Assembly (NCBI RefSeq): GCF_014334135.1
Contig: NZ_CP060497.1
Coordinates: 1,798,001 to 1,862,000, forward strand
Source: Olivibacter sp. SDN3
GTDB taxonomy: Bacteria; Bacteroidota; Bacteroidia; Sphingobacteriales; Sphingobacteriaceae
Length of the DNA: 64,000 nucleotides
Direction of reading: 5' to 3'
Below the pieces are notes generated by a model. It worked only from the letters and a program-made list of their open reading frames with translations, was not told the DNA's origin and made no database searches. Shown here piece by piece: positions 1-64,000 of the stretch (positions are counted from its first letter, which is position 1; every line of letters starts with the position of its first letter). A program made the position numbers and the translations under genes.

Positions 1-1056
1 CATGCGGACTATGCTCCCGCTTTCAGAGAATTAGCGGAAACCTATAACGCTTATGCGCAATTTGCAACCAAGTCTGAAGATTACGATAGCCGCATTCAGG
101 AAGCCCTGAAATATTACAAGCAATATATGGATCTAACAGATTATTCCTTAGATTCCCGTATGCGTTATGCCGACTTCTTGATCAAAGCAAAAGATTATCA
201 AGCTTTGGAAGAGCAAGCGAATGAAATGGCTAAGGTGGATAAGGTAAATCCTCGTATTTTGCGTTATTTAGGTTATGCTGCTTATGAAAATGGAAATTAT
301 GCAGAAAGCCAACAAGCATTAACAGATTTCTTCAGCAAAGTAGAGGAGAATCGTGTCATTCCTCAGGATTACTATTTCTTGGGTTTATCTGAAGTGAGAC
401 AGGCAACTGATACTACAGCAGAAGGAGACACTTCGTTGTTAAGCCAAAGTATCGCCAACTTAACGAAGGCTGTTGAGTTGGATACTACATGGGGTTTGGC
501 AGAAGATTTAAGTAACATTGCGAAGGAAAATTTTAACGAAAAGAAGTTTGATATCTCAGCGGCGTTATTTAAGGCAGCAGCACAAGCTCCAGAGTCTAAA
601 ACATACAATTATGATTTATTCTATTGGGGTTTCTCGCAATATTTCAACTATGCTACACATATAAATGATGAGCCGGCACCTAGTAAGGATGTCTTGAATG
701 ATGCTGATGCCGCCTTTGCGAAGGTAAATGAAGTAGCTCCTGAAATGCCTGAGGCATATCTTTATAAAGCAAAGACTAAGTCGTTACTGGAAGACCCTGA
801 AGACCCTCAGGGATTAGCTGTTCCAGATTACAAAAAGTATCTAGAGGTAATTCAATCGAAAGATGACGAAACCGTTCAGAAATCAGGTCGTTTTATCGCG
901 GAGGCTTATAATGTAATTGCAGCAGATTTAGTGAACAAGGAACAATACGAGGAGGCTCGCGAGAATTTGCGTAAAGCTTTGGAAGCTGAACCTGGAAATG
1001 CTTATGCTACACAAACGCTAGAGCAGTTGGAGCCAGATGCTTCCGCACAGCAGTAA
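1..1056 (+). CDS. TPR repeat protein, 3' part of the gene
   Basis: The reading frame is open from base 1, so the gene starts before the window; the first ATG inside (127) is only an internal methionine. The visible 351 residues are helical tetratricopeptide-type repeats: the final one, near 'EEARENLRKALEAEPGNAYA', fits the TPR pattern, and several aromatic/alanine-spaced helices precede it. TPR proteins of this kind in Bacteroidota are usually periplasmic or outer-membrane-associated scaffolds, but the signal region lies outside the window, so location and partner cannot be stated. A strong terminator follows 25 bases after the stop and separates it from nuoA. Confidence 0.85.
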   Translation, partial: HADYAPAFRELAETYNAYAQFATKSEDYDSRIQEALKYYKQYMDLTDYSLDSRMRYADFLIKAKDYQALEEQANEMAKVDKVNPRILRYLGYAAYENGNYAESQQALTDFFSKVEENRVIPQDYYFLGLSEVRQATDTTAEGDTSLLSQSIANLTKAVELDTTWGLAEDLSNIAKENFNEKKFDISAALFKAAAQAPESKTYNYDLFYWGFSQYFNYATHINDEPAPSKDVLNDADAAFAKVNEVAPEMPEAYLYKAKTKSLLEDPEDPQGLAVPDYKKYLEVIQSKDDETVQKSGRFIAEAYNVIAADLVNKEQYEEARENLRKALEAEPGNAYATQTLEQLEPDASAQQ

Positions 1057-1081
1057 GTGAAAAAATAAACAATGTTTTTAT

Positions 1082-1118
1082 AAAAAAGCATCGAGAGATC
1101 ATCTCTCGATGCTTTTTT
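1082..1118 (+). terminator. Intrinsic terminator after the TPR gene
   Basis: Near-perfect inverted repeat: 18-base arms (1082-1099 and 1101-1118) around a single C, with a GC-containing core flanked by A6 and T6. The symmetry means it could also stop transcription from the other side. Confidence 0.9.
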
Positions 1119-1192
1119 ATTAGCTCAGGTATTGATCTTTATTAAATATAGAATAAATGACTAACATCCTTCTATAAAATTAAAGCGAAACT

Positions 1193-1224
1193 TTTGCTAT
1201 TTTGGAGTGGAAGGACTATGTTTG
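1193..1224 (+). promoter_or_regulatory. Promoter of the nuo operon (TTTG-N20-TATGTTTG)
   Basis: A -33 box TTTG (1193-1196) and a perfect -7 box TAnnTTTG (1217-1224) are separated by 20 bases, the arrangement known for the main sigma factor of Bacteroidota. Transcription would start near 1230, giving a leader of about 25 bases before the nuoA ATG. Confidence 0.8.
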
Positions 1225-1255
1225 CATTTAATCAGAAACTAACTAAGTATAGATT

Positions 1256-1633
1256 ATGGAAGCTACAACAACCAATACTCCCATAGATTATTTACCGATC
1301 CTTTTTCAGATGATTGTTGCTGCTGGATTCGGAATTGTGACGATTATCGGAACCCATTTAATTGGCCCTAGACTCCGGACGGAAAACAAACTTACTTCAT
1401 TTGAATCCGGCGTTGAAGTAATCGGTAATGCCAGGCAACCTTTCTCTATCAAATACTTCATGGTGGCTATCCTTTTTGTTATTTTTGATATCGAAGTCAT
1501 CTTTATGTATCCTTGGGCGGTAAATTTCAGAGAGTTCGGTATAGACGGTTTGATAGAAATGTTCATATTTATGGGCCTGCTTCTGCTAGGATTTATTTAT
1601 GTGATAAAAAAACGTGCGTTAGAGTGGGATTAA
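1256..1633 (+). CDS. nuoA: NADH-quinone oxidoreductase subunit A
   Basis: Membrane subunit of proton-pumping respiratory complex I, next to the quinone chamber. The 125 residues contain three hydrophobic segments (about 12-34, 65-87 and 95-116) and the family signature around 'FESGVEVIGNARQPFSIKYF' followed by an acidic 'FDIEVIFMYPWA' segment. It is the first gene of a complete nuoA-N operon and has its own strong upstream promoter. Length is normal for NuoA. The ATG at 1256 is the only sensible start. Confidence 0.97.
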   Translation: MEATTTNTPIDYLPILFQMIVAAGFGIVTIIGTHLIGPRLRTENKLTSFESGVEVIGNARQPFSIKYFMVAILFVIFDIEVIFMYPWAVNFREFGIDGLIEMFIFMGLLLLGFIYVIKKRALEWD

Positions 1634-1788
1634 ACCCTTAAAACCCCTTATTAGAACCATTCTAAATACTTAATAATTGTGTTTGCTGCTTGTTAAATTG
1701 TTAAATTTGAGCAAGTCTGCTTTTAGAAGCAGGGGCGTTTTTTTATGATGATTATGTCATGACCATTTGACATATAACACCTTGAATT
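1634..1788 (+). other. nuoA-nuoB gap with a hairpin and a promoter-like box
   Basis: This 155-base gap is unusually wide for the operon. It holds a TAAATTTG box (1702-1709) with a TTTG at 1682-1685, spaced 16 bases, shorter than the usual 19-20. Downstream is a small hairpin (6-bp stem, 1717-1732), and five bases later a T7 run. It may be a weak internal promoter or a partial terminator; neither is certain. Confidence 0.35.
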
Positions 1789-2349
1789 ATGAGCGATATA
1801 AAATTAGCCCCGGCTCCTCCAGGAGTTACAGGGTCAGGTTTCTTTGCCACTACTCTCGATAAAGCGGTTGGGCTTGCCCGTGCAAATTCTTTATGGCCCT
1901 TGCCTTTTGCAACATCATGCTGCGGAATAGAATTTATGGCTACTATGGGATCTACCTATGATTTAGCTCGCTTTGGAGCCGAGCGTCCGAGTTTTTCTCC
2001 TAGACAATCCGATATGTTGTTAGTGATGGGAACTATCGCAAAAAAGATGGGTCCTGTTCTGAAACAAGTATACATACAGATGGCCGAGCCGCGCTGGGTA
2101 ATAGCTGTTGGTGCATGCGCTTCCAGTGGTGGCATCTTTGATACTTATTCGGTATTGCAGGGTATAGATGAAATAATTCCTGTAGACGTTTACGTGCCTG
2201 GATGTCCACCCAGGCCGGAAGCTATATTGGATGGTGTTATGCGGTTGCAGGATATTGTAAAAACAGAATCGGTAAGGAGAAGAGAGTCTGAAGAGTACAG
2301 GAAATTATTAGAAAGTTACGAGATACATAAAGATGGCGAAATTAGATAA
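1789..2349 (+). CDS. nuoB: NADH-quinone oxidoreductase subunit B
   Basis: Peripheral-arm subunit carrying the terminal N2 [4Fe-4S] cluster that passes electrons to quinone. The tandem cysteine pair is in 'ATSCCGIEFMAT' (about residues 42-53), the third ligand in 'GACASSGG', the fourth in 'YVPGCPPRPEA'. 186 residues, normal for the family. Its end overlaps the start of nuoC by 17 bases, pointing to translational coupling. Confidence 0.97.
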   Translation: MSDIKLAPAPPGVTGSGFFATTLDKAVGLARANSLWPLPFATSCCGIEFMATMGSTYDLARFGAERPSFSPRQSDMLLVMGTIAKKMGPVLKQVYIQMAEPRWVIAVGACASSGGIFDTYSVLQGIDEIIPVDVYVPGCPPRPEAILDGVMRLQDIVKTESVRRRESEEYRKLLESYEIHKDGEIR

Positions 2350-2836
2350 TCAGGTACTTCTCGAGCGTTTAGAACAGCGTTTTGCTGAGCACGTTCAAAA
2401 AACGGATGAACCTTTCGGGCTTTTATCAGTCGAAACTTCAAAAGAATATATCATAGAGGTTTTAAAGTATCTGAAAACAGATAAAGAGCTGCAATTTATT
2501 TACCTCACAGACATTACGGCTGTGCATTATCCATCGCAAGAATTGAGTATCGCCGTGGTTTATCATGTGCATAGCCTTATACATAATGTACGAATACGGA
2601 TAAAGGTGTTCTTAAATGGCGATAAGCCGGAGATACCAACCGCCACTACAGTGTGGAATGGTGCAAACTGGATGGAGAGGGAAACCTATGACTTCTTCGG
2701 GGTTATATTTGTTGGGCATCCTGACCTGCGTAGAATCTTGAACGTAGACGATATGGAGGTTTTTCCTATGCGGAAAGAATATCCCCTAGAGGATCCCAAT
2801 AAGGTAGATAAAAAAGAGTTTTTCTTTGGAAGATAA
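2333..2836 (+). CDS. nuoC: NADH-quinone oxidoreductase subunit C
   Basis: Hydrophilic complex I subunit (30 kDa family) that lies against NuoD and NuoB. The family signature is seen at 'ERETYDFFGVIFVGHPDLRR' and the C-terminal 'YPLEDP'. NuoC and NuoD are separate genes here, not fused as in E. coli. The start overlaps the end of nuoB, and nuoD follows after 10 bases. Confidence 0.96.
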   Translation: MAKLDNQVLLERLEQRFAEHVQKTDEPFGLLSVETSKEYIIEVLKYLKTDKELQFIYLTDITAVHYPSQELSIAVVYHVHSLIHNVRIRIKVFLNGDKPEIPTATTVWNGANWMERETYDFFGVIFVGHPDLRRILNVDDMEVFPMRKEYPLEDPNKVDKKEFFFGR

Positions 2837-2846
2837 AAAGATATTT

Positions 2847-4082
2847 ATGAGTGAGATCAAACCGAAAATGACTGCTAATCGTTTGGTTTTTGACGATAAT
2901 GACCCTCAGGATGACCTGGTAACACTTAACTTGGGCCCTACCCACCCTGCAACACATGGTGTATTTCAGAATGTACTTCAGGTAGATGGCGAGCGGATCG
3001 TAAGTGGTATTTCTACTATCGGGTATATCCATAGAGCTTTCGAAAAAATAGCAGAGCACCGTCCATTCTATCAGATTACACCACTTACAGATCGGATGAA
3101 TTATTGCTCCTCACCTATTAATAATATGGGATGGCATATGACAGTAGAGAAACTATTGGACGTAGAAATCCCGAAGCGTGTGCAGTACATGCGTGTGATC
3201 ATTATGGAGTTAGCTCGCATAGCCGATCATATTATCTGTAATGGAATTTTGGGAGTGGATACAGGAGCTTTCTCTGGTTTCCTGTATGTGATGCAGGAAA
3301 GGGAGTTTATCTACGAAATATTTGAAGAAATATGTGGTGCGCGATTGACAACCAATATAGGAAGAATAGGTGGTTTCGAGCGTGACTTCAACGAAACCGC
3401 TTTCCAAAAGATCAGGCAATTTGTAAAACGTTACCCGCCTGTTTTGAAGGAGTTTGAAGAGCTTTTTAACAGAAACAGAATATTCATCGACCGTACCTCG
3501 GGGGTTGCCGCCGTGGATGCGGAAACGGCATTGAGTTATAGTTGGAGCGGTCCTATTCTACGTGCGACGGGTGTAGACTATGACGTGCGAGCTAATGAAC
3601 CATACTCTTCATATGAAGACTTTGATTTTGAAATTCCCGTTGGTGAAAACGGAGACGTTTATGATCGCTTTATGGTTCGTAATGAGGAAATGTGGCAGAG
3701 TATTCGAATTATTGAGCAAGCCTTGGAAAAGCTTGAGAAAGAACCCCAAGGGATTTTTCACGCGGATGTTCCCGAGTTTTATCTTCCCCCAAAAGATCAA
3801 GTCTACAATAATATGGAAGCACTTATCTATCACTTTAAAATAGTGATGGGAGAAATAGACACTCCAAAGACGGAGGTATACCACGCGGTTGAAGGGGGTA
3901 ATGGTGAATTGGGTTTTTATTTGATCAGTGATGGAGGAAGATCTCCCTATAGGCTACATTTTAGAAGGCCGTCATTTATTAATTATCAAATGTATGCTCC
4001 AATGAGCAGTGGGATGCTGCTTTCGGATGCCATTATTAATATGAGTAGTTTAAACGTTATTGCAGGAGAACTTGATGCTTAG
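2847..4082 (+). CDS. nuoD: NADH-quinone oxidoreductase subunit D
   Basis: The 49 kDa subunit, homologous to the NiFe hydrogenase large subunit, which forms the quinone-binding site with NuoB. Recognisable blocks are 'LGPTHPATHGVF' near the N-terminus, 'PLTDRMNYCSSP' and the C-terminal 'RRPSFINYQMYAPM'. I chose ATG 2847 (411 residues) over an in-frame TTG at 2826, because the TTG lies inside nuoC and adds residues not typical of the family. The 3' end overlaps nuoE by 8 bases. Confidence 0.95.
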   Translation: MSEIKPKMTANRLVFDDNDPQDDLVTLNLGPTHPATHGVFQNVLQVDGERIVSGISTIGYIHRAFEKIAEHRPFYQITPLTDRMNYCSSPINNMGWHMTVEKLLDVEIPKRVQYMRVIIMELARIADHIICNGILGVDTGAFSGFLYVMQEREFIYEIFEEICGARLTTNIGRIGGFERDFNETAFQKIRQFVKRYPPVLKEFEELFNRNRIFIDRTSGVAAVDAETALSYSWSGPILRATGVDYDVRANEPYSSYEDFDFEIPVGENGDVYDRFMVRNEEMWQSIRIIEQALEKLEKEPQGIFHADVPEFYLPPKDQVYNNMEALIYHFKIVMGEIDTPKTEVYHAVEGGNGELGFYLISDGGRSPYRLHFRRPSFINYQMYAPMSSGMLLSDAIINMSSLNVIAGELDA

Positions 4083-4593
4083 TGTAAAGAAAAATGAACC
4101 GGTAGAGTTTCAGGATAGTTTAATAAAAGAATTCGATGCTATTGTGCAGCGATATCCTGAAGGGCGTCAGAAATCAGCGCTGCTGCCTATATTACATTTG
4201 GTGCAGGCACAGTATGGATGGTTAAGTGTAGGGGCAATGGATAAGGTGGCGGTTTATCTGAAAATAGAACCCATTGAAGTCTATGAGGTAGCTACTTTTT
4301 ATACGATGTTTTTTTTACAACCCCAAGGGAAGTATGTTCTGGAAGTCTGTAGAACCGGGCCTTGTTGTTTGGTAGGTGCAGAAAAGATTATGGCACATAT
4401 AGAAAAACGGTTAGGCGTGAAGGAAAACGAGGTGACACCCGACGGTTTGTTCAGTTGGCGAGGGATAGAGTGTGTAGCAGCATGTGGGATGGGGCCTGTA
4501 CTTCAAATAGGTCCAGACTATACCTACTATGAAAATTTGACGGAAGAAAGTGTCGATAGGTTGATCGAAACTTTAAAGAATAAAGAAAATTAG
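4075..4593 (+). CDS. nuoE: NADH-quinone oxidoreductase subunit E
   Basis: The 24 kDa subunit with a thioredoxin-like fold and the N1a [2Fe-2S] cluster. The four ligands are in 'CRTGPCCLVGA' and, about 40 residues later, 'CVAACGMGPV'. ATG 4075 is preferred to the in-frame TTG at 4060: an AGGAG (4064-4068) sits six bases before it, one of the few clear Shine-Dalgarno sequences in the operon. 172 residues. It works with NuoF as the NADH-input module. Confidence 0.95.
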   Translation: MLSVKKNEPVEFQDSLIKEFDAIVQRYPEGRQKSALLPILHLVQAQYGWLSVGAMDKVAVYLKIEPIEVYEVATFYTMFFLQPQGKYVLEVCRTGPCCLVGAEKIMAHIEKRLGVKENEVTPDGLFSWRGIECVAACGMGPVLQIGPDYTYYENLTEESVDRLIETLKNKEN

Positions 4594-4632
4594 CCTAGTG
4601 CTAATGTGAGATTTAATGCTAATTTTAAGAGA

Positions 4633-5985
4633 ATGGCTCGGAAACTTTTGTTAGAACATATTGATGTACCATACATAAATACGCTGGAAGTGTATCGTCA
4701 GAAAGGAGGATATCGTGCTGTTGAGAAGGCGCTGAAAAAGCTAAGCCCAGATGATGTAGTCGAAGAGGTCAAGAAGTCTGGATTGAGAGGGCGTGGCGGA
4801 GCAGGGTTTCCTACCGGAATGAAATGGAGCTTTTTAGCAAAACCAGAAGGCGTGCCTCGTTATTTGGTTTGTAATGCAGACGAATCTGAGCCAGGTACAT
4901 TCAAAGATAGGTTTCTCATGACTTATATACCTCATGCCTTGATCGAGGGAATGATTGTATCTAGTTATGCTTTGGGAGCAAAGACTTCATATATCTACGT
5001 TAGAGGTGAAATGATGCCCCAAATAAAAATTTTGGAACGAGCAATTGAGGAAGCGAAAGCCGCTGGTTTTCTCGGCAAAAATATATTGGGTTCCGGATAT
5101 GATCTGGAGCTATATGTGCAGCCAGGAGGAGGCGCTTATATCTGTGGAGAAGAAACGGCATTGCTGGAGTCTTTGGAAGGAAAGCGAGGCAACCCTCGTA
5201 TAAAACCACCTTTTCCAGCGGTTGCCGGTCTTTATAATTGCCCCACGGTAGTGAATAATGTAGAATCTATTGCCGCAACGGTACCCATCCTTAATATGGG
5301 TGGCGATGAGTATGCTAAAATAGGTATCGATAGAAGCACCGGAACGAAATTGATTTCCGCTTCTGGTAATATCAATAACCCGGGGGTTTTTGAAATTGAA
5401 TTAGGATTGCCTGTTGAAGAATTTATTTATTCTGATGAGTATTGTGGGGGCATCACTAATGGAAAACGTTTAAAAGCGGTTGTAGCAGGAGGTTCTTCTG
5501 TACCTATACTCCCTGCAAATCTCATATTAAAAACCGCAAAAGGCGAAAATAGGTTGATGACTTATGAATCCCTAGCTGATGGGGGCTTCATCTCAGGAAC
5601 TATGTTAGGTTCCGGAGGATTTATCGCATTTGATGAAGATCAATGTATCGTGCGAAATACCTGGAATTTTACACGGTTTTATCATCATGAGAGTTGCGGA
5701 CAGTGTTCGCCTTGTAGAGAAGGTACTGGATGGATGGAAAAAGTGTTGCACCGTTTGGAATATGGGCACGGCAAAATGAGCGATATTGACTTATTAGTCG
5801 ATGTATCAAAGAAAATTGAAGGTAACACCATCTGCCCGTTGGGAGATGCTGCTGCATGGCCTGTTGCTAGTGCTATTAGACATTTCAGAGATGAATTTGA
5901 ATGGCATGTAACCAATAGCGATGAGGCACAGATCCGCAATTATGGATTGGCACATTATGCAGATCCTTTAACATTGGCGGGTTAG
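4633..5985 (+). CDS. nuoF: NADH-quinone oxidoreductase subunit F, NADH- and FMN-binding
   Basis: The 51 kDa subunit that oxidises NADH through FMN and passes electrons to cluster N3. Glycine-rich 'GRGGAGFPTGMKW' (about residues 52-64) and 'YICGEETALLESLEG' form the NADH/FMN site. The N3 [4Fe-4S] ligands are in 'ESCGQCSPCREGTGW' and the later 'TICPLGDAAAWP'. ATG 4633 (450 residues) matches the family start 'MARKLLLEH'; a GTG at 4606 would add nine unusual residues. A 127-base gap separates it from nuoG. Confidence 0.95.
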   Translation: MARKLLLEHIDVPYINTLEVYRQKGGYRAVEKALKKLSPDDVVEEVKKSGLRGRGGAGFPTGMKWSFLAKPEGVPRYLVCNADESEPGTFKDRFLMTYIPHALIEGMIVSSYALGAKTSYIYVRGEMMPQIKILERAIEEAKAAGFLGKNILGSGYDLELYVQPGGGAYICGEETALLESLEGKRGNPRIKPPFPAVAGLYNCPTVVNNVESIAATVPILNMGGDEYAKIGIDRSTGTKLISASGNINNPGVFEIELGLPVEEFIYSDEYCGGITNGKRLKAVVAGGSSVPILPANLILKTAKGENRLMTYESLADGGFISGTMLGSGGFIAFDEDQCIVRNTWNFTRFYHHESCGQCSPCREGTGWMEKVLHRLEYGHGKMSDIDLLVDVSKKIEGNTICPLGDAAAWPVASAIRHFRDEFEWHVTNSDEAQIRNYGLAHYADPLTLAG

Positions 5986-6112
5986 GATAATTACCCTCAT
6001 AAAAAATAAAGAGCGAGGTATTAAATAAGTGATAGGGAATAAATTAAGTCAAAGCGTGTATAAACCGATAGCCAATGGTCTATGGCCAATAGCTGTCTAA
6101 GTACTGAATATA

Positions 6113-7126
6113 ATGGCTGATAGTAATGATAAAATTAAGGTAAGTATAGATGGTATTTCAGTAGAAGTGGTACCAGGAACTACCATATTGAATGCAGCGC
6201 GGCAAATAGGCGGGGAGATTGTCCCTCCGGCAATGTGCTATTATTCTAAGTTGGAAGGAAGTGGTGGGAAATGTAGGACCTGTTTAGTAAAAGTGAGTAA
6301 GGGCTCTGAAAAGGATCCAAGACCAATGCCTAAACTGGTAGCATCTTGTCGCACAACGGTGATGGATGGAATGGAAGTTCAGAATATTACATCAAATGAG
6401 GTGTTGGAAGCAAGAAAGGGAGTAGTGGAGATGCTATTAATCAATCATCCACTAGACTGTCCTATTTGTGATCAAGCTGGAGAGTGCCATTTGCAGGACT
6501 TAGGCTTTGAACATGGAGCTGCTGCCACGAGATATGAATTTGAGCGACGTACATTTGAAAAGATCGATATAGGAGACAAAATCCAGTTACATATGACAAG
6601 GTGCATACTTTGTTATCGTTGCGTTTTTGTAGCTGATCAGCTAACCAACCAACGGGTACACGGCATATTGGGAAGAGGTGACGCTGCGGAAATATCAACT
6701 TATATAGAGAAGGCTGTTGATAATGACTATTCAGGTAATGTGATTGATGTTTGCCCGGTAGGAGCATTGACGGACAAAACTTTTCGTTTCAAGAACAGGG
6801 TTTGGTTTACAAAGCCTGTTGAAGCCCATCGGGACTGCCCGACTTGTTCAGGAAAGGTAACGTTATGGTATAAAGGTGAGGAAGTTTTACGTGTTACAGC
6901 GCGTAAAGATGCTTACGGAGAAGTAGAAGATTTTATCTGTAACTCTTGTCGATTTGAGAAAAAGAACACGGCGGACTGGGTAATTGAAGGACCTCGGAAG
7001 GTCGCGAATACCTCGGTTATAGCATCCAATCATTACAGTGAACTTAAACCTCTACCGGTAATTAAGGATAATCCAAAACTAAAAGAAGCAAATAAAAATC
7101 AATTGGAAAGATCGGTAAGACTGTAG
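6113..7126 (+). CDS. nuoG: Short NuoG: 2Fe-2S/4Fe-4S subunit of complex I
   Basis: Complex I electron-wire subunit. In order: a plant-type 2Fe-2S ferredoxin domain (cysteines in 'AMCYYSKLEGSGGKCRTC' and 'ASCRTT'), the His/Cys 4Fe-4S motif 'HPLDCPICDQAGECHLQ', and the second 4Fe-4S site 'RCILCYRC' with 'DVCPVGAL'. After about residue 240 comes a short segment with two CxxC pairs ('CPTC' and 'CNSC'). The protein ends at 337 residues; E. coli NuoG has about 900, including a molybdopterin-oxidoreductase-like domain absent here. I take this as the normal short form of the phylum: the stop is followed within 50 bases by an intact nuoH. Confidence 0.92.
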   Translation: MADSNDKIKVSIDGISVEVVPGTTILNAARQIGGEIVPPAMCYYSKLEGSGGKCRTCLVKVSKGSEKDPRPMPKLVASCRTTVMDGMEVQNITSNEVLEARKGVVEMLLINHPLDCPICDQAGECHLQDLGFEHGAAATRYEFERRTFEKIDIGDKIQLHMTRCILCYRCVFVADQLTNQRVHGILGRGDAAEISTYIEKAVDNDYSGNVIDVCPVGALTDKTFRFKNRVWFTKPVEAHRDCPTCSGKVTLWYKGEEVLRVTARKDAYGEVEDFICNSCRFEKKNTADWVIEGPRKVANTSVIASNHYSELKPLPVIKDNPKLKEANKNQLERSVRL

Positions 7127-7174
7127 TATAGCGATAGCTAGCTCATGGATCAACCGGAGACGAAAAAATAAACG

Positions 7175-8215
7175 ATGGAAACAGTATTCATTATAGAAAA
7201 ATTCATACTTATAACGGTTGTGTTTGTGTTGACATTAGTTATAGCGATGTACTCTACCCTGGCGGAAAGGAAAGTGGCGGGTTTTATGCAGGATAGGATG
7301 GGGCCAGATCGAGCAGGGCCTTACGGCATATTGCAACCACTGGCGGACGGTGGAAAATTTTTCTTTAAAGAAGAAATTATTCCTGCAGGTGCACATAAAA
7401 GCTTGTTTATAGCCGGGCCTACAATAGCTATTATTACGGCTTGTATCAGTAGCGCCGTTATTCCATGGGGGCAACCACTCACTTTTGGTGAACGTACTAT
7501 CGAACTTCAGGTTGCCGATGTTAATGTTGGCATACTGTACATATTTGGCGTAATAGCCTTGGGCGTATATGGTATCATGCTGGGTGGATGGGCTTCCAAC
7601 AATAAGTTTTCGTTGATGGGAGCGGTTAGGGCAGCATCCCAGAGTATCAGCTATGAAATAGCTTTAGGTTTATCTATCATTGCTTTACTTATGGTTACAC
7701 AGAGCCTTTCACTCAAAGACATAGTAGCTCAGCAAAGCGGCTTCGTTAACTGGAACATATGGGTACAACCCCTAGGTTTTATTATTTTCATAACCTGTGC
7801 CTTCGCCGAGTGTAATCGTGTGCCTTTCGATTTGCCTGAGTGTGAAACAGAGTTGGTCGGAGGCTATCACACTGAATATTCATCGATGAAGCTAGGCTTA
7901 TACATGTTTTCTGAATATATCAACATGTTTGTGTCTTCTGCTTTGATGTCCGCCCTTTATTTTGGAGGATATAACTTTCCTTTTATGTATGAGTTGGGGC
8001 TTTCGCAGAATTGGATCACTATCATTGGAGTATTGGTATTCTTTTTGAAAATTTTTGCTTTTATCTTTTTCTTCATGTGGATTCGTTGGACCTTACCACG
8101 GTTTAGGTATGATCAGTTAATGAATTTAGGATGGAAGATTTTGATACCTTTAGCAGTGGCTAATATCGTGCTCACTGGAATCATCACTTTAATTAGAGAT
8201 ACATATTTTCAATAA
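7175..8215 (+). CDS. nuoH: NADH-quinone oxidoreductase subunit H
   Basis: Membrane subunit joining the peripheral arm to the proton-pumping arm and forming much of the quinone tunnel. About eight hydrophobic helices are visible. Family signatures are 'ERKVAGFMQDRMGPDRAGP' near residue 30, 'QSISYEIALGLS', and the acidic loop 'AECNRVPFDLPECETELVGG'. 346 residues, normal length. Confidence 0.97.
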   Translation: METVFIIEKFILITVVFVLTLVIAMYSTLAERKVAGFMQDRMGPDRAGPYGILQPLADGGKFFFKEEIIPAGAHKSLFIAGPTIAIITACISSAVIPWGQPLTFGERTIELQVADVNVGILYIFGVIALGVYGIMLGGWASNNKFSLMGAVRAASQSISYEIALGLSIIALLMVTQSLSLKDIVAQQSGFVNWNIWVQPLGFIIFITCAFAECNRVPFDLPECETELVGGYHTEYSSMKLGLYMFSEYINMFVSSALMSALYFGGYNFPFMYELGLSQNWITIIGVLVFFLKIFAFIFFFMWIRWTLPRFRYDQLMNLGWKILIPLAVANIVLTGIITLIRDTYFQ

Positions 8216-8269
8216 AAAGATTTGTACGGTATTGAGTTTATTTTTACTCAGGCCATAAAACATAAAAAA

Positions 8270-8791
8270 ATGGAGTCTTTAAGTAATAGAAAAAAAGTCT
8301 TGGAACAGAAACCCATGACCTTTTTAGAAAAAATATATATTCCTGCGATTTTGAAAGGATTGCGTATTACCATAAAGCATTTTTTCAGAAAGAAGGCAAC
8401 CGTATCTTATCCGGAAGTAGAACGGCCTTATTCAAAGAATTATAGGGGGATGCATTCCCTTAAACGCGATGAGGAGGGAAGAGAAAGATGTACTGCCTGC
8501 GGACTTTGTGCACTGTCGTGTCCCGCCGAGGCGATCAGCATGATCTCTGCAGAACGACAGAAAGGAGAAGAACATTTGTATAGAGAAGAAAAATATGCGG
8601 CAGTCTACGAAATCAATATGTTACGCTGTATCTTTTGTGGATTATGCGAAGAAGCATGCCCTAAGGAGGCTATCTATTTGGATGGCCCACATGTACCGGC
8701 AGATTATTTACGCAAAGATTTTATATATGGCAAAGATAAGTTGGTAGAAGAAAAGTTTGACTTTAAACAAGAAAGTGTGACTTCAGAATAA
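8270..8791 (+). CDS. nuoI: NADH-quinone oxidoreductase subunit I
   Basis: Ferredoxin-like complex I subunit carrying clusters N6a and N6b. The two 4Fe-4S motifs are 'CTACGLCALSCP' and 'CIFCGLCEEACP'. ATG 8270 (173 residues) is chosen over an upstream in-frame TTG at 8222: the protein from 8270 has the usual NuoI layout of a basic amphipathic N-terminus, then the two cluster motifs. The gap to nuoH is then 54 bases. Confidence 0.94.
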   Translation: MESLSNRKKVLEQKPMTFLEKIYIPAILKGLRITIKHFFRKKATVSYPEVERPYSKNYRGMHSLKRDEEGRERCTACGLCALSCPAEAISMISAERQKGEEHLYREEKYAAVYEINMLRCIFCGLCEEACPKEAIYLDGPHVPADYLRKDFIYGKDKLVEEKFDFKQESVTSE

Positions 8792-8838
8792 CACATCAGG
8801 TATTATCGAATAATTAACGTATTTTAGAACGATCAATT

Positions 8839-9336
8839 GTGAGCTTATTTTATTTTCTGGCATTTTTATCTATATTTTTTGCGGTGATGGTTATCTTAAC
8901 CAAGAATCCGGTGCATAGTGTGCTTTATTTGGTCATCACCTTTTTTACTTTTACAGTTCATTATATCCTGCTGAACGCGCAGTTTCTAGCAGTGGTGAAT
9001 TTTATTGTCTACATGGGGGCTATTATGGTCCTATTCCTATTTGTTTTGATGCTCCTGAACTTGAATAAAGAGAGCGAACCTATGAAATCCGTTTTGGTCA
9101 AAGTGATAGGGGTAATTGCGGGGATGTGTCTGTTAGTTACCGTAGCAGGCTCCATGCGCGTTATTGAAATTTCGAACCCCCTTGTTCTAAAGAATCCGGA
9201 TATCGGTTTGGTAGAAAACCTGGGTAAAGTTTTATTTAATGAATTTTTGCTTCCATTTGAATTATCGTCCATTTTATTATTGACAGCAATGATTGGAGCA
9301 GTATTACTAGCAAAAAAAGAACCTAACAAATCATAA
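8839..9336 (+). CDS. nuoJ: NADH-quinone oxidoreductase subunit J
   Basis: Membrane subunit with five hydrophobic segments; the family stretch around 'FLAVVNFIVYMGAIMVLFLF' contains the pi-bulge helix involved in coupling. The start is a GTG at 8839; no ATG is available before the first conserved helix. The stop codon overlaps the first base of the nuoK ATG (TAATG), so the two are very likely translated together. Confidence 0.95.
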   Translation: MSLFYFLAFLSIFFAVMVILTKNPVHSVLYLVITFFTFTVHYILLNAQFLAVVNFIVYMGAIMVLFLFVLMLLNLNKESEPMKSVLVKVIGVIAGMCLLVTVAGSMRVIEISNPLVLKNPDIGLVENLGKVLFNEFLLPFELSSILLLTAMIGAVLLAKKEPNKS

Positions 9337-9665
9337 TGGAAACGATCGTACAGAACATACAGGCAGTTCCAATAAATCACTATATCTTATTCAGTAGTAT
9401 TATTTTTTCTATAGGAGTCATTGGTGTACTTATAAGAAGAAACGTCATTATTATTATGATGTCAGTGGAATTAATGTTAAACGCAGTGAATCTGTTGTTG
9501 GCGGCTTTCTCTGTCTATCATGGTGACGCTTCCGGGCAGGTTTTTGTTTTCTTTATCATGGCATTGGCTGCCGCTGAAGTGGCTGTTGGGCTGGCTATTA
9601 TCGTCATGGTTTATAGAAATACCAGATCCATTGATATTAATACACTGAATAAATTAAAGTGGTAA
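9336..9665 (+). CDS. nuoK: NADH-quinone oxidoreductase subunit K
   Basis: Small antiporter-like membrane subunit with three helices. The family signature 'SVELMLNAVNLLLAAF' holds the conserved glutamate in helix 2, and a second acidic residue lies in 'AAAEVAVGLAI' in helix 3; both belong to the proton path. 109 residues. The start overlaps the nuoJ stop. Confidence 0.97.
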   Translation: METIVQNIQAVPINHYILFSSIIFSIGVIGVLIRRNVIIIMMSVELMLNAVNLLLAAFSVYHGDASGQVFVFFIMALAAAEVAVGLAIIVMVYRNTRSIDINTLNKLKW

Positions 9666-9746
9666 TTAACGGAAAGAAAACATAGGTGTCAGGTCTTAAT
9701 AGTATATGACATTAATAAGCTGAGAGGCTAATATTTGAATATTTGT

Positions 9747-11663
9747 ATGACAGGTTTAATTTGGATAGTACTTTTACCTTTATTGGGTTTCATAATCAAC
9801 GGACTGGGTAGGCATATCTTATCACGTACAGTTGTCTCTATCATTGGGTGTGGTATGGTGGCCGTGTCTTTTTTATTAAGCTGTAAGGTGTTCGGCATAG
9901 TAAAAGCCGCCAGACAGGCAGGAGAGGAAGCTTCTTTTACCCAAACCATTTTTGACTGGATTAGCGCAGGGAGCCTGCATATTTCCCTGTCATTTCTGGT
10001 TGATCCACTCAGTGCAACTATGTTGTTGATTGTTACGGGCATAGGCTTTTTAATACATGTGTATGCTATAGGGTATATGAAGCATGATGAGGGATTTGCC
10101 AAATTTTTTGCCTACCTCAACTTGTTTATCTTCTTCATGCTGCTATTAGTACTCGGATCTAATTACGTTGTGATGTTTATAGGATGGGAGGGTGTTGGTC
10201 TATGTTCCTATCTGCTGATTGGTTTTTGGTACCAGAAATCCGCATATGCGAGTGCAGCGAAGAAAGCTTTTGTAATGAATAGAATAGGTGACTTAGGATT
10301 CCTTTTAGCTGTATTTCTTCTATTTACGACGTTTGGAAGTTTAGAGTTTTCTCAGATTTTTCCACGCGCTGAAGCGATGGCTTCTGGCGACACCACACTC
10401 TTTTTTATTACATTGCTGCTATTTATTGCTGCAACAGGCAAATCTGCACAGATCCCATTATTTACTTGGCTGCCAGACGCCATGGCGGGGCCTACACCCG
10501 TCTCTGCACTCATTCATGCGGCTACAATGGTGACCGCTGGTATTTATATGATTGCGAGATCGAATATCATGTTTGCGCTTTCACCGGTTACAATGGAAAT
10601 CATCGCTGTTATTGGTTTAGCGACAGCCTTGCTCGCCGCGTTTATAGCTGTTACACAGAATGATATCAAGAAAGTGCTGGCCTATTCTACGGTTTCGCAA
10701 TTAGGCTATATGTTTTTAGGGCTTGGGGTTGGAGCATTTACCGGTGCTTTCTTCCATGTAATTACCCACGCGTTTTTTAAAGCATTACTCTTCCTCGGAG
10801 CCGGTTCCGTCATTCACGCTATGAATGATGAACAGGATATGCGGGTAATGGGCGGGTTGCGGACTAAACTTCCGATCACTTTTACTACTATGGCCATAGG
10901 TACGATAGCTATAGCTGGAATTCCACCATTTGCAGGATTTTTCTCGAAAGATGAAATCCTCGCACATGCCTTTGCCCATAATAAGCTACTTTGGATACTG
11001 GGATTTATTGGAGCGCTGTTCACTTCCTTCTATATGTTTAGGATGTTGTTTTTAACTTTTTTCGGGAAGTTCCGAGGGAGTGCCCAACAGCAAGCACATC
11101 TGCATGAGTCTCCTTTATCGATGACCTTACCTTTGATTGTATTGGCCGCCCTGTCAGCAATAGGAGGCTTTTTAAATGTACCTGAGGCTTTAGGTGGAAA
11201 TACTTCTTTGGCAAATTTCTTGGCACCGGTTTTCGCAGCTTCCACTGCAAAAACAGATAGCTTTCACCTATCGCATCAAACAGAATATATATTAATGGCA
11301 GTTTCCATTGTTAGTGTAATCGTTTTGGCCATTTATGCGTATATACAGTATGTCTCAAAATCGGCAATACCAGCCTCGGATGAAGAGCCACGAAATGGTC
11401 TCGCAAGACTTTCATATCATAAATTTTATGTAGATGAGTTGTATGATTTTCTGGTGGTGAGGCCTTTAAATGCATTGTCAACCTTTTTCTTTAGCGTGGT
11501 CGATAACAAAGGAATAGATGGATTGGTAAATGCTGTAGGCAAGACAGTGAGCAACGCTGGTAGTATGTTGCGCCTTTTACAGCAGGGTAATATAGGATAC
11601 TACATACTTTTTATGGTTATCGGTATTATTGCTTTACTTACTTATGGTTTATTTATAATTTAA
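9747..11663 (+). CDS. nuoL: NADH-quinone oxidoreductase subunit L
   Basis: Largest antiporter-like proton-pumping subunit. About 14 core helices plus a C-terminal extension with a long lateral helix and a last transmembrane helix ('GYYILFMVIGIIALLTYG'). Conserved blocks include 'GWEGVGLCSYLLIGFWY', 'LPDAMAGPTPVSALIHAATMV' and 'HAFFKALLFLGAGSVIHA'. I prefer ATG 9747 (638 residues) to an in-frame TTG at 9735, since NuoL N-termini begin close to this hydrophobic segment. Confidence 0.95.
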   Translation: MTGLIWIVLLPLLGFIINGLGRHILSRTVVSIIGCGMVAVSFLLSCKVFGIVKAARQAGEEASFTQTIFDWISAGSLHISLSFLVDPLSATMLLIVTGIGFLIHVYAIGYMKHDEGFAKFFAYLNLFIFFMLLLVLGSNYVVMFIGWEGVGLCSYLLIGFWYQKSAYASAAKKAFVMNRIGDLGFLLAVFLLFTTFGSLEFSQIFPRAEAMASGDTTLFFITLLLFIAATGKSAQIPLFTWLPDAMAGPTPVSALIHAATMVTAGIYMIARSNIMFALSPVTMEIIAVIGLATALLAAFIAVTQNDIKKVLAYSTVSQLGYMFLGLGVGAFTGAFFHVITHAFFKALLFLGAGSVIHAMNDEQDMRVMGGLRTKLPITFTTMAIGTIAIAGIPPFAGFFSKDEILAHAFAHNKLLWILGFIGALFTSFYMFRMLFLTFFGKFRGSAQQQAHLHESPLSMTLPLIVLAALSAIGGFLNVPEALGGNTSLANFLAPVFAASTAKTDSFHLSHQTEYILMAVSIVSVIVLAIYAYIQYVSKSAIPASDEEPRNGLARLSYHKFYVDELYDFLVVRPLNALSTFFFSVVDNKGIDGLVNAVGKTVSNAGSMLRLLQQGNIGYYILFMVIGIIALLTYGLFII

Positions 11664-11686
11664 TTAGATAGGGTAAAAGATATTTC

Positions 11687-13138
11687 ATGGATAATATAGT
11701 TCTACTTCTTTTAGTGCCAATTATTGGAGCTTTGCTGTTAACGTTCGTCAACCAATCAAAAACAGCAAAGATACTTGCCCTCATTATCTCACTCACTTCC
11801 CTGGCGGCAACTGTTCCGTTTCTGGTGACCTTTGTGCCAGATGCAAGTATGCAATTCGAGCAGAATACTCCTTGGATTTCATCACTTGGTATTCATTTTC
11901 ATGTAGGAATAGATGGTATTAGCCTGCCGTTGGTATTGCTTACCAATGGTTTGATTCCATGCATTATATTAACAACATTTAAACAACAGCAAAAAGGAAA
12001 TTTCTATGCATTGATACTCTTCATGCAGGCTGGATTAATACTAGTTTTTACGGCTCTGGATGGCTTCCTTTTTTATGTTGGATGGGAGATAGCGTTAATT
12101 CCTATCTACTTTATATGCGGTCTTTGGGGAGGACAAAAAAGAATACGAACAACGTTGAAATTTTTCATCTATACATTCTCCGGGAGCCTACTCATGTTGA
12201 TAGCGATCATTTATCTATACACACAAGTGCCTACCGCAAATTATGAATTGAGCTCTTTTTATGAATTGGCGCTTGATGAGCACACGCAACGTTGGATCTT
12301 TTGGGCATTCTTTATCGCTTTTGCTATTAAAATTCCACTTGTTCCATTTCATACATGGCAACCGGATACTTACACTGAAGCTCCTTCTGCCGGCACGATG
12401 CTGCTCTCCGGTATTATGTTGAAAATGGGCGTATATGGGTTAATCCGTTGGTTGATTCCGATAGCTCCATTAGGGGTAAATCAGTATGCGTATCTAGCGA
12501 TATTATTGGCTATTATAGGTATTGTTTATGCGTCTATCATAGCTTTTAGACAAAGAGATCTGAAGCGTCTGATTGCTTATTCGTCTATTGCTCACGTAGG
12601 GTTGATAGCTGCAGGCGTATTTGTATGGAACGTTCAGGGTTTGCAAGGAGCTATGATACAGATGATAAATCATGGTATCAGTGTGGTCGGGCTGTTTTTT
12701 GTTATTGAAATTATAGAACGACAATTGGATACCCGTGATATAAAAGAGCTTGGTGGACTTGCTAAGCCGGCACCGATACTGGCTGCAATTTTTTTGATTA
12801 TTGTAATGGGAGCCATTGGACTTCCATTAACCAATGGTTTTGTAGGCGAGTTTTTATTATTAATGGGAGTTTATCAATATAGTTTTTGGGCTGCGTTATT
12901 TGCCGGTCTGACAATCATTTTGGGAGCGGTATACATGTTGAGAATGTATCAGGGAACGATGTTGGGTGCTACTGTTGAGCGTGCGGCTGGTTTTAAAGAT
13001 ATCAGTGAAACAGACGCTCTGGTGCTTTGTGTAGTAGTAGGGCTTATAATTATTATAGGAGTATATCCTAAACCCTTACTCCACCTATCGGAAGCTGCTG
13101 TAACTAACTTGATTGAGCAGGTAAAGCTTAAATACTAA
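11687..13138 (+). CDS. nuoM: NADH-quinone oxidoreductase subunit M
   Basis: Antiporter-like proton channel subunit of complex I with about 14 helices. Conserved features are 'GIDGISLPLVLLT', the glutamate in 'FYVGWEIALIPIYF', the lysine in 'FAIKIPLVPFHTWQPDTYTEAP' and 'AYSSIAHVG'. 483 residues; starts 23 bases after nuoL. Confidence 0.97.
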   Translation: MDNIVLLLLVPIIGALLLTFVNQSKTAKILALIISLTSLAATVPFLVTFVPDASMQFEQNTPWISSLGIHFHVGIDGISLPLVLLTNGLIPCIILTTFKQQQKGNFYALILFMQAGLILVFTALDGFLFYVGWEIALIPIYFICGLWGGQKRIRTTLKFFIYTFSGSLLMLIAIIYLYTQVPTANYELSSFYELALDEHTQRWIFWAFFIAFAIKIPLVPFHTWQPDTYTEAPSAGTMLLSGIMLKMGVYGLIRWLIPIAPLGVNQYAYLAILLAIIGIVYASIIAFRQRDLKRLIAYSSIAHVGLIAAGVFVWNVQGLQGAMIQMINHGISVVGLFFVIEIIERQLDTRDIKELGGLAKPAPILAAIFLIIVMGAIGLPLTNGFVGEFLLLMGVYQYSFWAALFAGLTIILGAVYMLRMYQGTMLGATVERAAGFKDISETDALVLCVVVGLIIIIGVYPKPLLHLSEAAVTNLIEQVKLKY

Positions 13139-13221
13139 AAAGATAACAATAGAAATTAACGAAAAATACAACCTGCACAGATTATTGAGGCATATCTGTA
13201 CAAGAAAATAATAAGAAACAA

Positions 13222-14604
13222 ATGGGCGCAATCATTACATTGTCTTTATTAGCAATTTTAGTTTTATACTTGGGGATATTTAAAATGCAGAAAGCATTGC
13301 TGCCGGTATCCCTATTGGGGTTGTTAACCGCCGGAACTTTGACGTTGAAGTTATGGGGAACAACTGCTCAACCGCTATTTAGTGGGATGGTATTGTTTGA
13401 TCATTTCTCGTTAGCTTTTTCTGTATTAATGATTGTAGTAACTATTTTGGTAATGCTGCTATCCCGTGGTTATTTTGATGCCGTTAGCTCCCATATTGCT
13501 GAATATTACGCGCTAATTATTTTTTCACTGACCGGAGCTCTATTAGTGGTATCTTATCATAATCTGTCCATGTTATTTATAGGTATCGAGATTATGTCGG
13601 TAGCCTTATACATATTAGCTGGTATACGGAAGAAAGATGCCGCGTCTAATGAGGCTGCGTTAAAGTATTTTCTTATGGGCGCCTTTTCTACAGGGTTTCT
13701 TTTGTTTGGGATTACGTTACTTTATGGGGCAACAGCTACATTTGACTTAGCAGCTATAAGGGCGTATGTAATAGCGCATCAAGATGGTCAAATATCACCA
13801 TTATTTTATACGGGGATTTTATTGTTGATTGTAGGCTTGGCGTTTAAAGTTGGTGCTGCTCCCTTCCATTTCTGGACTCCCGACGTTTATGAAGGTGCTC
13901 CCATTTTGATTACCACGTTTATGAGCACTGTTGTTAAGACAGCTGCGTTTGCTGGATTCTTGAGAATATTTCTTCTATGTTTTGATCAACTACAGATTTT
14001 TTGGGCCCCGATTCTTTTAGGAGTTATCGTGATAACTTTATTTGTAGGAAATATTAGTGCGCTGGTACAACAAAGTTTTAAGCGTATGCTGGCTTATTCT
14101 AGTATATCTCATGCTGGCTACATGCTTTTTGCCGTGTTGAGCTTGGGAGAACATGCTAGTGGAGCGATGTTGGTGTATGCAGCAGCATACTCGATTGCCT
14201 CTGTTACAGCATTTGCTATTTTGGTGTTGGTGAAAAGAAGCCGAGGGAGTGAGCACTTTGAATCGTTTAATGGTTTAGCCAAGTCAAATCCTTTCATTTC
14301 ACTAGCATTGACCTTGTCTATGCTGTCTTTGGCCGGAATACCTTTAACAGCAGGTTTCATAGGTAAGTTTATGATGTTCTCTGAGGCCGTGAACGGTTTG
14401 CACATAACTTTGGTAATACTAGCGGCTATAAACGCTGCAATAGGTATATTCTACTATTTTCATGTAATTATCAATATGTATTTTAAAGGAACAGCGGGGG
14501 AGAGAATCGCCTTAAACTCAAATTATAAGGCTGTATTATTGATCGGATTTATATTAACCATCTTAATCGGTATTTACCCAAATTGGCTAAGTGGTTTGAT
14601 TTAA
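13222..14604 (+). CDS. nuoN: NADH-quinone oxidoreductase subunit N
   Basis: Third antiporter-like subunit and last gene of the operon. Conserved elements: the glutamate in 'FIGIEIMSVALYILAG', the lysine in 'GLAFKVGAAPFHFWTPDVYEGAP', and 'MLAYSSISHAGYM'. 460 residues, about 14 helices. No strong terminator follows within the 81 bases before the DedA gene, so some read-through is possible. Confidence 0.96.
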   Translation: MGAIITLSLLAILVLYLGIFKMQKALLPVSLLGLLTAGTLTLKLWGTTAQPLFSGMVLFDHFSLAFSVLMIVVTILVMLLSRGYFDAVSSHIAEYYALIIFSLTGALLVVSYHNLSMLFIGIEIMSVALYILAGIRKKDAASNEAALKYFLMGAFSTGFLLFGITLLYGATATFDLAAIRAYVIAHQDGQISPLFYTGILLLIVGLAFKVGAAPFHFWTPDVYEGAPILITTFMSTVVKTAAFAGFLRIFLLCFDQLQIFWAPILLGVIVITLFVGNISALVQQSFKRMLAYSSISHAGYMLFAVLSLGEHASGAMLVYAAAYSIASVTAFAILVLVKRSRGSEHFESFNGLAKSNPFISLALTLSMLSLAGIPLTAGFIGKFMMFSEAVNGLHITLVILAAINAAIGIFYYFHVIINMYFKGTAGERIALNSNYKAVLLIGFILTILIGIYPNWLSGLI

Positions 14605-14668
14605 ATACCATTTCCATAGTTTCAATATTGCCGAATAATATTTTTCGCCAGTTTGAATTTTTAATTAG

Positions 14669-14676
14669 TAGCTTTG
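14669..14676 (+). promoter_or_regulatory. -7 box TAGCTTTG before the DedA gene
   Basis: A perfect TAnnTTTG nine bases upstream of ATG 14686. No TTTG lies at the normal 19-20 base spacing; the nearest (14652-14655) is 13 bases away. If used, the mRNA would have a leader of only a few bases. Confidence 0.5.
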
Positions 14677-14685
14677 TGGCTATAT

Positions 14686-15339
14686 ATGCAAGACTTTTGG
14701 TTGTCCATTTTCCAATACTTTGATGCCGAGGCCATGATTAGGTCTGGAGGCTTTTATCTGATATTATTTGTTGTTTTTGCAGAAACAGGGCTTTTTTTTG
14801 GTTTTTTCCTGCCCGGCGACTATCTGCTTTTTTTAGCCGGGTTATTCACAGCGTCCGGACTTTTGGATGTCTCCATCTTTACATTATGTACTGGAATGAT
14901 AGTTGCCGGCATATTGGGTAATTTTGTAGGTTATTGGTTTGGAAAACGAACGGGCCCAATCCTGTTTAAACGCAAAGATACATGGCTGTTTAAACGAAAA
15001 TATATCGTGATGGCCGAAGAGTTCTATAATAAATATGGGGGTACCGCTTTGATTTTAGGTAGATTTATGCCAATAATACGTACCTTTGCTCCAATATTTG
15101 CAGGTGTTGTTCGCTTAGACTTTAAAAAATTTGTTTTATATAACATTATAGGCAGCTTTTTGTGGGTCCTCATACTTACTTTAGCAGGATATTATCTGGG
15201 AAGACAGTTTCCACAAATCGTTGACTATATCGAATATATAGTTATAGGTTTTGTAGTACTCGCTACCTTACCTATAATTATTGCTATAATAAAACGAAAG
15301 CTTAAAACGCAGCACAAAAGAGAAGATAAAGAAGAGTAG
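14686..15339 (+). CDS. DedA family membrane protein (VTT domain)
   Basis: Integral inner-membrane protein of the DedA/SNARE-associated family; members are linked to lipid carrier (undecaprenyl phosphate) recycling and membrane homeostasis. Visible motifs: 'ETGLFFGFFLPGDYLLFLAG' near residue 45, 'GNFVGYWFGKRTGP', and the re-entrant 'RFMPIIRTFAPIFAGV' with conserved arginines. C-terminus is basic and cytoplasmic. ATG 14686 (217 residues) is preferred to a TTG at 14674 that overlaps the -7 box. First gene of a probable DedA-ppa-CorC-rsmE unit. Confidence 0.9.
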   Translation: MQDFWLSIFQYFDAEAMIRSGGFYLILFVVFAETGLFFGFFLPGDYLLFLAGLFTASGLLDVSIFTLCTGMIVAGILGNFVGYWFGKRTGPILFKRKDTWLFKRKYIVMAEEFYNKYGGTALILGRFMPIIRTFAPIFAGVVRLDFKKFVLYNIIGSFLWVLILTLAGYYLGRQFPQIVDYIEYIVIGFVVLATLPIIIAIIKRKLKTQHKREDKEE

Positions 15340-15360
15340 TTTTTTTAACTTTAGAATTAT

Positions 15361-15903
15361 ATGAATAACGCACATCCGTGGCACAATGTTTCTCCGGGCG
15401 ATGACGTCCCCACTTCCGTAAATGCTATTATTGAAATTCCAAAAGGCTCAAAAGCTAAGTACGAAATAGATAAAGATAGTGGTCTGCTCAGGTTAGATCG
15501 CGTATTATTCTCCTCTGTCATGTACCCGGCTAATTATGGATTTATTCCGCAAACTTATTGCGATGATAAAGATCCCTTAGATATATTGGTATTATGCTCG
15601 GTGGATGTAGTGCCAATGTCAATTATTGAGGCTAAAGTAATTGGAGTTATGCATATGGTTGATGGCGGCGAGCAAGATGATAAAATTATTGCAGTAGCCA
15701 AAAACGATATGTCTGTTAATTATATTAATGATTTGGCCGAGCTACCCCCGCATACGATGAAAGAAATTGTCAGATTTTTCCAAGATTATAAAGCACTGGA
15801 GGGTAAAAATGTAACCATTGAAAAATGGATGGGCAAGTCATTTGCATATACCTGCATTCAGGAGAGTTTAGAACTCTATCAGAAAACATTTATCAACAAA
15901 TAG
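15361..15903 (+). CDS. ppa: Inorganic pyrophosphatase, family I
   Basis: Cytoplasmic soluble enzyme that hydrolyses pyrophosphate, pulling biosynthetic reactions forward. The family I active site is seen in '[13 protein letters not shown]', '[11 protein letters not shown]' and the metal-binding '[12 protein letters not shown]' (DxDPxD), with '[12 protein letters not shown]' further on. 180 residues. The ATG follows the DedA gene by 21 bases; a TAACTTTA box (15346-15353) directly upstream could give an additional transcript with almost no leader. The CorC-type gene starts six bases after the stop. Confidence 0.96.
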
Positions 15904-15909
15904 AGGTAC

Positions 15910-17229
15910 ATGGGGTTCCAAATTTTTGTTACGTTATTTCTGGTTCTGCTGAATGGTTTTTTTGTAGCAGCGGAGTTCGCTATAGTAAAGGTTCGTATCT
16001 CACAAATTGAAGTAAAGGCGAAATCAGGCAATAGCGTTGCAAAAATTGCTAAACATATTACACAACATCTCGATGGGTATTTAGCAGCGACCCAACTTGG
16101 TATTACCTTGGCGTCCCTAGGTTTAGGTTGGGTGGGTGAGTCTGTGATGACTGCCGTCGTCCATAAAGTGTTCGCACTATTTAACGTAGAGTTAACAGGC
16201 TCTATAGCAAAGAATATGGGACATGTACTGGCGTTCTCTATCATTACCGTATTACATATTGTTTTCGGGGAACTAGCCCCTAAGTCCATAGCTATACAGC
16301 GACCAGTGGGTACCACGATGGCCCTTTCGGTGCCTTTAAGATTTTTCTATATTATCTTCAGACCATTTATCTGGATATTAAATGGTTTTGCCAACTTCAT
16401 TCTAAAAATATTGGGTTTCGGCTCCAACGTACATGAAGCACATCATTCTACAGAAGAACTACAATATTTACTCGATCAAGGTAAAGAAAGTGGTGCCTTG
16501 AATATGGTAGAACATGAACTAATTAAAAATGTGTTCGATTTCAATGAGAGGTTGGTAAAGAATATTATGGTGCCACGAACAAAAATCGTTGGTATCGAAC
16601 TAACTAGTCCTAAAGAAGAACTATTACAGACCATCATCAGTGAGGGGTATTCAAGGATACCCGTCTATGACGAAACTATTGATAAAATAGTAGGCATTAT
16701 ACATGCGAAAGATATCTTACCGCTCATGGTAAATAATAAGGATTTTGTATTAAAAACGATCATTAGAAAACCATACTTCATAGCGGAGAATAAGAAAATC
16801 AATGACCTCATGAGTGAGTTTCAGCTGAAACGTATCCAGATTGCGATCGTGCTGGATGAGTTCGGTGGTACTGCGGGCATGGTAACGTTGGAAGATATTG
16901 TAGAAGAACTCGTCGGTGAAATTCAGGATGAATATGATGAGGAAAAACCTATTGTAGAAAAGGCCTCGGATACCGAGTATATTGTGGAAGCCGCCGCAAG
17001 TGTACACGACGTTAATGAATTTCTTCCTTTTGAACTACCCGAAAGTTCTGATTATGATACAATATCAGGATTGGTTATTACTGTTTTCGATAAAATTCCT
17101 GACGTAGGAGAGCGTAAGGAATTTCACGGGTATACTTTTACTATTCTGAAAAAGACACAACAAAACATAGAATACGTAAAGTTGGAGTTACTCCCTCGCG
17201 TGGAGGAAAACGACGACTTGGACTCTTAA
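15910..17229 (+). CDS. CNNM/CBS-domain membrane protein (hemolysin C/CorC type)
   Basis: Order of domains: an N-terminal DUF21/CNNM transmembrane domain (about residues 1-190, 3-4 hydrophobic helices), a CBS pair (about 210-330, 'IMVPRTKIVGIE' and 'VLDEFGGTAGMVTLEDI'), and a C-terminal CorC/HlyC domain. The family is associated with Mg2+/Co2+ efflux; the name hemolysin is historical. In Bacteroidota such proteins are sometimes labelled gliding protein GldE, but this cannot be claimed from the sequence. RBS-like AGAGG lies five bases before the ATG; same operon as ppa. Confidence 0.88.
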   Translation: MGFQIFVTLFLVLLNGFFVAAEFAIVKVRISQIEVKAKSGNSVAKIAKHITQHLDGYLAATQLGITLASLGLGWVGESVMTAVVHKVFALFNVELTGSIAKNMGHVLAFSIITVLHIVFGELAPKSIAIQRPVGTTMALSVPLRFFYIIFRPFIWILNGFANFILKILGFGSNVHEAHHSTEELQYLLDQGKESGALNMVEHELIKNVFDFNERLVKNIMVPRTKIVGIELTSPKEELLQTIISEGYSRIPVYDETIDKIVGIIHAKDILPLMVNNKDFVLKTIIRKPYFIAENKKINDLMSEFQLKRIQIAIVLDEFGGTAGMVTLEDIVEELVGEIQDEYDEEKPIVEKASDTEYIVEAAASVHDVNEFLPFELPESSDYDTISGLVITVFDKIPDVGERKEFHGYTFTILKKTQQNIEYVKLELLPRVEENDDLDS

Positions 17230-17240
17230 GAAGACTATCG

Positions 17241-17978
17241 GTGCATTTATTTTACACCCCTGATATCAGCCCTAAGCAAGAAGAGTACGTTCTTCATGAG
17301 GACGAAAGTAAGCACTGTGTGCGCGTATTGCGTATGAATAAAGGCGACAGTGCTTCCTTAATAGACGGTAGAGGAAATCTTTACGAAGTCATTATAGAAA
17401 TCCCTCATCCGAAAAAGACACGCGTTAAAGTAGTTGATGTGTTACCCGCTTTTGGCGAGAGAAATCATTATTTACATATCGCGGTTGCACCAACTAAAAA
17501 TATAGACCGTTTTGAATGGTTTTTGGAGAAGGCTACAGAAATTGGTATTGATGAAATTACACCATTGATATGTGAACGTTCTGAACGTAAAGAAGTTAAA
17601 TTGGAACGTCTGTATAAGGTGATCATCGCAGCGATAAAACAATCGAAAACTGCATATCTGCCTAAGTTAAATAAGCCCATGCGATTTAATGAATTTATTG
17701 CACGATACGACAGTAACACAAACCAGAATCAGAAATTTATCGCACATTGCCTAAATCAACAGAAAAAAACATTAAATGAGCAAATTAAACCTCATGGTAG
17801 GTACTGTATGCTAATTGGTCCAGAGGGTGATTTTACATCAGAAGAAGTAAAACAAGCTGTTGACAAGGATTTTGTTGCCATAAGTTTGGGGAATACACGG
17901 TTACGTACCGAAACGGCGGCCTTATATGCCTGTTTTGAAACCAATTATTTGAATAGAGAACAAAGGCCGAATAATTAA
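17241..17978 (+). CDS. rsmE: 16S rRNA (uracil1498-N3)-methyltransferase RsmE
   Basis: SPOUT-class methyltransferase that uses SAM to methylate U1498 of 16S rRNA. The N-terminal PUA-like part has 'DESKHCVRVLRMNKGD'. The trefoil-knot SAM-binding site is 'LIGPEGDFTSEEV' and 'SLGNTRLRTETAALYA' near the C-terminus. It starts with GTG at 17241, 11 bases after the CorC-type gene; no ATG occurs before the conserved 'HLFYTPDI'. 245 residues. It ends 35 bases from the convergent prephenate dehydrogenase gene. Confidence 0.94.
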   Translation: MHLFYTPDISPKQEEYVLHEDESKHCVRVLRMNKGDSASLIDGRGNLYEVIIEIPHPKKTRVKVVDVLPAFGERNHYLHIAVAPTKNIDRFEWFLEKATEIGIDEITPLICERSERKEVKLERLYKVIIAAIKQSKTAYLPKLNKPMRFNEFIARYDSNTNQNQKFIAHCLNQQKKTLNEQIKPHGRYCMLIGPEGDFTSEEVKQAVDKDFVAISLGNTRLRTETAALYACFETNYLNREQRPNN

Positions 17979-18013
17979 CTTGTAATGCTCATTTTCATGA
18001 GAGCAGGTGTTAC

Positions 18014-18856
18014 TTACTTAAGTATTCTTTTTATTTTATTTGATTTTTTTATGAGTTTATAAAACGCTTGATAGTCTTCCTTCATGAGTAAGGTTTGCAT
18101 ATTTTGGAGTTGGTGAATATGTTCTTCCAGTACATCCAATACATTTCGTTGGTTTTGCCGGAAAATAGGGACCCACATATCCGCTGAACTTTTAGCCAAA
18201 CGTACGGTAGATTCAAACCCTGAACTGGCGAGTTCAAAGATTCGCCCCTGCGATTTTTCCTTTTCTAACACGGTCAGTGCTAAAGCAAAAGAGGTGATAT
18301 GCGAAATATGTGATACGTAAGCTGTATGGATGTCATGTTCCCTGGCGTTCATAAAGACAGTATGCATGTCTAGTTGTTCCACGATCGCTTCTGCAGTGTC
18401 AAAGGCGTCTTCATCACTATTGGTTACATCACAATAAATCATGGTTTTTCCATCGAAAAGACCTTGGACTGCTGCTTCCGGTCCGGAATGCTCCGTACCC
18501 GCCATAGGGTGGCAAGCTACTAATCGGCCTCGACGAACATGGCCATCTACACTGGCTAATAACTGCTCCTTGGTGGAGCCCATGTCTATTACCACCTGTT
18601 GATCATTGATCTTGTCTAAGATAATAGGTAGTAAATTGTAAATGACATCAACAGGTACCGACAAAATAAATACATCAGCAGTGTTTATGGCTTCGTCTAA
18701 CGAGAGCGCCTTGTCTATAAAACCGATAGTGAGCGCTTTTTTTAAGTTGTCTTCGTCTTTATCTACGCCTATAATTGTCTCTACATACTTTTTTTCTTTT
18801 AGCGTGATCGCAATAGATCCTCCTATTAGGCCCACACCTACTATAGCAATATTCAT
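18014..18856 (-). CDS. tyrA: Prephenate dehydrogenase
   Basis: Converts prephenate to 4-hydroxyphenylpyruvate with NAD(P), the tyrosine branch of aromatic synthesis. N-terminal Rossmann motif 'VGVGLIGGSIA' (about residues 6-16), 'STKEQLL', and the family signature 'ACHPMAGTEHSGPEAA' near residue 115; the C-terminal half is the all-helical dimer domain. 280 residues, no ACT domain visible. It lies 28 bases downstream of the aminotransferase gene, the expected partner for the next step. Confidence 0.93.
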   Translation of the reverse strand: MNIAIVGVGLIGGSIAITLKEKKYVETIIGVDKDEDNLKKALTIGFIDKALSLDEAINTADVFILSVPVDVIYNLLPIILDKINDQQVVIDMGSTKEQLLASVDGHVRRGRLVACHPMAGTEHSGPEAAVQGLFDGKTMIYCDVTNSDEDAFDTAEAIVEQLDMHTVFMNAREHDIHTAYVSHISHITSFALALTVLEKEKSQGRIFELASSGFESTVRLAKSSADMWVPIFRQNQRNVLDVLEEHIHQLQNMQTLLMKEDYQAFYKLIKKSNKIKRILK

Positions 18857-18884
18857 TTAAAATAGCGTTTTTTTTGGGACAAAT

Positions 18885-20048
18885 CTATGTTATTTTCGAT
18901 GTAATTCTATCAATAGCCTCTTCCAACACCGACTCCTTTGTGCACAAGCTGATTCGAACGTAGTGATCTCCCGCATTACCAAATATACCTCCAGGTGTGA
19001 TGAACACAGCCGATTGTTGAAGTACCCGGTCGCTCAACTCGTATCCGTTGGTATACTTTTTAGGTATTTTAGCCCAAACAAACATACCTACCTGTGCTTT
19101 GTCGTATTGACAGCCGAGCAGATCTAATAATTTATGCACTTTCGTCCGCCTATTGCGATAAATCATGTTTAACTCATCGTACCAGTCCTTATTAAGCGTT
19201 AAAGCTTTAACGGCTGCCATTTGCAGTGGAAGAAACATCCCAGAATCCATATTACTTTTGAAGCGTAATATTTCATTTATACGATCCTGTGCTCCTAAAA
19301 GCATTCCAATGCGCCAGCCAGCCATATTACTTGATTTACTTAGAGAGTTTAACTCCAACGCCACTTCCTTTGCACCTTCAATCGCTAATAAGCTAGTTGG
19401 ACGTTCAGTTAAGATAAAACTGTACGGGTTATCGTGACAAATTAAGATATTGTGCTGTTTGCCAAAAGCAATCAGGCGTTCAAAAAAGCCAATGTCGGCT
19501 TTTGCACCAGTAGGCATATGTGGGTAATTGATCCACATCATTTTGACCCTGCTCAGATTCTGCTTGGCCAGTGCTGCTAAATCGGGTAACCACCCATTTT
19601 CAGCTTTTAATGTATAGGATACGCCCTTTGCTCCGGTTAACCGTACAGCTGAAGTATAGGTTGGATAACCTGGGTTGGGTATAAGTACTTCATCACCCTC
19701 TTGAAGATAAGTCATACATATGTGCATAATGCCTTCTTTGGAACCCATTAAAGGCAAAACTTCCGTTTCGGGATTTAAAGTAACTGAATAAAACTTCTCA
19801 TACCATTGAGCCATCGCTTTTCTCAAAGCAGGAACACCCTTATAACTTTGATAGGCATGTGTGTTCGGCAAAGAAGCACATTGATTCAATGTTTCGATAA
19901 CCGAAGGGTGCGGAGGTAGATCCGGACTACCAATTCCAAGGTTTATTACATTTAGTCCCTTTTTATTAAGCTCATCGATCTCTCTTAGTTTTTTAGAGAA
20001 ATAGTATTCTTCCGTATGTTGTAATCTTTTAGCTACTTCAATAGACAT
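18885..20048 (-). CDS. Class I/II PLP-dependent aminotransferase
   Basis: Fold-type I aminotransferase. Visible are 'LGIGSPDLPPH' near residue 38, 'NYPHMPTGA' (usual form NPxNPTG), and the PLP-lysine motif 'SLSKSSNMAGWRIG' near residue 233; 'YVRISLC' near the end supplies the carboxylate-binding arginine. Its pairing with tyrA suggests it transaminates an aromatic keto acid, but the sequence also resembles methionine and diaminopimelate aminotransferases, so the substrate is open. 387 residues. Confidence 0.88.
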   Translation of the reverse strand: MSIEVAKRLQHTEEYYFSKKLREIDELNKKGLNVINLGIGSPDLPPHPSVIETLNQCASLPNTHAYQSYKGVPALRKAMAQWYEKFYSVTLNPETEVLPLMGSKEGIMHICMTYLQEGDEVLIPNPGYPTYTSAVRLTGAKGVSYTLKAENGWLPDLAALAKQNLSRVKMMWINYPHMPTGAKADIGFFERLIAFGKQHNILICHDNPYSFILTERPTSLLAIEGAKEVALELNSLSKSSNMAGWRIGMLLGAQDRINEILRFKSNMDSGMFLPLQMAAVKALTLNKDWYDELNMIYRNRRTKVHKLLDLLGCQYDKAQVGMFVWAKIPKKYTNGYELSDRVLQQSAVFITPGGIFGNAGDHYVRISLCTKESVLEEAIDRITSKIT

Positions 20049-20485
20049 TTCACTTCAATTAGCCGCCTAATTTACTAAATTAGTTGCGTAGTTTGATGTT
20101 TAGTTTTAAGTTGTATACTTAAATGCAAAGAAAAACGTTTCTAGATTTAGCTGTCGCATCTTCGCAAGACGCCGATGTTTTTTTAAGGATGCCGGGTCTT
20201 AATAGTTCGAGCTTTTTGTTACCTTTGCCGTTTGGATTAAAAATGAAACCACATTTGTCTGTGTATGACATAAAGTTAAACACCGCCTTATATCATGCTT
20301 AGCACTGCCGTGATTATCCTACGCCGTCTGCTATTGATAAAGAAGACCTTCCTAATAAGGTATATTAGGTATAAAATTTTATAAATGAACCCTGATAGGA
20401 TTAAAATAATAGTTAAACATACAAATACACGATTATTTTTATCATCAAAAGCTCTATCTGACGATGGAGAACAGAAAATAAACAG
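20049..20485. other. Intergenic region with one small ORF (20123-20302, +)
   Basis: 437 bases between the divergent aminotransferase and ABC exporter genes. The only coding candidate is a 59-codon ATG frame at 20123-20302 on the plus strand; it contains 'LLPLPFGLKMKPHLSVYD' but I recognise no family. No strong promoter match (TTTG-N19/20-TAnnTTTG) was found for either flanking gene. An AT-rich stretch precedes the exporter ATG. Confidence 0.5.
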
Positions 20486-22306
20486 ATGAAAACCTACTTA
20501 AGATTATTATCTTTTGCCAAACCGATCGAGAAATACGCTATCCCATATGTTCTTTGTATTCTGGTTACGGTTATATTTAGTACATTAAATATTGCTCTTT
20601 TAGCCCCGTTATTAACCACACTTTTTGAAACAGGAGGTGGGGACACATATGAAAAGCCTGAGAACTGGTTAGACGTTTTAGGTTATTTCAACTATTATGC
20701 GCAACAGGCATCGATTAAATATGGACCAATAGGAGCACTCGAACGCGTGCTGGTAATCATCGTCGGATCGGTTTTCGTAAGTAATCTATTTAGGTATGCC
20801 TCACAGCGAATAATGGAGAATCTTCGCATACATACCTTACTGAACTTAAGGAGAACTGTTTTTAATAATGTGATGAACTTACATGTCGGTTATTTTAATA
20901 ACCAGCGCAAAGGCGATATCATTTCCAAAATTGCCTCCGATGTGCAGGTGGTCCAATTTTCGGTGACAGCAACACTACAGGTGGTTTTTAAAGAACCCCT
21001 TCAGCTCGTCTTCTATCTGATTACCTTATTTCTGATTAGTTTTAAGTTAACAATCTTCGCTATTTTGGTTATACCGGTGTCGGCTTTTATCATATCGCTA
21101 ATTGTGAGACGGCTTAAAGCGCAGGCAACCGAAGCACAGCAAGTGTATGGAAAAATGATCAGCTACCTGGATGAGGCGTTGTCTGGCATTAAAATTATCA
21201 AAGCATTTAATGCTACAAGTTACGTGAAGGACCAGTTCCACAATGAAAATGTTTATTATTCAAAGTTGGGAAAAAGAATGGCTCGTCGCCAGCAATTGAG
21301 TTCTCCGGTTTCTGAACTATTGGGCGTGTTAATGGTGGCAATTATCGTGCTTTATGGCGGAAGACTGGTTTTAACAGATGATGCTAGCTTTGATTCAGCC
21401 ACTTTTGTGGCCTATATTGCCATGTTTTCACAAGTGATGCGGCCTGCAAAGGCTATTACTGACTCATTTAGTAATATTCACTCGGGTATAGCGGCGGGGG
21501 AACGGGTGCTCGAACTGATCGATGAAAAGCCAGCTATCGAAGATGCTCCAGATGCCATGGAAATCAAAGCCTTCAATAAGAGCATTAGATTCAATGATGT
21601 TTGCTTCTCTTATCCAGATCGACAGATTTTGTCAAATATTAATATAGAAATACCAAAGGGAAAAACGGTAGCCCTTGTTGGACCTTCTGGAGGAGGTAAG
21701 TCTACCTTAATGGATTTGGTTCCCCGTTTTCTAGAAGTGCAATCTGGAAGTATATTATTTGATGATGTTGATATACGAGACATTACTTCGGGCTCGTTGA
21801 GGAGTTTAATGGGGACTGTAAACCAGGAATCTATATTATTCAATGATACTATATTTAATAATATAGCTTTTGGAGCAAACGGTGCTACGCAAGAGCAGGT
21901 AGAAGCTGCGGCAAAAATAGCCAACGCACACAATTTTATTCTGGAAACGGATAATGGTTATCAAACGAATATAGGAGATAGAGGAATAAAATTGTCGGGA
22001 GGTCAAAGACAGCGTATATGCATTGCACGTGCCGTTTTAAGAAACCCTCCTATTCTATTATTGGATGAAGCTACTTCGGCGTTAGATACAGAGTCAGAGA
22101 AATTAGTACAAGATGCGCTTAATAAATTGATGCATAGCCGTACTACCTTGGTTATTGCTCATAGATTGAGCACTATACAATCAGCCGACACCATTGTAGT
22201 CTTGGACAATGGTAGGGTTGTTGAACAAGGAAACCATAATGAACTAATCGCAAAAAGCGGTCTATATAAACGTTTGGTTGATATGCAGCAATTTGAAGAG
22301 GCATAG
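20486..22306 (+). CDS. ABC exporter, permease-ATPase fusion (MsbA-like)
   Basis: Half-transporter acting as a homodimer in the inner membrane. N-terminal six-helix exporter domain (about residues 15-330), then the ATPase: Walker A 'GPSGGGKST' (about 399-407), Q-loop 'VNQESILFN', signature 'LSGGQRQR', Walker B 'PILLLDEATSALD', H-loop 'IAHRLS'. 606 residues, normal for MsbA-type lipid or drug exporters. Substrate cannot be read from sequence; a lipid A or phospholipid role is an inference from family and length. It stands alone, convergent with infB. Confidence 0.9.
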   Translation: MKTYLRLLSFAKPIEKYAIPYVLCILVTVIFSTLNIALLAPLLTTLFETGGGDTYEKPENWLDVLGYFNYYAQQASIKYGPIGALERVLVIIVGSVFVSNLFRYASQRIMENLRIHTLLNLRRTVFNNVMNLHVGYFNNQRKGDIISKIASDVQVVQFSVTATLQVVFKEPLQLVFYLITLFLISFKLTIFAILVIPVSAFIISLIVRRLKAQATEAQQVYGKMISYLDEALSGIKIIKAFNATSYVKDQFHNENVYYSKLGKRMARRQQLSSPVSELLGVLMVAIIVLYGGRLVLTDDASFDSATFVAYIAMFSQVMRPAKAITDSFSNIHSGIAAGERVLELIDEKPAIEDAPDAMEIKAFNKSIRFNDVCFSYPDRQILSNINIEIPKGKTVALVGPSGGGKSTLMDLVPRFLEVQSGSILFDDVDIRDITSGSLRSLMGTVNQESILFNDTIFNNIAFGANGATQEQVEAAAKIANAHNFILETDNGYQTNIGDRGIKLSGGQRQRICIARAVLRNPPILLLDEATSALDTESEKLVQDALNKLMHSRTTLVIAHRLSTIQSADTIVVLDNGRVVEQGNHNELIAKSGLYKRLVDMQQFEEA

Positions 22307-22358
22307 GCGTGGTGGAGAAAGAAAATCCTCTTGGAGGATAACGGGGTATTACAAAAGC

Positions 22359-22395
22359 AAAAAAAGGCCTTAATGATTTTTTATCACTAAAGCCC
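22359..22395 (-). terminator. Terminator of the rimP-nusA-infB operon
   Basis: On the minus strand a 12-bp stem (two G-U pairs, arms 22383-22394 and 22366-22377, loop of five A) is followed by U7. It lies 34 bases after the infB stop. On the plus strand it also folds but has no T-run directly after it, so it works less well for the ABC exporter. Confidence 0.85.
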
Positions 22396-22428
22396 TGTGT
22401 TTATTTTGCAATAACTCCTTAATGCATT

Positions 22429-25400
22429 TTAGAGTTTACGTTTTATTTCCACTTGCTCATAAGCTTCTACGATATCTCCAACTTTAATATCGTTGAAGTT
22501 CTGAATACTTAATCCACATTCATAACCTTGTGAAACCTCTTTAACATCATCTTTGAAGCGTTTCAAAGAGGTCAGTTTGCCGGTGTAAACAACTACACCA
22601 TCTCTGATTAAGCGGATATCGTGATTACGATTAATCTTACCATCCAACACCATACATCCAGCTATAGTACCCACCTTACTAATTTTGAAAACTTCACGTA
22701 TTTCAACATTTGAAACAATCTTTTCTTCAAATTTAGGCGCCAACATACCTTCCATTGCAGCTTTTAACTCTTCAATAGCATCGTAGATGATTGAGTATAA
22801 GCGAATATCAATCTGCTCCTGCTCTGCCAGCTTACGGGCATTTTGAGAAGGGCGTACTTGGAAACCGATGATAATCGCGTCCGATGCGGAGGCTAATAAT
22901 ACATCCGATTCGGAGATTTGACCAACCGATTTATGAATGATATTTACCTGGATCTCTTCGGTAGATAATTTTAGTAATGAATCTGATAACGCTTCGATAG
23001 AACCATCGACATCCCCTTTGACAATGACATTGAGCTCTTTGAAGTTTCCAATCGCTAAACGACGGCCAATTTCATCCAGGGTAATATGTTTCTGTGTACG
23101 TAAGCCTTGTTCGCGTTGTAGCTGCAAGCGTTTATTAGCAATTTGCCGAGCCTCAGATTCACTTTCCAATACATAAAGCTTATCTCCAGCGGTAGGAGCA
23201 CCGTTCATTCCCAGAATTTGTATAGGGGCTGAAGGTCCTGCTTCTGTTACTTTCTGGCCACGCTCATTAGTTAGTGCCTTTACTTTACCACTATGAGAAC
23301 CCGCGAGAATCGCATCTCCAACCCTCAGCGTACCCCCTTGTATAAGTACAGTCGTAACGATGCCTCGTCCTTTATCAAGAGCAGCTTCTACTACGGAACC
23401 CACTGCGCGCTTTTTCGGATCTGCCTTCAACTCCAATAATTCGGCTTCTAAAAGAACTTTTTCTAACAAAGCATCCACATTCAATCCTGTTTTACCAGAA
23501 ATCTCCTGTGCCTGATATTTGCCACCCCAATCCTCAACCAAAATATTCATCGTAGACAATTGCTCCCTGATTTTGTCGGCATTGGCACCTGGCTTATCAA
23601 TCTTTGTAAACGCAAAAACAATAGGAACGCCCGCTGCCTGCGCATGATTGATCGCTTCTTTTGTTTGGGGCATTACGCTATCATCGGCTGCTATTACTAT
23701 AATAGCAATATCTGTTACTTTTGCACCACGGGCACGCATGGCTGTAAATGCTTCGTGACCAGGTGTATCTAAAAACGTAATTTTTCTACCATCATCTAAT
23801 TTTACTGCATATGCTCCAATATGTTGCGTTATCCCACCGGCTTCACCCCCAATAACATTGGTTTTACGCACATAGTCCAAAAGAGATGTTTTACCATGGT
23901 CAACATGGCCCATAACGGTTACGATAGGAGCACGTGAGATAAGATTTTCGAGAGTGTCCGGTTCTTCTAAAGAGTGCGTCTCTTCATCTTCAGGTTTGAT
24001 AAATTCAACTTCATAACCGAATTCATCTGCAACGATAGTTAATGTCTCTGCATCTAAGCGCTGGTTAATGGATACAAACATACCCAAACTCATACAAGTA
24101 GATATAATCTGTGTTACAGAAACATCCATCATATTGGCTAAGTCATTGGCAGTAACAAACTCCGTTACACGTAAAACCTTTGACTGCATTTCGCGTTCCA
24201 AAGCAGCTTCTTCCGCAGAAAGCGCTACATCATCTCTTTTCTGACGACGTAGTTTAGCCCGCTGTGCAAATTTACCAGACTTACCCGCTCCACTCAAACG
24301 GGCCAATGTTGCCTTAATCTGATCTTGGATTTCTTTTTCACTAGGTTCTTCTTTCGGCGTTTCCGTATGTCGGCCACGGCCTTTAAAATCACCTCTACCT
24401 TTACCAGGGTGTGAGCCTCCTTTATGATCTGGCCTAGGCCCTCCTCCTTGTCCCGGCCGGTTATGGCCACCGCCAGGTTGATTAGCTCTTTGCTGATCGC
24501 CGGCTTGGTTACGGTTCGGAGCCCCTCCAGGTGCGTTATTGTTACGTTTGCGTTTACGCTTGTGATCTGATGGAGCATTAGCTCCTGATGACGAAGCAAC
24601 AGGTTGATCCTTACGGCGTTGATGCGGTGTTGGTAATTCTATTTTACCAATTACCTTAGGGCCGCTTAAGTGTTCAGCTTTTGCTCGAATAACTTCATCG
24701 GGTACGTCCGTTCGTATAATCGGCTTTTGCTCTTCTTTAACCGGCTTCACTGACGCTTTCGCCTCAAGCTTCTCTTCTGGTTTTTTTTCAGCAGCTGGTG
24801 CTATTGGAGATGGTTGCACTTTTTCTATAGGTTTTTCCTCAACTTTTGGCTGCTCTGAAACAGGTTCTTCTACCTTCTTTTCAGCCGGAGGTGGAGTTGC
24901 TGGTTTTTCAACATCCTCTTCCTTATGCTCTAAAGGCGCTTGCTGGGCTTTCTCCTCTTCACGTGGCTTTTCTGGCTTAGGCTCCTCTTTTCCAACAATC
25001 TTTTTGTCAGGGCGGCTGCGTTGATTAATACTTGATAAGTCAATTTTACCAACAACTTTCACACCTACGTGATTGTCCGTCTCACCTTTGTCTTTCGATG
25101 GTTCCTTCGGCGCATCTTCCTTAGCTGTGGATTCCTCTTGCTGAGGTTGGTTGGTATTAGCTTGTGTTTCTTCGACAGAAGGACCGAAAGAGCTGTTGTT
25201 TTTAATTAATATTTCATCTTGTTCAGCATCCTGTGCTGATTTAGATGTAGCAGCTTCTATAGGAGCTTCATCGCGACGGATTTTTCCAATTACAATCTGA
25301 TTGGCTTCTTCCTTCACAATTTTATCTCCTTGAAACTCTCTTAAAAGAACATCATACATGTCTCGGTCTAACTTAGTGTTAGGTTTAGCCTCAATATCAT

Positions 25401-25494
25401 AGCCTTTTTTGGCCAAGAAATCTACGGCTGTGCCGATACCAATATTCAGTTCTTTCGCAGCTTTCAGTAAGTTTATGCTTTTACCTTCTGTCAT
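22429..25494 (-). CDS. infB: Translation initiation factor IF-2
   Basis: GTPase that brings fMet-tRNA to the 30S subunit and promotes 50S joining. The order is: an N-terminal IF2_N-type domain (about 1-60); a long disordered region rich in E/K/P, then basic and glycine-rich (about 60-400, with a KRKRKR patch); a second IF2_N motif; the G domain with G1 'GHVDHGKTS', G3 'DTPGH' and G4 'TKID'; and domains II, III and IV ending in '[16 protein letters not shown]'. 1021 residues, long because of the linker. Last gene of the rimP-nusA-infB operon. Confidence 0.97.
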
Positions 25495-25607
25495 TAATCT
25501 AATTACCTCTTAATTTATTGTATAATATTACAAAAGTATACTTTTTAGTTGTTTATTACTAAAATAATCAACAAAGCCTTCTTTTGTTTGGCGTTCTGTC
25601 CACAGAA

Positions 25608-26843
25608 TTATTCAAATTCTGCACGTAACACCTGTATAACCTCTAATATAGTATTTTCTTCTAAATCTGTTCTACGGATCAGCTCATCAGTCGATAATGC
25701 TAGTACGGATTTTGCAGTGTCTAAACCTACACGCTTAAACTCATCGAGTATCCAACCGTCGATTTCATCTGCAAATTCTTCCAAATCAACATCTTCGTCA
25801 TTCTCGTCACTTTCCCTATAAACATCAATCTCATACCCGGTTAGCTTACCAGCTAATTTTATGTTATGACCTCCACGACCGATTGCCAGAGACACCTGGT
25901 CTGATTGTAAGTATACAGCAGCCCGTTTTTCCTGATCATCCAACTTAGTGGAACTGATTCTCGCAGGGCTTAACGCCCGTTGTATGTAAAGCGAAATATT
26001 ATTCGTGAAGTTTATAACATCTATATTTTCATTGCGTAACTCGCGCACAATGCCGTGTATACGTGAACCTTTCATACCAACACAGGCACCAACGGGATCA
26101 ATACGATCATCATAAGACTCAACGGCTACTTTTGCGCGTTCTCCCGGTTCACGAACTATTTTCTTAATCGTTATCAGACCATCGAAAATCTCAGGTACCT
26201 CTAATTCAAACAACCGTTGTAAAAATTCCGGAGCTGTCCTTGAAATAATGATCTTCGGTGTAGTGTTCATCATGTCGACTTTGTAAACCACCGCTCTAAT
26301 GGTATCCCCTTTTTTAAAGTAGTCGGCGGGTATCTGCTCTGTTTTTGGTAAAATAAGTTCATTCCCCTCATCGTCCAAAACGAGTGTTTCTTTCTTCCAG
26401 ATCTGATAAACCTCACCGGTCACGATTTCGCCAACGCGATCTTTGTACTTTTTGAATATCTCGTCTTTCTCTAGCTCCAGCACCTTAGAAACTAAGGTTT
26501 GTCTAGCAGCAAGGATAGCTCGTCTGCCAAAACTCTCTAAAGTGATTTCTTCAATAAAATCATCTCCAACTTCTAAGTCAGGGTCTACTTTGCGAGCTTC
26601 CGCAAGTTCGATTTCCAAATCATCATCCTCTGAAAATTCATCCTCAACAACAGCGCGCGTGCGCCATATCTCCAGGTCACCATTATCGGGGTTAACGATT
26701 ACATCACAGTTTTCGTCTGTTCCGAAACGCTTACGAATCATACTTCTGAAAACCTCTTCCAATACGCTGATGACCGTTGGCCGGTCAATGTTTTTGAAGT
26801 CTTTGAACTCCTGAAATGAGTCTATTAAATTGATATTGCTCAT
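25608..26843 (-). CDS. nusA: Transcription termination/antitermination factor NusA
   Basis: RNA-polymerase-associated factor that modulates pausing, termination and antitermination. An N-terminal polymerase-binding domain (about 1-125), an S1 RNA-binding domain (about 130-200, 'GEIVTGEVYQI'), then KH1 and KH2 ('DPVGACVGMKGSRIHGIVREL' and 'AIGRGGHNIKLAGKL'), and a short acidic tail to 411 residues. It lacks the pair of C-terminal acidic repeats found in E. coli NusA. It starts two bases after the rimP stop. Confidence 0.96.
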   Translation of the reverse strand: MSNINLIDSFQEFKDFKNIDRPTVISVLEEVFRSMIRKRFGTDENCDVIVNPDNGDLEIWRTRAVVEDEFSEDDDLEIELAEARKVDPDLEVGDDFIEEITLESFGRRAILAARQTLVSKVLELEKDEIFKKYKDRVGEIVTGEVYQIWKKETLVLDDEGNELILPKTEQIPADYFKKGDTIRAVVYKVDMMNTTPKIIISRTAPEFLQRLFELEVPEIFDGLITIKKIVREPGERAKVAVESYDDRIDPVGACVGMKGSRIHGIVRELRNENIDVINFTNNISLYIQRALSPARISSTKLDDQEKRAAVYLQSDQVSLAIGRGGHNIKLAGKLTGYEIDVYRESDENDEDVDLEEFADEIDGWILDEFKRVGLDTAKSVLALSTDELIRRTDLEENTILEVIQVLRAEFE

Positions 26844-26845
26844 TT

Positions 26846-27310
26846 TTATTTAAATGAAATTAAAACCTTTATTTCTGTTATTAGGTCTAGTGGAATGGTG
26901 TTTTGTACCTGAACCGCTTTTTTACCTTTTTCTTTTACCGTTTCTTCAATCTGTAAATGCCCTTCTGTAGCAGCCAGCAGTTTTCCTTCTCTTTTATTGC
27001 CTGATGTCATTTTCAGTGAGACGGCTCTTCCGATATTTTTTTTGTATTGCCTTTCAAGCCGGAGAGGGGCGTCTATACCTGGCGACGACACCTCTAAATT
27101 ATAGGCATCTGAAATGGCGTCCTCCTCCTCCAAATGAAAACCAACATGTCTGCTGATTGCTGCACAATCTTGTATGCTAATCCCTTGATCACCGTCAACA
27201 TGAATAACAAGTTTGCCATTACTATGCATGTTGACATCCACCAAGAAAAGATCCGATCTGTCGGCGATCTTTTCTTCTACTAATGCTATGACCCTTTGCT
27301 CAATGCTCAT
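26846..27310 (-). CDS. rimP: Ribosome maturation factor RimP
   Basis: Small-subunit assembly factor. The family signature is 'YNLEVSSPGIDAPLRLERQY' in the middle of the protein. I place the start at ATG 27310 (154 residues, beginning 'MSIEQRVIALVEE'); a longer frame to 27391 would have to be translated through the leader hairpin and the promoter and adds residues foreign to the family. First gene of the operon, followed two bases later by nusA. Confidence 0.94.
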   Translation of the reverse strand: MSIEQRVIALVEEKIADRSDLFLVDVNMHSNGKLVIHVDGDQGISIQDCAAISRHVGFHLEEEDAISDAYNLEVSSPGIDAPLRLERQYKKNIGRAVSLKMTSGNKREGKLLAATEGHLQIEETVKEKGKKAVQVQNTIPLDLITEIKVLISFK

Positions 27311-27337
27311 ACTCCGTTTACAAATTACTTGTAATAA

Positions 27338-27365
27338 AAAGAGGGGACTATGCTGTCCCCTCTTT
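27338..27365 (-). promoter_or_regulatory. Hairpin in the 5' leader of rimP-nusA-infB (attenuator-like)
   Basis: An 11-bp perfect stem with a six-base loop. On the minus strand the 3' arm runs into U5 and then AUUAC, the form of an intrinsic terminator. It begins roughly eight bases after the predicted transcription start and ends 27 bases before the rimP ATG. Because nusA is in the operon, attenuation controlled by NusA is a possible reading; a 5' stabilising hairpin is the alternative. Confidence 0.6.
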
Positions 27366-27377
27366 CTCAAGATGATG

Positions 27378-27409
27378 CAAATATAAAACAAAATATTTGA
27401 ATTTTCAAA
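27378..27409 (-). promoter_or_regulatory. Promoter of rimP-nusA-infB (TTTG-N20-TATATTTG)
   Basis: On the minus strand TTTG (27409-27406) and a perfect TAnnTTTG box (27385-27378) are 20 bases apart, the same geometry as the nuo promoter. Predicted start near 27373, giving a leader of about 60 bases that contains the hairpin. Confidence 0.8.
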
Positions 27410-27433
27410 TGCTTGATTGTCTTGATAAAAGAT

Positions 27434-27464
27434 GTTTGCTGATAAAAAAGTATAAACAATTTTG
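27434..27464 (+). promoter_or_regulatory. Probable promoter of the 27500 gene (TTTG-N19-CAATTTTG)
   Basis: TTTG at 27434-27437 and a -7 box matching seven of eight consensus positions count as CAATTTTG at 27457-27464, with 19 bases between. Divergent from the rimP promoter, with 24 bases between the two -33 boxes. Confidence 0.5.
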
Positions 27465-27499
27465 AATTTTTGTCGTTTCTTTAGATAAAAAATTCAGCT

Positions 27500-27850
27500 A
27501 TGCGATTCATCATTGATCTTATTGTAACGGGTGTTGCCATTATGTTGGCTGCCTACGTTATTCCGGGCGCCGAAGTTTCTGGGTTTTGGAGCGCGGTACT
27601 CGCAGGGGTTCTAATTGCGTTGGCAAACGCTACAGTAGGTACCATCCTCAGGTTCTTTACTTTGCCGCTCAATATATTAACACTAGGACTGGTATCTTTC
27701 GTTATTACTATTCTAATGGTCATGTTAGTGAGTAACATTATGAGTGGTTTTTCGGTTAGTGGCTTTTTCTCTGCGATGTTTTTTGCTATCCTAACAGCTA
27801 TCATCGAAATGATTCTTGGTGGTTTATTTGGTACTAATAAGGTTGAATAG
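27500..27850 (+). CDS. Phage holin family (holin_4_2-like) small membrane protein
   Basis: 116 residues with four hydrophobic helices and glycine-rich turns, almost no soluble part; 'LPLNILTLGLVSFVI' is typical of the Phage_holin_4_2/YvlD family. Despite the name, chromosomal members are ordinary inner-membrane proteins of unknown function, and no lysis genes are nearby. Start ATG 27500 lies about 30 bases after the predicted transcription start. Confidence 0.8.
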   Translation: MRFIIDLIVTGVAIMLAAYVIPGAEVSGFWSAVLAGVLIALANATVGTILRFFTLPLNILTLGLVSFVITILMVMLVSNIMSGFSVSGFFSAMFFAILTAIIEMILGGLFGTNKVE

Positions 27851-27900
27851 TTGCGTTTTACTCATATTTAATGTATTATTGAGCTCCTATTGATAAAAAT

Positions 27901-29046
27901 ATGAGCACGTATTATCCTTCAAAAACGATACTGGTTTTATTGATGGCGTTTTTAATACCAGTAGTAATTATGGCACAAGAAAATGTGATTAATCTGCTTA
28001 TAGGTACTTACACAGACACAGGTAAGAGTCAAGGTATTTATGTGTATGCCTTTGATACCGTTTCTGGAAAATTAACTTACCGAAGTGAAGTGCCTACGGA
28101 TAATCCTTCGTTTCTGACGTTGAGTAAAGATCGCAAATATGTTTATTCGGTCAATGAGCTAGGCGAAGGAAATGGGCGTGTGAGTGCGTTTGCTTACGAT
28201 TCGTCGACCGCTAAATTACGTTTCTTGAATCAGCAAGCAGCTTTGGGCGATGCTCCGTGTCATATAACCATTGATCAGGAGGATAAAAACGTTATCGTAT
28301 CTAATTACAATGGGGGCAACTTTGCCGTATTTGGTAGGGAGCGCGATGGCCGGTTAACGGAAAAAAAGCAAGTGGTTGGTCATCAGGGAAGCGGACCTGA
28401 TAAAAGTAGACAGGAAAAACCTCATGTGCATTCGGCGATATTCAGCCCCAATGGAAAATTCTTATTGGTGCAAGACCTCGGAACGGATCAAGTAAGTAGC
28501 TATCCTTATGATGTAACTGCCGATGAAACACCAGTTTCTTTAGCGGAAGTAAATCGAGTTACCTTAACTCCGGGTAGTGGACCCCGGCACGCAATATTTT
28601 CTAAAGATGGTGATTATGTTTATGTCGTACAGGAAATGAAACCGGCAGTAACTGTTTTTAACTGTCATGAAGGACAAATGCAGCAGGTACAGGAGATTAC
28701 GATGTTGTCTGAGGATTTCACAGGTGATGACGTGGGTGCGGCAGATATTCACATCTCCCCGGATGGTAAATTTCTATATGCATCTAACCGTGGAGACGCC
28801 AATGATATCGCTATTTATAAAGTGGATCAAAAAAGTGGTCGATTGTCTTTGCAGGACCATCAATCTGTTGGGGGAAAGGGGCCAAGGAATTTTGTGATAG
28901 CTCCGGAAGGAAATTTTCTACTCGTCGCAAACCAATATACGGATAATGTAACGGTGTTTAAAAGGGATTTTACAACCGGTCTGTTAGAAGATACAGGGAT
29001 AGGTGTTGCTATTGGAGCTCCGGTATGTTTGGTTTTTGACAGATAA
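27901..29046 (+). CDS. Lactonase-family beta-propeller protein, secreted
   Basis: Pfam Lactonase-type (6-phosphogluconolactonase-like) seven-bladed propeller. A signal peptide occupies about residues 1-25 ('LVLLMAFLIPVVIMAQE'), so the protein is probably periplasmic, unlike cytoplasmic Pgl. Repeating blade motifs of the type 'FSPNGKFLLVQDLG', 'ISPDGKFLYASNRG' and 'APEGNFLLVANQY' are clear, and the active-site-type 'PHVHSAIFSPNGK' and 'GPRHAIFS' are present. Substrate unknown. 381 residues. Confidence 0.87.
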   Translation: MSTYYPSKTILVLLMAFLIPVVIMAQENVINLLIGTYTDTGKSQGIYVYAFDTVSGKLTYRSEVPTDNPSFLTLSKDRKYVYSVNELGEGNGRVSAFAYDSSTAKLRFLNQQAALGDAPCHITIDQEDKNVIVSNYNGGNFAVFGRERDGRLTEKKQVVGHQGSGPDKSRQEKPHVHSAIFSPNGKFLLVQDLGTDQVSSYPYDVTADETPVSLAEVNRVTLTPGSGPRHAIFSKDGDYVYVVQEMKPAVTVFNCHEGQMQQVQEITMLSEDFTGDDVGAADIHISPDGKFLYASNRGDANDIAIYKVDQKSGRLSLQDHQSVGGKGPRNFVIAPEGNFLLVANQYTDNVTVFKRDFTTGLLEDTGIGVAIGAPVCLVFDR

Positions 29047-29146
29047 AATAGTAACCATTTCGCCAGGGCCAATCTTTTGGCCTGGATAAAAAAGGCACAT
29101 GTCACGCTACATATTTTCTTAACATTTTTCCCGGAGAGCGATAATA

Positions 29147-30292
29147 CTAGGTATCGGTTTTTTCATTAACAGTGTCAATCACCTCTTGATAGTACTGCTC
29201 ATAAAGAGGAAGGATCAAGCTAAGTTCAAACTCTTTCGCACGTGCTAAGGCGGCCGACTTAAATGTGTCTAAGCGTGCATTGTCTTCTAATATGTAAATC
29301 GCGTGCTGAGCCATATTTTCGATATCACCTACGTCATCCAGAAAACCAGTTACCCCGTCCACATTTAACTCTGGTAAACCACCTACATTTGAAGAAATAA
29401 CTGGAACACTACAAGCCATTGCTTCTAATGCGGCAAGACCAAAACTTTCCGATTCCGATGGTATCATAAATAGATCCGCTACAGATAAAATTTCTTCTAT
29501 GGCATCCTGTTTCCCCAAAAAACGAACATCTTGGCATACTTCTAAATCACGGCATAACTGCTCGGCATTTACACGGTCGGGGCCATCACCCACCATTAGT
29601 AGTTTGCATGGTATTTTTTCCTGAATTTTCTGAAAAATACGAATAACATCCCCGGTTCGTTTTACTCTGCGGAAATTGGATGTATGTATTAAGATGCGCT
29701 CGTCACCAGGGGCAATAGCTTTTTTAAAATGTTCTCGAGGTTTTAAGCTAAACCGACTCAGATCAATGAAGTTAGGAATAACCTTGATGTCTTTAACAAT
29801 ATTGAAGTGACTTAATGTATCTTCTTTCAAATGCTGAGATACGGCAGTTACACCATCAGACTGGTTAATGGAAAAGGTAACTACCGGGTTGTAACTCGGG
29901 TCTTTACCCACTAATGTTATATCCGTACCATGCAGTGTGGTAACCACCGGTATAGGGATGCCATAGGTTTTTAAGATCTCTTTGGCCATATATGCTGCCG
30001 AGGCATGCGGTATAGCATAATGTACGTGTAGAAGATCTAGTTTCTCAAAGCGTATAACGTCAACCAGCTTACTGGCCAATGCTAATTCATAAGGAGGAAA
30101 GTCAAAGAGTGGATATTTCGAGATGCTTACTTCATGGTAAAAAAGGTTGGCTGAAAAAAAGTCTAATCGTGCTGGCTGGCTATATGTAATAAAATGTACC
30201 TGGTGCCCATTCGCCGCCAGCGCTTTGCCTAATTCTGTTGCGACTACGCCGCTTCCGCCAAAAGTTGGGTAACAAACAATACCTATTTTCAT
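29147..30292 (-). CDS. bshA: N-acetyl-alpha-D-glucosaminyl L-malate synthase
   Basis: First enzyme of bacillithiol synthesis: joins GlcNAc from UDP-GlcNAc to L-malate. GT-B fold, GT4 family. The start 'MKIGIVCYPTFGGSGVVATELG' and 'HVHYAIPHASAAY' are specific to the BshA group; the donor-site motif is 'PSESESFGLAALEAM' near residue 280, followed by 'GGLPELNVDGVTGFL'. 381 residues. bshB and bshC are not in the window. Confidence 0.93.
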   Translation of the reverse strand: MKIGIVCYPTFGGSGVVATELGKALAANGHQVHFITYSQPARLDFFSANLFYHEVSISKYPLFDFPPYELALASKLVDVIRFEKLDLLHVHYAIPHASAAYMAKEILKTYGIPIPVVTTLHGTDITLVGKDPSYNPVVTFSINQSDGVTAVSQHLKEDTLSHFNIVKDIKVIPNFIDLSRFSLKPREHFKKAIAPGDERILIHTSNFRRVKRTGDVIRIFQKIQEKIPCKLLMVGDGPDRVNAEQLCRDLEVCQDVRFLGKQDAIEEILSVADLFMIPSESESFGLAALEAMACSVPVISSNVGGLPELNVDGVTGFLDDVGDIENMAQHAIYILEDNARLDTFKSAALARAKEFELSLILPLYEQYYQEVIDTVNEKTDT

Positions 30293-30723
30293 CGATATAA
30301 ATTGCTTTTTAAATGTGATGAAACTTGCATGAGCTGTCTTTGTTTATTCCCTTATGGTAACTCATGCAGGTTTCATTTGAATAATTATTGATATGCACGC
30401 TCGTTTTTTAACCGTATCAACGAAACTGCTTCGCTATCTTGTTTCTTAATGGCAATGAAAATGTCATGAGCTGTGAGAGAACCTATTGACGCCCGTTGAA
30501 ACGGGTATTTGCGCTGTTTCTTGCGCTCAGCGCCTTAGCGATAGTAGATTCCTTTCTATCACAGCAATTTACGATACATTCATTCCTTGAAATTAGTTTT
30601 TTAAATACACTTTTGTTTATGCTGCAGTATCTCAGCTTTACAACGATGTCAAAAATGGCCGATCAACTGATGCAAAATAAGGGTTATTTTCTTTATAAAT
30701 TGTTAAAAAGATGTCATTGTTGG
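30293..30723. other. Intergenic region upstream of bshA, no supported gene
   Basis: 431 bases between the bshA start and the end of the serine hydrolase gene, both minus strand. The one open frame (plus strand, 30496-30729, TTG start, hydrophobic N-terminus, 77 codons) has no ATG start and overlaps the end of the hydrolase gene, so I do not call it. A 14-base palindrome lies at 30492-30505. I see no terminator or promoter of good quality. Confidence 0.4.
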
Positions 30724-32535
30724 CTATAGTCCTTTGGCGATGGCTTCATAAATTACGTCTTGTATCCTTGATCTAATATTTAGGTCTAATAATTTATTGG
30801 TAACTGTTGGGTGCACCCGGTTGGCTAAGAATATATAGGCTAATTGATGTTCAGGATCGATCCAGATGCATGTGCCCGTATAACCGGTATGGCCAAAAGT
30901 AGCGGGAGAAGCCAATTTCGAAGGATAGGCCTTTGAAATATCCGGATCCCATCGATCAAAACCTAGTCCTCTTCTGCTAACGGCGGATTGCTTCGTAGTA
31001 TATTCATCGACAATTGCGTTGGAAAAGTATATCTCACCACCATAAGTGCCCCTATTTAACAGCATTTGCGCATAGATCGCTAGATCGTTGGCCGAACTAA
31101 ATATGCCTGCGTGCCCAGCTACACCGTTGGCCATGGCCGCGCCCTGATCGTGTACGTAGCCTTGTAACAGTGTATCCCTAAAAGAGATGTCGCGTTCAGT
31201 GGGTACAAGCTGTTCTTTGGCAAAACGAAGGCGTGGCCTATATCCTGTTTTATACATACCCAATGGAGCATAGAATTCTTCCTGAACATATTTTTCAATG
31301 GGTTCCGACGATTGCTGTTCTACCACCTCCTTCATGACATACATACTGATATCACTGTAAACGTATGTCCCCGCATTTTTAATAGGTGATTGAAGCATCT
31401 CTGGCCACATCACCTGCTCATAGTAGTTAGAACGCAGGTAACGGCCGTCGGCTAATTTGACACGGTGCGTAACGGATGAATCGCGACTGATATCCCCCGG
31501 TTTCAGGTTTTTATAGAAAGGGATGTACGGAATAAAGCCCGCCTGATGGAGCATCACATCCCTCAATTTTACATTGTTTTTATTTGTCCCACGGGCTTTT
31601 AATAGATAATGCCCCATGGTTTGATTGAGGTCGATTTTTTGCTGTTCATGAAGACGCATGACGGCCAAAGTAGTGGAGGTGATCTTACTGATGGATGCCA
31701 TATCGAAAATGTCGGTTGGAAGCGTTGGCTGTTTACGTTCATAGGTATGAAAACCGTAACTCTGTTCAAAAATAACCTGTCCGTTTTTTACAATCATCAC
31801 TACTGCGCCCGGAGTTGCTTCTTCAGCAATAGCTTCCCGCATGATTTCGTCAATAGGCTCAGAGAGATTGCGACTGCTGATTCCTACGTTTTCTGGTAAT
31901 GTATATCCTAAACGGGTTTTTACGGTACTGAAGCCACTGCCAGCTGTATAATGTGGAGAAATATTTTCCCTCAGGCGGGTATTGATCGCAATACCGCCAA
32001 AAATGGTAGAGGCGCTATGCTGCGCTGCAATTTCAGAGGTGTCTTGCGACCAAACGATAGGGAGATCATAATCATCCAACAATGCCAGCCTTAACGGGGA
32101 ACCAAAGCCGCAAATAATAAGCTGCTTACCGATAGATTCATTGTTTATGAAGTCAAGAACTGCCTGGTTCGCCAAAGCATCGTCAGAGATCTGTACGATG
32201 AGTAAGTTGTGATATTTGAGCGTATCTGCCAGCTCTTTGAGATTATCCATCTCTGGGATGCATTGGAAATGACTGATTGGCGCATATTGGCCTAACCTAT
32301 TGTCAAAAGCAGCTGCATAAGTGAAACCGAAGCTGATACTAGCTATTCTTTTTTCCTGTAGCCTTTTTAAAGGGATGATGCCCTGTTCATTATTCAAAAT
32401 CAACGTGCTTTGAATGGATTCCCGTTCTTGAGCTATATGGTTCTTGATATGTTCTTTCTGCGCTGTTTGGGCACATGCACTGAATCCTATTAGAAAGAAA
32501 AGAAAAAGTAATTGCAATTGTTTGGTGAGATGCAT
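30724..32535 (-). CDS. Lipoprotein: GH3 C-domain-like region fused to a class C beta-lactamase-type serine hydrolase
   Basis: 603 residues. A signal peptide ends at a lipobox ('LIGFSAC'), so it is probably an envelope lipoprotein. Residues about 40-205 resemble the C-terminal domain of GH3 glycosidases ('LILNNEQGIIPLK', 'STIFGGIAINTRL'), but the catalytic GH3 barrel is missing. Residues about 230-600 are a penicillin-binding-like hydrolase: nucleophile 'SISK' (SxxK), second motif 'YSD', third motif 'HTG'. Full-length Bacteroidota relatives carry the GH3 barrel in front. Function is likely cell-wall related, peptidase or esterase, but this is inference. Confidence 0.85.
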   Translation of the reverse strand: MHLTKQLQLLFLFFLIGFSACAQTAQKEHIKNHIAQERESIQSTLILNNEQGIIPLKRLQEKRIASISFGFTYAAAFDNRLGQYAPISHFQCIPEMDNLKELADTLKYHNLLIVQISDDALANQAVLDFINNESIGKQLIICGFGSPLRLALLDDYDLPIVWSQDTSEIAAQHSASTIFGGIAINTRLRENISPHYTAGSGFSTVKTRLGYTLPENVGISSRNLSEPIDEIMREAIAEEATPGAVVMIVKNGQVIFEQSYGFHTYERKQPTLPTDIFDMASISKITSTTLAVMRLHEQQKIDLNQTMGHYLLKARGTNKNNVKLRDVMLHQAGFIPYIPFYKNLKPGDISRDSSVTHRVKLADGRYLRSNYYEQVMWPEMLQSPIKNAGTYVYSDISMYVMKEVVEQQSSEPIEKYVQEEFYAPLGMYKTGYRPRLRFAKEQLVPTERDISFRDTLLQGYVHDQGAAMANGVAGHAGIFSSANDLAIYAQMLLNRGTYGGEIYFSNAIVDEYTTKQSAVSRRGLGFDRWDPDISKAYPSKLASPATFGHTGYTGTCIWIDPEHQLAYIFLANRVHPTVTNKLLDLNIRSRIQDVIYEAIAKGL

Positions 32536-32564
32536 AGAACGATCACTGATAATTTAGTACATTT

Positions 32565-32595
32565 TAAACTTAGATAAATTTACTTTGTTTCACAA
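32565..32595 (-). promoter_or_regulatory. Probable promoter of the serine hydrolase gene (TTG-N20-TAAGTTTA)
   Basis: On the minus strand TTG (32595-32593) and TAAGTTTA (32572-32565, seven of eight consensus positions) are 20 bases apart, about 30 bases before the ATG. Confidence 0.5.
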
Positions 32596-32804
32596 GTGTT
32601 TTTATTTATAGTGTTCAAGCTTCCGTCATTTAATGACGGAGGTATGTGCAATAAAAATTAATTTGGTGTGCATGAGTGCTACGCCGTAGTGGCACTCTAT
32701 TTTGCCACTACAGGCTTTTATATATATAGGAAATATAAGATAGTTTTATAGAATAGTAAAAATACGAACAGGCAAAAATCATATTTAAATATCTTGAAAG
32801 TATT

Positions 32805-32835
32805 TTTGTTTGCTAAATCTTTCGCTGTAGGTTTG
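32805..32835 (+). promoter_or_regulatory. Promoter of the Mom-like gene (TTTG-N19-TAGGTTTG)
   Basis: TTTG at 32805-32808, 19 bases, and a perfect TAnnTTTG at 32828-32835; the ATG follows 11 bases later, so the leader would be very short. Confidence 0.75.
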
Positions 32836-32846
32836 TATAAATATTC

Positions 32847-33644
32847 ATGGAAAACTTACCGCAGATAATTAAACAGTTTGTAAAACAACTTCAAAAAGAG
32901 ATAAAGGAAGACGTGGTCTGTCAAAAACAATCGTCGGCGGTGTATCTCGTGTCCTTACGTGGATTAGCCACAACATTTGTCGTTTACCGAAGTTTGCTAC
33001 TAAATGTTTGCCACCAGGAAGATATGTTCGGTAGTCTTGCCGTACATATTGATGAAGATCTGCTGCAGACGAAGATGGATATTGTGATAGCCAGAATAAC
33101 GGCGATTGCCGGTAAAGCGAAAAGAATCTACGCGCGGAAAACCACGCTGGCAAGAATTGATAAGCACACGGCAATGGCTTTTCAACAAGCCTATCATCTA
33201 CAGGTCCCTTTGCCAGGTAAATATCGATATGGACTGTTTGTGGAAGGGGAGCTGATGTCTGTCGCCGTTTTTAGTGGTGGGAGACGACTGTTTAATAGCA
33301 CAACCACCAGTCATCGGTCTTTTGAGTTAATACGGTTTTGCCACCAGTCAAATCATTTGGTAGTAGGCGGACTAAGCAGACTGATCAAGGGGTTTATTCA
33401 AGAGTTTAATCCAGGTGATATTGTTACCTATGTAGACCGGGACTGGTCTGACGGGAAAAAATATCTTCAACTGGGTTTTACTTTCATTGATAATCTCCCC
33501 GCCCAGCGTTTTTATGTCGATGCGGAATCGGGATTACGCTATCATGAAAAGCAATTCCAAAAAATGAAGGATAGGCTGTGCCAATCAAAAAAATACACAA
33601 TGGTAGAGAATCTAGGAAGTGCCAAAATGCGCTTGAAGGTTTAA
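32847..33644 (+). CDS. Mom/GNAT-like domain protein
   Basis: 265 residues, soluble, no signal. The C-terminal half (about 125-225) resembles the acetyltransferase-like domain seen in phage Mom-related and homing-endonuclease-associated proteins: 'YGLFVEGELMSVAVF', 'FELIRFCHQSNHLVVGG', 'LSRLIKGFI', 'IVTYVDRDWSDGKKYLQLGF'. Mom itself modifies adenine in DNA, but catalytic residues cannot be checked here, and no phage genes surround it. The N-terminal 120 residues are unrecognised. It has its own promoter. Function unknown. Confidence 0.7.
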   Translation: MENLPQIIKQFVKQLQKEIKEDVVCQKQSSAVYLVSLRGLATTFVVYRSLLLNVCHQEDMFGSLAVHIDEDLLQTKMDIVIARITAIAGKAKRIYARKTTLARIDKHTAMAFQQAYHLQVPLPGKYRYGLFVEGELMSVAVFSGGRRLFNSTTTSHRSFELIRFCHQSNHLVVGGLSRLIKGFIQEFNPGDIVTYVDRDWSDGKKYLQLGFTFIDNLPAQRFYVDAESGLRYHEKQFQKMKDRLCQSKKYTMVENLGSAKMRLKV

Positions 33645-33716
33645 CTTATCTAATTCTTTTGTTATTTTAGGCCTTTACTATTGTTTACCAATTAATACAA
33701 ATAAAAAAAAACAAAA

Positions 33717-34874
33717 ATGAAAAGAAAACTTCGTATGGGTATGGTTGGCGGAGGGATAGATGCTTTTATTGGATCTGTCCATCGTGTGGCCGCCAGAATG
33801 GACGGCCTAATAGAGCTGGTTTGTGGAACTTTTAGTGTTAACCCTGAGATATCAAAGGCATCGGGTGAAGCACTGTTTGTAGATCCCAACAGAGTTTACG
33901 AAAGTTATCAGGAGATGATAGAAAAAGAAAGCCAATTGCCTGAAGATGTGCGGATGGATTTTGTAACCATCGTTACACCAAATTTCGTGCATTTTGACCC
34001 TGCGCGTTTAGCCTTGGAAAATGGTTTTAACGTGGTGATAGAAAAGCCAATGACGTTTACTCTGGAAGAGGCAAAGCAACTGAAAGAGATCGTTGATCGT
34101 ACAGGACTAACTTTGGCGCTCACACACACGTATAGTGGTTATCCTATGGTGAAACAGGCGAAGGTTATGGTGAAGGAGAACAAGCTTGGGCAAATTAGAA
34201 AAGTGATCGTTGAATATCCGCAAGGATGGTTGAGTCGTTTGAGTGAACGTGAAGGGAACGCACAGGCAGCATGGCGTACTGATCCCAAACGATCGGGTAA
34301 AAGCGGTGCAATGGGTGATATCGGAACGCATGCGGCACATCTGGCAGAGTACATTACCGGAGCAAAGATAACCGCTTTGTGTGCCGACCTACATACTATG
34401 GTCGACGGACGTTTGCTGGATGACGATGGGAACGTACTGTTACGTTTTGATAATGGAGCAAACGGCGTGCTTATCGCCTCACAGGTTGCTGCTGGAGAGG
34501 AAAACGCCATTCGTATCCGGGTTTATGGTGAAAAAGGGGGGCTGGAATGGATACAGGAAGAACCGAATAGCTTATACCTAAAATGGTTAGATGAACCCAA
34601 GCAGGTTTACCGCACAGGAAATGCTTACTTAAGTGATGTTGCGAAACATAATACCAGAATCCCTTCAGGTCACCCGGAAGGATTACTGGAAGCCTTTGCT
34701 AATATATACCGGAATTTCGCACTAACGGTCTCAGCGAAATTAAATGGAGAAACGCCATCCGAAGAGATACTTGATTTTCCGACCGTGGATGACGGTGTGC
34801 GTGGCATGGCTTTTATCGATAATGTGGTGGCTAGCAGTGCAAGTAGCGAAAAGTGGACAGACTTTGTAGTGTAA
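33717..34874 (+). CDS. Gfo/Idh/MocA family oxidoreductase
   Basis: NAD(P)-dependent sugar or polyol dehydrogenase family. N-terminal Rossmann domain with 'GMVGGGIDAFIGSVHR' (about 8-23) and the family 'VVIEKPMTFTLEEA' (lysine and proline of the EKP motif near residue 112). The C-terminal substrate domain has the typical 'GAMGDIGTHAAHLAEY' with conserved Asp and His. 385 residues, substrate not readable. Stop is three bases before the miaA ATG, so the two share a transcript. Confidence 0.9.
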   Translation: MKRKLRMGMVGGGIDAFIGSVHRVAARMDGLIELVCGTFSVNPEISKASGEALFVDPNRVYESYQEMIEKESQLPEDVRMDFVTIVTPNFVHFDPARLALENGFNVVIEKPMTFTLEEAKQLKEIVDRTGLTLALTHTYSGYPMVKQAKVMVKENKLGQIRKVIVEYPQGWLSRLSEREGNAQAAWRTDPKRSGKSGAMGDIGTHAAHLAEYITGAKITALCADLHTMVDGRLLDDDGNVLLRFDNGANGVLIASQVAAGEENAIRIRVYGEKGGLEWIQEEPNSLYLKWLDEPKQVYRTGNAYLSDVAKHNTRIPSGHPEGLLEAFANIYRNFALTVSAKLNGETPSEEILDFPTVDDGVRGMAFIDNVVASSASSEKWTDFVV

Positions 34875-34877
34875 AGC

Positions 34878-35762
34878 ATGATCTGTATTCTCGGTCCAAC
34901 CGCTTCCGGAAAAACGGCATTAGCTGTCCATGTGGCGGGTAAAGTAAATGGCGCCATAATAAGTGCAGATTCCAGGCAGGTTTTCAAAGGGATGGATATT
35001 GGGACGGGTAAGGATCTCGCAACATACGGGACAATTGATCATTATCTTATTGATATTCTTGAGCCTGGCGATGATTATAGCGTGGCGCATTTTCAGGACG
35101 ATTTTTATGAGGCCTTTTTGGATATTCTGTTAAAACAAAAAAGGCCTATCCTCTGTGGCGGTACGGGAATGTATATGCAATCTGTATTACAGGGATATAC
35201 CCATACTTCAGTCCCGGTTAACCCTGAGTTGCGTGTTCATTTGGAGAAAAAGGACATAGAGGAATTGGAGAAATTTTTTCTGTCAATACCTAAGCCTGAT
35301 ACTTATAGGGCCGATATAAGCACAAAAAAAAGGCTTATAAGAGCTATAGAAGTAGCACAGTGGTCTATGCATAATAAATCCCCTGTAGGTAGAACTGGCA
35401 TAGAAAGTGTCATATTTGGTCTCTCTCTTCCCTTGGAAGAACGCAGACGTAGAATAACGAATCGCTTGGAAGAGCGTTTAAAGGCGGGGATGCTGGATGA
35501 GGTGAGTGCGTTGCTTAAGCAAGGTGTACCCGAAGAGAAATTGAAATTCTATGGCCTGGAATATAAATATGCGACAGCATACTTATTAGGAGAAATGGAT
35601 TATACTTCTTTTTTTGAAAAGCTGAATACCGAGATACACCGCTACGCAAAAAGACAGATGACCTATTTCAGGAAAATGGAGAAGGATGGTTTGCGTATCC
35701 ACTGGCTGGATGCCACTGCTCCTATAAAGAAGAATACAGAAAAAATCCTGCGGTCAATATGA
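34878..35762 (+). CDS. miaA: tRNA dimethylallyltransferase (MiaA) homologue, divergent
   Basis: MiaA adds a dimethylallyl group to N6 of A37 in tRNAs reading UNN codons. Visible: P-loop 'GPTASGKT' (6-13), 'SADSRQVFKGMDIGTGKD', 'YLIDILEPGDDYSVAHF', 'GGTGMYMQSVLQGY' and the C-terminal 'RYAKRQMTYFRK'. Several positions differ from standard MiaA: GTGKD instead of GTAKP and YFRK instead of WFRR. 294 residues. Some Bacteroidota carry two MiaA genes; this may be the second type. Follows the oxidoreductase gene by three bases. Confidence 0.85.
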   Translation: MICILGPTASGKTALAVHVAGKVNGAIISADSRQVFKGMDIGTGKDLATYGTIDHYLIDILEPGDDYSVAHFQDDFYEAFLDILLKQKRPILCGGTGMYMQSVLQGYTHTSVPVNPELRVHLEKKDIEELEKFFLSIPKPDTYRADISTKKRLIRAIEVAQWSMHNKSPVGRTGIESVIFGLSLPLEERRRRITNRLEERLKAGMLDEVSALLKQGVPEEKLKFYGLEYKYATAYLLGEMDYTSFFEKLNTEIHRYAKRQMTYFRKMEKDGLRIHWLDATAPIKKNTEKILRSI

Positions 35763-35780
35763 ATAGCAGTCTATATGAAT

Positions 35781-35819
35781 AAAAGCGGTCTATTCGTTAA
35801 TTTCGAATAGGCCGCTTTT
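35781..35819. terminator. Bidirectional terminator between miaA and the S46 peptidase gene
   Basis: A 16-bp stem with one G-T mismatch (35781-35796 and 35804-35819) has A4 at one end and T4 at the other and stands between two convergent genes. Confidence 0.85.
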
Positions 35820-35844
35820 ATTTGAATTAGAGCGCCCGGCATGC

Positions 35845-37995
35845 CTACTGCACAAGGGTCATTTCGTCAACCAAATGTTTTGCTCCTGCAAACTTGTCAA
35901 TAATAAATAATACATAACGTATATCCACACTGATAGTCCTTTGCAGCTCATGATCAAAAATAACATCACCGGCCATCGCTTCAATATTACCGTCAAAGGC
36001 AATCCCAATAAGCTCCCCGTTTCCGTTAATAACCGGTGAGCCGGAGTTACCGCCCGTAATATCGTTATCTGTTAATAAATTCACAGGCATATGACCTGCC
36101 TGATCGGCATATGGCCCAAAGTCTTTTGCCTCGTATAAATCGATTAATTTTTGCGGTAGATCAAACTCTTCATCATTTGGCCGATATTTCGCGATGGTGC
36201 CTTTCAGTGTTGTATAATAATTCTCCTGAGCGTCGTTCTTCGAATCAGGAGGTAAGGAAATGATCTTACCGTAAGTTAAACGTAGTGTACTGTTGGCGTC
36301 AGGATAATATACCTTCTTCGGGTTAGCTTTGCGCATGCCTTCCACCATTAACCTAAATGCCTGTTGAAAAGAGGCCTCTGCCTGCTTTTTATCATCATCA
36401 GTATGGCGATAACGGTCCATTAAATCTGATGAAAGTAGATAGAGCGGATCTTTTGCAAGGAGTTCTACGTCAGGGTTAGTTAAAAAGGAATCTATTTTTT
36501 CCTTAGAAGAAAAGATGCTGGTTTTAAAGGCTTCTTTAATATATACGCTAAAATCACCATCGTACTGCTCGGCGAGAGAAGCTACCAATGGAGCCAATAT
36601 GTCAGCCTGAGCCTTAGCGGCGTATAATTTAAGTGAGGCATTTAATACGTCTTGCTCTAAAGGAAGATATAATTGATCATATTGTGCGTTGACCTCTGTC
36701 TGTATCTTGGGAAGCAATTCCTGTCGTTTCGCATCGTTGGCGTCTGCATAAAACTGTAACGTGTTTCCGAGTACATATGGTAAAGCCGCAAAGGTACTGG
36801 AACGTAACATGCCTATAAGATAGTTGTCGTGCCTGCTTTGCTCGTTCGTGGCTTCGTAGTAACCATTGATTGTAGGGATGACTTCGCCATAACGTGCCCT
36901 GTTTTTTCTTTTATTGGCCCATTTATTAAACGCAGTTTCTGCTATGCGCTTGGTCTTTGCTGTCTCGTGTTGTTGCAGCGCATCGATCATCCCTTGCCTG
37001 TTTTTCCAATAATTGGCCACTTGAGCGTATTTAGACGCATATTCCAATTTTACTTTGGGATCATTATCCATATGCTTTTTCATATTATCCATGCCAACTT
37101 TGGAGGCCTCAACCCATGCTGGATATGCGTAATTCACGTTCTGATCAATTCCGGCCGATGGCATCCAGCGGTTTGTGCGCCCAGGGTAACCCAAAATCAT
37201 AGCAAAATCATTTTCTTGGAAACCTTTTAAGCTAATGGGTAGATGATATTTAGGTTTAAGGGGTATGTTTGTTTGTGCATATTCAGTTGGGTTACCGTCT
37301 CTATCGGTATATACTCTGAATAAGGAAAAGTCGCCGGTATGCCGAGGCCATTCCCAGTTATCGGTATCCCCACCAAACTTGCCAATGCTGTTGGGGGGTG
37401 TTCCTACAAGACGTACGTCGTTATAGTCTTGGTATACAAAATAATAATACTCGTTTCCGTTATAAAATGATTTAACGGAAACAACATATTTCCCGCCTTC
37501 GCTGTTTTCCCGTTCGATAAATGCTATCTCCTGATTAATAACCTTTTCCCTGTCAATTTCCGACATGTTATCGTCTACTTTACCGAGTATTCGCTCCGAT
37601 ACATCGTCCATGCGCACAAAAAACCGTACGGATAAAGATTTGGGTTTCAGCTCCTCTTGATGGTTAGCTGCCCAAAAACCATCGCTAAGGTAGTTATGCT
37701 CAGGACTTGAGAGTTCTGCAATGGCTCCGTAACCGCAGTGGTGATTGGTGAGAACAAGACCATCTTTCGAAACTATTTCAGCAGTACACCCACCACCAAA
37801 TTGCACAATAGCGTCCTTTAAACTGGAGTGGTTAACACTGTAAATTTCCTCAGCGGTGAGTTGTAGCCCCATTTGCTGCATATCGCGGTGGTTCAATCGG
37901 TCAATATGCATTAAAAACCACATCCCTTCATCTGCTTTTACCCAATTGAAGGGTAAAAGAAATAGCAGAGCAAACAAAATTTTCTTTGTTTTCAT
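35845..37995 (-). CDS. S46 family dipeptidyl-peptidase, DPP7-like
   Basis: Periplasmic serine exopeptidase that removes dipeptides from free N-termini. Signal peptide about 1-21. The catalytic His is in 'LVLTNHHCGYGAI' (near residue 89), the Asp in 'DNWEWPRHTGDF', and the Ser in 'TGGNSGSPVING' (near residue 650). The specificity residue follows in 'IAFDGNIEAM': a glycine as in DPP7, where DPP11 has arginine, which suggests hydrophobic P1 residues. 716 residues, normal length. Confidence 0.93.
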   Translation of the reverse strand: MKTKKILFALLFLLPFNWVKADEGMWFLMHIDRLNHRDMQQMGLQLTAEEIYSVNHSSLKDAIVQFGGGCTAEIVSKDGLVLTNHHCGYGAIAELSSPEHNYLSDGFWAANHQEELKPKSLSVRFFVRMDDVSERILGKVDDNMSEIDREKVINQEIAFIERENSEGGKYVVSVKSFYNGNEYYYFVYQDYNDVRLVGTPPNSIGKFGGDTDNWEWPRHTGDFSLFRVYTDRDGNPTEYAQTNIPLKPKYHLPISLKGFQENDFAMILGYPGRTNRWMPSAGIDQNVNYAYPAWVEASKVGMDNMKKHMDNDPKVKLEYASKYAQVANYWKNRQGMIDALQQHETAKTKRIAETAFNKWANKRKNRARYGEVIPTINGYYEATNEQSRHDNYLIGMLRSSTFAALPYVLGNTLQFYADANDAKRQELLPKIQTEVNAQYDQLYLPLEQDVLNASLKLYAAKAQADILAPLVASLAEQYDGDFSVYIKEAFKTSIFSSKEKIDSFLTNPDVELLAKDPLYLLSSDLMDRYRHTDDDKKQAEASFQQAFRLMVEGMRKANPKKVYYPDANSTLRLTYGKIISLPPDSKNDAQENYYTTLKGTIAKYRPNDEEFDLPQKLIDLYEAKDFGPYADQAGHMPVNLLTDNDITGGNSGSPVINGNGELIGIAFDGNIEAMAGDVIFDHELQRTISVDIRYVLFIIDKFAGAKHLVDEMTLVQ

Positions 37996-38133
37996 ATGTT
38001 TTTACTTTGTATAAGTTTTTGCTAATAAACCTTGGTTAGTTATAAATATGGTTTACTGGCGATTATTTTATAAGGCAACAAAGATGCATTAAATTTTTTT
38101 CGATAACAAACGAATGGGCAATTTTGCTATTAC

Positions 38134-40569
38134 TTATAACGAAGGTTGCGTTTTCTTCTCTTCGGAATTTGCTTTCTTTTCTTCTTGCTTTGGAGGAAGG
38201 GCTTCTTCTTTTTCGGGGAGAATTGTCTCCGGTAGCTCTTCCTGTTGCGGTGATGGTTCCGCCACCTCTTCAGTAGTTGTGTTATCTTCTTCCGAATCAA
38301 GAATATGTACGGAATCGATCATGTTACTATCTAATGTAGAACTATCTTGTGTTGCAGAAACACCTGCTAATCTCGGATTAATAACTTCTTCTTTGTTCTT
38401 CGGGCGATCTTTAGGCTTCCAGATAAAACCAGGTAATATCTCTTTGTCGGCATCAATTGCGGTTACAGGCGTGTAGCTCGTCTCCGTTTTTCGGATATTG
38501 ACAATACTCGCTACTTCATTATTATTAAACAGGATTTTTATTCTACTGCCAATGCTTTTAGTCATACCCGAAATTTTCTCAGCCTCCATGGTATAATAAA
38601 TACTTTCCGCATTGCCATCAACAAACATACGTTCAAGTTTATTATCCGTGAAAAAGCCGGTTATTTTTCGTCCCTTCACTTGATTGAACTTCACCGAGTC
38701 CAGTTGTGTACTTACGATAAATGCATTGGTTTTTAGTAGCATATTATCTAAACGTTGGTTTTTCAACTGCATATAGATCGTGTCGCCAGATAGCTGTGAG
38801 CCCTGTGCCCATATCATTGGGTTGCCGTAACAACGTATAATAGAATCGGCATAACCATAGTAAGCAGAATCAGCACGGGCCTGCAGATCAGATTTAAAGA
38901 TACGCATATTATGATAGGCCTTGACAATACGCGTTTTGGCAGTGTCAAGTGTCGTTGAGTCCATTAAGGGTGCATTGGAGGCGGCCGTTTTTGCCAGAGC
39001 AAGGGAGCTGTCTGCCTGGCCTACTATAGGGATATTGGCCGAGTCCAGTAATAAACTATCCGCGGCCAGCTCGAGACTTATCCTTTCTCGTTCACTTTTT
39101 AAAAGTGTATCATTCTGCAGTTGTGTAGTCTTAATAACAGCTTTGCTAATTTCCTCTTCCGTTATTTTCTCCGGAACCTCCTTTTGCAGTAAACTGTCTG
39201 CAAGAGCAATCTTCATCAGCGAATCGGCAGAAAGATCTTCCGTTTTCTTATGGGCGGTACTGTCGGTCTCAACTATCGGTAAGCTGTCAGTTAAAATATC
39301 CTTAGGGGGTTTTTGGTCAACACTATCCACGCTAGAAACCTGTGTGGAGTCATTTGCTAAGCTGTCGGTAACTTCTGTTGGAAGAATTGCTTCTCCACCC
39401 CCTTCTTCCTCTGGTATACCCTCGTCATAATCGTCATTATAATCCTCTTCCTCATCTTCATCCAGATCTCCGCCATCCCGCTGCAAGTTTAATACAATCG
39501 GTTCATAATCTTTCAGCAGGATAACACGTGAGTATAGGGTATCGGCCGACATATACACGGAATCGGTAGCCGCCGGCTCGCTATTTTTTTCATAGAGTGA
39601 ATCACTATCCTGAACATGCACTGCAAGGCTATCTGTCGCTAAACTATCCGTCAACAAACTGTCGGGTGTAACAGTTTGTTTATCAGTAGAGTCATTTTTG
39701 GTAATCATGACCATATAGGCATCTTCCGTCATGGTAATACTTTCATCTTTCTTGAGGTAGACGCCCTTTTGACCGTAAAGTATACCTTGCTGAACAGTGT
39801 CTATGAATACCACGTTTTTGATAGCGCGCCCATACCCTGCCTTACCATCATAATATAAGCTATCGCCCCTTAAAAATCTGCTTTCTTCTGTATATAAGTT
39901 GTTTTTTCCAAACCTTGCCCGATCGGTCTCTGTATGGTAATCGCCATTTTCGGTGTAGAGATTACCTCCACCTTTACCTTTAATATTTGTTGGCCCGTAA
40001 AAATACGCCATCTTAGAAAGTGAATTATACTTCAGCGTATCCGTAAAAATATTGGTCTCCGGAGTTCTGACGATTACATCGTATCTAAAAAATGCGTCGG
40101 ATGTGTTTTCGAAATAATGACCATTTTTACTGGTCAACGTATCCGTTTCATTGACAATCCGTCCCCCATTGGTGTAATTCCCTATTTTGGTATTTAGGTT
40201 GTAAGTCAGATGATTGGTGGTTAAAACTGCCCCTTTTGGGTCTACCATCCGTACGTTATTTGTAAGTATCGCTATTCTGGTATCTTTAATGTAATGCAAT
40301 TTGTCGGCGTAAACCACCGTGCCGTTAGGTTGGGTAATGACTACATTCCCGAAAGCATCAAAAAAACGCTCAGCAGGGTTGTAATCCGAACTATCGGCAG
40401 ATAAGGTGCTACCCTCGTGTAAAAATACAGGTTTGTAAAAACGGTTTACGCCCCATTCTTTTCGCGCTTCATAATCCCTTGAACTAATCAGTTTCACCTC
40501 CTTCTGTGCTTTTGCAGCAAAGGGGAGGATAAAAAATACCCAAGCGATAAAAATGAAACAATTCTTCAC
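38134..40569 (-). CDS. OstA-like (LptA/LptD N-domain) periplasmic protein with a long Asp/Ser-rich insert
   Basis: Probable component of lipopolysaccharide transport. Signal peptide about 1-21. Residues about 30-290 are OstA-type repeats ('NVVITQPNGTVVYADKLHY', 'NVRMVDPKGAVLTTNHLTY'). From about 300 to 560 the protein is low-complexity: many DSL/DSx units and an acidic run (DEDEEEDYNDDYDEG). OstA-like repeats resume at about 565-720, and the tail is a Pro/Glu/Lys-rich segment. It starts with GTG at 40569, four bases after a TACCTTTG box. 811 residues. Divergent from tilS. Confidence 0.85.
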   Translation of the reverse strand: MKNCFIFIAWVFFILPFAAKAQKEVKLISSRDYEARKEWGVNRFYKPVFLHEGSTLSADSSDYNPAERFFDAFGNVVITQPNGTVVYADKLHYIKDTRIAILTNNVRMVDPKGAVLTTNHLTYNLNTKIGNYTNGGRIVNETDTLTSKNGHYFENTSDAFFRYDVIVRTPETNIFTDTLKYNSLSKMAYFYGPTNIKGKGGGNLYTENGDYHTETDRARFGKNNLYTEESRFLRGDSLYYDGKAGYGRAIKNVVFIDTVQQGILYGQKGVYLKKDESITMTEDAYMVMITKNDSTDKQTVTPDSLLTDSLATDSLAVHVQDSDSLYEKNSEPAATDSVYMSADTLYSRVILLKDYEPIVLNLQRDGGDLDEDEEEDYNDDYDEGIPEEEGGGEAILPTEVTDSLANDSTQVSSVDSVDQKPPKDILTDSLPIVETDSTAHKKTEDLSADSLMKIALADSLLQKEVPEKITEEEISKAVIKTTQLQNDTLLKSERERISLELAADSLLLDSANIPIVGQADSSLALAKTAASNAPLMDSTTLDTAKTRIVKAYHNMRIFKSDLQARADSAYYGYADSIIRCYGNPMIWAQGSQLSGDTIYMQLKNQRLDNMLLKTNAFIVSTQLDSVKFNQVKGRKITGFFTDNKLERMFVDGNAESIYYTMEAEKISGMTKSIGSRIKILFNNNEVASIVNIRKTETSYTPVTAIDADKEILPGFIWKPKDRPKNKEEVINPRLAGVSATQDSSTLDSNMIDSVHILDSEEDNTTTEEVAEPSPQQEELPETILPEKEEALPPKQEEKKANSEEKKTQPSL

Positions 40570-40573
40570 CTTG

Positions 40574-40581
40574 CAAAGGTA
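40574..40581 (-). promoter_or_regulatory. -7 box TACCTTTG, four bases before the OstA-like start codon
   Basis: Perfect TAnnTTTG on the minus strand ending at 40574, with the GTG start at 40569. No TTTG at the usual spacing. Transcription would begin at or inside the start codon. Confidence 0.5.
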
Positions 40582-40716
40582 CCTAAATAACTTGTCTAGG
40601 ATAATATTTTAAGAAATTTTAACTTTTAGAGATTCAATGGATTTTGGCAAACTGTTCGCTGGTAAGTGCTTACGCATGAACGGTGAGCCACCACTTTCTT
40701 GTTAAACTATTTTGTC

Positions 40717-40724
40717 TAACTTTG
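40717..40724 (+). promoter_or_regulatory. -7 box TAACTTTG, four bases before tilS
   Basis: Perfect TAnnTTTG with the ATG at 40729. A TTG lies upstream at 40699-40701 but only 15 bases away. Suggests a leaderless or nearly leaderless tilS mRNA. Confidence 0.5.
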
Positions 40725-40728
40725 AATT

Positions 40729-42060
40729 ATGACGCTGCAGGAGAGATTCTTGAATTTTATTGCTGATAATCAGTTGTTTAATGCCAATGAACGCATACTG
40801 TTAGCGGTCAGTGGAGGACGGGATTCCGTATTATTGACACAGCTCTTCGCGGCTTCGTCTTTTGTTTTTGGAATAGCACACTGTAACTTTAAGTTACGTG
40901 GACAAGCAGCAGATGATGACGAAATTTTTGTAAAGAATTTGGCCGAAAAGCTAAACGTTCCTTTTTATGTTTCAGCCTTTGATACTGATAAATTTGCTCA
41001 AGAACGTCAGCTTTCAATAGAAATGGCTGCTCGGGAACTGCGCTATGACTGGTTTGAGAAAATAAGGACAAAACACCAATACCACTATATAGCTTTAGCT
41101 CATCATCAAAATGATACGGTGGAGACCGTTTTACTTAATCTTGTAAGAGGCACGGGCATAGCGGGTTTACACGGTATTTTGCCTAAACGCCAAAGGTTGA
41201 TCCGCCCACTACTGTTTTTAACAAGAGCTGAAGTTGATCAAGCAATTGTTGATCTAAATTTGCAATACCGTGACGATGAATCGAACTTTTCTACCGCATA
41301 TACACGGAATAAAATACGCTTAGAGGTGATCCCCAGGTTGAAGGAAATCAATCCTTCTTTGGAAAAAACGTTCATCGAAAACAGCAAACGATTTGAAGAG
41401 CTGACCAAGCTGTTGAAAAATTACGCAGACACCTTAAGGAAACAGCTTTTTTTTGAGCGCAGCTACGGAACATATGCAATCAGTATGGAAAACTTACAAC
41501 AACTGTCGCCATTAAACACCTTGCTATATGAGTTGTTTAAACCATTTGGTTTTTCTGCTGATGTGTTAAATGACCTACAAACCGTTTGGAAGAAGGCTGA
41601 CCGGTCAGGGAGACGCTTTTTTTCTGAAAGCCATCAATTAACAGTTGATAGAGAAGTGCTCATTTTGGAGAAAATTCGGGATGAAAAGCTGTCAACAGTT
41701 TTTTTGCATCCGGGAGAAAAGGTACAGTTTGGTAATTATACATTATCGGCCAAGTGGACAGAAGAGCACAACATTAGCAGAAGTGGGCATGTCGTAACGA
41801 TTGCTGCAGATAATTTGACATTCCCTTTGCAAATAAGGAGATGGCAAAGAGGTGACAGCTTTCAACCTTTAGGTATGCGGGGTAAGAAAAAACTAAGTGA
41901 TTTCTTTATTGCTTTGAAAGTGCCGCGTAATGATAAAGAGCGGATACCGATTGTTGTAAACGGTAACGGCGATGTGCTCTGGGTAGCTCCTTACCGTATA
42001 AACGATAATTATAAGATTACAGGAAAAACAAAAAAAGTTATTATCTTAGAATGTATATAA
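40729..42060 (+). CDS. tilS: tRNA(Ile)-lysidine synthetase
   Basis: ATP-dependent enzyme that converts C34 of tRNA-Ile(CAU) to lysidine, so the tRNA reads AUA. PP-loop 'VSGGRDSVLL' (about residues 27-36), 'AHCNFKLRG', 'AHHQNDTVETVLLNLVRGTG' and the C-terminal 'RRWQRGDSFQPLGMRGKKKLSDFF' are all present. 443 residues including the C-terminal domains. The next gene starts five bases after the stop. Confidence 0.96.
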   Translation: MTLQERFLNFIADNQLFNANERILLAVSGGRDSVLLTQLFAASSFVFGIAHCNFKLRGQAADDDEIFVKNLAEKLNVPFYVSAFDTDKFAQERQLSIEMAARELRYDWFEKIRTKHQYHYIALAHHQNDTVETVLLNLVRGTGIAGLHGILPKRQRLIRPLLFLTRAEVDQAIVDLNLQYRDDESNFSTAYTRNKIRLEVIPRLKEINPSLEKTFIENSKRFEELTKLLKNYADTLRKQLFFERSYGTYAISMENLQQLSPLNTLLYELFKPFGFSADVLNDLQTVWKKADRSGRRFFSESHQLTVDREVLILEKIRDEKLSTVFLHPGEKVQFGNYTLSAKWTEEHNISRSGHVVTIAADNLTFPLQIRRWQRGDSFQPLGMRGKKKLSDFFIALKVPRNDKERIPIVVNGNGDVLWVAPYRINDNYKITGKTKKVIILECI

Positions 42061-42064
42061 TAGA

Positions 42065-42553
42065 ATGGAAGAGCAAGATAAACCATTATTTTTGGAGAAC
42101 CAATACCTGGGACGCGATCGTGGCTGGGTAAGCGTACGTTTGGTGATGGCATTATTCTGCTTTGCAGCTTATTACGTTAGTTCTGATAGGGAGCGTAATA
42201 ACCAATTATTTTTATTGGTGGGATGCATTATTATTTTGGTTTCCGTTGTCATGATGTACATGTTGCATTACCGAATAACCGTTGTGAATAAAAGTGTAAT
42301 TCTACAGGGTCTTTGGACCACCCGCTTGGTGAAAATAGATTTAAACAGTATTGTGAAGGTCGAAAATGCACAATATAGCCCTTACCTGATCAATAGCCCG
42401 GTATATAACTTGCATCAAAAGGGCAAGATTCGCTTTCATGCGGGGGGTAAATGTGCAGTGTTTCTTACCGATCGTGACGGGCTGATCTATGTTGTAGGAA
42501 CACAGCATCCCAATGACCTTACTCAGGCTATATTAAAAGCTAAAGAATCGTAA
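42065..42553 (+). CDS. Membrane protein of unknown function, PH-like domain
   Basis: 162 residues: two hydrophobic helices (about 27-40 and 48-68) in the N-terminal half, then a soluble beta-rich part ('YRITVVNKSVILQGLWTTRLVKI', 'FLTDRDGLIYVVGTQHP') that resembles bacterial PH-like domains in membrane proteins. I do not recognise a specific family. It follows tilS by four bases and is probably co-transcribed. Confidence 0.75.
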   Translation: MEEQDKPLFLENQYLGRDRGWVSVRLVMALFCFAAYYVSSDRERNNQLFLLVGCIIILVSVVMMYMLHYRITVVNKSVILQGLWTTRLVKIDLNSIVKVENAQYSPYLINSPVYNLHQKGKIRFHAGGKCAVFLTDRDGLIYVVGTQHPNDLTQAILKAKES

Positions 42554-42682
42554 ACTTTTTGTCAATAACGGGGTTTAGTTTATGCGGAGTATACTTTTTT
42601 CTTAATATTTACGTAAGTTTGTCTATAACGCCTTGGATTTTTTATTTTAGGTGTATGTTTATTAAATAAAAAAGAGAAATAA

Positions 42683-42967
42683 ATGGGGTTGTTAAAGGTC
42701 TTATTGATTACAATATTGGTTTTATGGGTGTTAAGAATAATAGTCAGACTATTGCTTCCGTACCTGATGGCCAAATTTGTAGGTAAGGTGCAGAAGGAAG
42801 CCCATAGGCAATATGAGCGGCAAACCGGTGCTTATACCCGAGATAGCAGTCCCAGACCCGATGGGAAAATACGAATTGATTACGTCCCTCCAAAAAACCA
42901 GAAAAATAGCATGTCCTCTTCCAATGGAAAAGTTGGAGAGTTTGTTGATTTCGAAGAGATCAAATAA
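42683..42967 (+). CDS. DUF4834 family protein
   Basis: 94 residues: one N-terminal transmembrane helix (about 4-30), then a charged cytoplasmic or periplasmic tail with 'GKIRIDYVPPK' and 'GEFVDFEEIK', the two conserved blocks of this Bacteroidota family of unknown function. A strong terminator follows. Confidence 0.85.
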   Translation: MGLLKVLLITILVLWVLRIIVRLLLPYLMAKFVGKVQKEAHRQYERQTGAYTRDSSPRPDGKIRIDYVPPKNQKNSMSSSNGKVGEFVDFEEIK

Positions 42968-43011
42968 TCCCACTTAGAACCATTTCATCATTTATAACGG
43001 AAATGCTTAAT

Positions 43012-43057
43012 AAAAATGATATTTCAACGGTTAAAAGTTCGAAATATCATTTTTTTG
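43012..43057 (+). terminator. Intrinsic terminator after the DUF4834 gene
   Basis: 14-bp stem (43012-43025 with 43041-43054, including A/T ends) and a 15-base loop, ending in T7. Confidence 0.8.
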
Positions 43058-43060
43058 TAA

Positions 43061-43068
43061 TAGGTTTG
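43061..43068 (+). promoter_or_regulatory. -7 box TAGGTTTG before yfhO
   Basis: Perfect TAnnTTTG directly after the terminator and 26 bases before the ATG at 43095. The -33 position has no TTTG. Confidence 0.45.
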
Positions 43069-43094
43069 AACCTTAAGCTTAAGTAAAGAAAAGA

Positions 43095-45560
43095 ATGAAG
43101 AATTGGTTCAACCGAAACGCAGTCCATTTTGCCATTATAGGCATTTTTATCGCTATTTGTTTTGTTTATTTTTCTCCTGCATGGCAAGGTAAAGTGCTTA
43201 TACAGAGTGATGTTACTCAAGCTCAAGCTATGCAGAAGGAAATCATGGATTTCAAAAAGGAAGATGGGAAAGGTCCGCTTTGGACGAATGCTATGTTTGG
43301 CGGAATGCCGTCTTATCAGATATGGGTTTATTTTCCAAAAAATATAGGTACCCATATTATGGCAGGAATTAAAGGTGCTGTGCCTTATCCTATTGACGTA
43401 GTGTTATTGTATCTTCTGGGGGCCTATCTGCTTTTTAATGTACTACGGGTAAGGCCCTGGTTGGCGGCGGTGGGCGCTATAGCTTTTGCTTTTACATCTT
43501 ATAACTTTATCTATATCGAAGCTGGTCATGCGAGTAAGGCCTATGCAATAGCCCTGTTTGCTCCGGTAGTTGCCGGTATATTGCTAACATTGAGGGGTAA
43601 ATATTTACTGGGCGCATCGGTCCTGGCCTTATCCTTGGCGTTGCAAATTAGGGTGAATCATATTCAAACCACTTATTACTTGTTTATTGCCCTGTTGATT
43701 TTACTGGGTATAGAGTTATATCACGCTATTAAAGAAAAAAAGCTGCAGGCATTCTTCAAAGCATTTGCCTGCATGTCGGGGGCGGCTGTCTTGGCTCTCG
43801 CAGTAAACGCTGGCCTACTATGGACCACCTATGAATATAGCCAGGAGTCTATCCGTGGAAAATCCAATATCTCTTCCGATACCAAAGGTTCTGCACAGTC
43901 TGGTGTAAGTCGCGAATATGCTTACGCATGGAGTCAGGGGGTTGGAGAGAGTATCACCTTTTTAATTCCGGATGCTTATGGAGGTGCTACTAATAGAAAG
44001 TTAAGTCCTAATGCTAATCTGGTGAAATTGCTGATGAGTAGGGGGCTTTCTGCCGAACAGGCCATGAACGCAGGCATTCCTATTTATTGGGGAGACAAAC
44101 CTCTTCCCGTGGGAACCGCAGGTCCATGGTACTTCGGTGCTGCGGTGCTGTTTCTCTTTGTGTTAGGATTGTTTATAGTGAAGGGCCGGATGAAATGGTG
44201 GCTATTGGGAGCAACCTTACTGAGTATCTGCTTATCCTGGGGGAGACATTTTCCGTTGATATCCGATCTGTTTTTCGATTATTTCCCACTCTACAATAAA
44301 TTCCGAGCGGTGGAGTCTACCTTGGTCGTAGCGTCTTTTTTAATTCCCATATTAGCAGTGCTGGCCGTCAACGAAATTATACAGCGCGGCAAAAATATCG
44401 AAAAGCTTGATAAAAAGATTATCTACTCTTTTAGCATCCTTGGTGGTATTGCCTTCTTCGTTTGGGCTTTGCCTGAATTGTTTTTCAGTTTCCAAACAAA
44501 CGATCATCAGCAATGGGTGCAGTCTTTGGGGCAACAGGTACAGGATAACGGTTTTGCACAGGAAATCGCCAATGCCCTTGTGCAAGATCGAATCGGTATG
44601 GCTCGCAGTGATGCCTTCCGCTCACTGATCTTTGTTTTACTTGCTGCCGGTGTGACATGGATGCTTGCCAAAAATAAACTGAAAGCGCAAACAGCGATTA
44701 TTGCTTTAGGTGTATTGATTGCTGTAGACCTTTGGTCTGTTGATAGACGTTACCTGAATAAAGAAAGTTTCGTTGAACAATCACAGGCACAGCAAGCATT
44801 TTTTAAAGCAAGAGAGGTTGATAACCTCGTTCTTATGGATAAAAGTGAAGATTACCGTGTGCTTGATTTAACTGTTGATCCGTTTAACAACGCTTCTCCT
44901 TCTTACTTCCATAAAAATATTGGCGGTTATCATGCCGCCAAACTCATGCGCTACCAGGAATTATTGGAAAGGCAGTTTGGGAAATCGATCAATGAGGACG
45001 TATTGGATATGTTGAATACCCGCTATCTCATAACCAATAATAGGGAGGGTACTTCGGAGAGTATTAGAAGAAGAGACCAAGCAGCAGGAAATGCATGGTT
45101 TGTAGACCGGGTAACCTTCGTGAAGAATAATGAGGAAGAAATGAATGCGATCGATAGCTTCGATCCCAAAAAGGAAGCGTTTATTCATGAAGAGTTTAAA
45201 GGTAAGATCGACGAAAAGCGATTAGGTAAGGCATCAAATGCCAGCATTGACTTGACAAGCTATCGGCCGGATCATTTGATATATGAATATTCTGCTCCTA
45301 ATGATGTAATGGCGGTATTTTCTGAAGTATGGTACGACAAAGGATGGAAAGCATTTGTCGACGGAAATGAAGTGCCCATTTTACGGGCCAATTATGTGCT
45401 CAGGGCAGCGCAACTACCTGGAGGAAACCACCAGGTGGAGTTTAAATTTGAGCCAAAATCTTATTTCATGGGCGAGAATATTTCCCTTGTCGCATCTCTC
45501 GTGTTGATTTTAGCGCTGGCTTTTGCCATATGGCGAGAGAATCGTACAGTAAAACGGTAA
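43095..45560 (+). CDS. YfhO family membrane protein
   Basis: 821 residues, about 12 hydrophobic helices in the first two thirds and a last one at the C-terminus, with a periplasmic domain of about 230 residues between ('YHAAKLMRYQELLE', 'NTRYLITNN', 'YDKGWKAFVDGNEVPILRANYVLRA'). YfhO proteins have a GT-C-like architecture and, in Firmicutes, take part in glycosylation of teichoic acids; in Bacteroidota the acceptor is unknown. Its gene is convergent with the glycan cluster to the right, which fits a role in surface glycosylation, but this is inference. Confidence 0.88.
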   Translation: MKNWFNRNAVHFAIIGIFIAICFVYFSPAWQGKVLIQSDVTQAQAMQKEIMDFKKEDGKGPLWTNAMFGGMPSYQIWVYFPKNIGTHIMAGIKGAVPYPIDVVLLYLLGAYLLFNVLRVRPWLAAVGAIAFAFTSYNFIYIEAGHASKAYAIALFAPVVAGILLTLRGKYLLGASVLALSLALQIRVNHIQTTYYLFIALLILLGIELYHAIKEKKLQAFFKAFACMSGAAVLALAVNAGLLWTTYEYSQESIRGKSNISSDTKGSAQSGVSREYAYAWSQGVGESITFLIPDAYGGATNRKLSPNANLVKLLMSRGLSAEQAMNAGIPIYWGDKPLPVGTAGPWYFGAAVLFLFVLGLFIVKGRMKWWLLGATLLSICLSWGRHFPLISDLFFDYFPLYNKFRAVESTLVVASFLIPILAVLAVNEIIQRGKNIEKLDKKIIYSFSILGGIAFFVWALPELFFSFQTNDHQQWVQSLGQQVQDNGFAQEIANALVQDRIGMARSDAFRSLIFVLLAAGVTWMLAKNKLKAQTAIIALGVLIAVDLWSVDRRYLNKESFVEQSQAQQAFFKAREVDNLVLMDKSEDYRVLDLTVDPFNNASPSYFHKNIGGYHAAKLMRYQELLERQFGKSINEDVLDMLNTRYLITNNREGTSESIRRRDQAAGNAWFVDRVTFVKNNEEEMNAIDSFDPKKEAFIHEEFKGKIDEKRLGKASNASIDLTSYRPDHLIYEYSAPNDVMAVFSEVWYDKGWKAFVDGNEVPILRANYVLRAAQLPGGNHQVEFKFEPKSYFMGENISLVASLVLILALAFAIWRENRTVKR

Positions 45561-45581
45561 GTAACCCTTTGAAATTTAACT

Positions 45582-45616
45582 ACCAACGATTAGTCGTTCA
45601 CCGATTAATCGTTGGT
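45582..45616. terminator. Inverted repeat between yfhO and the glycan cluster
   Basis: 11-bp perfect stem (45582-45592 and 45606-45616) with a 13-base loop between convergent genes; its right arm covers the last codons of the GT2 gene. There is no long T-run, so termination is likely but unproven. Confidence 0.55.
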
Positions 45617-46372
45617 CTTCCCATGTTTGCTATAATAGCAGGCGAGATTAAAAGTAATAACAAGGTGGTTTAGGAGGTTGGACATTAGACCATAATGTTT
45701 GGTTAAGATATGAAATCGTTCTTTTAAACTTTTAAAGTGCCGCTTTTTAGACATTCCTCCCACTAAATATTTGGCTACATAGCGATGGGTATTTACAATA
45801 TGATCAGCTTTTTTGGCCGCAGTCAAAATCCAGTCTATATCGGCGCTTAACTGGTAACGGGTATCGTAAAAGCCACATATGGTTTTTTTTATGTAAATGG
45901 CTTGGTGACTGATAGACATCCCATATTTAAAACTTTTCCAGGTAAACTTTTCGGGGGCCTTATGCCGTCTTCGTCCCAAGCTTACACCTTTTTCATCAAT
46001 CATCTCTGTTTCTCCATAATAAATATCTGCGTCGGATGCTGTTTGGAAAACACTGCTGACCGTATTTGGTGCATATAACTCGTCTCCGGAATTCATAAAT
46101 AATATATAGTCTCCATCGGCCAACCTAAGGCCTTTGTTCATCGCATCGTATATGCCCTCGTCTTTTTCGCTAAGGACTTTGGCGATGTGTTTTTGATAGT
46201 TATAGATAATTTCCAGCGTGCCGTCAGTAGAAGCACCATCTACAACGATATACTCGATGTGTGGATAGTCCTGTGCAACTATGGAACGAATCGTTCGTTC
46301 GATATCAGTTACATTGTTGTAAACAATAGTTATAATACTTAATACAGGTTGGAAATTTGACGTATGGCTCAT
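45605..46372 (-). CDS. Glycosyltransferase family 2
   Basis: Inverting GT-A enzyme of surface-glycan synthesis. N-terminal 'LSIITIVYNNVTDIERTIRSI' (about 10-30), 'YIVVDGASTDGTLEII', the DxD-like metal site 'FMNSGDELY', and the acceptor region 'SISHQAIYIKK'. 255 residues; WcaA/GT2 type. Last gene of the seven-gene cluster, 25 bases after the DUF5672 gene. Donor and acceptor unknown. Confidence 0.9.
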   Translation of the reverse strand: MSHTSNFQPVLSIITIVYNNVTDIERTIRSIVAQDYPHIEYIVVDGASTDGTLEIIYNYQKHIAKVLSEKDEGIYDAMNKGLRLADGDYILFMNSGDELYAPNTVSSVFQTASDADIYYGETEMIDEKGVSLGRRRHKAPEKFTWKSFKYGMSISHQAIYIKKTICGFYDTRYQLSADIDWILTAAKKADHIVNTHRYVAKYLVGGMSKKRHFKSLKERFHILTKHYGLMSNLLNHLVITFNLACYYSKHGKTND

Positions 46373-46397
46373 TTATAAAAACGATAACGTGTTGTTC

Positions 46398-47102
46398 TTA
46401 ATGTTTTTTTATATATTTTCTCCAGAAATCACTTTCATATTTCTCCCAAGCGTGGCAGCCGAAAGGCAGTCGTTTTTCGGTAAGCACAAAGGATTTACCG
46501 GGATTTCTTTCGAAAGCAAATGATAATGCCGTTTTTATGTCTGGCTTTTTAAAAGGTACGAAAAGCGTCCACAGCATATCTTCATTTTTTGGTAATAACC
46601 GGAACACGAAACTAACCCACCAGCACCATTTTATATGGCTTTTTACTTTTCTTAAGGATAGACCTCCATTACCTACTTTATTGTTCAACCACTTCGATAA
46701 ATTGATAATGGGTTTCTTTCCGGAGCTGATGGGAGGTGGTTCCAACCAAGGGGCACCTATGTAGTCGTATCCCTGCGTGGTCCAATGAGCTAACTCATCC
46801 TTAAATACCCAGGCATCCAATTGGTACAACAATATAAAATCATAAGTATCAAATCTGCGATAAAAATGCTTGCTGGTCAGTAATTTACTGTACGTATTGA
46901 TGTTTTTAAAATAGGCGTCGTCGAAACGTACAATATGCAGTGGCTTTTCTGTCAACGCCTCATAATAAGAGGTGTTCAGTGATGCCGGAACAGCCAAGAT
47001 GATGGGGTGATTTACCAACACTTCGGTACACTGCCAAAAAGAATACCGCTCATTGACTTCCGCGAGTTCTTTATAGATAGGAATTACCACAGCGACGGTC
47101 AT
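46398..47102 (-). CDS. DUF5672 family protein (putative glycosyltransferase)
   Basis: 234 residues. 'FILLYQLDAWVFKDEL' (DAW), 'GYDYIGAPW', 'NGGLSLRK' and the final 'PFGCHAWEKYE' are the conserved blocks of DUF5672, thought from context to be GT-A-like sugar transferases. ATG 47102 overlaps the stop of the upstream gene (ATGA), which fixes the start; a longer frame to 47132 is less likely. Within the glycan operon. Confidence 0.83.
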   Translation of the reverse strand: MTVAVVIPIYKELAEVNERYSFWQCTEVLVNHPIILAVPASLNTSYYEALTEKPLHIVRFDDAYFKNINTYSKLLTSKHFYRRFDTYDFILLYQLDAWVFKDELAHWTTQGYDYIGAPWLEPPPISSGKKPIINLSKWLNNKVGNGGLSLRKVKSHIKWCWWVSFVFRLLPKNEDMLWTLFVPFKKPDIKTALSFAFERNPGKSFVLTEKRLPFGCHAWEKYESDFWRKYIKKH

Positions 47103-48025
47103 ATGTCGAATTTCTTTTTTAGGTGAAACCATTGATTGATGATATATTTTTTACCTCTCTTCATCCACGAACCTTTACGGTGTTTGAAAAAATATTTAAT
47201 AGCTTCCACCACCTGTGGGTTTTCTTGTACACTGTCCGGATAAGACGAGATTTCTTTCCTCGACGGATGTACCTGGTAGGTGTCTTCGATGATCGAATGT
47301 ACGCCAGAACCGTCATGTCCAATATTTTCTATCAATGATTTGGCGGGGTATAATACCAGACCTTCTTTTAGAAAAACCGTAGCATGCCACCTGATTGCCC
47401 ACGAATTATTCCTTTTGTTTCTGAAATCCAACAACTGTTTCCAGTAATTCATAGTGCCATCTACCGTGAAGCGATAAATTTTTTTCTTATCAAATTGTTT
47501 ATACAGATGCTCGATATCCGGGTCAAAATGGTCCCATGCTCTTTTCCAGGTGGCCCAGCCCCAGCTGCTCGTAGAACGCAAAAAGAAAGTTTCAGGTAGC
47601 GCTGAACTGTTTTTTAAGGGAAACATATAAGCCGCAACTTGCATCACTTGCTCCGTTTGAGCATAGCGCTTAAGCGCCTCATTGAAGTAAGTCAGTGTAT
47701 AGGGGGATGAAAGTAGATCGTCTTCAAAAACAATAACTTTACCATATTCATTAACTAACTGGCTAACACCTGAAATAATCGACGCCGCCAGCCCTAAATT
47801 TTGCTCCCGATTAATGAGCTTTACCGACTTAAAGCCGCTAATTTGTACAGCAAATGCCCTTATTTCGTTTACCTGCTCTTGATCACTTGGTGTTTTTGCC
47901 GCATCTGAGAAAATAAATAGACGGGATTCTTCCGCCAATACATTAGCTTGAAGATAGTTAATCGTCCGTCGGGTGTGCTCCGGGCGATTGTATACAAATA
48001 AAGCAATGGGGGCCAAGTGCTGCAT
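47099..48025 (-). CDS. GT-A-type glycosyltransferase
   Basis: 308 residues from ATG 48025 ('MQHLAPIALFVYNRPEHTRRTI'). GT-A fold signs: 'RLFIFSDAAK', 'NREQNLGLAASIISGV', the metal-binding 'VIVFEDDLLSSPYTL' (EDD) and the acceptor motif 'SWGWATWKRAWDHFD', which is common in sugar-transferase genes of polysaccharide clusters. A longer frame to 48151 would overlap the flippase by 115 bases with residues unlike the family. Couples to the DUF5672 gene by ATGA. Confidence 0.85.
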   Translation of the reverse strand: MQHLAPIALFVYNRPEHTRRTINYLQANVLAEESRLFIFSDAAKTPSDQEQVNEIRAFAVQISGFKSVKLINREQNLGLAASIISGVSQLVNEYGKVIVFEDDLLSSPYTLTYFNEALKRYAQTEQVMQVAAYMFPLKNSSALPETFFLRSTSSWGWATWKRAWDHFDPDIEHLYKQFDKKKIYRFTVDGTMNYWKQLLDFRNKRNNSWAIRWHATVFLKEGLVLYPAKSLIENIGHDGSGVHSIIEDTYQVHPSRKEISSYPDSVQENPQVVEAIKYFFKHRKGSWMKRGKKYIINQWFHLKKKFDI

Positions 48026-48036
48026 GTGATGGTCGG

Positions 48037-49521
48037 CTATGTGGTTTTTCTTAAAATATATTGATCGATCATTTCGTTTACATCCGGTGAAATTCGGAAT
48101 AAATATGTTAATATACCAAACATGAGGGTTACGATTCCTGATCGAACGCATATATCGATTAAGAAATGAGGCATGGATGGTATCACCATTCCCAAGATCA
48201 GACTGATAGCTGCCGTTAGGATGATCAGTAAAATTTTACCATTGAATGGTTGCATATGGTATCTTACTTTGAGGTACAACCAAAAACTAAAATTGTTAAA
48301 AAGCATGGTCAAGAGATAACTATAGGCAGCGCCCTCCAGGCCAAGTCTCGGGATCAACAGTAAGTTCAAGATCGCACATAATACAGCAGCAGCTAACATA
48401 AAAAGCATCACCAGCCGGTAATGTTTGGAGAAACCGATGATCGCTTGGTTAATGCCTCCGGCGGCGTCAACTAGAAAGGCCAAACCAACAATAATCAAGA
48501 GATCAAAATAGGCCGGGTATTCTGGTTTTTTTAATAGCGTCAAAATGCTATCGCGGTTGACAATAAGTCCCACGAGGAGTAAACATCCCGCTAAGCATTG
48601 AATAACAGTGGTTTTTTTATAAATTTTATCAATCTTCGTTAGGTCATTTTCTTTCCAGGCATTAGCAATGATTTGATAGGACGTAATGTTCAATGCCCGC
48701 GACGGAAGAGCGATGATTTGCGCCATAGAAAAAAAGGTAGCGTAAATCCCTACCATTGCCTCGCCGGTAAAAACTTTTAGTATCAGGATGTCTAAATGTT
48801 GTAAAAGCGCAAAAGAGCTACCACCTAACATCGAATAAAAACCAAATCGGAGCATATGGGTATACTCCTTTTTTACAGGGGCTTCTATTGCTCCAAACCG
48901 ATAAGTCTTTATCCGGTAGGTATAGCCGGTAACGATCAGTAGAATTAAGATATTTCCCATAAGGTATAAGTCAATGAAACCTTTATACCCCAGGTAACCG
49001 AATAACATTAAGATAGCTCCAAATGTACTGAACAGGCGTAACACCACTTCTCTCAAGAAAGACGGTAAGATGGTTTTAAAGACCGTACGTGCAAATGATT
49101 CCTGTATTAAGAACAACGTGGCGCAAACGGCGATGGGGAAAAAGTAGGGGTAATAGGTGTCCATCAACGATGCTGCGTCATCTGTGGCTTTCCACGCAAT
49201 TACTTCATCTTTTAAGATAAAAAAGAAAACACTGAAAAGGGTAAAAGTAACAGTGCAGATGATAAAAACATAACTGGCGAAACCATGATGTTTTTTATCG
49301 GCTGTTCTAAAAATAGGCAGAAAACGGGTAATCACGTTGCTGATACCCAATGTGGCAAATTGTGTGTATAGAATGACAACAGAGATCAGGATATTATAAA
49401 AGCCGATTTCTTCTAGAGTTAAGCTTCGTTGAAACACCACCGCGAGGTTCACAAAAGCCAATGCGGTACCTAAGTTAAGCGCAATACTATTGAATATACC
49501 CTGCTTCTTGATCAAATTCAT
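48037..49521 (-). CDS. Oligosaccharide flippase (Wzx-like)
   Basis: 494 residues, about 14 hydrophobic helices, MOP superfamily. 'TLEEIGFYNILISVVILYTQFATLGISNVITRFLP' type start (read in part), then alternating helices with short charged loops and a long last cytoplasmic loop. Transports lipid-linked sugar units across the inner membrane. Sits in the middle of the glycan operon between two glycosyltransferase genes. No Wzy polymerase is seen. Confidence 0.88.
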   Translation of the reverse strand: MNLIKKQGIFNSIALNLGTALAFVNLAVVFQRSLTLEEIGFYNILISVVILYTQFATLGISNVITRFLPIFRTADKKHHGFASYVFIICTVTFTLFSVFFFILKDEVIAWKATDDAASLMDTYYPYFFPIAVCATLFLIQESFARTVFKTILPSFLREVVLRLFSTFGAILMLFGYLGYKGFIDLYLMGNILILLIVTGYTYRIKTYRFGAIEAPVKKEYTHMLRFGFYSMLGGSSFALLQHLDILILKVFTGEAMVGIYATFFSMAQIIALPSRALNITSYQIIANAWKENDLTKIDKIYKKTTVIQCLAGCLLLVGLIVNRDSILTLLKKPEYPAYFDLLIIVGLAFLVDAAGGINQAIIGFSKHYRLVMLFMLAAAVLCAILNLLLIPRLGLEGAAYSYLLTMLFNNFSFWLYLKVRYHMQPFNGKILLIILTAAISLILGMVIPSMPHFLIDICVRSGIVTLMFGILTYLFRISPDVNEMIDQYILRKTT

Positions 49522-49526
49522 CCCTA

Positions 49527-50645
49527 TTATCGTTGTGTAGCCTGCTGTAAAATGGATTGGAGTTTGGCTATTTGCTCCGAGATATGATAATGCTTTAACA
49601 TATGCTGTCTTGCTGCCTCCCCCAGTTTTTCAGCCATTTCACGGGAAGAAGCTATCGCTATCATACGGTCTGCCATACCTTGTTCATCGTATTCATCCAC
49701 CAGAAAGCCCGTTACACCTTCCGTAACCGCTTCTTTAATGCCGGCATGTTTAGTGCTGATAATGGGTAGTCCTACCGCTGAGGCTTCCAAAATGGTGTTG
49801 GGTGTTCCTTCCATATCGCCATCGGCGGCAGTTACCGAATGTTGAACGTAACAGTACGTATCGCTCATTAACGCTAGAATTGCCTGCCGCTGCAAAACTC
49901 CGGTAAAGATAACGTTTTCCTGTATACCTAATTGCTTAACCAGTGCTTTTGCCGGCTTTAAGAGCGGTCCGTCTCCCACCATCCGTAACTGGGCGTTCGG
50001 GAAACGCGTAACAACCTGGTCAAAAGCAGCTATCGTAGTTAACGGGGCTTTCTTTTCTACCAGTCTGCCAACAGATAGAAAATGAAGATTGGCAGAAGGC
50101 CTAACTTGCTGGAATAGGTCAGTATTGACACCATAGGGGATTAAATGTACCTTGCCCGGATCGGCCCCCAGCTTGATCAGGTTGTCACGCATATCACCAG
50201 ATACCGCAATAATAGCTGCGGCATAGGTGAAAGCTTCCTTATAGAAAGGCTTGAACTCGTCCAGCAAGCGATATCTATGGGCATCTACCCCATGAAAGTG
50301 TATAACCAGCGGCACTTGTGCTGCCCTACAGGCTTTGGCAACCATCGCCCCAACAGTTCCGTATTCTGCAAGAACAACAGCTATTCGGTTGGTTTTTAAA
50401 TAACTGATCAAAGCATCGTTTCTGACGGGAATATCCTTCTTCCGAAGTAACCGCTTTTGAAAGAGATAAATTAAGATGCCTAAACGGCGCCGAATTAAAA
50501 AGGTGCCATCTGGTTTGTATAAGGGGAAATCACCGCCATAGAGCACATGCTTTTCGCCTTGAAGCAAATCTATTTGCGTTTGGATAAAGGTTTCAGAGTA
50601 ACTGGATTTGTTGGGTTTAATAATGCACAGTTTGAAAACATCCAT
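49527..50645 (-). CDS. Glycosyltransferase family 4
   Basis: Retaining GT-B enzyme. The C-terminal donor domain is clear: 'LHFLSVGRLVEKKAPLTTIAAF' near residue 185, 'RMVGDGPLL', and the nucleotide-sugar site 'EGTPNTILEASAVGLPII' followed by 'HAGIKEAVTEGVTGFLV'. 372 residues. Five bases upstream of the flippase gene, two bases after the methyltransferase gene. Confidence 0.92.
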   Translation of the reverse strand: MDVFKLCIIKPNKSSYSETFIQTQIDLLQGEKHVLYGGDFPLYKPDGTFLIRRRLGILIYLFQKRLLRKKDIPVRNDALISYLKTNRIAVVLAEYGTVGAMVAKACRAAQVPLVIHFHGVDAHRYRLLDEFKPFYKEAFTYAAAIIAVSGDMRDNLIKLGADPGKVHLIPYGVNTDLFQQVRPSANLHFLSVGRLVEKKAPLTTIAAFDQVVTRFPNAQLRMVGDGPLLKPAKALVKQLGIQENVIFTGVLQRQAILALMSDTYCYVQHSVTAADGDMEGTPNTILEASAVGLPIISTKHAGIKEAVTEGVTGFLVDEYDEQGMADRMIAIASSREMAEKLGEAARQHMLKHYHISEQIAKLQSILQQATQR

Positions 50646-50647
50646 AT

Positions 50648-51421
50648 TTAGCCTAGTTTTCGTTTCGCCTTCGATTCCCTTATTTTACCTAATACCTGCT
50701 GTCGAACTCGTTTGATTCCCCGGATAACCTTATAACCTATACTTACTGGTTTAGGATTAAAAAAAGCTTGTTCAAAATCGTTATTTTTTTCAAATACAAT
50801 ATGCGCATAATCACCCACATTCCAAATGTCTTTTATTTGATATAAAAGCACTTCAGTGTCGGTGTCCAGGGCCAAAGTGTTGATAACTGCAAGCGATATG
50901 TGTTCATCAACTGGCTGCATGGTCTCAGGTTTATGTACGGCAGACCATTTTAGATTATGGGGAGTGGGTACTGATAGGATCAGACGGCCCTTATTGTCCA
51001 GTAATTTTTTGATGGCAGCATGTACTACAGGTCTATCCGCTACCGCAATATGTTCATAAACATCCATAAAAATGATGAGATCAAACTTTCCATCCACCGT
51101 ATCGGGTGTTAATATACCTTCAATAAATTTAGTTTTACTATTTGAAAAAAGCTTATTGGCAATTTCTATGGAGCGTGAGCTGATATCTATCCCGGTGATG
51201 CTAGCAGTTGGCCATTTCTCATGCATACGATGGCAAATAGCACCGACCCCGCAGCCTACCTCCAAAATTCTCAACGGCCTGGAGGGGGTTGGCTTATAGT
51301 TAACGATGGTTTTCCATGCTTCATCTACTCGAGGATTACCATAGAGATAGTTATGGAGTTTCGTTTGGACAACCGTATTATAATAAGAGACAATAGCTTC
51401 TTCTTTTAATGGCTCAGACAT
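50648..51421 (-). CDS. Class I SAM-dependent methyltransferase
   Basis: Rossmann-like methyltransferase: motif I 'ILEVGCGVGAICHRM' (near residue 58), 'ITGIDISSRSIEIA', motif IV 'LIIFMDVYEHI'. ATG 51421 (257 residues, 'MSEPLKEEAIVSYY') is chosen; the longer frame to 51487 overlaps the upstream gene. Location in the glycan operon suggests sugar or glycan-carrier methylation. C-terminus ends in a basic segment. Confidence 0.85.
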   Translation of the reverse strand: MSEPLKEEAIVSYYNTVVQTKLHNYLYGNPRVDEAWKTIVNYKPTPSRPLRILEVGCGVGAICHRMHEKWPTASITGIDISSRSIEIANKLFSNSKTKFIEGILTPDTVDGKFDLIIFMDVYEHIAVADRPVVHAAIKKLLDNKGRLILSVPTPHNLKWSAVHKPETMQPVDEHISLAVINTLALDTDTEVLLYQIKDIWNVGDYAHIVFEKNNDFEQAFFNPKPVSIGYKVIRGIKRVRQQVLGKIRESKAKRKLG

Positions 51422-51446
51422 CTTGTTGAATATATAAGGGGTAAAG

Positions 51447-52133
51447 TTAAAGGGCTTTTTTTGCAAAAACAACATAAATTGAGGCATCTCGGTTACGCTG
51501 CTGCTGCGTGTGTATCTTATCGAATAAATAAATCATGCTCTGCATAACAACGGCTGTTATACCATGTAGGAATTTAGGTAGTTTATTTGTCAGGGCATCT
51601 TGGAACAGTTGGAGCCCACTGGCCGATAGACCTAATAAACCTATAAACTGGTCAATATCAAAATGTTGCTCCTCGATTAACTTTCTTAGGCCGGCACTTG
51701 TCCACCGCCAATAATCATTGGGGGTAGGGTGGTAATACCAATAGCCATGGGTTGATAAAATAAGTGTTCCTCCAGGTTTCAGCAACCGCCAGGCCTCTTT
51801 CAAATACCCTTCCGGCGAATCGACATGCTCCAAGACTTGGTTGGATAATATAATATCTGCAGATTGATCCGGTAGTGTTGTTTTACTATCAAGATCAATA
51901 TGGTGGTCTGCTAAGGGATTAATGGATAGATCAACACCAATATACTGATCAACTAGTGGATTAATGATATCGTAATAGGGCTTTTCGCCACAACCGAAAT
52001 CGATAAGTGTTAATGGATGATTTTTTGCGACAGACAGGCGTTTAACCATGCGTAGTGTTTCGTCACGTAGTTTATTTAAGGCTACATACCTTGTAGAGAA
52101 AATAGGAGGTTTTAATCGTTTGTTCGTTTGCAT
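51447..52133 (-). CDS. Class I SAM-dependent methyltransferase
   Basis: First gene of the glycan operon. Motif I 'LIDFGCGEKPYYDII', 'YIGVDLSINPLADH', motif IV 'ADIILSNQVLEHVDSP', and 'AWRLLKPGGTLILSTHG' (motif VI). ATG 52133 (228 residues) is preferred to a TTG at 52163. C-terminal third is hydrophobic ('FLHGITAVVMQSMIYLF'), suggesting membrane contact. Methyltransferases of this type often act on sugar chains or ketides; substrate unknown. Confidence 0.85.
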   Translation of the reverse strand: MQTNKRLKPPIFSTRYVALNKLRDETLRMVKRLSVAKNHPLTLIDFGCGEKPYYDIINPLVDQYIGVDLSINPLADHHIDLDSKTTLPDQSADIILSNQVLEHVDSPEGYLKEAWRLLKPGGTLILSTHGYWYYHPTPNDYWRWTSAGLRKLIEEQHFDIDQFIGLLGLSASGLQLFQDALTNKLPKFLHGITAVVMQSMIYLFDKIHTQQQRNRDASIYVVFAKKAL

Positions 52134-52168
52134 AGGTATTCTGTGGTAATGATGTCTATGCAATTAAC

Positions 52169-52197
52169 AAAAAAAGGCAGCGAACGCTGCCTTTTTT
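52169..52197 (-). terminator. Terminator of typA
   Basis: On the minus strand a 13-bp stem (six A-T and seven GC-rich pairs, two-base loop) ends in T7, 15 bases after the typA stop. It separates typA from the glycan operon that follows in the same direction. Confidence 0.88.
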
Positions 52198-52211
52198 ATG
52201 AAAAAAAATTG

Positions 52212-54017
52212 TTATTGAAATTTCTTAGCGTTTACTTTACGCTCATTTTCTGTAAGATATATCTTGCGTAAACGAACATGCTGAGGCGTTACCTCGATGT
52301 ACTCATCCGCCTGGATATATTCCATGGCTTCCTCTAAAGAGAATTTAATGGCGGGTGCAATACGGGTATTGTCATCACTGCCCGAAGCGCGCATGTTTGT
52401 CAGCTGCTTACCTTTCACGATATTCACTACTAAGTCATTATCTCGTGTGTGCTCTCCCACAATCTGACCTTCATAGATATCTACTCCCGGATCAACAAAG
52501 AAACGACCTCTGTCCTGCAACTTATCAATAGAGTAAGCAGTTGTTTGCCCTTTTTCCATAGAAACCAGAACGCCTGCCAAACGGCCAGGAATAGATCCCT
52601 TCCATGGTTGATAATCTTTGATACGATGGGCCATAACGGCTTCACCGGCAGTTGCCGTAAGTACATTGTTTCTTAAACCAATAATACCCCGTGAAGGAAT
52701 TTCAAACTCCAAATGCTGCATGTCACCTTTTGTTTCCATAATGAGTAACTCGCCTTTACGTTGAGTAACCAACTCGATGACTTTACCCGACACCTCAGCA
52801 GGCACATCTACCACCAAGGTTTCAATCGGTTCGCATTTAACACCATCAATCTCTTTTAAGATAACCTGTGGCTGGCCCACCTGCAATTCATAACCTTCCC
52901 TACGCATGGTTTCGATGAGAACAGACAAATGCAGAATACCTCTTCCGTATACTAAAAAAGCATCGGCAGAATCCGTAGGAAGTACTTTTAACGCTAGGTT
53001 TTTCTCCATCTCCTTTTGCAAGCGGTCATGCAAATGACGGGAAGTAACATATTTGCCTTCTTTTCCAAAGAAAGGTGAATTGTTGATCGTGAATAGCATA
53101 TTCATCGTGGGCTCATCAATGTGGATCACCTCCAGCTGTTCAGGGTTTTCAAAATCTGCTATAGTGTCACCAATCTCAAATCCTTCTATTCCTACTACCG
53201 CGCAGATATCGCCCGCTGATACTTCCTGTACTTTTACTTTACCTAAACCTTCGAAAGTATAAAGCTCTTTTACGCGAGATTTTACAACCTTGCCGTCACG
53301 TTTCATTAGTGAAATAGGCTGATTTTCTTTGACGACACCTCTTGCCACACGTCCAATGGCAATCCGTCCCACAAAAGACGAATAATCTAAGGAAGTAATT
53401 TGCATCTGTAAAGTTCCCTCGTTATAAGGCGCAGACGGAATATGTTCCAAAATAGCTTCTAGTAAAGCAGTGAAATCTTCTGTAGGCTGTTTCCAGTCGG
53501 TTGACATCCAACCCATTTTTGATGAACCGTATAATACAGGGAAATCCAATTGTTCTTCGGTAGCATCGAGGTTGAAGAACAATTCAAAAACCTGCTCATA
53601 AACTTCCTCCGGGCGGCAGTTTTCCTTATCTACCTTATTAACGACCACAATGGGTTTCAGACCTAAACCTAAAGCTTTTTGGGTTACAAAACGGGTTTGG
53701 GGCATAGGGCCTTCAAAAGCGTCTACTAAGAGTATTACACCATCAGCCATTTTTAAGACACGTTCAACCTCACCTCCGAAATCGGCGTGACCAGGGGTGT
53801 CAATAATATTTATTTTAACATCTTGATAACGTACAGCAACGTTTTTAGATACAATCGTAATACCGCGCTCACGCTCTAGATCGTTATTGTCGAGTATGAG
53901 TTCTCCGGTTTGCTCATTTTCACGAAATAGATTCGTGAAGTGTAAAATTTTGTCAACCAAGGTCGTTTTTCCATGGTCAACGTGTGCGATGATCGCAATG
54001 TTTCTAATTTTCTGCAT
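52212..54017 (-). CDS. typA: Translational GTPase TypA/BipA
   Basis: Ribosome-associated GTPase of stress adaptation and 50S assembly. G1 '[13 protein letters not shown]' (about 10-22), switch '[11 protein letters not shown]', G3 '[12 protein letters not shown]', G4 'NKVDKENC'; then EF-Tu-like domain II, EF-G-like domains III and V ('[10 protein letters not shown]'), and the BipA-specific C-terminus ('[22 protein letters not shown]'). 601 residues, normal. Confidence 0.97.
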
Positions 54018-54112
54018 TAAGCAATTACTTATTTCTTAATTCCTGATAAACTGCTTTTTGCAGTTTAACTTACATTCGTATTATGGCAGTACACCACAAA
54101 TGAAAATTTGCG

Positions 54113-54120
54113 CAAAGGTA
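54113..54120 (-). promoter_or_regulatory. -7 box TACCTTTG upstream of typA
   Basis: Perfect TAnnTTTG on the minus strand about 95 bases before the typA ATG; no TTTG at the -33 position. The predicted leader contains a 7-bp hairpin (54048-54066). Confidence 0.4.
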
Positions 54121-54225
54121 ATTATTCCGATTGAGATTTTTTTACCTTAGCGTTTTTTTTATTACTTCGATAGTTGATCGCTTATTTATTGATTATAAAT
54201 GACATGGGAGCAGAAGATAATTTCT

Positions 54226-54233
54226 TACCTTTG
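54226..54233 (+). promoter_or_regulatory. -7 box TACCTTTG, five bases before the small Cys-rich gene
   Basis: Perfect TAnnTTTG followed after five bases by ATG 54239; like tilS, panD and the OstA-like gene, this implies almost no leader. Confidence 0.5.
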
Positions 54234-54238
54234 TACAT

Positions 54239-54397
54239 ATGGATACGCAATCAATACTTGTTTTCGCACTGTTTGCTGCTGCGGCTGTTTATTTGGGCAG
54301 AATGCTATATGCAAATGTAAAACCCAAAAAAGGAAACGCTTGCGGTTCTAATTGTAAATGTGGAATGGATTTTTCGCAGGTTTCGGAGAAAAAATAA
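54239..54397 (+). CDS. Small Cys-rich membrane protein, FeoB-associated type
   Basis: A 52-residue gene with an N-terminal transmembrane helix (about 5-22, 'ILVFALFAAAAVYLG'), a basic linker and the cluster 'ACGSNCKCGMD' (three cysteines). This layout matches the small FeoB-associated Cys-rich membrane proteins common in Bacteroidota. No feoA or feoB gene is in the window. Short but supported by the box upstream, the ATG and the motif. Convergent with ispF. Confidence 0.72.
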   Translation: MDTQSILVFALFAAAAVYLGRMLYANVKPKKGNACGSNCKCGMDFSQVSEKK

Positions 54398-54423
54398 TTT
54401 AAGCTCCAGCAGTTGCGCTCCTC

Positions 54424-54903
54424 TTACCCTTTGCTGATTAGACATACGGCATAAGCAACAACGCCCTCCTGTCTACCGATAAATCCCATCGTCTCATTGG
54501 TCGTCGCTTTTATGGAAATGTCGTCTTCGTCAAGCCCGGTAGCTTCGCTAATATGTTGTTTCATTGCCGGTATGTAAGATTTTATCTTAGGGGCTTCCAA
54601 ACAGAGCATAGCATCTATATTTCCCAAAGCCCAACCCTTTGCGTGTAAGAGCACCATACACTCTTTCAATAATACCATGCTGCTGATCCCCTTCCACCGC
54701 TCATCAGTATTAGGGAAATGGTAACCAATATCTTCTAAATTGGCAGCTCCCAATATCGCGTCACAAATGGCATGCGCCAAGACATCAGCATCCGAGTGAC
54801 CATAAGCACCAGCGTGATGGTCCAGCGTAACACCACCTAAAACAAAGGGATGCTGATCACGTAACTGATGTACGTCAAATCCGAAGCCAACTTTTATTTT
54901 CAT
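54424..54903 (-). CDS. ispF: 2-C-methyl-D-erythritol 2,4-cyclodiphosphate synthase
   Basis: Non-mevalonate isoprenoid pathway enzyme that forms the cyclic diphosphate. Metal ligands are Asp10 and His12 in 'GFGFDVHQL' and His44 in the stretch after 'YGHSDADVL'; 'NIDAMLCLEAPKI' and 'SIKATTNETMGFIG' are conserved. ATG 54903 gives 159 residues, the usual length; the longer frame (to 55032) adds 43 residues with no family resemblance. Confidence 0.96.
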   Translation of the reverse strand: MKIKVGFGFDVHQLRDQHPFVLGGVTLDHHAGAYGHSDADVLAHAICDAILGAANLEDIGYHFPNTDERWKGISSMVLLKECMVLLHAKGWALGNIDAMLCLEAPKIKSYIPAMKQHISEATGLDEDDISIKATTNETMGFIGRQEGVVAYAVCLISKG

Positions 54904-55240
54904 ATGTGTATAAATATTAAATTTTGTAGTGCTGTTTAGACTGTTAAGGTCAGTTGAGTGAACTAATACGACAAAAACCTGTTCAGTTTGTTCATTGTTT
55001 TGCTTAGATAATGCTTTCCGACGATGTTCCACGAATCCCGAGAAAAATAAATTATACTAAAATATCGCTTCAAACAACCATTTGAAACACTTTTTTCAAA
55101 CATATCAAATTGCCGCTAAAAAAAAAAATCAAATAAACAGCTTCAAGCTCTTTGCTGTTCAAGGTTGCTGTTGGTTCCTTTGGTTGCTGTAGTAGTTTGA
55201 ATGTGCTAATTTTGATTACAGTGTGTATTTGTATAGGTTT
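54904..55240. other. Divergent spacer between ispF and gldJ with TTGCTGT repeats
   Basis: 337 bases, no gene seen. Near the right end TTGCTGT occurs three times in direct orientation (55152-55158, 55165-55171, 55184-55190), the last two as GGTTGCTGT 19 bases apart. There is an A-rich run near 55120. No good TTTG-N19/20-TAnnTTTG promoter was found; a weak match is TTTG at 55211. Confidence 0.45.
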
Positions 55241-56818
55241 ATGGATAAGAATTTTACTTTTTTAATAAGTGTCAGCTGTTTTTTTTTCCTCGCATTTTTC
55301 GGATGCAGTAAAAAAAATGGAATGGGTAGCCGATCGTCGAAAACCGGAATGAAGTATAACGATCCCCATAATGGAGGTTTTCAGGTGAATAGAAAAGTGA
55401 ATCCTGGTCCGGGGCCAGGACTGGTGATCATTGAGGGAGGAACATTTGTTATGGGTGGGAGTCTGACTGAAGACCTAGGCTATGAAAATGATAACAGAAA
55501 GCGGCGGGTTACGGTAGCTTCGTTTTATATGGATGAAACGGAAGTGTCCAATGTAGATTGGTTGGAATACCTCTATTGGCTCAACCAGAACTTTCCCGAA
55601 GATCGGGAACTCTATTACAATGCATTACCGGATACATTGGTATGGAGAAATCCGCTTTCCTATAATGAGCCATATGTCGACAACTATTTAAGACATCCTG
55701 CTTATCAAGACTATCCGGTGGTGGGAGTTACTTGGGAACAGGCAAATGATTATTGTGTATGGCGCACCGATCGGGTAAATGAGGAGATTCTTCGAGCTAA
55801 GGGGGTACTCATCGATTATAAGCGTAAGGCAACAGAGAGCGGAACAGGAGAAGCACTACCTTTCAATACAGATATTTACCTTAACGGACAATATAGGGGC
55901 GAAGGTGTTGATGGCAAGAATATGCCAAAGGATTTAAGACCTGGCGCCGCCAAAGATGCACGTAGGCCTGTGCGCCTCGAAGATGGCTTTCTTAAGCAGC
56001 CTTATCGCTTGCCTACGGAAGCCGAATGGGAATATGCTGCACTTGGTTTGATCGGCAATACGGTTTACGGAAATATCGAAGGGTATCGCGTTTATCCGTG
56101 GGATGGCTTAGGCGTTCGTTCGGCCAGAAAGAGAACTCAGGGACTTATTATGGCTAATTTTAAACTGGGAGCGGGAGATAATATGGGAACAGCGGGTTAT
56201 TTGAATGACGCAGGTGATATTACGAAGCCGGTGATTTCTTATCAGCCAAATGACTTTGGCCTGTACAACATGGCTGGAAATGTCAATGAATGGGTTGGAG
56301 ATGTTTATAGAAAATTAACGTACGAGGATTTTGAAGATTTTAATCCTTTTAGAGGAAATGTATATGTCAACAAGAAGCTGGAGGATCCTGAGGGGGGCAT
56401 TTATGCCAGAGATAAATACGGAAGGCCTATCAAAGAGCATGCGCCAGCGCCTCGGAAGCAAACCTGGGAAGAGCTGCAAGGGCAACAGAATGCCCAGATA
56501 GGAGACGGAATGAAACCTTACGATCCGGATTTGAGAGGATATAACGATCCGGTGAATGATTCTTTATACGGTACCGCTACACTCGTAAACAATAAATCGA
56601 GGGTTTATAAAGGGGGCTCCTGGAATGATCGCGCTTACTGGCTTAACCCAGCAACTCGTCGATTTATGCAGCAGGATGAGTCATCTGCAACGGTCGGCTT
56701 TAGATGTGCCATGACATTGGTGGGGAATCCCGAGATAAACACGATGGGAATGCCCCGTTTTAAATCTGCCAAAGTGAAAAAGGGGGGTAGAAGAGCTACC
56801 GCAAAATCAACACCTTAA
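55241..56818 (+). CDS. gldJ: Gliding motility/T9SS lipoprotein GldJ
   Basis: Outer-membrane lipoprotein of the gliding/type IX secretion apparatus; formylglycine-generating-enzyme-like (SUMF1) fold without known catalysis. Signal peptide with lipobox 'AFFGC' (about 18-22). Family blocks: 'GPGLVIIEGGTFVMGG', 'MDETEVSNVDWLEYLYWL', 'ALPDTLVWRNPLSYNE', 'YLRHPAYQDYPVVGVTW', 'YRLPTEAEWEYAALGL', 'GGSWNDRAYWLNPATRRFM'. ATG 55241 (525 residues) is used; an in-frame GTG at 55223 would put six residues before the signal peptide. GldK, L, M and N are not in the window. Confidence 0.9.
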   Translation: MDKNFTFLISVSCFFFLAFFGCSKKNGMGSRSSKTGMKYNDPHNGGFQVNRKVNPGPGPGLVIIEGGTFVMGGSLTEDLGYENDNRKRRVTVASFYMDETEVSNVDWLEYLYWLNQNFPEDRELYYNALPDTLVWRNPLSYNEPYVDNYLRHPAYQDYPVVGVTWEQANDYCVWRTDRVNEEILRAKGVLIDYKRKATESGTGEALPFNTDIYLNGQYRGEGVDGKNMPKDLRPGAAKDARRPVRLEDGFLKQPYRLPTEAEWEYAALGLIGNTVYGNIEGYRVYPWDGLGVRSARKRTQGLIMANFKLGAGDNMGTAGYLNDAGDITKPVISYQPNDFGLYNMAGNVNEWVGDVYRKLTYEDFEDFNPFRGNVYVNKKLEDPEGGIYARDKYGRPIKEHAPAPRKQTWEELQGQQNAQIGDGMKPYDPDLRGYNDPVNDSLYGTATLVNNKSRVYKGGSWNDRAYWLNPATRRFMQQDESSATVGFRCAMTLVGNPEINTMGMPRFKSAKVKKGGRRATAKSTP

Positions 56819-56843
56819 GGAACATCTTCACTATTGAAAAGAA

Positions 56844-56889
56844 ATCAGCAAAAAAGGCCAGGGGAAATTCCCTGGCCTTTTTTGCTGAT
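56844..56889. terminator. Bidirectional terminator between gldJ and the DUF4270 gene
   Basis: A stem of 20 perfect pairs plus two more (56844-56865 with 56868-56889), with A6/T6 runs on both sides of the GC core, between convergent genes. Confidence 0.92.
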
Positions 56890-56910
56890 GCGGCTGATAA
56901 TTAAACGGCC

Positions 56911-58386
56911 TTAATCAAGTTCTGTATAGTAAATATTCAATTTTGTGCGGACTTCACTGTTCTCCGCTGCATCTTCCGCGTTATATCCCTTTAGTACCAC
57001 TCGGTCCGGACTGTTAACATCTGGCCAAAATGGAATGGTATTGAGGCCCCCGAATACAGGTGCCAGGTAAACGTGTGAATTTTGCACTTTACCCAATACA
57101 ATATCCTGAATAAATGAGGTCATGGAGAAGACATATCTTTTTCTATCACTTTCATAGAAGCCGCCTAAAGCAAAAGGACCCACACCCGGTATGTGAAACT
57201 GCGATCGCGGATCCGCTCCAGGTCTGGCGTCTCCATCCGGAATGGGCTGATTCCGCCCAGCTACATCGCCTCTATAGAGTGTAAGTCGTGGCGCCGGTGT
57301 ATGAATAGAGCCCATATGCTCTTCGTCCACATAAACCACAAGCTCAGCTCTATTGATCGCTATTTTTTTACCTTTTAGCTCGTCTATATAAGGGAACGAT
57401 ATACGCGTCCGCAGGCCCCCCATACCCTGTGCATAAACCGTCGTTTGATTAACTGCCGAATTGGCTAACTGATTTTGCACCTCGGTTGAATATGTACTGC
57501 GTACGCTCGCAGCGAGCGTCGGTCCATTAGCATTGTAAATAGGTAAACGTTTGGAAAGGGTGTCGGTATTTCCTTCGCTATCAGTTACCCGATAGCTAAT
57601 TTCAACACCGTTGGCTTCGGCATTACTAAGCGTAGCAATACCTCCTATACCCTGTTGGCCCGATTGATTAAGACTTAAGTATAACCCCTTTGCATGATTC
57701 CGAAAGCCGTTATCGCTGTTGATCGTAGCTGAGTCGATATCATGGGCAAGCAGCGTGCTGATGAAATTATGGTCTAAGCGAACCCGTAGTTGAGGCGGAA
57801 CACGCACAGAACTATCCTGTCCTGAACTACCGCGTACATTAACAGAGATACTGTCTTTTAAATTAAAACGATTTAACTGTGCTGAGCCTACGACTTCATT
57901 AGTTACAGGCCAATCTTTGCTGGTAAAATATTGCACAGTGGAATTGAAAACTTCGTCTAATTGCCTTACTTCCAGTTGGTGGGTTGAAGATAAGGAGTCT
58001 CCCACAAAGCTGTTGCCATAACGCAAAACAAGAACAGCAGAGTCTATTTGTGCATTTTCCGGCAAACGGGAGTCTCCAGATGATCGGTCAACGGCCATGG
58101 CAATAGCGGCATGCGTTTCGCCAATAATGTCATCTTTTAAAAAACCTAATGGAAGTTGGTTAACGGGTATGCCTAAAATATTTGATTGCGACTGACCTTG
58201 TGTAGGCGTAGTTGAGGCGCTGTCATCCCTAACGGTAGCTGTATGAAGGGTGAGGGTGTCATTTAAAATCCCATAAAAGCTATCGCCGGGGTTGTTGTCC
58301 AAGCCTATTCCCGCTGGGTTTTCACAGCTGCTCAAAATAAAGAGACTTATTAACAATGTCAATAAGTCTCGGGTATAATATTTCAT
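56911..58386 (-). CDS. DUF4270 lipoprotein
   Basis: 491 residues. Signal peptide with lipobox 'LSSC' (near residue 20) from ATG 58386; a frame to 58446 would put 20 polar residues before it. 'CENPAGIGLDNNPGD' at the start, beta-rich middle with 'DSAVLVLRYGN', and 'AELVVYVDEEH' later are typical of this Bacteroidota family. Function unknown; it lies directly downstream of the GT5 half-protein, a frequent arrangement in the phylum. Confidence 0.85.
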   Translation of the reverse strand: MKYYTRDLLTLLISLFILSSCENPAGIGLDNNPGDSFYGILNDTLTLHTATVRDDSASTTPTQGQSQSNILGIPVNQLPLGFLKDDIIGETHAAIAMAVDRSSGDSRLPENAQIDSAVLVLRYGNSFVGDSLSSTHQLEVRQLDEVFNSTVQYFTSKDWPVTNEVVGSAQLNRFNLKDSISVNVRGSSGQDSSVRVPPQLRVRLDHNFISTLLAHDIDSATINSDNGFRNHAKGLYLSLNQSGQQGIGGIATLSNAEANGVEISYRVTDSEGNTDTLSKRLPIYNANGPTLAASVRSTYSTEVQNQLANSAVNQTTVYAQGMGGLRTRISFPYIDELKGKKIAINRAELVVYVDEEHMGSIHTPAPRLTLYRGDVAGRNQPIPDGDARPGADPRSQFHIPGVGPFALGGFYESDRKRYVFSMTSFIQDIVLGKVQNSHVYLAPVFGGLNTIPFWPDVNSPDRVVLKGYNAEDAAENSEVRTKLNIYYTELD

Positions 58387-58503
58387 TCGAAAGTATTTTT
58401 TAATAATATCTCCTGAAACCTGTAAGGGCGATTTGTGCCGTGCCATTTGAACAGGTTCATTCGAAAAACTCGTTAAAGTCTATATAACTTATTAAATCCT
58501 AAA

Positions 58504-59328
58504 CTATGCTACAGTTTCCAGTTCCTCACTGGAAAATTGCTCGTAAAGGTTGCAATAATTTTCGAATTCTGTATCGCTTTTGCAGTCAGTCACCGGAATT
58601 TCGCTCTTTTTAACAATATTTAACAGTTTTTCATCTATGTTTTCTTCCGACAAGACAATAGCATCTGCATATCGAAGGGCGCCATTATATAAACCGGCAT
58701 AATCTGGCGAGTTATAACTAACCAAATCCGCTGCGGTCATATTTCCAGTAAGTGCCTTTTCAGCAAATTTCGGATCTAAAGGATGATCGAATGAATCGTC
58801 GTATAAAGAATAGATAATCTTTGCATCTTTAAACGTCGGATCGTCCTTATAAGCGGTTTTTACATAAGCGGGAACCAATGTGCTCATCCAGCCATGACAG
58901 TGGATCACATCCGGAGACCAGCCCAGCTTCTTAACCGTTTCCAATGCGCCTTTACAGAAGAAAATAGCACGTTCATCATTGTCAGAAAAGAATTTACCTT
59001 CTTTATCTGTAAAAACATGCTTACGTTGGAAATATTCCTCGTTATCTAAAAAGTAAACTTGCATTCTGGCAGCGGGGATAGAAGCCACTTTTATGATAAG
59101 CGGATTGTCATTATTATCCACTACAATGTTCATCCCTGATAATCTAATTACCTCATGTAAGCGGTTTCTACGCTCGTTAATATTGCCAAAACGAGGCATC
59201 AATATGCGTATTTCAAAGCCCTTCTCCTGCATGGCCTGGGGTAACTCTCTTGTTATCTCAGAAATTTTGCTAAGCTCCAGGAAAGGCGACATCTCGTGGG
59301 TAATGTACAATATCTTCGTTTTTGCCAT
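58504..59328 (-). CDS. Glycogen/starch synthase-like protein, N-terminal half only
   Basis: 274 residues corresponding to the N-terminal GT5 domain of glycogen synthase; the C-terminal donor half of the GT-B fold is absent. 'ILYITHEMSPF' is GT5-like, but where GT5 has the K-x-G-G-L ADP-glucose motif this protein reads E-L-S-K-I (about residues 18-22). 'PDVIHCHGWMSTLVPAYVK' keeps the domain core. ATG 59328 rather than TTG 59334. Single-domain forms are common in Bacteroidota; activity is doubtful and a regulatory role is possible. Confidence 0.82.
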   Translation of the reverse strand: MAKTKILYITHEMSPFLELSKISEITRELPQAMQEKGFEIRILMPRFGNINERRNRLHEVIRLSGMNIVVDNNDNPLIIKVASIPAARMQVYFLDNEEYFQRKHVFTDKEGKFFSDNDERAIFFCKGALETVKKLGWSPDVIHCHGWMSTLVPAYVKTAYKDDPTFKDAKIIYSLYDDSFDHPLDPKFAEKALTGNMTAADLVSYNSPDYAGLYNGALRYADAIVLSEENIDEKLLNIVKKSEIPVTDCKSDTEFENYCNLYEQFSSEELETVA

Positions 59329-59577
59329 CTCCAATAAATTATATTTTAGAATTTTTGAAAAGTGATACTATCATGCGTGGCTGCTGTACACGACGAAGTA
59401 GTAACAGCGGTGATTCCTGCTTTTGATAGTTTCTTTGTCATTAAAATAAATGCTCTAATGAAAAATCGGTCTGCAAATATACGCATTATCTTATGATATA
59501 TCAACGATTTATGAAAAAACCTTTGTAGTTTAGTTTAAATTGTTCAACTTTACTCCCTTGTTTTAAAGCAAAAAAAA

Positions 59578-60468
59578 TTGAAAATAATATCAACCAAATT
59601 GGCTTTGCAGGCTTATTTGAGTGCATTTAAGCGGAGTAAAAAACAGATTGGTTTTGTACCCACAATGGGGGCGCTGCATGCCGGTCATTTATCGCTGATC
59701 GAACGATCGAAAGCACAGACGGCTATCACCGTTTGTAGTATCTTTGTTAACCCAACACAATTTAATGATCCTGCTGACCTTGAAAAATATCCAAGACCTA
59801 TTGCCCATGATCGGCAATTGTTACAGACCGTAGGTTGTGACGTGCTGTTTTTGCCTGAAGTAAAGGAAATGTATCCAGATGATCAGGAGCAATGGGAAAT
59901 TGATTTAGGTGGCTTGGAAAGGCGTTGGGAGGGCGCACATCGTCCTGGACATTACGAAGGCGTTACACAGATTGTCAAGAAACTTTTTGATGTTGTTCAG
60001 CCCGATTCTGCATTTTTTGGTCAAAAGGATTATCAGCAATGTCTCATCATACAGCACATGATTGAGCGCTTGCATTTACCTGTAAAGCTCGTTATTGGTA
60101 AAACATTGCGTGATGCCGACGGTTTGGCACTTAGCTCACGAAATGTACGCTTATCACCAAAAGGGAGAGAGCAGGCTTTAGCGCTCTCAAGGGCGCTGTT
60201 TATGGTGCAAGAGCAAATTAGTCAAAAGCCGCTGGCCGAACTGCGGAAAATGACGCTCGATTTTTTGCAGCAAGCTGATGGGGTGAAGCTGGAATATTTC
60301 GCGATATGCAACGCAGAAACGTTGGAAGAAATAACCTCAGATACCGGCGCAACGAGTCACAAACGTATAGTGGTATTAGTAGCCGCTTGGGTGGACAATG
60401 TGCGATTAATAGATAATGTGCTTATTGACAACACTGGCAGTAATAGATCGTCAAAAGGTAATCTGTAA
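59578..60468 (+). CDS. panC: Pantothenate synthetase
   Basis: ATP-dependent ligation of pantoate and beta-alanine. Nucleotidyltransferase fold: 'VPTMGALHAGHLSLI' (HxGH near residue 33), 'SIFVNPTQFNDPADLEKYPR', 'FGQKDYQQCLIIQHM', 'SSRNVRLSP'. The start must be TTG 59578: the first in-frame ATG lies within the active-site motif, and the frame begins with the usual 'MKIISTKLALQ' layout. 296 residues. panD follows 67 bases later. Confidence 0.95.
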   Translation: MKIISTKLALQAYLSAFKRSKKQIGFVPTMGALHAGHLSLIERSKAQTAITVCSIFVNPTQFNDPADLEKYPRPIAHDRQLLQTVGCDVLFLPEVKEMYPDDQEQWEIDLGGLERRWEGAHRPGHYEGVTQIVKKLFDVVQPDSAFFGQKDYQQCLIIQHMIERLHLPVKLVIGKTLRDADGLALSSRNVRLSPKGREQALALSRALFMVQEQISQKPLAELRKMTLDFLQQADGVKLEYFAICNAETLEEITSDTGATSHKRIVVLVAAWVDNVRLIDNVLIDNTGSNRSSKGNL

Positions 60469-60523
60469 ATCATAATTTGAGCAGCGTCGGAGGGGATGCA
60501 CGCAATAACTAATTACAAATGCT

Positions 60524-60531
60524 TATCTTTG
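60524..60531 (+). promoter_or_regulatory. -7 box TATCTTTG, four bases before panD
   Basis: Perfect TAnnTTTG with ATG 60536 after four bases. No -33 TTTG at normal spacing. Indicates a separate, possibly leaderless panD transcript besides read-through from panC. Confidence 0.5.
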
Positions 60532-60535
60532 CAGC

Positions 60536-60886
60536 ATGATTATTGAGGTGTTGAAATCAAAAATTCATAGGGTTAGAGTCACACAGGCTGAGCTTAACTA
60601 TGTCGGAAGCATAACCATTGACGAAGATTTAATAGAAGCGGCTAATATTATTCCCAATGAAAAGGTGCAGATTGTAAATAATAACAATGGTGCACGCTTT
60701 GAAACCTATGTCATTAAAGGAGAGCGGGGTTCGGGTATTGTATGCCTGAACGGTGCGGCTGCGCGTTTAGCGCAGGTGGGAGACGTCGTGATTATCATCT
60801 CTTATTGTCAATTATCTATAGAAGAGGCAAAAAAATATGAACCAATATTGGTGTTCCCTGATGCTGATAATAAAATAGTGAAATAG
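60536..60886 (+). CDS. panD: Aspartate 1-decarboxylase
   Basis: Makes beta-alanine for pantothenate. A self-cleaving pyruvoyl enzyme: the Gly24-Ser25 cleavage site lies in '[11 protein letters not shown]', where the serine becomes the pyruvoyl group. '[17 protein letters not shown]' and '[11 protein letters not shown]' are conserved. 116 residues, normal. Works directly with the neighbouring PanC. Confidence 0.97.
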
Positions 60887-61001
60887 TCTTACCCTTAATT
60901 TCCGTCCCGATAAATTTGACTGACTCTGGCAATGACAACGCCAGTGGTCTTATTGTGTTAAATTTTTCGCTCTAATGTTATGCTTGCATAGTAAAAAGCT
61001 G

Positions 61002-61009
61002 TAACTTTG
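61002..61009 (+). promoter_or_regulatory. -7 box TAACTTTG before the acyl-CoA dehydrogenase gene
   Basis: Perfect TAnnTTTG 15 bases before ATG 61025. A TTG at 60984-60986 is 15 bases upstream; the -33 element is therefore weak. Confidence 0.45.
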
Positions 61010-61024
61010 GGAAAACCCATATTT

Positions 61025-62167
61025 ATGATATTCGATTTAACAGAGGAGCAGCAGCTTATACGAAATGCAGCGAGAGATTTCGCACAAACCGCATTGAAAC
61101 CTGGTGTTATAGAACGTGATGAAAAACAACAGTTTCCGGCCAAGGAAGTTAAACAACTTGGTGAATTAGGTTTTTTGGGAATGATGACCAGTCCAACATA
61201 TAATGGTGCCGGTATGGACACTGTTTCGTATGTCTTGGTTATGGAAGAATTATCGAAAATTGACGCATCTACCTCCGTAGTGGTATCTGTGAACAATTCG
61301 CTGGTTTGTTTTGGCCTCGAAAAGTATGGGTCGGAACAACAGAAAGAAAAATACCTGAAGCCCTTAGCTGCGGGTGAACAAATAGGTGCTTTCTGCCTTT
61401 CGGAGCCAGAAGCTGGTTCTGATGCTACCTCCCAGCGTACCACAGCAGAAGATAAGGGTGATTATTACTTGCTCAACGGAACAAAAAACTGGATTACCAA
61501 TGGGAGTACCGCTTCTATCTACTTGGTAATCGCACAAACCCATCCTGAACGCGGGCATCGGGGCATCAATGCTTTTATTTTGGAGAAGGGCATGGAGGGG
61601 TTTACTATTGGTCCTAAGGAAAACAAATTGGGCATTAGAGGGTCTGATACGCATTCCTTGCTCTTTTCCGACGTGAAGGTACCCAAAGAAAATCGCATTG
61701 GCGAAGATGGCTTCGGGTTTAAATTTGCCATGCAAACTTTAGCGGGCGGAAGAATTGGTATTGCGGCCCAGGCATTGGGTATCGCTTCAGGAGCTTTTGA
61801 ATTGGCTGTGAAATATGCAAAAGAACGGAAAACATTCGGAAAACCTATTGCTGAGCATCAGGCCATTCAGTTTAAATTGGCCGATATGCATACGCAGATA
61901 GAAGCTGCACGACTACTTTGCCTGAAGGCTGCTTGGTTAAAAGACCAAGGTAAACCTTATGCTGACGCCGCAGCCGTGGCTAAACTTTTTGCTTCCGATG
62001 TGGCCATGAATGTAACCGTTGAAGCGGTGCAAATACACGGTGGTTATGGCTTCGTAAAAGAATACCATGTAGAGCGGCTGATGCGTGATGCAAAAATTAC
62101 GCAGATTTATGAGGGAACATCGGAAATTCAGCGCTTGGTAATTTCTCGGTCAATTTTAGACAATTAG
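61025..62167 (+). CDS. Acyl-CoA dehydrogenase
   Basis: FAD enzyme of fatty or branched acyl-CoA oxidation. FAD site 'FCLSEPEAGSDA', 'NGTKNWITNG', and near the C-terminus 'QIHGGYGFVKEYHVERLMRDAK' with the catalytic glutamate in 'IYEGTSEIQ'. The catalytic base in this position is typical of the short-chain (butyryl) group. ATG 61025 (380 residues) is used, as an upstream TTG (61007) overlaps the promoter box. Monocistronic. Confidence 0.93.
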   Translation: MIFDLTEEQQLIRNAARDFAQTALKPGVIERDEKQQFPAKEVKQLGELGFLGMMTSPTYNGAGMDTVSYVLVMEELSKIDASTSVVVSVNNSLVCFGLEKYGSEQQKEKYLKPLAAGEQIGAFCLSEPEAGSDATSQRTTAEDKGDYYLLNGTKNWITNGSTASIYLVIAQTHPERGHRGINAFILEKGMEGFTIGPKENKLGIRGSDTHSLLFSDVKVPKENRIGEDGFGFKFAMQTLAGGRIGIAAQALGIASGAFELAVKYAKERKTFGKPIAEHQAIQFKLADMHTQIEAARLLCLKAAWLKDQGKPYADAAAVAKLFASDVAMNVTVEAVQIHGGYGFVKEYHVERLMRDAKITQIYEGTSEIQRLVISRSILDN

Positions 62168-62250
62168 ACAGAAAGATTAGTATTTTAGCTCCAAATTTCA
62201 CATTTCAGCAAATGTGAATTAGCTTGTTGTTTAATAATTGATCCTGTGTA

Positions 62251-63498
62251 ATGAATATTTATGGCCGTTTAGTTGTTTTAGGAATCTTAACTTTAGCTTC
62301 GTTCACCAATTGCTCAAAACATGCAATTGGATTGAAGAATGGTGTTTGGCGGGGGGTGCTAACCACAGATTCCAGTATAGATATTCCCTTTAACTTTGAA
62401 ATATATGATTCTCTAGGCGTGGCACAACTGGCCTTTCTTAACGGTAAGGAAAGGTTAAATATTAATGAGGTAGAAGAAACGGACGACTCTGTGTTTATAA
62501 AAACGCCACTCTATGAAAGCGAAATAAGAGCCGCAAAATCGGCAAACGGAATGGAAGGGGTCTGGATAAAACGGCTGCCTGGAGGGTCAACCCAAATGCC
62601 CTTTAAAGCGGTTGCTGACAAGGAATATCGTTTTATCGAGCAGACTACGGCAGAAGAGACCATAGATGTTGCCGGAAGATGGTCTGTTCAGTTCTACAGA
62701 AACAATAATGTGGATACTACGTTTGCAGTAGGCGAGTTTGAACAAGGTGACGGACAGGTCGATGGTTCTTTTCTTACAACCACGGGAGATTATCGCTTTT
62801 TAAGCGGTGTAGTAGATAAAAAGACCTTGATGCTGTCGGGGTTTAGCGGGTCTGGCCCGGTACTGTTCACTGGAGATTTACTGGATAGTCTGAATATCGT
62901 GAACGGTAAAATGTACGCCGGACCTTCAAGCGAAGTAAATTGGTCGGCCCGGAGAGACCCAGACGCCATGCTGCCCGATGCCTATAAGATAGCGGGATTG
63001 AAAGCGGGGAACGATCGGATTGATTTTAGTTTTGAGGATTTAGATGGCCAAACTGTTTCATTGAATGATGGGCGGTTTTTAAATAAGGTAGTGGTCGTGC
63101 AGTTTCTGGGCTCCTGGTGCCCAAACTGCATGGATGAAACGGCGTTTCTGGCACCTTTTTATGATAAGTATAAAGAGAAAGGGTTGGAAGTTGTTGGTTT
63201 AGCTTATGAGCGGTATAAGGAACCTGAAAAAGCCAGAGCTGCGGTAACTAACCTCAAAAATAGATTCCGTGTAAACTATCCGCTATTGATTACCGGCTAT
63301 ACCAATGATAAGAAACAAGTAGAGGAGAGTATTCCTTCCCTAGAAAACTTCTCCGCATTCCCCACCACAATTATCATCGATAGAACCGGAGTGGTACGTA
63401 AAATTCATACCGGCTTCAGCGGACCGGCAACGGGAGTACATTATACCAACTATATTGAACAATTCGAAAAGGAGATCAACAGCCTCTTAGCTCAATAA
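62251..63498 (+). CDS. TlpA-like thiol-disulfide lipoprotein
   Basis: 415 residues. Signal peptide with lipobox 'FTNC' (near residue 22). Residues about 25-240 are a beta-rich domain I do not recognise; residues about 270-415 form a thioredoxin/AhpC-TSA fold with active site 'GSWCPNCMDE' (CxxC) and the cis-proline region 'SAFPTTIIID'. Probably a periplasmic reductase or oxidoreductase attached to a membrane. Four bases before the M1 peptidase gene, so likely in one operon. Confidence 0.88.
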   Translation: MNIYGRLVVLGILTLASFTNCSKHAIGLKNGVWRGVLTTDSSIDIPFNFEIYDSLGVAQLAFLNGKERLNINEVEETDDSVFIKTPLYESEIRAAKSANGMEGVWIKRLPGGSTQMPFKAVADKEYRFIEQTTAEETIDVAGRWSVQFYRNNNVDTTFAVGEFEQGDGQVDGSFLTTTGDYRFLSGVVDKKTLMLSGFSGSGPVLFTGDLLDSLNIVNGKMYAGPSSEVNWSARRDPDAMLPDAYKIAGLKAGNDRIDFSFEDLDGQTVSLNDGRFLNKVVVVQFLGSWCPNCMDETAFLAPFYDKYKEKGLEVVGLAYERYKEPEKARAAVTNLKNRFRVNYPLLITGYTNDKKQVEESIPSLENFSAFPTTIIIDRTGVVRKIHTGFSGPATGVHYTNYIEQFEKEINSLLAQ

Positions 63499-63502
63499 AT
63501 TC

Positions 63503-64000
63503 ATGCGTAAACGATTTTTTCTGTTACCAGCATTGGTAGCTCAGCTTATTGCCTTATCATGTACAACTACTCAGCATGTGGCGATGCCACCTGTCACGAT
63601 TCACGCCAATGCTCCTCAAGCCTTCGTCTACCAGGAATCGTACCCTATTAAAACCGCAATAAGACATACGGCACTTGATCTCTCATTTGATTGGGAGCAA
63701 GCACAGGTGCTGGGAAAAGCAACCCTCACCTTACAGCCGCATTTCTATCCGCAGGATACAGTAGTATTAGATGCTAATGGTTTTGAAATCCATGAAATCG
63801 CGCTCATGAAAAGCGATCAGAAGAAACGGTTAGACTTTGTGTACGACGGCAAGAAACTGCGTGTAGCTTTAGATAGAGCATACGATAGAACAGAACAGAT
63901 AAAAATATTTATTGACTATACGGCAAAGCCTAACGACTTAGAAGTAGGTACTGATATTGCTTCTCCTGACGACAGGGGGCTATATTTTATCGAGCCTGAC
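63503..64000 (+). CDS. M1 family aminopeptidase, 5' part of the gene
   Basis: Open from ATG 63503 to the window end (166 residues). Signal peptide with a possible lipobox 'ALSC' (near residue 20). 'IRHTALDLSFDWEQAQVLGKATLTL' type beta-strands and 'ASPDDRGLYFI' fit the N-terminal domain of Bacteroidota M1 (leukotriene A4 hydrolase-like) peptidases; the HExxH zinc site lies beyond the window, so the assignment rests on the N-domain. Follows the TlpA-like gene by four bases. Confidence 0.78.
   Translation, partial: MRKRFFLLPALVAQLIALSCTTTQHVAMPPVTIHANAPQAFVYQESYPIKTAIRHTALDLSFDWEQAQVLGKATLTLQPHFYPQDTVVLDANGFEIHEIALMKSDQKKRLDFVYDGKKLRVALDRAYDRTEQIKIFIDYTAKPNDLEVGTDIASPDDRGLYFIEPD

Follow-up and report, generated by a model that had tools for sequence, protein, structure and literature searches.

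The window analysed here, a stretch of 64,000 nucleotides from the single 6.12 Mb contig of Olivibacter sp. SDN3, carries at 32847..33644 on the + strand an ORF that begins with ATG and encodes 265 residues with no internal stops, as a sequence-only reading of this DNA had placed it. We refer to it as the Mom-like gene, based on the resemblance of its product to Mom and to the C-terminal part of Hef in PHROG, AlphaFold2 (AF2), Foldseek and VIA comparisons. It is single copy in this genome and was present in all five of the searched genomes of the genus. The protein is basic (pI 9.6, with a median of 8.98 across 56 relatives) and carries a net charge of +11 on its C-terminal GNAT domain and of +2 on its N-terminal domain, the latter giving weak support to a role of that domain in holding nucleic acid.

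The gene had been described as sitting alone, with miaA in a different transcript unit, but we found it to be the first of three same-strand genes that end in miaA, separated by gaps of 72 and 3 bases. The middle gene (33717..34874, + strand) encodes a Gfo/Idh/MocA oxidoreductase by Pfam, and the third (34878..35762, + strand) is the miaA paralog that we call miaA2. In the 72-base gap the + strand terminator scan, the + strand promoter scan and a search for TAnnTTTG were all empty, and the three genes likely form one transcript as judged from these scans. A promoter belonging to the Mom-like gene itself had also been proposed, and there is a candidate at 32805..32835 (+ strand), TTTG-N19-TAnnTTTG, which ends 11 bases before the ATG and agrees with what we take to be the Bacteroidota-type consensus. 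This is the sole exact match in the 64 kb, but such a match is not rare by chance (0.41 expected; at least one in 29 of 100 shuffles), and an E. coli-type scan was blank at this site, its one nearby + strand match (32525–32553) being at chance level (4 found against 4.5 expected in the region). Further upstream, at 32674–32711, two overlapping inverted repeats of 9 pairs each lie between the Mom-like gene and a divergent beta-lactamase-fold gene; they are terminator-like, yet are upstream of both gene starts. Pfam searches of 13 proteins (12 neighbors and one encoded elsewhere) bore out the earlier statement that there are no phage neighbors, as only one phage-named family was identified; the other named neighbors were IF-2, NusA, RimP, a lactonase-type propeller, a glycosyltransferase, the beta-lactamase-fold protein, Gfo/Idh, MiaA, a peptidase S46, an OstA-like protein and TilS. 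The one phage-named neighbor (27500–27847, 5 kb away) encodes a small membrane protein with a match to PF04020 Phage_holin_4_2 (E 1.1e-27), a family common in bacterial chromosomes.

The C-terminal half of the protein (residues 97–265, 33135..33641, + strand) had been proposed to be Mom/GNAT-like, and the alignment, the AF2 model of the full protein (mean pLDDT 95.5 and pTM 0.90, from a 56-sequence alignment), Foldseek and VIA are in agreement here: by its predicted structure the protein belongs to the GNAT superfamily, and the lack of a GNAT fold that the sequence-only reading had named as evidence against itself did not occur. Among PDB structures, Mu Mom took Foldseek ranks 1 and 2 (8bv8 at the top, E 4.6e-6); 85 PDB chains matched at E ≤ 0.001, and the best 50 of these were titled acetyltransferases (or complexes containing one) or Mom. 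VIA matched residues 96–265 to 8bv8_A with a Z of 12.9 and an rmsd of 3.4 over 159 residues, while ordinary GNATs scored 12.4–13.9 over 126–146 residues, such that Mom ranked 30th by Z, tied with these. As RimI (5isv_A, Z 13.7) is level with Mom in this comparison (tied within 1), as are other N-terminal acetyltransferases, and as a common fold does not give the substrate, one can envisage that this GNAT was taken over to act on a protein or a small molecule, possible acyl acceptors being, e.g., MiaA2, a prenyl-adenine derivative or a ribosomal protein. We consider this improbable, based on the sequence ancestry of the protein, which is that of Hef/Mom, and on the fact that Mom covers the most residues (the 159 above) among the best 50 VIA rows.

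By sequence alone the match to Mom is weak. An HMM check against Mom, which had been suggested, gave a score under the cut-off for the Pfam Mom family PF25680 (E 0.11, 12.6 bits against 27.1; 16 of the 56 relatives reached E ≤ 0.1, the best being 0.0062) and a weakly positive result for the "Mom-like" PHROG 1384 (E 0.0011). The strongest match was to the phage "homing endonuclease" PHROG 3339 (E 3.4e-39), followed by the "HNH endonuclease" PHROG 559 (E 3.4e-30); NCBIfam and PADLOC returned zero matches naming a function, and phmmer zero matches among PDB sequences. Fifteen residues of the domain (R97, F112, H117, G129, L130, F142, E160, R163, F164, G174, G175, L179, D197, F211 and G257) are invariant in the 56 chromosomal relatives, and the same columns are 98–100% conserved in 81 phage proteins, except for G175 at 91%. 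We take the active site of Mu Mom to comprise Asp149 and Ser124, and the PDB title of 8bv8 calls the S124A form of Mom inactive. A profile comparison with one Mu Mom sequence was not significant (probability 0.1); in it, with the numbering counted from it, Mom D149, E108 and R111 correspond to D197, E160 and R163 of the Olivibacter protein and Mom S124 to V173; based on this alignment S124 is apparently not kept, and the chemistry may therefore differ from that of Mom. Mu Mom (PF25680, phrog_1384, 8bv8) is the nearest solved fold by Foldseek, from which our protein differs in its Pfam score, its extra nuclease-like N-terminal domain, the apparent change at S124 and its lack of phage context.

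The N-terminal residues 1–96 (32847..33134, + strand) were identified, from an alignment with 81 phage proteins and a model of this domain, as a degenerate Vsr-like nuclease domain, of what we take to be the EDxHD type, whose catalytic residues have been lost. Six nuclease columns (E183, D212, E223, H230, H241 and K244 in PTm1 numbering) are 98–100% conserved in the 81 phage rows, which include near-copies, whereas none of these is the commonest residue in the 56 chromosomal rows (H241 is H in 9% and H230 in 2%), and the Olivibacter protein has kept 0 of the 6, having P5, L34, V45, a gap, L51 and V54, respectively. The chromosomal set was arrived at after 25 of 80 named loci were dropped at an alignment score cut of ≥0.75. 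Modelled alone, the domain had a pLDDT of 87.3, and VIA matched it to 3hrl, an endonuclease-like protein (Z 8.2, rmsd 2.8, 82 residues), and to 3r3p, the I-Bth0305I catalytic domain (Z 6.7, rmsd 2.9, 80 residues); Foldseek with this domain alone found nothing significant (best E 0.53). Due to the Foldseek blank and the middling VIA scores, the evidence for a nuclease ancestry comes chiefly from the sequence alignment and from full-length matches to the BFVD viral models, in which the whole chain, N-terminal domain included, matches phage homing endonucleases such as that of phage PA5oct (259–306 columns and TMq 0.70–0.82 in the best 20 rows).

There were matches to 298 phage records, and most of those listed were annotated as (Hef-like) homing endonucleases. 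A viral search with a Hef alignment confirmed 472 loci, of which the best 80 were kept, while the same search with the window protein alone confirmed 0 loci; plasmids gave no match to the protein at E 1e-5. The Campylobacter phages (e.g., L133) had up to 11 Hef-like places per genome, and in phages CPX and CP8 the best Hef-like match lies under no annotated gene. In PMC7824862, the Mom domains of jumbo phages are described as typically fused to REase-fold nucleases, a composition read as modification plus restriction, and five momylating enzymes are counted in PA5oct. The Mom-REase fusions and the Hef homing endonucleases appear to be a single phage family interpreted in two ways. These phage proteins (phrog_3339, phrog_559) share with ours the order of a Vsr-like nuclease and then a Mom-like GNAT in the C-terminal half, the conserved GNAT residues, and a structural match over the whole chain, and the homology to Hef extends over both C-terminal domains by PHROG, alignment and BFVD. 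Unlike them, the window protein is bacterial, has no counterpart to the phage N-terminal part, has lost the nuclease residues and is usually encoded beside miaA2; its gene is not phage-borne, being located among the cellular genes of a bacterial genome.

Loss of the nuclease residues together with a kept GNAT core looks like domestication, and the dead nuclease suggests that the direction was from phage to chromosome; the relation to Hef is itself apparent in the comparisons above, and it is this descent that the residue losses suggest. In a tree of the GNAT domain one branch (SH-aLRT 100) separates 16 chromosomal from 27 viral rows, which gives no direction; a motif cut had removed 6 of 22 chromosomal rows (L047, L053, L077, L109, L114 and L118) and 4 of 31 viral rows. 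The dN/dS of the Mom-like gene was 0.05–0.25 in all 15 close pairs, with similar values for miaA2 (0.05–0.18) and values ~3–13-fold lower for Gfo/Idh (0.006–0.04 in 12 pairs). Across the class, 46 of 376 genomes, from ten families, carry the gene. A copy in G407 with a reported TGA, considered as a pseudogene, was rejected as such, its ORF being intact. The idea of a domesticated modifier of nucleic acid fared well as to descent, given the Hef relation, the nuclease loss, the conserved GNAT core, the purifying selection and the spread over ten families, but poorly in its picture of a solitary gene with miaA merely nearby. Homologs found only in prophages, the other outcome named as contrary to it, did not turn up either: judged from their neighbors, the loci that we read adjoin miaA2 or other cellular genes. 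It could be argued that the gene is simply a decaying homing endonuclease carried along beside miaA2 without function, as its nuclease residues are gone and free-standing Hef enzymes target conserved genes, phage U5 hef, for example, cleaving nrdB according to PMC2988022. We find this very hard to credit with a dN/dS well under 1 in 15 of 15 pairs, a GNAT core invariant in 56 of 56 relatives, and the repeated joint presence or absence with MiaA2 described below.

MiaA prenylates N6 of A37 in tRNA, and UniProt already names a MiaA 1 and a MiaA 2 in Bacteroides. The window's MiaA2 is a true homolog with a catalytic core (185.9 bits against PF01715, cut-off 23.6) and, by tree placement and active-site residues, a second, diverged paralog of the tRNA dimethylallyltransferase; the gene for MiaA1 lies outside the window, at 3123116–3123835 on the − strand of this genome. 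It is 23–33% identical to the MiaA1 rows. The MiaA1/MiaA2 split in the tree had 100/100 support, and the MiaA2s of carriers of the Mom-like gene grouped into a single clade (28 rows; 94/85, not starred), adjoined by the MiaA2s of families f31 and f32, from genomes without a Mom-like match. MiaA2 has kept the P-loop and the counterparts to E. coli D42, R167, R217 and Q282, while its motifs differ from those of MiaA in several places (GTGKD in place of GTAKP, G-L-E-Y-K in place of T-V-G-Y-x-E, R at M221 and H at R276). A comparison of 92 Mom-linked MiaA2s with 7 from genomes without the gene showed L/V against R at E. coli position 207 and Y/F against W at 285. Four of the 33 MiaA1 rows compared were short (L170, L175, L177 and L178), the MiaA2 of L039 was excluded and L233, a 100-base stretch, was unused. 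The four short rows are housekeeping miaA1 frames of this genus, L170 being that of the window's genome, with no ATG, GTG or TTG before the P-loop; all four have I-K-T-L-I-T-I-V-G-P-T, which in the two whose codons were read (L175 and L178) begins ATC-AAR and suggests ATC or a similar start codon. The MiaA2 of G022 (L232:3879-4640) has 253 residues and matches the IPPT profile at positions 1–79 and 150–242, its missing middle being presumably the tRNA-binding insertion.

The Mom-like gene and MiaA2 are linked and co-inherited. The 72 bases noted earlier between the gene and the genes that follow it are indeed there, but the miaA is a regular neighbor: of the best 80 among 120 named loci, 76 have a same-strand miaA2 downstream, 13 directly (gaps of −23 to 150 bases) and 63 with Gfo/Idh between. 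Gfo/Idh separates the pair in Olivibacter, Sphingobacterium and some Parapedobacter, and the two genes overlap by 4 bases in Parapedobacter, Anseongella and Runella; the four loci without a downstream miaA2 were L047, L063, L100 and L115. In the first 20 of a further locus set, which overlaps the 80, miaA2 was downstream in 16. Eight families other than the home family and f30 supplied 34 carriers; a MiaA2-type copy, typed by score, was present in 32 of these, adjoining the gene in 21 and not seen next to it in 11. For 10 of these 11 the flanks showed other neighbors that recur within a genus (e.g., in three g233 genomes) and not between genera, with no other constant partner among the neighbors read; in the eleventh, G670, the contig ends ~120 bases past the gene. 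The two carriers without MiaA2 were G772, with one MiaA1-type match, and G702, in which no miaA was found. In three loci (L038:2903-6318, L040:2720-6135 and L340:3380-6798) the Mom-like copy overlaps the stop of mutS, identified by Pfam, by one base, and in G026 (L041) it follows mutS at a contig end; in G014 and G026 MiaA2 is elsewhere.

Within the family (251 genomes), PF01715 matched in all and the Mom-like gene was present in 145. Cross-tabulated, 144 genomes had both the gene and at least two PF01715 matches, 1 had the gene with a single match, 1 had at least two matches without the gene, and 105 had neither the gene nor a second match, with the reservation that a Fisher test of such counts treats genomes as unrelated. 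In G601, the single-match carrier with an assembly of 620 contigs, the one copy is of the MiaA2 type and adjoins the gene, no MiaA1 having been found, while the extra match in the non-carrier, G455, is an IPPT-like enzyme of a lanthipeptide cluster and not MiaA2. This G455 protein (L231:175-5490; 243 residues) is encoded with a LanC-like protein, an FMN-dehydrogenase-like protein and short GG-leader peptides, and is possibly a peptide or nucleotide prenyltransferase. In the phylum sample the gene is present in 8 of 392 genomes, each of them with two PF01715 matches; at least two matches were also seen in 54 of the 384 non-carriers, 49 of these outside the class. MiaA2-type copies without the Mom-like gene occur in f31, f32, f33, f37 and f55 (tree-placed) and in G043 (by score), from which it follows that MiaA2 does not need the gene; G043 was the only one of 22 non-carriers to have such a copy, the second matches of G044 and G049 being contig-edge fragments only. 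Throughout, tree placement was confined to the second copies that were fetched, the rest being assigned by their scores or simply counted. When presence of the gene is mapped onto a MiaA1 tree of 33 genomes, 5 changes are required (4–6 in the bootstrap), of which the well-supported, starred branches compel 2; several events therefore underlie the association, but few of them are proven. MiaB was considered as a co-varying gene and rejected, since all 41 of the 41 genomes examined, carriers and non-carriers of the Mom-like gene alike, have it.

Co-inheritance of this kind could instead arise if the genes travel together as one mobile unit but serve unrelated functions, which would suit the fact that the genes are neighbors in most carriers and the patchy distribution in the family, seen even within genus g2, where G005 has the gene and two PF01715 matches and G029 has no gene and one match. 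Against such a unit, Gfo/Idh is missing between the pair in 13 of the 76 linked loci among the best 80 of 120, and some genomes retain both the gene and a MiaA2-type copy although the two do not adjoin; we regard this explanation as quite unlikely, though not as far-fetched as that of a decaying endonuclease.

Because MiaB is present in 41 of 41 genomes, the ordinary MiaA1/MiaB pathway appears untouched and the Mom-like protein and MiaA2 would be an extra. The GNAT is nearest to an N6-adenine acyl-type modifier and is co-inherited with a member of the class that prenylates N6 of A37, which together point to adenosine in RNA. We consider the chances evenly balanced that the GNAT, nearest to Mu Mom and derived from the C-terminal half of a Hef-type protein, acts with MiaA2 to modify adenosine in RNA, probably tRNA. 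It is the genetics that points to RNA as the kind of substrate; by analogy with the characterized families, the substrate would be RNA, the base adenosine, and the order of reactions and the group added would be as follows. The nuclease domain would have decayed into a non-catalytic domain; MiaA2 would act on an RNA adenosine, probably at position 37 of a subset of tRNAs; the GNAT would add an acyl-type group to this adenosine or to a neighboring one; and the product would be a hypermodified adenosine atop the ordinary MiaA1/MiaB pathway. TmcA and Elp3 are tRNA-modifying GNATs with partner domains other than those of the window protein, and offer an analogy for a GNAT domain acting on RNA.

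A competitor to an RNA substrate would be momylation of chromosomal DNA, with the GNAT modifying genomic adenines as Mu Mom does and the link to miaA2 being operon economy. That the best Foldseek match is a DNA-modifying enzyme is consistent with this, as are the copies that follow mutS and the prediction, in PMC7824862, that the phage relatives are Mom-nuclease restriction-modification fusions. However, a pure DNA modifier would not be expected to be co-inherited with a second MiaA, including in the 11 carriers where the two were not seen adjacent, no restriction partner recurs among the neighbors read, and PADLOC gave 0 matches; momylation of DNA seems to us unlikely, on a par with the protein or small-molecule substrate discussed above.

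Returning to the modification of RNA by the GNAT and MiaA2, we tentatively propose, as the less probable and more specific form of this idea, that a phage homing-endonuclease/Mom acyltransferase was domesticated in Bacteroidota and forms a two-enzyme pathway with a second MiaA dedicated to it, the product being an adenosine, acylated or prenyl-acylated, that has yet to be described and that is probably located at position 37 of tRNA. The Mom, Hef and MiaA families are all known; the arrangement here is that of a Mom/Hef-derived GNAT kept as the partner of a second MiaA. A full-text literature search, covering titles and abstract openings and extending to few subscription journals or preprints, returned no description of a Mom-like gene beside miaA or of two miaA genes in Bacteroidota. 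If this proposal is true, a selfish phage nuclease gene would have become a cellular RNA-modification enzyme through loss of its nuclease while keeping its Mom-like domain, and the second MiaA carried by many Bacteroidota would gain a function, one that predicts a nucleoside that can be looked for and found. The role of the Mom-like half of Hef proteins would, in turn, become testable in harmless bacteria.
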